A DNA stretch of 20,601 nucleotides from a virus. A model generated the notes under the pieces. That model made no database searches. It was not told the DNA's origin and was given only the letters and a program-made list of their open reading frames with translations. The translations under genes and the position numbers were made by a program. Location: positions 1 to 20,601 of IMG/VR virus record IMGVR_UViG_3300023179_008117; one strand, written 5' to 3'. The first letter of the stretch is position 1. Every line of letters begins with the position of its first letter. Of the stretch, positions 1-20,601 are shown piece after piece.

Positions 1-96
1 GTAGAAGCCCACCTCGGCATCGAACCCGCGCCGCGCGCGCCCGTAATCACGATGAATCAGCGGGTAATGCGCCTCGCAATACCCCGGCTTGGCCAT
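1..96 (-). CDS. 5' end of a truncated gene, possibly phage HNH endonuclease
   Basis: An open frame of 32 codons begins with ATG at 96 and runs off the left edge without a stop. The visible protein starts MAKPGYCEAHYPLIHRDYGR and ends at residues GFY at the window border. A Cys-x2-His pair followed by a basic stretch near the N-terminus is seen in short phage HNH nucleases, which often lie just before the terminase genes. The catalytic HNH part would lie outside the window, so this is a guess from layout and a short N-terminus. The ribosome-binding site is weak. The gene lies at the far end of the minus-strand early operon, where late genes would be expected to begin. Confidence 0.35.
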   Translation of the reverse strand, partial: MAKPGYCEAHYPLIHRDYGRARRGFDAEVGFY

Positions 97-268
97 AACA
101 AGCGCACATCCGGGATATCGACAAGGGGTGGGTGCGCGATGAGGCATTGGGTTCTAAATGATCGAAAAGAATTGAGAAAAATCTGCGGAAATTTGCTTGG
201 CTTTCGTCGCGAACAGAGCGTGAATGCGGTTGTCGCTTGACAAGTAACCCACCACCAAGGAGCCCCCA
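97..268. promoter_or_regulatory. Divergent intergenic region, AT-rich
   Basis: This 172-base gap separates a minus-strand gene from a plus-strand operon, so it should hold both 5' regions. A patch around 155-205 is clearly richer in A and T than its surroundings. An AAGGAG Shine-Dalgarno lies just before the ATG at 269. TTGAGA and TTGACA hexamers are present, but neither has a convincing -10 partner, so no promoter is called. Confidence 0.3.
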
Positions 269-553
269 ATGACCCAGACAATTTCCCGCGCCGCACTATC
301 TCCCGACGAGATCGCCCTGTTGCTCGAATCGATCGCCCTAGACCACCTGTTCATCGAAACCCTGCAAACCCGCCACCGTGACAGCCTGGACTTCCACGAC
401 GTCAGCGTCTGGGGCGTGAAGAGCGCCTTGCAAGCCGCGTTTGACGCTGGCCTGCGGGCAGCAGGCGGTGCACCCAAGCGGCCGGTGCGTCGCAGCCGCA
501 AAGCCAACGGTGCACTTTCCGCCAACGGCAGCGCCGCAGCATTTCAAGCCTGA
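269..553 (+). CDS. DUF6900-like small protein
   Basis: A 94-residue protein with an excellent AAGGAG site six bases before ATG. Its core reads like the DUF6900 family: a helical N-terminus, then residues resembling LETRxxDSLDFHDVxVWxxKxALxAAFxAG at about 30-65. A basic, Ala/Pro-rich tail follows. The family has no established function; members are common in proteobacterial mobile elements. It is the first gene of a plus-strand trio with DUF3489-like and unknown proteins, eight bases before the next ATG. The family call is from memory of the consensus, with no catalytic motif to support it. Confidence 0.7.
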   Translation: MTQTISRAALSPDEIALLLESIALDHLFIETLQTRHRDSLDFHDVSVWGVKSALQAAFDAGLRAAGGAPKRPVRRSRKANGALSANGSAAAFQA

Positions 554-560
554 GGCAGCC

Positions 561-1109
561 ATGGCCACGACACTCAACCCCAACCAGCAGGCCATCCTGG
601 AGCGCGCCGTACAGGACAGCGCTGGAAAGATTGCCTGGTTCCCCGAACACATAAGGGGCGGCGCCCGCGCCAAGGTGCTCGAAGGTCTCTTAAAACGCGC
701 CCTGATCACGCCCGATGGCGATGACTGGGTGGTCGCTGCCGAGGGCTACGACGCCCTAGGTCTGCCCCGACCGGGTACCTTGCCACCGACCATCACCCTG
801 AACGATCCGGAACTGGAGGCGGATGTCACCAAGGCGGAGGCCAGTTGGCAGACACCCAGCCAGCACAAACCGGTTCGCGCACGGGCAGACAGCAAGCAAG
901 CCATGGTGACTGGTCTGCTGCAGCGCCCAGAGGGCGCCACCATCGCGCAGATCATGGAGGCCACCGGCTGGCAACAGCACACGGTACGCGGCACCCTCGC
1001 GGGCACGCTCAAGAAGCGGCTGGGGTTGACCATCCACTCCAGCAAGGAGGCTGGTGGTCAGCGGGTGTATCGCATTGAACCCGTTTCTACCAATGCGGAG
1101 GCTGCATGA
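561..1109 (+). CDS. DUF3489-like protein
   Basis: A 182-residue protein; ATG 561 was chosen over the upstream in-frame ATG at 441, which would overlap the preceding gene. The N-terminal half looks like a small winged-helix unit (residues roughly 5-60, with ILERAVQDSAGKIAWFPEHI). The C-terminal 60 residues match the DUF3489 pattern, with KQAMVTGLLQRPEGATIAQI then TGWQQHTVRGTLAGTLKKRL and a final GGQRVYRI. The C-terminal segment has the shape of a helix-turn-helix with a wing, so DNA binding is plausible but unproven. The stop codon overlaps the next start (ATGA), indicating translational coupling. It is frequent in proteobacterial phages and islands. Confidence 0.75.
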   Translation: MATTLNPNQQAILERAVQDSAGKIAWFPEHIRGGARAKVLEGLLKRALITPDGDDWVVAAEGYDALGLPRPGTLPPTITLNDPELEADVTKAEASWQTPSQHKPVRARADSKQAMVTGLLQRPEGATIAQIMEATGWQQHTVRGTLAGTLKKRLGLTIHSSKEAGGQRVYRIEPVSTNAEAA

Positions 1110-1450
1110 ACGCGCGACCCAACGTCCAACGCATCGACGCGCTGGGGCAGCATCTGGCCGACCAAGGGTTTCGCACCCTGATCAGCCTTTGCCCCGAAAT
1201 CAAAACCGCCAGCCCGGCGCGCCAGGAGGCGGTGTGCGCCGCGATGCGCGCCAAGGTGCCACCTGCTGTCGACAGCCTGCTCAAAGACACCCAGTTGGCG
1301 CCCTGCTTGTCCGAAGCAGCGTTTCACAACGCCGTACTCATGCTGGCACTGGCAGGGGTAAAAGCCTGGCAGGCAACCGCCAAGCGCACAAAGTACAGCA
1401 ATTCAAAAACAAGAAAGGATCACCATGCCCAGCATGCCGAACAGCATTGA
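1106..1450 (+). CDS. Hypothetical protein, third gene of the plus-strand trio
   Basis: A 114-residue protein that starts inside the DUF3489-like stop codon (ATGA overlap). The first ~92 residues are helical and well composed, with RIDALGQHLADQGFRTLISL and a hydrophobic NAVLMLALAG segment at about 76-85. The last ~20 residues are low-complexity, rich in Lys, His and Gln, and unlike the rest, so the original C-terminus may have been lost or extended. No family was recognised. It ends 38 bases before the convergent methyltransferase stop. Confidence 0.6.
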   Translation: MNARPNVQRIDALGQHLADQGFRTLISLCPEIKTASPARQEAVCAAMRAKVPPAVDSLLKDTQLAPCLSEAAFHNAVLMLALAGVKAWQATAKRTKYSNSKTRKDHHAQHAEQH

Positions 1451-1496
1451 ACGCACGCCCGTGACCACTCAATTGGCGACTACTGTCGTTACGTAG
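1425..1496 (+). CDS. Possible 23-residue ORF or truncated gene start
   Basis: A short ORF beginning MPSMPNSIERTPVTTQ follows a good AAAGGA Shine-Dalgarno placed five bases before ATG 1425. It overlaps the end of the preceding gene in another frame and ends at TAG 1494, inside the tail of the convergent methyltransferase gene. The good ribosome-binding site on such a short frame suggests a former fourth gene of the operon, cut off by recombination near 1490. It could equally be a chance ORF. Confidence 0.3.
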   Translation: MPSMPNSIERTPVTTQLATTVVT

Positions 1497-2745
1497 CCAG
1501 GCTGAGCTGATCGTCATCGGCCGCACCTTCGGGGATGGGCTCATCCACCCGGACGGCCTTGCGACCCGTGAACTCTTCCCAGCGCTTGACGATCACGTCC
1601 ACGTACTTGGGATCGAGTTCAATGAGCCGCGCACGACGTCCAGTCTTCTCGCAAGCAATCAGCGTTGAGCCTGAGCCGCCAAACGGATCGAGAACGAGAT
1701 CGCGGGTCTTGCTGCTGTTGCGTACCGCACGCTCCACCAGTTCGACCGGTTTCATCGTCGGATGCAGATCGTTCTTCTGTGGCTTCTTGACGTTCCAGAC
1801 GTCGCCCTGATCGCGCGCACCGCACCAGTAGTGATCGGTGCCGTCGCGCCAACCATACAAGATCGGCTCGTACTGCCGCTGATAGTCGGCGCGGCCGAGC
1901 GTGAAGGTGTTCTTGGCCCAGATGATGAAGGTGGACCAGCGACCACCGGCGGCACGGAAGGCCGACTGCAGCGTGTCCAGCTCCGAAGAGCTCATCGCGA
2001 TGTAGACCGCGCCCTTGGTGTGGGTCAGGATGTTCGTGCATGCATCCAGCAGGAAGCTGCCAAAGCCTTCACCCAGGTTGTCGTTCATGATGGGGCGGTT
2101 CTTACCGCGCATCTTGTCCTTGGCAGTGTTGGCGTAGTTCACGTTGTAGGGCGGATCGGTGAAGGTCATGTCGACCAGTTCGTCGCCCAGCAACGCCGCG
2201 TAGTCATCGGCCTTGGTGGCGTCGCCGCACAGTAGCTTGTGCTCGCCCAGGATCCAGATGTCGCCAGACTTCGAGATTGGTGTCTCGCTGACCTCGGGCA
2301 CGGCATCTTCATCGGTGAGGCCATCCCTCGTGGCTTCCTCACCAGCAATCAGTGCTTCCCACTCCTCTGGCGAGAAGCCGGTCAGGCCGAGGTCGAAGCC
2401 AGCGTCCTTGAGTTCAGCCAGCTCAATGCCAAGCAGCTCATCCTCCCAGGAGGCGTTCTCGCCGATCTTGTTGTCGGCCAGGATCAGGGCACGCCGCTGC
2501 GTGTCGGTCAGATGGTCCATGGGCACCACAGGCACCTCGGTCATCCCGAGCTTGCGGGCTGCCAGCAGCCGTCCGTGGCCTGCGATCACGTTGTTCTGGC
2601 CATCGATCAGGATCGGTGCGCCCCATCCGAACTCTCGGATGCTGGCGGCGATCTGCGCCACCTGCCCATCTGAATGCTGCTTGGCATTGCGGGCGTAGGG
2701 GATCAGCACATCGACTGCGCGGTATTCGAGTTTCAGAGGATTCAT
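1489..2745 (-). CDS. ParB-N domain / beta-class DNA methyltransferase fusion
   Basis: A 418-residue protein of the phage DNA-modification methylase type. Residues about 5-90 form a ParB/Srx-like domain (SIREFGWGAPILIDGQNNVI then GHGRLLAARKLG). The methyltransferase carries catalytic motif IV as DPPY at 197-200 and the AdoMet-binding motif as DPFGGSGS at 353-360. The order DPPY before FxGxG is that of N4-cytosine/N6-adenine enzymes of the beta class. No restriction gene is beside it, so it is probably an orphan methylase that protects element DNA or sets an epigenetic mark. ATG 2745 fits the family start, but there is no Shine-Dalgarno, and a strong terminator lies just upstream. Confidence 0.92.
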   Translation of the reverse strand: MNPLKLEYRAVDVLIPYARNAKQHSDGQVAQIAASIREFGWGAPILIDGQNNVIAGHGRLLAARKLGMTEVPVVPMDHLTDTQRRALILADNKIGENASWEDELLGIELAELKDAGFDLGLTGFSPEEWEALIAGEEATRDGLTDEDAVPEVSETPISKSGDIWILGEHKLLCGDATKADDYAALLGDELVDMTFTDPPYNVNYANTAKDKMRGKNRPIMNDNLGEGFGSFLLDACTNILTHTKGAVYIAMSSSELDTLQSAFRAAGGRWSTFIIWAKNTFTLGRADYQRQYEPILYGWRDGTDHYWCGARDQGDVWNVKKPQKNDLHPTMKPVELVERAVRNSSKTRDLVLDPFGGSGSTLIACEKTGRRARLIELDPKYVDVIVKRWEEFTGRKAVRVDEPIPEGAADDDQLSLAT

Positions 2746-2761
2746 GTGGGCGCCAGAAATG

Positions 2762-2795
2762 AAAAAACCCGCGCCGGCAGAGTCGGTCGCGGGTT
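2762..2795 (-). terminator. Rho-independent terminator after the DUF6362-like gene
   Basis: On the minus strand an AACCCGCG arm and a CGCGGGTT arm, with an inner CCG/CGG pair, form a GC-rich stem followed directly by a run of six T. The outer arms are 2766-2773 and 2788-2795. It ends the early minus-strand operon about 150 bases after the DUF6362-like stop, only 17 bases before the methyltransferase ATG. Confidence 0.88.
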
Positions 2796-2945
2796 ACGGG
2801 GTAGGCGTCATACGGTGCGGGTGCACTGCTCAAGACGCTGTCCAGAAGATAGCTGAAATACTACGCCATCGAAGCTGTTTTGTTGCAGGCCGTTTTCGGG
2901 CTGATCTGGACATTCAAGGCAAGACAAAGACAACCAGCCAACGCA
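2796..2945. other. Non-coding trailer between DUF6362-like gene and terminator
   Basis: A 150-base stretch with no supportable gene on either strand. It lies between the last early gene and the terminator, so it is most likely a 3' untranslated region. No convincing promoter, repeat or structured RNA was seen. Confidence 0.4.
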
Positions 2946-3377
2946 TTACCCTAAATTGCTCAGGTTTTTGGATGGCATTGCGCAGCCTGCAGAGCCATTG
3001 AGCTGGACCGCGACCAGTTCCAGTGCCCGCTGCCAGCGCCGCCACGCCGTGGTGCGGTCGCAAGCGAAGCGGCGTGTGATCTCGCGCCAGCAATAGTTGT
3101 CGGCGCGCATCCACACCAGGTGACGCTGCTCGACCTCCAACCACTGCACCCAGCGCATGACTTCGAGCATTCGATCAATGGCTTGCGGACTCGGCGGAAA
3201 CGGGCGGTAGCCTTGATCTTCTAGCCCGAGCATTTCCCAGGGCTGCCGCACGATCTGCGGCCAGGTGTTGAAGTAGCCCTGAACTCGGACGGGTGGCAGG
3301 CGACGTGCAGTAACCACTGCTTCGTGAAATCGCGACGCGACGTCCTCGATCGTCCAAGAGATGTCATGTCGTTCCAC
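2946..3377 (-). CDS. DUF6362-like HTH protein
   Basis: A 143-residue protein starting at GTG 3377, chosen because the family-like sequence begins right there (SWTIEDVASRFHEA, then RRLPPVRVQGYFNTWP) and because the preceding gene ends 14 bases inside it. The C-terminal half holds a helix-turn-helix-like segment with CWREITRRFACDRTTAWRRW at about 96-115, resembling sigma-region-4/terminase-small-type HTH folds. The family is widespread at the end of early operons in proteobacterial prophages, just before late genes, which suggests a late-gene regulator or packaging-related role. That role is inferred from position. A G-rich Shine-Dalgarno-like tract precedes the GTG. Confidence 0.75.
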   Translation of the reverse strand: MERHDISWTIEDVASRFHEAVVTARRLPPVRVQGYFNTWPQIVRQPWEMLGLEDQGYRPFPPSPQAIDRMLEVMRWVQWLEVEQRHLVWMRADNYCWREITRRFACDRTTAWRRWQRALELVAVQLNGSAGCAMPSKNLSNLG

Positions 3378-3579
3378 GTGAACGCCCCCCAGATCCGTAA
3401 AGCCGCTCCCCGATGCGGCGAATGAATTCACGCTCGATGAAGTCCAGACGCGTGTCCGACTCACTAACGACCAAGATGTGTTCCTCCCGCCAACCGCGCT
3501 GTTTGACGACCTCGACGTCAACGCTTTCCGGCTGCATGCGACCAAGCGGGCAGCGGTAAGGGGGTATTGGAGTTCTCAT
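3364..3579 (-). CDS. Small conserved-looking phage protein of unknown function
   Basis: A 71-residue protein starting at ATG 3579, preceded by a GGGAGG site within the end of the RuvC-like gene. It contains PYRCPLGRMQPE near the N-terminus and a helical, charged RLDFIEREFIRRIGERLYG at about 44-62. The longer in-frame start at 3669 is rejected because it would lie inside the RuvC-like gene. It overlaps the DUF6362-like gene by 14 bases, so the two are probably translationally coupled. No function was recognised. Confidence 0.65.
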   Translation of the reverse strand: MRTPIPPYRCPLGRMQPESVDVEVVKQRGWREEHILVVSESDTRLDFIEREFIRRIGERLYGSGGRSRGTT

Positions 3580-3580
3580 G

Positions 3581-4054
3581 TCATGCCTCCCGCTCATTGA
3601 TGGACTGGGACGCCCAATGCAGGATTGCCAGCGCATCAGCCTCGTTGTCGTCAGTCGGCACATGACCAAGCCTACGCATCGCTGTAATCATTTCGTCCTT
3701 GCTCGCGTTGCCCTTTCCGGTGGCGTGCTTTTTGATCGTGCCGACCGGTACGCCCTGATACGGAATCTGGTGGTGCTCGCACCAGCTGGTGAGCGTGGCG
3801 AGGAACCCGCCGTAGGCGTGCGCCGCATCGGTCGAGACATGCCGACGAACCTCCTCGAAATGAAGCGAGTCGATCCCACCTGCGTGCGCCTTCAGCTCGG
3901 TAAGCCAACGCTTGAAGCGCAGAAATCGCATGCCGCCGCCCTCAAAGCGCTGCGGCCGAAAGCTTTGGGTGTCGCTCGTGATGGCGCCATCGGGCGTACG
4001 CAGTGCCCAGCCCGTGGTGGTACCCAGGTCGAGGGCAAGAATCGTTGAAGTCAT
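3581..4054 (-). CDS. RuvC-like Holliday junction resolvase
   Basis: A 157-residue RNase H-fold nuclease of the phage RuvC type. It begins ILALDLGTTTGWA with the first catalytic Asp at 9, continues with Glu67/Glu68 in LHFEEV, and ends with the DDNEADALAI signature holding Asp136 and Asp140. This is the complete four-acid active site expected of RuvC. Such enzymes cut four-way junctions or branched replication intermediates before packaging. ATG 4054 has a GGGACGG Shine-Dalgarno and fits the family; the open frame extends to an ATG at 4189, but that part is poor protein sequence. It lies downstream of the primase-helicase in the same operon. Confidence 0.88.
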   Translation of the reverse strand: MTSTILALDLGTTTGWALRTPDGAITSDTQSFRPQRFEGGGMRFLRFKRWLTELKAHAGGIDSLHFEEVRRHVSTDAAHAYGGFLATLTSWCEHHQIPYQGVPVGTIKKHATGKGNASKDEMITAMRRLGHVPTDDNEADALAILHWASQSINEREA

Positions 4055-4077
4055 GGTCACCGTCCCTTTCTTTGACG

Positions 4078-4176
4078 GGACTGACGGATCGGACAGGTTC
4101 TGTCGAAACCCCCCATGAGGCGCGCGCGTATGCGCGTATAGAGGGTTACGAGGAACTGCGTCAGATCCGTCAGTCC
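4078..4176. repeat. 13-bp inverted repeat enclosing an 8-bp tandem repeat
   Basis: GGACTGACGGATC at 4078-4090 is the exact reverse complement of GATCCGTCAGTCC at 4164-4176. Between the arms lies GCGCGTAT twice in tandem (4124-4139). The whole structure fills the 141-base gap between primase-helicase and RuvC-like genes. It might be an origin/iteron region, a structured mRNA spacer or a protein-binding site. Confidence 0.7.
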
Positions 4177-4195
4177 GATGTGTTGGCATAGGCTT

Positions 4196-6478
4196 TCAGT
4201 TGTCCGAGTACGGGGTGTAGCTGGGTACCGTGGGGTGCTTGAGACCCAATCCGCGAAACCCTCTCAACCCGGTTGTGTTGCGCCATTTCTCGATCCCGCG
4301 GGTGAGCAGGAGATCCGAGAAGCGCTTCTGCGAGCCGATGAATTCGCCTGCCGAATCGGCCCACTGCTTCCAGTCGGTAAAGAGCTCGGCGGTGAGCGAC
4401 TTCGCATTGGGTTCGCTCACGCAGCGCTCCTCCAACCAACGTCCGAGGGCATCCTCAGCCTCGAAGTACTCCTCGGTGGCATCGAGAACCTGCTTAGGTG
4501 GATCCAGCCTGCCAATGCGCTGCCACTCCAGGCATCCCTGAACCGCCCATGCGAGGATGCCGTCGCGCTCAGCCAGAAGTTTTTGTTGCAGGTGCTTGTC
4601 GCGCTTCTCAGGCGGTACCGTGATCGTGAAAGGGATCAGGTGCAGGCGGCGCTTCATGGCCTCGTCGATATTGCGGATCGCTGGCTTGTGGTTGCCTGCC
4701 ACAAAGAGCTTGAACTGCGGGAAAAACTCGAAGAAGTCCTGACGCATGAAGCGCGCGGCGATCTTGTCGCCCCCGGTCAAGTTCTTGACCTTGGACTCTG
4801 CCCAGCGCCGTCCCTGTTCGGTTTCGATGGCTGCCACAAAGCGCGCGCCACGCAACCCAGCCATATCAGTGGGATGCCGGTCTGTGCGGGTCTCCATGAA
4901 GGTGTCCATCGGCGCATTGGTCGCGTAATCCCCAAGGATCGTGGCTAATGTGTTCACGAACACCGACTTGCCGTTGGCACCGGTGCCGTAGAGGAAGAAC
5001 AAGGCGTGCTCTCGGGTCGATCCGGTCAGCGCGTAGCCGACCATGCGCTGCAAGTAGGCCTGCAGTTCCTTGTCGCCTCCCGTCACCTCATCGAGAAATT
5101 GCAGCCAAATCGGGCAATCCCCACCGGAAGTGGCAGTTGTGATCTTCGTCATCCTGTCGGACCGGTCATGCGCACGCTTTCGGCCTGAACGGAGGTCGGT
5201 TACGCCACCCGGCGTATTGAGCAGCCACGGATCGGCGTCCCACTCGTCGGTCGTCGCCGCATGCCTGCGGTCAGCCCGGGCCAGCCGTTCAACGCCGCTA
5301 ACCGTACTGGCGCTTGCAAGCTTTGCTGCAACCTTTGGGTTGGCGGCCTTCAGTGCGGCGTGGCGGCAGACGCAGCGGATCAGATCTGTCGCCGCAAGCG
5401 TGTCCTCGGTGCGCCAGCGACAGCCGTCCCAGACCAGCCAGCGACCCCAGGTGGCAACGTAACGCCAGTCCCGGTGAAAGCGGCGCGTGAAGGCCAGGGC
5501 GAGCGCATCTTCCGTGCCCCAGACCGACTCGTCGGTACTCGCCACAGGTTCATCGTCGGCGGTGACGTCGTGCATCTGCAGACGTGGGCCGTGGGCGAGG
5601 AAGGCGCCTATGTCGAACCCCTCTACGATTGCATCTGCCGCATCCCATCCCTCCGCAGCCTCCTCCGGCGGATAGAGGATGTGGCAGGTCCGCGCACCGG
5701 CAGACAAGATGGCCTGAGCCGCATGCGCTGCGTACTCCCAGCCCGGTTTGTCGCGGTCAGGCCAAATGAGGACGGCCTTACCCGCAAGCGGCGACCAGTC
5801 GGTCTTTTCGACCGGAGCATTGGCGCCGTGCATCGCGGTAGTGGCGACGATGCCGGCGTCGATGAGCGCCTGCGCACACTTTTCACCCTCGACCAATACC
5901 ACCTGGCTGGCGCCCACCAGTCCAGGCTGGTTGTAAAGCGGTCGCGGGTCAGGCGGGGCCATCTTGCGACGCTTCGCATCCCAAGGCCGGAACTCCTTTT
6001 TCCGCCCCTGGGGGTCGTAGCGATACACAACAGCAATCAGACCGCCAGCCGCATCCAGGTAATCCCACTTGGCAGTCGCAGGCCCAAGATCGTCGACCGG
6101 CGCTTCCTTCCGAGTCTTGCGTGTGGGCGTTGGCGGTGTACGTCCAAGCAGGTCAGCAGCCGCATCCAGTACCCGTGGGAAGTCTGCGTGGACGTCCATG
6201 CCGCCGTGAGCTGCGATCAGGTCAAAGATGTCGCCGCCGTCTCCGGTAGCGCGATCGGTCCAGAGGCCCGTTTTCTCGCCTTCAAGAACAACCTCCAGGC
6301 TGTCACCGGGACTACCGAGCACATCGCCGATCAGGAATTTGCCGCGCCGCTTCTTGCCGGCGGGGAACATCGAAAACAGGACCGACTCCAGCCGTGAAAT
6401 CAGGTCAGACCGAATCTGGTCTCGCTGAGCCTGTCGATCGACGTCTGACGATATAGGGGTGTCATTGAAGTCAATCAT
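4196..6478 (-). CDS. P4-type phage primase-helicase
   Basis: A 760-residue replication protein. The N-terminal half is primase-like: a Toprim-type segment has VVLVEGEK at 193-200 and IWPDRDKPG at 238-246. The C-terminal half is an SF3/D5-type helicase with Walker A GTGANGKS at 498-505. Downstream come a sensor-1-like LFVAGNHKP and an arginine-finger-like MKRRLHLIPF, as in the P4-family primase C-terminal domain. It would unwind and prime element DNA in the cytoplasm. The start overlaps the upstream small HTH gene by ATGA and has a GGGGAG site. Length and motif set look intact. A non-coding repeat region follows it. Confidence 0.92.
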   Translation of the reverse strand: MIDFNDTPISSDVDRQAQRDQIRSDLISRLESVLFSMFPAGKKRRGKFLIGDVLGSPGDSLEVVLEGEKTGLWTDRATGDGGDIFDLIAAHGGMDVHADFPRVLDAAADLLGRTPPTPTRKTRKEAPVDDLGPATAKWDYLDAAGGLIAVVYRYDPQGRKKEFRPWDAKRRKMAPPDPRPLYNQPGLVGASQVVLVEGEKCAQALIDAGIVATTAMHGANAPVEKTDWSPLAGKAVLIWPDRDKPGWEYAAHAAQAILSAGARTCHILYPPEEAAEGWDAADAIVEGFDIGAFLAHGPRLQMHDVTADDEPVASTDESVWGTEDALALAFTRRFHRDWRYVATWGRWLVWDGCRWRTEDTLAATDLIRCVCRHAALKAANPKVAAKLASASTVSGVERLARADRRHAATTDEWDADPWLLNTPGGVTDLRSGRKRAHDRSDRMTKITTATSGGDCPIWLQFLDEVTGGDKELQAYLQRMVGYALTGSTREHALFFLYGTGANGKSVFVNTLATILGDYATNAPMDTFMETRTDRHPTDMAGLRGARFVAAIETEQGRRWAESKVKNLTGGDKIAARFMRQDFFEFFPQFKLFVAGNHKPAIRNIDEAMKRRLHLIPFTITVPPEKRDKHLQQKLLAERDGILAWAVQGCLEWQRIGRLDPPKQVLDATEEYFEAEDALGRWLEERCVSEPNAKSLTAELFTDWKQWADSAGEFIGSQKRFSDLLLTRGIEKWRNTTGLRGFRGLGLKHPTVPSYTPYSDN

Positions 6479-6717
6479 GCTGACTCCCCACCGTCAGATT
6501 CGCTCCGATGCAGAACGGCAGAGCTTTGCGTCGCCCACACCGACAGTTCTGACAGCCGATACCGGACCAGCCCTCCCATCAGGTAATGGGGGATCCGGTA
6601 CTTTGTTCGCATGGCGTGGTCGGCGAACCAGTAGTACGGAAGGCGTAAAGCGGCAGCCGCCTGCTTGGCATCAATCATCGGCTCCACTTGTTCAATGGGC
6701 ACTTTCTTGCTGTTCAT
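6475..6717 (-). CDS. Small HTH / AlpA- or Xis-like DNA-binding protein
   Basis: An 80-residue protein with a winged-helix-like pattern: IDAKQAAAALRLPYYWFADH (helix, turn, recognition helix), a wing-like MGGLVRYRLSELSVWA, then a polar tail. This arrangement is typical of AlpA/excisionase-type proteins of proteobacterial phages. It is coupled at both ends by ATGA overlaps, with the Cas4-like nuclease upstream and the primase-helicase downstream, and has a GGAGGG Shine-Dalgarno. It may recruit the replication proteins or control expression; neither is shown by the sequence. Confidence 0.65.
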   Translation of the reverse strand: MNSKKVPIEQVEPMIDAKQAAAALRLPYYWFADHAMRTKYRIPHYLMGGLVRYRLSELSVWATQSSAVLHRSESDGGESA

Positions 6718-7451
6718 GGCTCAGCCCTCCAGCACCGGTCCTGCCACGAGCACATCCGGCATTCGAAATGGGTGGAGTCGTGATACGCCCGAGGCAGCAG
6801 CTCACCGGCATCGGTAGCTCCGATCACCTTGATCGCCCGGTCCGACATTCGCTGGGCGAGAGCCGCATCGAAGGGCACGAGCTCCGTGTAGATCTCCATC
6901 GTGTCGGCGTTGATCGCCGTGAAGATCGCCGGGTGCTCATGCAACTGCAGATAGGCCTGATAGAGCACCACCTGCGCGTGGTAGACCGGCTTGGAGACCG
7001 CGAGCTTGTTCTTCTCGAGGTCGCGCCACGACTTGGAGCCGAGGCACTTGCACTCCCATAGCGCGGGATACGCAAAGCCATCCGGCCCGCCGACGATCAC
7101 GCCGTCGATATGACCCTGAAGCCGCCCGTCGATTGCCGAGAAGCCGAACTGCTCTCCGTTGGCTTTGCGCGTGCGCAGGTCGAACCCGCCAGCCCGCAGC
7201 CACGCGACCATGCAGTCCTCCATCACGTGGCCGCGCTCGAAGATCCGCAGGATCCGGCCGTCGGTCTCACGACCTGGGTCGACCGGCGCCCTGGCGAACT
7301 CGTATTGCAGAGCGCGCTCGCAGGACACCCCAAGCCGGGAGGCGCCGAGGTATTCCCGGGGTGACTGCGACGATCGCATCCGTTGCAGGCCGGCATCGAC
7401 CAGTGCGGTGACCTGGCCTGGAATGCTTGTCGAGGAGTTGAAGTCGATCAT
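6714..7451 (-). CDS. Cas4/RecB-like PD-(D/E)XK nuclease with Fe-S cysteines
   Basis: A 245-residue nuclease. Active-site residues are visible as GHIDGVI (His114, Asp116) and ECK (Glu133, Lys135), followed by a motif with Gln160 in HAQVVLYQAY. One Cys near the N-terminus (Cys48 in LGVSCERAL) and a C-terminal CX2CX5C (Cys231, 234, 240) match the four-cysteine iron-sulphur staple of Cas4/AddB-type nucleases. It probably resects DNA ends for the recombination module. ATG 7451 overlaps the stop of the upstream gene (ATGA) and has AAGGAGG eight bases before it; the in-frame start at 7478 lies inside that gene. No cas1/cas2 or CRISPR is present, so this is phage recombination, not adaptation. Confidence 0.85.
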   Translation of the reverse strand: MIDFNSSTSIPGQVTALVDAGLQRMRSSQSPREYLGASRLGVSCERALQYEFARAPVDPGRETDGRILRIFERGHVMEDCMVAWLRAGGFDLRTRKANGEQFGFSAIDGRLQGHIDGVIVGGPDGFAYPALWECKCLGSKSWRDLEKNKLAVSKPVYHAQVVLYQAYLQLHEHPAIFTAINADTMEIYTELVPFDAALAQRMSDRAIKVIGATDAGELLPRAYHDSTHFECRMCSWQDRCWRAEP

Positions 7452-7936
7452 CGCTTCGCCTCCTTGCTTTCTTCCCATGGGAGGTCGTCCTCCAGATCGG
7501 CGAACGGGTTAGCCATGGGATCAGCCGTTGGCGCCATACCGCGCACCGGCGGAAACTTGGTCGTCTCGTGGTGCTCGACCATCGCCTCGGTGTAGCAGGT
7601 GACGATCGCGTCGACCACCTGCATCGCCTCGGCTTCGGAGTAGTGCCCCAGGGGCTTATCGAACCCGATTTCACTGGCCGCCTCGCCAAAGGACTTGAGG
7701 CACTTCCTCATTGCGCCCAGTTCGATGTCAGACGGATCGATCATGGCCACCTCCGTCTTGTCCTTGACGCCGTCCAGGACCCGCGTCCAGTTGCCGTAGA
7801 GCGCGTGGAACGCGTCCTGGCACCGGCGCGAGCAGAACACCCAGTCGATGGGGTAGCGCCGCGGGTGGCCAATGCCATGACGGTTGTCCGTATGGCCGTA
7901 CCCGCGCGCCTGTCGTGTGCAGACCCAGCATTTCAC
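7448..7936 (-). CDS. DUF6511-like zinc-ribbon protein
   Basis: A 162-residue protein whose N-terminus has two Cys pairs, CWVC at 3-6 and FCSRRC at about 34-39, a likely zinc site around the sequence HPRRYPIDWVFCSRRCQDAF. The pattern resembles DUF6511 of proteobacterial prophages. The middle is helical and the C-terminus acidic (PFADLEDDLPWEES). Function is unknown. It sits between the putative ssDNA-binding protein and the Cas4-like nuclease in a recombination operon, so a role as a nucleic-acid-binding accessory factor is an inference. A GAGGGGGAT Shine-Dalgarno precedes the ATG. Confidence 0.72.
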   Translation of the reverse strand: MKCWVCTRQARGYGHTDNRHGIGHPRRYPIDWVFCSRRCQDAFHALYGNWTRVLDGVKDKTEVAMIDPSDIELGAMRKCLKSFGEAASEIGFDKPLGHYSEAEAMQVVDAIVTCYTEAMVEHHETTKFPPVRGMAPTADPMANPFADLEDDLPWEESKEAKR

Positions 7937-7945
7937 GTATCCCCC

Positions 7946-8581
7946 TCACTGAGCCCAGGCCGGTTTCCCGGGCGCGGTGGGGCGTTGTGTGACGGCCGCA
8001 GCCGCTGGTGCGCCCGTGGGGGCCTGGGAGGCGAACGACGCAGCCGTGGGCCGCGTAGGCGCTCCAGTGGCGCCGGCTCCGCCGGTGCCCCGTGCATAGT
8101 CGGGATGGTCCGGCTCGACGGCGAGCTTCACCACGTTTTTCAGCTCGCCGCGGCCGCCCTTCTCGACATCGATGCGCGCGACAAACTCGAGCCCGTCCAA
8201 CTCATGAAAGCCCGCAATGCGGCGGGCAGCAGCGGCCTGCGGCGAGTTGTCCTGAGGCCGGATGTTGCGAGCGCTGTTGAGCGCGGCGCGCACGAAAGTG
8301 CGGCCCATATTTCCCCAGTTCGGACCCTTGGGGCTTTGCAAGCCAATGTTTGACCACATCTTGCGACGGGCGAATTCGCCCTCGAGGATCACGAACTCGC
8401 AGGACAGGTAGACCGAGCCGGTCTCGAAGCTCTGGGTGGCGTAGCCACCGTTCCAGCCCTGCGCCGGGTCATCGAAGCCACCGGGTTTGATGGTCATGCG
8501 GACACGGGCAACCGTGCCCTTGGGGATCGGGTCGAAGGTTTGCTGCTGTTCGGCATCGTTGAAATCGTTCCAGGCGGACAT
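7946..8581 (-). CDS. DUF669-like putative phage ssDNA-binding protein
   Basis: A 211-residue protein. It opens WNDFNDAEQQQTFDPIPKGT, then has an OB-fold-like core with LSCEFVILEGEFARRKMWSN at about 70-90, echoing the DUF669 pattern of a beta-strand followed by LEGEYAGRKxWxN. The C-terminal third is Ala/Pro/Thr-rich and disordered, ending KPAWAQ, as in many ssDNA-binding proteins. DUF669 proteins commonly neighbour Sak4-type recombinases, and here the Sak4-like gene is immediately upstream. It would coat ssDNA during annealing or strand exchange. ATG 8581 follows AAGGAGT; upstream in-frame codons belong to the previous gene's region. Confidence 0.7.
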   Translation of the reverse strand: MSAWNDFNDAEQQQTFDPIPKGTVARVRMTIKPGGFDDPAQGWNGGYATQSFETGSVYLSCEFVILEGEFARRKMWSNIGLQSPKGPNWGNMGRTFVRAALNSARNIRPQDNSPQAAAARRIAGFHELDGLEFVARIDVEKGGRGELKNVVKLAVEPDHPDYARGTGGAGATGAPTRPTAASFASQAPTGAPAAAAVTQRPTAPGKPAWAQ

Positions 8582-8585
8582 GGGG

Positions 8586-9404
8586 TTACTCCTTGTTTGA
8601 TTGGGTGTGGGTGGCGGCGGCGCACTTGTCGATGAGCGCGCGCAGATCGGGGGGCTCCAGCAGATCGAGCTGGCCGGAGCGGTCCTTGGCGGGGAAGCCA
8701 TAGGGATTCATGGTTTGGGTAACGAAGGCGCGGTAGGACGAGCTGTCCTCGGCCTTGATCTCGGCGAGCGTCACGACCTCATCGACGATGCCTGGCAACT
8801 CAGCTGCAGTCTTGGCACCTTCGATCTGCGGCACGAATACCTTGCGGTTGAAGTCATCCATGCGCTCGTCGAGAATCGAGACGAACACGACGTGCTTGCC
8901 GCGTGCGTGCTGCAGGTGCATGAGCGCGCCCAACATCTCGGTGCCGAGCAGGCCGTAGGCGCCGCGCGTATCGGGCTTGCCGGTACGCTCGGACATCGCC
9001 TGCGGTTGGGCCTTGGCCCAGATCAGCGCCAGGCGCGCAAGAACGGTGATGCTGTCGACGAAGTAGGTGTCGTATTTGGCCAGCTGAGCCGGATCTCCAT
9101 AGCGCTCGCAGACATGCTGGTAGTGCGCCTCCGAATACGGCGACTCGGGAGGCAGCGCCAGATTGGGGCCGGCCAGAAACACCACCAGGTCACGGAACTC
9201 GGGCCAGGTGGCCGGGCGGACGCAGTCGCCACGCCAGTCCTTGACGGCAAGATCGCCGGCTTCGAGATCGACAAAGAGCGTGGTCGCCTCAGGCAGCGTT
9301 TTGAGCTGAGTGGTCTTGCCGATGCCGCTTTTGCCGAGTAGCACCAACTTGACGCCCTTCTTCTCGCGCAGCCGCTGGTCTGCAGTAATGATCGGAAGTG
9401 CCAT
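8586..9404 (-). CDS. Sak4-like RecA-fold ATPase (phage recombinase)
   Basis: A 272-residue P-loop ATPase. Walker A is GKSGIGKTT at 24-32, followed by TTLFVDLEAGDLAVKDW, a pattern typical of phage RecA-like 'ATP-binding' proteins (Sak4 group). A Walker B-like TYFVDSITVLARLAL follows. Sak4 proteins promote single-strand annealing with a partner ssDNA-binding protein, and the DUF669-like gene follows four bases downstream. ATG 9404 was preferred to GTG 9407 because AAGGAGG is then seven bases away. The stop of the BRO gene overlaps the start. Confidence 0.82.
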   Translation of the reverse strand: MALPIITADQRLREKKGVKLVLLGKSGIGKTTQLKTLPEATTLFVDLEAGDLAVKDWRGDCVRPATWPEFRDLVVFLAGPNLALPPESPYSEAHYQHVCERYGDPAQLAKYDTYFVDSITVLARLALIWAKAQPQAMSERTGKPDTRGAYGLLGTEMLGALMHLQHARGKHVVFVSILDERMDDFNRKVFVPQIEGAKTAAELPGIVDEVVTLAEIKAEDSSSYRAFVTQTMNPYGFPAKDRSGQLDLLEPPDLRALIDKCAAATHTQSNKE

Positions 9405-10159
9405 CACGCCACCTCCTTGAGCTGCTCGACGACCGCCGGATTCCAGAGAATCTGGTAGCCGCTGTGACCGTTACGTGAAAACGGCATGGCCTCGGCCCAC
9501 GCCTTGCCGGCGTCGGTGAGTTCCCATTCGTCGCGCTCGTTACGGAACTGGAATCCGAGGGTTGCGAGGCGCTGGTTGGTGGCCTTGGCAGATGACCCGG
9601 CCAACTTTCCCAGCTGCGTCGCGTTGTGCGAGCAGGTGGGCTCATTGGCAGCCGGCAGCGCACGGCGCAGCGTCTCGATCACCAACCCGGTGTTTTCCTG
9701 GATGCAGGTGAGCGTGGCCGCCATGGCGATGCCGGCTTTCACGCCCGGCACCTTGGCAACGGCGTCACCGATCAACAGGAGGGAGGAGACCCGATCCTGA
9801 GTCGGAGCCGGCAGGGCTGCCACCGGGGTCGCTGAGTAGGCGCCGGTCTTGCGGATCGAGGGGAGGACCTCGCTGGTGACCCAGCGCTTGAATCGCTTCG
9901 CGGCGTCCTTGGTACTGCCGAGGATCAGCGCGTACAAGCCGGACTCGTTGACATGGTTCTGCCTCTGGCGTCCGCCCGGGGTAAGGGTGTCCAGTTTCTG
10001 GACGTCCTCTGAATCCACATGGCTGTCGAGTGCTTGCCGTGGGTTACCGAGCTCCAGAGCAGCACAAGCGTCGCTGGCGTTGAACCAAGGCTGGCCGACC
10101 TCATCGACCTGCACACGCAGGGCGTGGGATTCGAATTGGAAGGGAATGAGGGTGCTCAT
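9404..10159 (-). CDS. BRO-N domain phage antirepressor-like protein
   Basis: A 251-residue protein. Residues 1-105 match the BRO-N/Bro family, including VGQPWFNASDACAALELGNP, the LTPGGRQRQNHVNESGLYAL motif, and RFKRWVTSEVLPSIRKTGAY. The C-terminal part, about 170-250, has a helix-turn-helix-like ATQLGKLAGSSAKATNQRLA and GNHSGYQ-type end as in phage antirepressors. Such proteins bind DNA and relieve repression of lytic genes. It lies in the early operon, well placed to act against a repressor encoded by the XRE-ImmA operon; that link is inferred. A GAAGGA site precedes ATG 10159. Confidence 0.85.
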   Translation of the reverse strand: MSTLIPFQFESHALRVQVDEVGQPWFNASDACAALELGNPRQALDSHVDSEDVQKLDTLTPGGRQRQNHVNESGLYALILGSTKDAAKRFKRWVTSEVLPSIRKTGAYSATPVAALPAPTQDRVSSLLLIGDAVAKVPGVKAGIAMAATLTCIQENTGLVIETLRRALPAANEPTCSHNATQLGKLAGSSAKATNQRLATLGFQFRNERDEWELTDAGKAWAEAMPFSRNGHSGYQILWNPAVVEQLKEVA

Positions 10160-10161
10160 GA

Positions 10162-10443
10162 TCATTCCTTCCACGCGATATCAGTCATCCGGTCCGCACC
10201 GAGCGCGCCGGATTTGCGGGCGTTCTGGTACAGATCCTCGATCGCCGAGCGACGGCGGCTGACGATGGATTGCTCCTCGGATGCCAGTTGGAGGGCAAAC
10301 GCCAACTCATCGACGGTTGCCTTCTCAGTGGGGACGGAGACCTCCTCACCGGCGCGGTTGCGATAGCGGATTTCGTCGGGCAGGTGATCCGCATAAAAAG
10401 AGCCGACGCGTTTGCGCAGGACAAGCTTGTTCAGAAATTTCAT
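10162..10443 (-). CDS. Hypothetical phage protein
   Basis: A 93-residue, mostly helical protein with no family recognised. It has a basic N-terminus (MKFLNKLVLRKRVGSFYADH), a central DEIRYRNRAGEEVSVPTE and a long charged helix with SRRRSAIEDLYQNARKSG. It lies two bases before the BRO gene, with its ribosome-binding site (GAGGAC) inside the end of the previous gene, so it is translationally coupled in the early operon. Confidence 0.6.
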   Translation of the reverse strand: MKFLNKLVLRKRVGSFYADHLPDEIRYRNRAGEEVSVPTEKATVDELAFALQLASEEQSIVSRRRSAIEDLYQNARKSGALGADRMTDIAWKE

Positions 10444-10446
10444 GAT

Positions 10447-10926
10447 TCAGTCCTCGGATTCGGCGGTCAGGTCATAGGAGGCCTTGCCGGGTTTGACGGT
10501 GCGGGCGGCTGCAAACTGTTCGCGCAGCGCCGTGGGCCAGTTGGTGAAGCGGGACTCCGGTACGCTGAACTCGACGTCCAGGTAGTCCTCGATGCGATCG
10601 CCGCTGGCAGCAATGCGCTTGGCCATCTCTGCCAGTTGCTTCTGATCCCAGGTGACGCGTTTGGGCGTGTCGACCGTGACGCGGATCGGTCCGTCCTGGA
10701 AATGGACGGTGCCGAAGTCCTTGCCAGCCTCGGATCGGGCTGTCCGCTCCTGTTCGGCGTACCGGCGCTTCATTGCGTTGTGGGTTTTGGCTTGCGCCTT
10801 TTTGACCCACTCGACCAGCTGTGCGAGGTTGAAATGAATTTCGCGCAGCTGTTCAGCGGGCAACGCTGCCAGGTCGGCCTCCGTCATTGCGGTCAGCCGG
10901 TCAGGGAAAATGGTGATGTCGGTCAT
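10447..10926 (-). CDS. Hypothetical phage early protein
   Basis: A 159-residue protein of unknown function. The first half is helical and charged (ALPAEQLREIHFNLAQLVEW then KKAQAKTHNAMKRRYAEQER), a possible coiled coil. The second half has VHFQDGPIRVTVDTPKRVTW, a short beta-rich unit seen in small conserved proteins of proteobacterial prophages. ATG 10926 has a GAGGGGAT site; the in-frame upstream start at 10941 would overlap the HTH gene and lose the site. No catalytic motif was recognised. Confidence 0.6.
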   Translation of the reverse strand: MTDITIFPDRLTAMTEADLAALPAEQLREIHFNLAQLVEWVKKAQAKTHNAMKRRYAEQERTARSEAGKDFGTVHFQDGPIRVTVDTPKRVTWDQKQLAEMAKRIAASGDRIEDYLDVEFSVPESRFTNWPTALREQFAAARTVKPGKASYDLTAESED

Positions 10927-10937
10927 GACCATCCCCC

Positions 10938-11201
10938 TCACTGGTACGCACGAGCGGAGGTCGAATAGCGAGAGACCCGCCGTTCGAAGGCCTCAACTTC
11001 GGCGATCAGGTAGGTGACCCGGGCGCCGAGCTTGCAGAAGACGGGGCCAAGATGCTCTTGGCGCCAGCGGCGCAGGGTCTTGACGGAAAGCCCCCAGCGT
11101 GCGGCGAGCTCGTTCTCGTCGAGGGCGATGCGCGTTGCACCATCCGGGAGGGGCCGGATCAGATTCCGACTGGGTTGAATAGGTGGGGCTTGGTTTTGCA
11201 T
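10938..11201 (-). CDS. AlpA/MerR-like HTH protein, first gene of early operon
   Basis: An 87-residue DNA-binding protein. Its core, ENELAARWGLSVKTLRRWRQ then GPVFCKLGARVTYLIAEVEA, is the classic winged helix of the excisionase/AlpA helix-turn-helix group. ATG 11201 was chosen because AAGGAG then sits eight bases upstream; GTG 11210 would overlap that site. It heads the early operon, directly after a repeat-rich leader, and could be an excisionase for the serine recombinase or an early regulator that binds the upstream repeats. The role is not decided by sequence. Confidence 0.75.
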   Translation of the reverse strand: MQNQAPPIQPSRNLIRPLPDGATRIALDENELAARWGLSVKTLRRWRQEHLGPVFCKLGARVTYLIAEVEAFERRVSRYSTSARAYQ

Positions 11202-11203
11202 TT

Positions 11204-11230
11204 GGAGCACTCCTTTTGTTGAAGTGCTCC
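11204..11230 (-). repeat. Inverted repeat around the Shine-Dalgarno of the HTH gene
   Basis: GGAGCACT at 11204-11211 and AGTGCTCC at 11223-11230 are exact reverse complements with an 11-base loop. On the minus strand the AAGGAG ribosome-binding site lies half in the loop and half in the 3' arm. It could be an operator or an RNA hairpin that limits initiation of the first early gene. Confidence 0.65.
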
Positions 11231-11251
11231 TACTTTCTTGCAGCAGGGCTA

Positions 11252-11293
11252 GCGATATTTCGCAGCCTTCCCGCAGAAATTACGCAGAAATTA
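11252..11293. promoter_or_regulatory. Phased 11-bp CGCAG repeats plus a GCGA/TCGC dyad
   Basis: CGCAG occurs at 11261, 11272 and 11283, exactly 11 bp apart, and the second and third units are identical 11-mers (CGCAGAAATTA). A GCGA-TATT-TCGC dyad lies at 11252-11263. One-helical-turn spacing upstream of the early operon suggests binding sites for a regulator. No clear -35/-10 pair was found, so the promoter itself is not placed. Confidence 0.55.
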
Positions 11294-11307
11294 CAAGCGC
11301 CTGTTCC

Positions 11308-13638
11308 TCAGGTGGTTTCGGATTCCGCTGGCTCGTCGCCAGTTGCCTGCGCGGAACCCAAATAGTCGGGCTTGCCGATGTTCAGTTCCCAAACACGAGG
11401 CTTGTCGTTGCCATCGGCACCACGGAAGTAGGTCTGCCATTCCGGTGCGCCACGGAACAATTCGGCCATCGTGCGGAATGAGACGCCCGACGCAACTTCG
11501 ATCTGCGCCTTGGTCCATTTGCGCCGTCCGGTTGTCCAGCTATTGACGAAGACTTCGACAACGTCGAGCCAGTCCTTTTTGGTCAACGTCCATGGGTCGG
11601 GCCACGGTCCGTGCAGCGTGCCGCTGCGCGCGTCGTCCTTGATCAGGCGCGGGGTATCAGTTGTCGTGGCCTCGGTTTGACGACGACGGATTTCGGCTTC
11701 GACCGGCGCCAGGTCAATCACAACCTTCCCGTTGACGTCCTTGGCAAGCGTATCCAGTGACACGACTATGCCGGGCCCCAAGTAGCGACGCGGCCGACCC
11801 ACCGTTGTCGACAATACGACGGTGAGGCCAAGGTTGGATTGCCGCAGCTTGGTATCCAGCTTGTTGGCGTGTTTAGGTTCCCACAGCTGGGACACCAGCG
11901 CCACCGGTATTCGCTGATCGCCCATCCGGTAGTTGCCGAGCACATAGGGCTCCTCGTCATCCACCGTCAACGGGATGTCGATCAGTTGTGACCGGAGCAG
12001 TTCGTCGAGCCGCTCGCGCAAGTACCCCTTGCTGATGTCGTAGCGGCAGAGATCTCCTTCGGTCAGATCGTAGCGCTCGCTGCTGAGGTCATCCACCGCC
12101 GAAGTGCTCTTGCTATTGAAGCTAACTTTTAGTCGGCGGAACCCCTGTTGGCCATCGTCATCCTCGACTGGGACGGTGATGTAGTCACCCGGAGCCTTTT
12201 GCCTGAGCAAACCTTTACTCACCAGATCGGCGGCGGTCAGTCCGAGTGCCACAAGCAGATGTCCATCGACCTCATGGCCCGCCAGATCGAGCAGCTTCAT
12301 CTCAGCGCGGAACAGAGCAAGGTCGGCGCCGACCTTAGCCGGTTCGACACGCTTCATCACGCCCAGTGAAGTCAGGATGTCCTCACCGCATTGGCGCAGG
12401 CGTGGATCAGGCAAGTTCAGCAGATTGCACGAACCCCGGTGATCTACCGTGATGTCAAGTGCGCGCGAATCCTGCTCGCCGTCGAAACGGATCGAAAACG
12501 ACAGCTTCACCTCGATCACGGAACGGCAGCTGGACAACGGGTTGTGGTCGCCGAAATGCTTGTCGGACACGCTCCAGACGCTGTCGCTATTCGCCATCGC
12601 AAAAGTGACGCTGTGCCGTGTATGCCCTAGGGTCACGGTGATCGACGAAATCCATGCGTCCAGGATCACAGCACCCTTAGCGGTTGCGGAGCGCAGGTTG
12701 AACGAGCGCTTGAACATGCCCAGCTCGTAGCTGATGGCCCCGACAGGCTGCTTCGAGAGCGGCTTGTCGAATCCGACCGCGACGAAGCGATCCGCGAGGC
12801 GTTGCGCCGTGCCGCGCTTGTCCGAGAGCACGTGCACCTTGTTCGCGGCCGGGTCGTACACCAGCGTCGCTTCCAGTGCGGGTGTGAAGACCAGGAGATC
12901 ACGTCGACGATCCTTCATCTGCCGCAGCAGCTTCATCTTTCCGGGGTGATAGACGACCAGATAGTGCATGCGTCGCTTGGCGGCCGCATCGCCTTCGTCC
13001 ATCTCGAAGTGAATCAGCTCGCAGTTCTGCTTGGCCTCGTAGTCCAGCTCGAGGATTTCGCCCACGCCTTCGTGCAGTTTTTTCTCGACTTCCGGCGTCC
13101 ACTGGAAGTCGCGCCCATCGCCGTCGCGCACCGTGAACCCCAGGAACTTCTTGTGCCCGTGGAAATGGTGAGTCAGGTAGATGGTCTCGATCTGGTCGAA
13201 AACGCGCGACGCCTTGACGTGCAACCAGATCAGCCGGGTCATCGCATCCGCCGACTTGTCGAAGGTGGCGATCTCCGCGTGCTGTTCGAATTCCAGTTCC
13301 CGGTAGGCGTGCTCCAGCATTTCCTCGGTACGGAATCGGACGAGCTGGAGGAGTCGAACGGCCTCCTGATCGGCAATGGTGATGTCCTCGCGCCTGATCT
13401 TGAGGATGTGCTCGCGCAGCGCCGCGCGCGCCTGATCGTCAGGCAGGGACGCATCGATGCCGCTGAGCATGGTGAACTTGTCGACCTGCGCCAGCAGCTG
13501 GAGCGAGGTGACGGTTGCCGATTCGATCAGCTCGGCGATGTGCTTGTTGTTCTTGTGAGACTTCTGGGCCACTCGATGCTCCTTGGATTGATGCTGAGTG
13601 GCCTTCCTCGCTTCGGCACCGTCAGCGCGGTTCGACAT
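11308..13638 (-). CDS. Large protein of unknown family, third gene of ImmA-PIN operon
   Basis: A 776-residue protein; no family was recognised and there is no obvious signal peptide or membrane segment. The N-terminal ~130 residues are helical and charged (HILKIRREDITIADQEAVRL). The middle, about 150-450, looks beta-rich, with LIHFEMDEGDAAAKRRMHYL and SVIEVKLSFSIRFDGEQDSR. The C-terminal ~100 residues look like a winged helix (RKWTKAQIEVASGVSFRTMA). ATG 13638 directly follows the PIN gene stop; a GTG at 13572 has a better AAGGAG site six bases upstream, giving 754 residues. Its place behind an XRE-ImmA regulator and a PIN nuclease suggests a sensor or effector partner. No Walker, nuclease or kinase motif was seen. 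Confidence 0.85.
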   Translation of the reverse strand: MSNRADGAEARKATQHQSKEHRVAQKSHKNNKHIAELIESATVTSLQLLAQVDKFTMLSGIDASLPDDQARAALREHILKIRREDITIADQEAVRLLQLVRFRTEEMLEHAYRELEFEQHAEIATFDKSADAMTRLIWLHVKASRVFDQIETIYLTHHFHGHKKFLGFTVRDGDGRDFQWTPEVEKKLHEGVGEILELDYEAKQNCELIHFEMDEGDAAAKRRMHYLVVYHPGKMKLLRQMKDRRRDLLVFTPALEATLVYDPAANKVHVLSDKRGTAQRLADRFVAVGFDKPLSKQPVGAISYELGMFKRSFNLRSATAKGAVILDAWISSITVTLGHTRHSVTFAMANSDSVWSVSDKHFGDHNPLSSCRSVIEVKLSFSIRFDGEQDSRALDITVDHRGSCNLLNLPDPRLRQCGEDILTSLGVMKRVEPAKVGADLALFRAEMKLLDLAGHEVDGHLLVALGLTAADLVSKGLLRQKAPGDYITVPVEDDDGQQGFRRLKVSFNSKSTSAVDDLSSERYDLTEGDLCRYDISKGYLRERLDELLRSQLIDIPLTVDDEEPYVLGNYRMGDQRIPVALVSQLWEPKHANKLDTKLRQSNLGLTVVLSTTVGRPRRYLGPGIVVSLDTLAKDVNGKVVIDLAPVEAEIRRRQTEATTTDTPRLIKDDARSGTLHGPWPDPWTLTKKDWLDVVEVFVNSWTTGRRKWTKAQIEVASGVSFRTMAELFRGAPEWQTYFRGADGNDKPRVWELNIGKPDYLGSAQATGDEPAESETT

Positions 13639-14160
13639 TCACGGGATGATTCCCAACATGATCTTGGTCTTGATGCTGGACAACCAGTCCTCGCGGTACT
13701 GCAAGGCCAAAGCGTCGAGATTGACGCGACCGACGCCAGCCTTGCGGGCAAGGTCTTCCAGCGAGGTCATGCAGTTGAGCCAGCCCAGCCCATTCGATGC
13801 CACCATGGCCGCCTTGTCGGCGGTGGTCACGACGACGACGTTGCTGGGCAGGAGCTTGCTGGCATGGAGCCAGGCGAACAGGTGCTTTTCGCCGTCGTCC
13901 AGCGTCATGCAGCCGGGCTGGCTGGTGACCAGTGCGGCCAGATCCCTGCGAGTGACGGGATGCCGGGCCGTGACGCCCGCGTGCAGTTCAGCGGGCGTAA
14001 CCGCCACATGGCGTGAATCGGTGGGATCGCCGGTCAGCGTTTCCTCGATGCATTTCTCGACTGTCTCAATCGCGAAGTGGTTGCTGATGGCTTTCCAGCA
14101 TCCCGTTCGGAACGATTCGAGGATGACATTGGTATCCGCGAAAACTCGGATTTTCGGCAT
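13639..14160 (-). CDS. PIN-domain ribonuclease-like protein
   Basis: A 173-residue protein starting IRVFADTNVILESF, the hallmark of the PIN fold with Asp9. Further acidic positions fit the active site: Glu39/Glu40 in EKCIEETL, Asp88-Asp89-Gly-Glu91, and Asp115 in VVVVTTADKA. PIN domains cut RNA with bound Mg2+ or Mn2+ and are common toxins in toxin-antitoxin pairs. The gene starts 12 bases after the XRE-ImmA stop, with an AGGTGAG ribosome-binding site, and its stop touches the ATG of the 776-residue protein. It is longer than most VapC toxins (about 130 residues). Associations of XRE-ImmA with PIN-type partners are known; the large third protein is unusual. Confidence 0.85.
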   Translation of the reverse strand: MPKIRVFADTNVILESFRTGCWKAISNHFAIETVEKCIEETLTGDPTDSRHVAVTPAELHAGVTARHPVTRRDLAALVTSQPGCMTLDDGEKHLFAWLHASKLLPSNVVVVTTADKAAMVASNGLGWLNCMTSLEDLARKAGVGRVNLDALALQYREDWLSSIKTKIMLGIIP

Positions 14161-14172
14161 ACGGCGCTCACC

Positions 14173-15294
14173 TCATAGCTCGAACGGTGCGGTGAGGTCG
14201 TACTGAGCAAACAGCTCGGTCAACCCAGTCAGTCCAAGACCCATGGCCTTGGCAGCTTTGCGAGCCGACAGCCTTCCGTTTTCCAGAGCCTCGTGAAGCA
14301 TCTTCACGAGGGCGGGGGAGAACCGCTTTGGTGGGCCTGACAAAGATGGCCGCTGCTTCTCTTGCGAAAGGCTGCGCCTGGTGTCGTCACCGATGAGCTT
14401 GAGGTTGAACAATCGCCATGCCAGCGTGACGGGAGCGACCCGCAGCACCGCAGCGACTTCGCACAGGTGAGCAATATTGTCCCGATGCTCACGCTCGATC
14501 AACTTGTCTAGGGATGCGCGCGGCATCAGCAGCGCTGCGGCGAAACTGTTCGCCAACTGCTCGATTCGCTTGACCTTGATGCGTTCCTCGCTTGAGTTCG
14601 ATTCCCGATGATCCGGCTTCATCGCATCCCAAGTCAGTGCATGAAAGAGCTCGTGCGCTAGATCGAAATAACGCCGGGCTTCGCTCTCGTTGCGGTTGAT
14701 CAGGATGACACCCATCTCTTCAAGGTGACAGGTGGCACCCGAGATGGACTGACCATCGGCAGTGTCGACCGTATCGACGAACAGCACCGGAATGTCCAGC
14801 TCGCGCTCGATCTTGTCGATCAAGCCTTCGGCTGGAATGACGCCGAGATCCAGCTCGGCAACCAGACTTTCCGCGCGCTCCTGCGCGTCCTCGAAGGAGG
14901 ACTGCGAAGACAGCCGCAGGGTACGCTTGAGCACACTCGACCGGCTGTTCTGTTGTTCGCGCAACCAGCGAAGCAGGCCGATCCACTGACCAGCCTTGAG
15001 CTCAAACCCGTCCAGGCTGTCCTCTGGCACCTCTGGCGCGGCACGCCAGGAAAACTGCGCCTCGCCAGCGACGGCGAACGGGTCGATGAAAAACTCGATG
15101 TCGCAGTCAAGCAGGTCGGACAGCATCAACATCTCGTCGGGCTTGAGCGTGCGCTTGCCATTCTCGATGTCGGACACCGATTGGCGGTCATTGAGGCCGA
15201 GGCCTTGGGCGAGCTGATCCTGCGTCCATCCCTTAGCCTCGCGCGCCGCTTTGACGCGGTAGCCGATCAGCTTGTGGGAGATCTTTTCGAGCAT
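14173..15294 (-). CDS. XRE-family HTH / ImmA-IrrE metallopeptidase fusion
   Basis: A 373-residue regulator-protease. Residues 9-65 form an XRE helix-turn-helix (AREAKGWTQDQLAQGLGL then SVSDIENGKRTLKPDEML). The centre holds the ImmA/IrrE zinc site HELFH at 214-218, preceded by GVILINRNESEARRYFDLAH as in the family. The C-terminal region may add a second HTH-like helix pair. Such proteins act as antitoxins or as phage/ICE repressors inactivated or inactivating through proteolysis. ATG 15294 was chosen because AGGAGGTGA lies just before it; GTG 15303 is within that site. It heads the operon with the PIN and 776-residue genes and probably autoregulates through the adjacent TCTTGC operators. Confidence 0.93.
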   Translation of the reverse strand: MLEKISHKLIGYRVKAAREAKGWTQDQLAQGLGLNDRQSVSDIENGKRTLKPDEMLMLSDLLDCDIEFFIDPFAVAGEAQFSWRAAPEVPEDSLDGFELKAGQWIGLLRWLREQQNSRSSVLKRTLRLSSQSSFEDAQERAESLVAELDLGVIPAEGLIDKIERELDIPVLFVDTVDTADGQSISGATCHLEEMGVILINRNESEARRYFDLAHELFHALTWDAMKPDHRESNSSEERIKVKRIEQLANSFAAALLMPRASLDKLIEREHRDNIAHLCEVAAVLRVAPVTLAWRLFNLKLIGDDTRRSLSQEKQRPSLSGPPKRFSPALVKMLHEALENGRLSARKAAKAMGLGLTGLTELFAQYDLTAPFEL

Positions 15295-15316
15295 GGCAGT
15301 CACCTCCTAAACCTGC

Positions 15317-15345
15317 ATTCTAATCTTGCGAAACGACTAAAGCAA
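15317..15345 (-). promoter_or_regulatory. Promoter of the XRE-ImmA operon
   Basis: On the minus strand TTGCTT (15340-15345) and TAGAAT (15317-15322) are spaced by 17 bases, a good sigma-70 promoter about 22 bases before the XRE-ImmA ATG. Operator half-sites overlap the -35 and the spacer. Confidence 0.65.
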
Positions 15346-15374
15346 GATTTTCTTGCGAAAAATGTCTTGCAAGA
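15322..15374. promoter_or_regulatory. Cluster of TCTTGC operator half-sites
   Basis: AATCTTGC at 15322-15329 is the exact reverse complement of GCAAGATT at 15342-15349. Another TCTTGC lies at 15351-15356, and a perfect TCTTGCAAGA palindrome at 15365-15374. The sites sit in the divergent region between the XRE-ImmA operon and the integration cassette, over the -35 of the former. They are the obvious binding sites for the XRE domain. Confidence 0.7.
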
Positions 15375-15454
15375 TTGTCAACTGCCCTGCGTTGCCATCC
15401 TTTTCGGGGGATCAGGCTCACTATCCATGACGGTTGCAATTCCCCGGAGCCGTC

Positions 15455-15646
15455 ATGAAGAACCTCAAACTTGCCTCTCCCGCGGAGATGGCCCCCAGCG
15501 CCCGCGCAGGCGAAATCACCACGATCCTTGCGGCGGCCATCGTCCGCGCCCAAGTCACCGACGAGCCACGCCATAGCGAAGTTCGGCTTGGCTTCTTGCC
15601 CAACCAGAGCGTTCATACAACCCCCTATCAAGAGGAGAAGTTGTGA
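15455..15646 (+). CDS. Small protein of the recombinase cassette
   Basis: A 63-residue protein starting at ATG 15455 after a GGAG site. It ends with RHSEVRLGFLPNQSVHTTPY, a tail that looks conserved in small proteins preceding DUF2924 and serine recombinase genes of proteobacterial elements. The first half is Ala-rich and helical. Function is unknown. Its TGA overlaps the ATG of the DUF2924 gene by one base, so it is coupled to the integration cassette. Confidence 0.6.
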   Translation: MKNLKLASPAEMAPSARAGEITTILAAAIVRAQVTDEPRHSEVRLGFLPNQSVHTTPYQEEKL

Positions 15647-16095
15647 TGAACGAGAAGCAAGCGTCCGTAGCTGCGCGGATCGCCGAACTGTCCTGCCTGC
15701 CGATGGCAGATCTCTGGACCGTGTGGGATCGGTACTTCCCCCGCCGGCCGGACTACCCGAACCGCACCCACGTAGAGTCCCGCATTGCCTACAAGCTGCA
15801 AGAAGAGGTCTTTGGCGGGCTGGCGCCCGAGATCAAGCAGCGGCTTGAAGCCATCGGCGCAAAGCATTCCAAGATCAAGCTCCGCGCCGCTCCACGCGAG
15901 TTCGAGTTTGCGCCAGGCACCGTCCTGCTGCGCGAATGGGGCGACCGAGAACATCGGGTGACGGTCACCGCCGAAGGGCTGTTCGAGTACGAGGGACAGC
16001 CCTTCAAGAGCCTGACCTCAGTGGCTCGCCAGATCACCGGATCGCATCGGTCTGGGCCGATGTTCTTTGGCTTGGGCAAGGGAGGTGCGCGATGA
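15646..16095 (+). CDS. DUF2924 protein, recombinase-associated
   Basis: A 149-residue protein with the DUF2924 layout: an N-terminal LPMADLWTVWDRYFPRRPDY, then NRTHVESRIAYKLQEEVFGG, and a C-terminal domain with GTVLLREWGDREHRVTVTAE, FEYEGQPFKSLTSVARQITG. The C-terminal half resembles small DNA-binding units. These proteins nearly always precede large serine recombinases in proteobacterial elements, suggesting a partner or directionality factor; the function is not established. ATG 15646 has AGAGGAGA upstream and its stop overlaps the recombinase start (ATGA). Confidence 0.85.
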   Translation: MNEKQASVAARIAELSCLPMADLWTVWDRYFPRRPDYPNRTHVESRIAYKLQEEVFGGLAPEIKQRLEAIGAKHSKIKLRAAPREFEFAPGTVLLREWGDREHRVTVTAEGLFEYEGQPFKSLTSVARQITGSHRSGPMFFGLGKGGAR

Positions 16096-17471
16096 ACGAG
16101 ATCGCCGCAACACGCACCCGCAAGCGCTGCGCGGTGTATTGCCGGGTGTCTTCCGACGAACGACTCGACCAGGAGTTCAACTCCATCGATGCTCAGAAGG
16201 AGGCGGGCCAGGCTTACATCGCCAGCCAGCGGGCCGAGGGCTGGATACCGGTTGCCGACGATTACGACGACCCTGGGTACTCCGGCGGGAACACCGATCG
16301 GCCTGGACTGAAGCGATTGATGGCTGACATCGAGCGCGGCCAGATCGACATCGTCGTGGTCTACAAGATTGACCGCCTGACCCGCAGCCTCGCCGACTTC
16401 GCCAAGATGGTCGAGATCTTCGACCAGCATGGAGTGAGCTTCAGCGCGGTCACCCAGCAGATCAACTCCGCGACCTCTATGGGGCGGCTGATGCTGAACG
16501 TGCTGCTGTCCTTCGCGCAGTTCGAGCGTGAGGTCACCGGCGAGCGCATCCGCGACAAGATCGCAGCGGCCAAGCGTAAGGGCATGTGGATGGGCGGCGT
16601 CCCACCCCTGGGCTACGACGTCGACAACCGGCTCCTGGTCATCAACGAAAGCGAAGCAGCAGTCGTGCGCCGAATCTTCGAGGAGATGCTGACCATTGGC
16701 TCACCGACACAGATCGCCGCCAACCTGACCGCAGAAGGAGTCACGACGAAGGCGTGGACGACCCAGGAGGGACAGACCCGCAGCGGTGCGCGCATCGACA
16801 AGAAGTACCTGCACAAGCTGCTGCGCAACCGCATCTACCTTGGAGAGTTGTCCCACAAGGGAAATTGGTATCCGGGCGCGCATCCGCCGATCATCGATTC
16901 GGCCCTGTGGGAGAAGGTCCACCGTGTATTGGCCCGCGATGGACATGCGCGCTCGGTGGAGACCAAGATCCGGTCGCGCACCGATGCCTTGCTTCGCGGC
17001 CTTCTGTATGCCCCATCGGGCGAGCGCATGTACCCGACCTACTCGCGTAAGAACGGTCGCAAGTACTTCTACTATGTCTCCAAGTCCGAGAGCCGATTCG
17101 GCGCGCCGGGCAAGGGCTATGACCGCTTGCCAGCGCCGGAGATCGAGGCAGCGGTCGTGGCGCAGATCCGGACGGTCCTCACCAGCCCGGAATCCATTGC
17201 ATCGGTGGTACGTCACATCCAGCGCACCGGCGCGAAGGTCGACGAGGCCACCACGGTGATGGCGATGGGCCGGCTGAACGATGTGTGGGATCAGTTGTTC
17301 CCAGTCGAGCGCCACCGGATCGCCAACCTCATGATCGATCGCATCGACCTCGTCCACGTCGGCGAGGTGCAAGGCATCAAGGTGAAGTGGCGGGAACTGG
17401 GATGGGACGCCCTGATCGGTGAATTCGCCCCGAGGGAGATCGGCGCCGAACTCTTGGAGATGGAGGCCTGA
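16092..17471 (+). CDS. Large serine recombinase (integrase)
   Basis: A 459-residue site-specific recombinase. The resolvase catalytic domain (residues 10-155) has YCRVSSDE with the nucleophile Ser20, KIDRLTRSL with the conserved arginines at 95 and 98, and the helix-E segment FAQFEREVTGERIRDK. The Recombinase domain follows (GYDVDNRLLVINESEAAVVR, about 176-275). The region usually forming a zinc ribbon, YAPSGERMYPTYSRKNGRK, lacks the paired cysteines. It would integrate and excise the element by double-strand exchange at att sites. ATG 16092 has GGAGGTG upstream. The gene's stop overlaps the next start. Confidence 0.93.
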   Translation: MNEIAATRTRKRCAVYCRVSSDERLDQEFNSIDAQKEAGQAYIASQRAEGWIPVADDYDDPGYSGGNTDRPGLKRLMADIERGQIDIVVVYKIDRLTRSLADFAKMVEIFDQHGVSFSAVTQQINSATSMGRLMLNVLLSFAQFEREVTGERIRDKIAAAKRKGMWMGGVPPLGYDVDNRLLVINESEAAVVRRIFEEMLTIGSPTQIAANLTAEGVTTKAWTTQEGQTRSGARIDKKYLHKLLRNRIYLGELSHKGNWYPGAHPPIIDSALWEKVHRVLARDGHARSVETKIRSRTDALLRGLLYAPSGERMYPTYSRKNGRKYFYYVSKSESRFGAPGKGYDRLPAPEIEAAVVAQIRTVLTSPESIASVVRHIQRTGAKVDEATTVMAMGRLNDVWDQLFPVERHRIANLMIDRIDLVHVGEVQGIKVKWRELGWDALIGEFAPREIGAELLEMEA

Positions 17472-17842
17472 TGGACGACTCCCTGGAAACCTTTGTGCCG
17501 CTAACTTTCCGCCGCCGGGGCTCTCGACGGGTAGCCGCCGACGATCGGGACGTTCACGACGTCACCTTGCTGGAGGGAATCGCGCGCGGCTTCTACTGGC
17601 AGCACCTTGTCGACAGCGGCGCCATGAAGAGCGGCTCGGACATCGCTCGGGCAGAAGGGCTGCATCCCTCGGTGCCCAACGAGCTGATGCGTCTGACCCT
17701 GCTCGCGCCTGACATCCTGAACACGCTGATGTCGGGACGGCAACCGCGTCGGATGAACCTGATCTGGTTCCAGCGCAACCCTCTGCCCGTGGATTGGGAA
17801 GCTCAGCGGCGCATCGTACGGCGATTCGAGGAGGCGGCATGA
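17471..17842 (+). CDS. Recombinase-linked HTH protein, paralogue 1
   Basis: A 123-residue protein starting at the last base of the recombinase stop. It has LETFVPLTFRRRGSRR at 5-20, then an HTH-like FYWQHLVDSGAMKSGSDIAR and LMRLTLLAPDILNTLM. These three segments correspond one for one to the following gene, so the two are paralogues. Position suggests an integrase partner, perhaps controlling direction or binding att arms. The ATG overlaps the recombinase stop and its own stop overlaps the next ATG, so all three are coupled. Confidence 0.72.
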   Translation: MDDSLETFVPLTFRRRGSRRVAADDRDVHDVTLLEGIARGFYWQHLVDSGAMKSGSDIARAEGLHPSVPNELMRLTLLAPDILNTLMSGRQPRRMNLIWFQRNPLPVDWEAQRRIVRRFEEAA

Positions 17843-18318
17843 GCAAGAAGCACCGGGGTCGATTCAAGGGCGATCCGGTCACTTACCAACTTCCGAATCC
17901 GGCTGGCGGCGTGCGACTGGAGACCTTCGTACCCTGGACCCTGGTGAAGCGGGGGATCAAGAAGCAAGTCATTATGCCGATTGACGCCCCGCAGCAATTC
18001 CTGTCGGAGGCAACGAGGGAGCGTGAAGCTCGGGCCGCAGCGCAGGACACCTCGCTGATGCGGGCGCTCGGGTTGGCGCACCACTGGCAGCGCCTGCTGG
18101 ACGAGCAGCGAGCCGCGTCGGTGGCCGAAATCGCGCGAGCCGAGGGGATGGACGTGACGCAGGTGCGTCGGTTGCTGCGCCTGAACCTGCTGGCACCGGA
18201 GGTGTTGGGAATACTGGCTAATTCGTCTAATGTCGCACTGGAGTCAGTAATGCGCCGCCCGTGGCCAAGCAGTTGGGCGGCCCAGACACGTGGATTCCCC
18301 GATCGTTTCCCTGGTTGA
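17839..18318 (+). CDS. Recombinase-linked HTH protein, paralogue 2
   Basis: A 159-residue protein from ATG 17839 (ATGA overlap). A basic start (MSKKHRGRFKG) precedes LETFVPWTLVKRGIKK, then HHWQRLLDEQRAASVAEIAR and LLRLNLLAPEVLGILA, aligning with the previous protein. The helix-turn-helix is clear (SVAEIARAEGMDVTQVRRLL). The last gene of the cassette, it is followed by a lower-GC region. The C-terminal ~30 residues differ from its paralogue. A recombination-accessory role is inferred from synteny. Confidence 0.72.
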   Translation: MSKKHRGRFKGDPVTYQLPNPAGGVRLETFVPWTLVKRGIKKQVIMPIDAPQQFLSEATREREARAAAQDTSLMRALGLAHHWQRLLDEQRAASVAEIARAEGMDVTQVRRLLRLNLLAPEVLGILANSSNVALESVMRRPWPSSWAAQTRGFPDRFPG

Positions 18319-18476
18319 ACTGCTGCTTTCGACCCAATGCGGTCACTCGAGTCTGCCAACTAAATACCCAACAGCAGTCGCCTAAGGCATAAACTAAGTC
18401 GCCTACAAAACAACGCTGGCTTGGTCTGCTCATGCTAGGAGAGGCGGAACTTTGAGCAATGAATACGGTCTATCGA
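18319..18476. other. Intergenic region between recombinase cassette and Thoeris genes
   Basis: A 158-base gap between convergent genes. Base composition becomes more AT-rich here, and it holds the AGTCGCCTA direct repeat. No gene or clear terminator was seen. Because it follows the integrase operon, it is a candidate for an att junction. Confidence 0.4.
18376..18405. repeat. AGTCGCCTA direct repeat, candidate att or binding site
   Basis: AGTCGCCTA occurs at 18376-18384 and 18397-18405, 21 bp apart (two helical turns). The first copy overlaps a GCCT-A-AGGC dyad at 18380-18388. It lies 58 bases after the integrase cassette, where an attachment site or accessory-factor sites would be expected. 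Confidence 0.45.
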
Positions 18477-19442
18477 CTACCCAATTGCGGTACCCTTGCC
18501 GACATCAGCAGCCGAGCGAATCTCAGTGTACGTGGTCAAGTAGCGAAGGTAGTCACCGAGTTCAGCTAAGTCGATCTCATGTTCCAGGTAGTCTTTGACT
18601 GACACTACGATCGTGAAACTCTCGCAGAAGCGGTCAGTCACTGATGCGGCCACCACGCTGCGAAGGATTTCTTTGACTACGGCCTGTCTTGGCGCCATGA
18701 GTTTGCCAAACCCTGTGCCAAGGACAGGGACACGCAGCCGGGGTAGCCCACCACCCTTCTCGGCGATGTGCTGCCAAAGTCCCACAAGCGAGGCTCTCAA
18801 GTCATCTATCGAACAGTTGGCGACGCCATGAGCATTCATAGTTGCCATAGCTACCAGATAGGTCGTTCGAGCAGAAACGTTAACTTTTGCCACAGTACCC
18901 ATCCCGAACAGACGAAGTTTGCCGACATGCTTCTCAGCCTGCGGTAGGACGACATTTGGCTCATTTCTAAGCTGTGCATCTAGTTCGGCGTCTAGGTGCT
19001 GAACTGAGTTGTAGTAGCGTTGGGTGAACTGACCTTGAATGCTACGAGGAGATATCAATTCATCTTTGAGCTCTGTATCAAACGTGCGATTCGTCCCGAT
19101 CACCAGAACGTCAGACCCATCGAAGAGGTCGCCGAGTTCGATAGAGATGGTCAGATCACGTTGCTTTAGTCTTGAACTCACTCGAATCGTCGGCGCTAAC
19201 GTCGCAGCTGCTATCAACAACGCAAAGACAGCAATCAGGAGGATGACAGTCCAATAGTTCGCCTGCAACCATTGCTGCAGCCAGTTGACGCTGGGCTGGA
19301 ACAGGGAAATCAATTTCTTAGCCGCCTCAAGGGCAGCAGCGGATCCACCGACAACGGCGAAGAACGACTTCAAAAAGGCCTTCGCCGAGAACTGATTCTT
19401 CCAGTAGTGCGTAGAGAAGAGTATGCGGAAATATGCCCTCAA
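18477..19442 (-). CDS. thsA: Type II Thoeris effector ThsA: two-TM / macro-domain protein
   Basis: A 321-residue membrane protein of the DUF6430-like group. A weak hydrophobic segment at 23-41 and a strong one at 64-83 (WTVILLIAVFALLIAAATLA) fit two transmembrane helices. The rest is a macro domain: VLVIGTNRTFDTEL at 112-125, RSIQGQFTQRYYNSV, and PVLGTGFGKL at 239-248 as the phosphate/ribose-binding loop. In type II Thoeris, this architecture is the effector that binds an ADP-ribose-derived signal made by the TIR protein and damages the membrane. The start is TTG 19442, with TAGGAG seven bases upstream and a four-base overlap with the thsB stop. G+C is lower than in neighbouring phage genes, indicating separate acquisition. 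Confidence 0.85.
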   Translation of the reverse strand: MRAYFRILFSTHYWKNQFSAKAFLKSFFAVVGGSAAALEAAKKLISLFQPSVNWLQQWLQANYWTVILLIAVFALLIAAATLAPTIRVSSRLKQRDLTISIELGDLFDGSDVLVIGTNRTFDTELKDELISPRSIQGQFTQRYYNSVQHLDAELDAQLRNEPNVVLPQAEKHVGKLRLFGMGTVAKVNVSARTTYLVAMATMNAHGVANCSIDDLRASLVGLWQHIAEKGGGLPRLRVPVLGTGFGKLMAPRQAVVKEILRSVVAASVTDRFCESFTIVVSVKDYLEHEIDLAELGDYLRYLTTYTEIRSAADVGKGTAIG

Positions 19443-19948
19443 GATGCGACTCCTAGACGGGCATAAACCTCATTCTTGAAGAAGTAGGGGCCAGTGCGGC
19501 CCTCCCTACGTAACCGCGCGTCGTTGCTGGGCCACGTCTCAAGTGCCTCCTGTAGAACCGCAGCGCGGAAACTAATGTGGAGGGCAAGTTCGTTTCGAAT
19601 CACGGGTGGGCAACGGTCCGAATCTTGTTGACGGAGCCCGTTCAAGTTCACAGCCACGATGGGCAACTGCATTGAGATCGCCTGCTCCATCTCCCATCGC
19701 ACAAACTTATATAAATACCGAGTTTGCTCACCGATCAGTACTATAAAGATCTTGGTATTCGCCAGTCTTACCCGAAGTTGGGCCTTGATGGAGGATTCGA
19801 GGCTTGAGTCTCGCGCGTTGTTTAGGTCGTGCGCGTCGTAGAAGCTGAACGGCGTGTGGTCGCTTTGGTGCCACGCTTGCATCAAGCGGTAGTAGTGGAT
19901 GTCGCTGTCACCATCAAAGCAGACGTATGTCTTGTTGCGGTAGGCCAT
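19439..19948 (-). CDS. thsB: Type II Thoeris sensor ThsB: TIR-domain protein
   Basis: A 169-residue TIR protein of the ThsB type. It opens TYVCFDGDSDIHYYRLMQAW, continues with FSFYDAHDLNNARDSS and ANTKIFIVLIGEQTRYLYKF, and has WEMEQAI with Glu86 (or Glu88) in the position of the NADase glutamate. On phage infection such proteins convert NAD+ into a nucleotide signal; for type II systems histidine-ADP-ribose has been reported. ATG 19948 was chosen for its GGGAGGAG site and the match to the family start; the in-frame ATG/GTG codons upstream have none. It is translationally coupled to the downstream thsA. Confidence 0.88.
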   Translation of the reverse strand: MAYRNKTYVCFDGDSDIHYYRLMQAWHQSDHTPFSFYDAHDLNNARDSSLESSIKAQLRVRLANTKIFIVLIGEQTRYLYKFVRWEMEQAISMQLPIVAVNLNGLRQQDSDRCPPVIRNELALHISFRAAVLQEALETWPSNDARLRREGRTGPYFFKNEVYARLGVAS

Positions 19949-19972
19949 TGTCTCCTCCCAGCGTATCGATTG

Positions 19973-20038
19973 TGAGCAAATTCTCGCTGAAACGGCGATA
20001 CCGGGCGTCCTTAGCCGCCCAACCAAGCAATTTGCTCA
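19973..20038. repeat. 10-bp inverted repeat upstream of thsB
   Basis: TGAGCAAATT (19973-19982) and AATTTGCTCA (20029-20038) are exact reverse complements 46 bases apart. The distal arm is part of an AGCAA-T-TTGCT dyad (20025-20035). The arms flank the expected thsB promoter, although no good -35/-10 pair was seen. Confidence 0.5.
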
Positions 20039-20209
20039 AAGACCTCTTGCGACGGCACGCAGGTCCTCACAAGGCGGTGCACAAATTGCCCTGATAGCAG
20101 CCGCTGAGCAGTGTCTGCTCCCGGCCGATCGCCTTCACGGGTCTGGGTGAGAAGTCACGAAGGCTCTCAGCCCTTTTCAGCCCATCGCGATCGCCCAGGC
20201 TTGCCACTG

Positions 20210-20241
20210 CCGAACAAAAAACACAAATATTTTTTGCTCGG
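20210..20241. repeat. A/T-armed inverted repeat, terminator-like
   Basis: CCGAACAAAAAA (20210-20221) and TTTTTTGCTCGG (20230-20241) pair with one mismatch across an 8-base loop. Read from the minus strand the mismatch becomes a G-U pair. The form resembles a bidirectional terminator or a recombinase dyad. Confidence 0.45.
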
Positions 20242-20310
20242 TCGCCTTCTCTACACGAGTTGCCAACCACAACCGACCGCGTCTAACCCATTGACGGCAA
20301 AGGAAGTGGC

Positions 20311-20328
20311 CTCGAGAACGCTCTCGAG
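20311..20328. repeat. CTCGAGA inverted repeat
   Basis: CTCGAGA (20311-20317) and TCTCGAG (20322-20328) form a perfect dyad with a four-base centre. GAGAAC at 20314 recurs at 20345 and 20371. The function is unknown. Confidence 0.45.
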
Positions 20329-20434
20329 ACCACCAGAGAAAACCGAGAACAGAGACGCCCGGACCGGGGCGAGAACGTCGAGTTTTGGGCGGTCACGCTC
20401 GCGAGGCAACGACGCGTTTCAGGGGGGAACGGGC

Positions 20435-20468
20435 AAAAAAATCCCAACCGGATAAGGGTTGGGATTTT
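20435..20468 (-). terminator. Rho-independent terminator of ssrA
   Basis: On the minus strand AAAATCCCAACC and GGTTGGGATTTT form a 12-bp stem with a 7-base loop, followed by a T run (20435-20441). It starts six bases after the tmRNA CCA end, so it is the ssrA terminator. Confidence 0.9.
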
Positions 20469-20474
20469 GAGTAT

Positions 20475-20601
20475 TGGTGGAGCTGGCGGGATTTGAACCC
20501 GCGTCCACAAGCCTTCTTCGAACAGTTCTACATGTGTAGTCGTCTGATTGATGTCTCGCCAAGTGCACCGCGCAGCGACACGCTGTGCACCCAACCAGTA
20601 C
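20475..20601 (-). ncRNA. ssrA: tmRNA (ssrA), 3' part, cut by right edge
   Basis: Read on the minus strand, the last bases are a tRNA-like T arm (GGTTCAAATCC) and acceptor ending GCTCCACCA, preceded by ACATGTAGAACTG as in proteobacterial tmRNA. The tag reading frame and 5' acceptor half lie outside the window. tmRNA rescues stalled ribosomes by trans-translation. The ssrA 3' end is a common integration hotspot for mobile elements, which fits the foreign genes beside it. Confidence 0.92.

Follow-up and report, generated by a model that had tools for sequence, protein, structure and literature searches.

A conserved TCTTGC-N12-GCAAGA repeat array at the promoter of an XRE-ImmA/PIN gene pair as a probable autoregulatory operator of defence operons

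Described controllers and the XRE-ImmA/PIN pair

Toxin-antitoxin systems of the RosmerTA type combine an RmrA antitoxin, which carries an ImmA protease and often an HTH, with varied RmrT toxins, and the NetFlax node D25 pairs also with PIN-like domains (PMC10440598). COG2856-Xre fusions encoded with PIN or RelE genes were predicted to form three-component toxin-antitoxin systems (PMC2701414). CapW/BrxR and CapH+CapP are DNA-damage controllers which together are said to regulate BREX, Pycsar, CBASS and DISARM operons; CapH+CapP is encoded beside defence operons and pairs an HTH repressor with a protease that single-stranded DNA activates and that then cleaves the repressor (PMC13373217). Two XRE regulators of Mycobacterium tuberculosis are also of relevance: PrpR recognises a TTGC-containing palindrome (TTTGCAAA), and RamB represses its own gene (PMC3420887). 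As far as the available parts of these sources go, HTH-ImmA fusions beside PIN genes have been predicted as toxin-antitoxin systems and belong to the RosmerTA zone of NetFlax, and controllers that respond to DNA damage are known for defence operons, DISARM among them. No description of a TCTTGC-N12-GCAAGA operator, or of an XRE-ImmA/PIN pair ahead of DISARM, was found in the accessible parts of the open-licence literature.

The DNA analysed here (the window) is a stretch of 20,601 nucleotides from a viral record (IMGVR_UViG_3300023179_008117). On its minus strand, at 14173..15303, it encodes a regulator of 376 aa, XRE-ImmA, with Pfam domains HTH_3 and Peptidase_M78; a single chain carries both the HTH and the ImmA-type peptidase, which are not encoded by separate genes. 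By eye, the GTG at 15303 overlaps a likely ribosome-binding site, so that translation probably begins at the ATG at 15294, and the corresponding methionine (M4) is invariant in the alignment. The next gene in the same direction (13639..14160, minus strand) encodes a PIN-like partner, a predicted nuclease and candidate toxin. It is abutted by a third gene (11308..13638, minus strand) for a protein of 776 aa.

Like RosmerTA, the window holds an HTH and M78 protein that matches the PADLOC RmrA models (E 1.1e-28), followed by a PIN-like protein, and the pair shares with RosmerTA its occurrence in prophages and defence loci (PMC10440598). Unlike RosmerTA, the adjacent partner has no match to any PADLOC model, its fold suggesting VapC/PIN in a model of moderate quality, and the pair also heads multi-gene defence operons; the available part of PMC10440598 mentions no operator. 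The gene arrangement is identical to that of the COG2856-Xre/PIN systems, whose prediction came without an operator and, in the part of PMC2701414 available, without a stated association with DISARM. As in CapH+CapP, an HTH regulator with a protease is found next to defence operons (here judged from sequence alone), whereas HTH and ImmA-type peptidase form a single chain and a PIN-like gene lies between the regulator and the defence genes (PMC13373217). PrpR and RamB, according to the accessible text of PMC3420887, involve a compact 8-bp palindrome and metabolic targets, unlike the operator of the window with its half-sites 12 bp apart.

The repeat array, its conservation and its binding unit

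Two copies of TCTTGC-N12-GCAAGA lie in tandem, 27 bp apart, on the strand of the XRE-ImmA gene (window 15322-15376). Read along this coding strand, the full array is TCTTGC-N12-GCAAGA-N3-TCTTGC-N12-GCAAGA, a 24-bp inverted repeat with a 27-bp period. The proximal operator occupies 15324..15347 (minus strand; half-sites 15342-15347 and 15324-15329), and the distal operator, 27 bp upstream, occupies 15351..15374 (minus strand; half-sites 15369-15374 and 15351-15356). We name the half-sites HS1 to HS4, HS4 being the closest to the XRE-ImmA gene; the outer half-site of the distal operator is the least conserved of the array. Proximally, the -35 hexamer TTGCTT (15340..15345, minus strand) overlaps the upstream half-site, and the -10 hexamer TAGAAT (15317..15322, minus strand) follows one base past the operator, with a 17-bp spacer. 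The proximal operator hence spans the -35 to just short of the -10, overlapping what appears to be the core promoter of XRE-ImmA itself. A consensus scan of 15000-15800 for promoters and terminators returned none, and both hexamers were taken from the alignment instead; TAnnnT is found at the -10 place, one base past the operator, in 52 of 57 aligned sequences.

An earlier, sequence-only reading had described this region as two arms, an extra TCTTGC and a perfect TCTTGCAAGA palindrome, overlapping the -35 of the XRE-ImmA promoter. All of these elements are where they were claimed to be, the overlap is borne out (TTGCTT-N17-TAGAAT), and the repeats are non-random. TCTTGC occurs 24 times in the window (13.6 expected), five of these within 51 bases, and the four-half-site score of the window is 24/24, the best dinucleotide shuffle reaching 17. 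However, a repeat search detected a 27-nt direct repeat, and the arms were consequently re-parsed as two tandem N12 sites, which is the better description. A search of the whole window for N12 pairs with fewer than 3 of 12 mismatches gave none beyond the proximal and the distal operator, both of which are perfect. The palindrome (15365-15374), although present in the upstream region of the window, occurs in 0/66 upstream regions of relatives and is, by this comparison, incidental, a by-product of chance.

Relatives of the 376-aa protein came from 77 loci, 46 of them in bacterial genomes and 31 on viral contigs. The analysis used 66; left out were L026, L035, L038 and L077, in which the N-terminus is missing, and L041-L047, which match to the HTH only. 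Together with the window, the 66 yield 58 distinct 51-mers for the four-half-site test and 59 distinct upstream regions for the test of the N12 pair. The 51-mers score 21.2/24 on average (lowest 13, in L033), compared to a mean of 11.6 and a maximum of 17 among 11,600 dinucleotide shuffles (200 for each of the 58 distinct upstream regions). An N12 pair of at least 10/12 is present in 59/59 distinct upstream regions (40 perfect, 15 at 11, 4 at 10), a level that 0.5% of mononucleotide shuffles get to. Perfect half-sites among the 58 number 17 (HS1), 32 (HS2), 45 (HS3) and 47 (HS4). In the column statistics (57 sequences; L039, whose two sites are 28 bp apart, was excluded), the information per base is 1.09, 1.22, 1.77 and 1.70 bits for HS1 to HS4, compared with 0.37 and 0.54 for the two spacers, where mainly A/T is kept, 2-3 bases inward of each half-site. 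Half-sites that are kept amid drifting spacers are the pattern expected of a binding site. The check for conservation in relatives that retain the XRE domain, as proposed with the earlier reading, thus finds the array kept, and together with the overlap of the promoter this supports the proposal that the repeats act as an operator array of the XRE-ImmA operon. Each of 20 host genomes has 0 to 3 exact copies of the motif (14 have at least one), some of them clearly away from XRE; in a complete genome of 3.4 Mb (G003) it is found once only, at the XRE promoter.

The binding unit is a separate matter. Centre to centre, half-sites are spaced 18 bp apart in the N12 pair and 9 bp in the N3 pair. XRE dimers such as 434 or lambda have a half-site spacing shorter than 18 bp, to which the 9 bp of the inner GCAAGA-N3-TCTTGC fits better, and the binding unit is therefore uncertain. 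The true dimer site may be this central 15-bp palindrome, flanked by half-sites, and not the N12 pair; we regard this as rather unlikely, yet as a reading to be reckoned with. Besides its 434-like spacing, the N3 neighbour is kept in three distant homologues (L080, L081, L083), and in the 70% group it is kept in part (GCAAGT, GCAATA, GCAACC, GCAATT). On the other hand, L033 and L079 have the N12 pair only, the N3 of L039 has become N4 with both N12 kept, and the two best conserved half-sites, HS3 and HS4, make up an N12 pair. Across 39 representatives, moreover, the scores of HS1 and HS2 go together (r +0.31, reached by about 3% of permutations, which indicates joint decay, if anything), whereas those of HS2 and HS3 do not (r 0.04); for HS3 and HS4 r is +0.12. 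We also considered a constant total operator strength, for which a negative relation of half-sites within an operator is expected; with r at +0.31 and +0.12 no such relation was found, and the idea was rejected. The value for HS1 and HS4 (r -0.25, P 0.046) is one of six pairs and is not taken as meaningful. The structural model of XRE-ImmA is a monomer (mean pLDDT 70) and has no part in the question of spacing.

The opposite cassette and the range of the motif

Opposite to XRE-ImmA lie a small ORF, a DUF2924 protein and a serine recombinase. The sequence-only reading held that the repeats may also govern this integration cassette and link defence/lysogeny to integration. Such a two-way switch, in which the XRE protein would control both its own operon and the DUF2924-recombinase cassette, appears improbable to us. 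Operator and some cassette gene do share a locus in 51/66 cases, and the cassette's own conserved block (15380..15457, plus strand, left edge approximate) begins only about 5 bp beyond the distal operator. Proximity in itself could affect both; in L089, another HTH protein occupies the slot beside the cassette. However, among the 15 loci without a cassette gene, the 13 with at least 1.5 kb upstream all keep the operator (12 distinct sequences); the block is still present in four of these (L016, L055, L068, L078), and nine are without both. The best conserved copy of the operator, too, is the one nearest XRE and not the one nearest the cassette.

The reverse comparison points the same way. A PF11149 search of host genomes gave 30 DUF2924 loci, 16 of them beside XRE-ImmA and all 16 with the array (18/24 or more). 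In the 14 cassettes without XRE, the operator is found in 0/13 informative loci (12 distinct places, L112 and L113 being one place with a broken gene), none scoring above 16/24; L111, with 148 upstream bases, was excluded, and a phage cassette (L114) and a plasmid cassette (L115) were left out of the scoring. Most XRE-less cassettes are distant (39-54% in DUF2924), but L089 and L104 are close (77-78%). These two keep the cassette block from about 15380 to the start of the ORF; judged by eye, their similarity to the window breaks off at the point expected for the operator. As the block is kept without XRE and the operator without the cassette, two modules seem to be joined at a sharp junction, and neither control of the cassette by the repeats nor a link of defence/lysogeny to integration finds support. 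A side effect on the cassette promoter by nearness alone is possible in the joint arrangement.

Within the cassette block, CATGACGG/CCGTCATG arms are found at 15426-15457. A sigma-54 promoter or an RNA hairpin was considered for this block and rejected, spacing and pairing seeming by eye not to be kept. In L089, the place opposite the cassette is taken by a different HTH-like protein, which a second open frame follows, and this slot may exchange regulators. Farther along, window 18477-20026 (minus strand) holds a Thoeris pair (ThsA with a macro-domain, ThsB TIR-like) between the recombinase operon and the tmRNA end. The 3' part of a tmRNA gene (Rfam) lies at the end of the window (20475-20601, minus strand), which suggests that the element sits at ssrA; a tRNA scan of the window returned none.

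The motif extends to distant homologues. Among 11 homologues at 35-47% identity, nine have an N12 site of at least 10/12, one has N13 (L142) and one has no site (L082); for plasmid homologues (39-47% identity) the N12 site is found in 4/5. Loci were also picked independently of the motif, by searches with a PIN alignment. In 369 genomes the module was found in nine, of which two were already known, five are new at 70-72% identity and two are at 41%. The five new loci all score 11-12/12 (L120 and L122 share one site sequence). In the two at 41%, a small gene precedes XRE; the operator, with TAAAAT after it, lies ahead of that gene, about 330-340 bases upstream and thus at the head of a longer operon (12/12 in L133, 10/12 in L132). 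The 10/12 of L132 alone proves little, because two further such places exist within its 14.5 kb; position and -10 make the case. The small ORF between operator and XRE is conserved (L132 11060-11480, and L133 on the reverse strand; MTRKTVPFN.. and MPRKTVPFN..). A PIN search of 398 genomes gave six matches, namely one known, one weak (L139) and four at 35-42% identity: L140 and L141 at 12/12, L143 at 10/12, and L142 with intact half-sites at N13. The weak PIN-only matches L139 and L125 were left out. As controls, six XRE-ImmA genes at 24-30% identity have no site above 8/12, and 0/7 HTH-only loci (L041-L047) score above 9/12. Two of the distant XRE-ImmA genes at 24-30% identity (L127, L130) lie opposite ubiquitin-like genes (multiubiquitin, ThiF).

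The one homologue without a TCTTGC-N12-GCAAGA site upstream, L082 (39% identity, plasmid), reads DDDS in its recognition helix, versus DRQS/T in the other homologues compared and SRQI in L143. An altered operator was sought in L082, but inverted repeats longer than 5, at gaps of up to 20, were not found. These observations bear on whether some other factor, encoded by host or phage, binds the repeats in place of the XRE protein, whose binding is predicted. We consider this very unlikely: the motif stays with the XRE-ImmA family in plasmids, prophages and beta-, gamma- and alphaproteobacterial hosts, which would be unexpected if a host factor bound it, and the sole homologue without the motif has a changed recognition helix. 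That the conserved TTGC is simply the -35, whose first letters HS3 supplies in the window (TTGCTT) and at which it lies in 57/57 aligned sequences, can practically be dismissed, since conservation extends to sequences that are no promoter elements, namely the distal half-sites (1.1-1.2 bits per base) and the GCAAGA immediately ahead of the -10 (1.7).

The PIN partner, the cargo and a possible mode of control

Of 62 relatives with enough DNA behind XRE-ImmA, 57 have a PIN-like gene next to it, three a fragment (L021, L024, L055) and two none (L037, L068). In the alignment of the PIN-like protein, D9, E40 and D88 are invariant and D115 is nearly so, residues which we take to fit a PIN active site. 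The protein's model is moderate (mean pLDDT 67), with no Foldseek match under E 0.001; a structural search with it reached a middling Z of 7.6, the top rows being nearly all VapC/PIN. Pfam finds no PIN match in the window's own protein and weak ones in 2/6 distant partners (E 0.004 and 0.3), both under the curated cut-off. The 776-aa protein has no family match in Pfam, NCBIfam or PADLOC and no sequence match in PDB; a relative more than 50% identical exists in 40/66 loci, and a version 24% identical in L020 and L074.

In five distant homologues (35-47% identity), the module of operator, XRE-ImmA and PIN stands directly ahead of DISARM drmA, which follows straight after it by annotation in L080, L081 and L083; in L140 and L143, PADLOC assigns DrmA-DrmB after the module. 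In L133, DrmD- and DrmMI-like genes lie immediately ahead of the operator, and the module is followed by a DruE-like (Druantia) gene that is truncated where the locus ends. With these genes on either side of operator and XRE-PIN, this locus (L133 1-10441) has the make-up of a mixed DISARM/Druantia-like defence locus. Several further loci have the XRE-ImmA/PIN pair among other genes. The eight proteins of the window that were scanned gave no Drm match.

Based on this dataset, the repeats are most likely the autoregulatory operator array of a portable, RosmerTA-like XRE-ImmA/PIN controller of defence operons. We hypothesize that the XRE domain of XRE-ImmA binds TCTTGC-N12-GCAAGA, with an extended half-site of about TCTTGCnWW. 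As the proximal site spans the core promoter from -35 to -10, its occupation would shut RNA polymerase out of the module promoter. The distal site, usually with one weak half-site, could load a second dimer, possibly in a cooperative manner, and thereby strengthen or tune repression. The operon of XRE-ImmA, the putatively toxic PIN protein and an effector (the 776-aa protein here, DISARM genes elsewhere) would thus be kept low. When phages attack or DNA is damaged, the repressor would be inactivated by its own ImmA peptidase domain and the operon thereby set free; CapP acts in this way on CapH in the available account of that system (PMC13373217).

A more far-reaching version of this autoregulatory model is offered tentatively, and we would not be surprised to see it fail. 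Operator, XRE-ImmA and PIN might constitute one transferable cassette placed ahead of unrelated cargo (DISARM, a Druantia-like helicase, the 776-aa protein of the prophage family), its unusual long-spaced operator being kept from 35 to 94% protein identity. PIN might bridge two XRE-ImmA dimers across the sites 27 bp apart, so that the ratio of PIN to regulator, together with ImmA cleavage, would set the switch-on of defence. If such a plug-in control cassette exists, the 776-aa protein would be a new anti-phage effector.

For many defence operons, little is known of the way in which they are switched on. The analysis separates two prophage modules which a reading of the sequence had joined. 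In prophages, plasmids and chromosomes alike, and ahead of DISARM and Druantia-like genes, the motif described here identifies the promoter of a single controller family, and it may be used to find operons under the XRE-ImmA controller and to predict their transcription starts.
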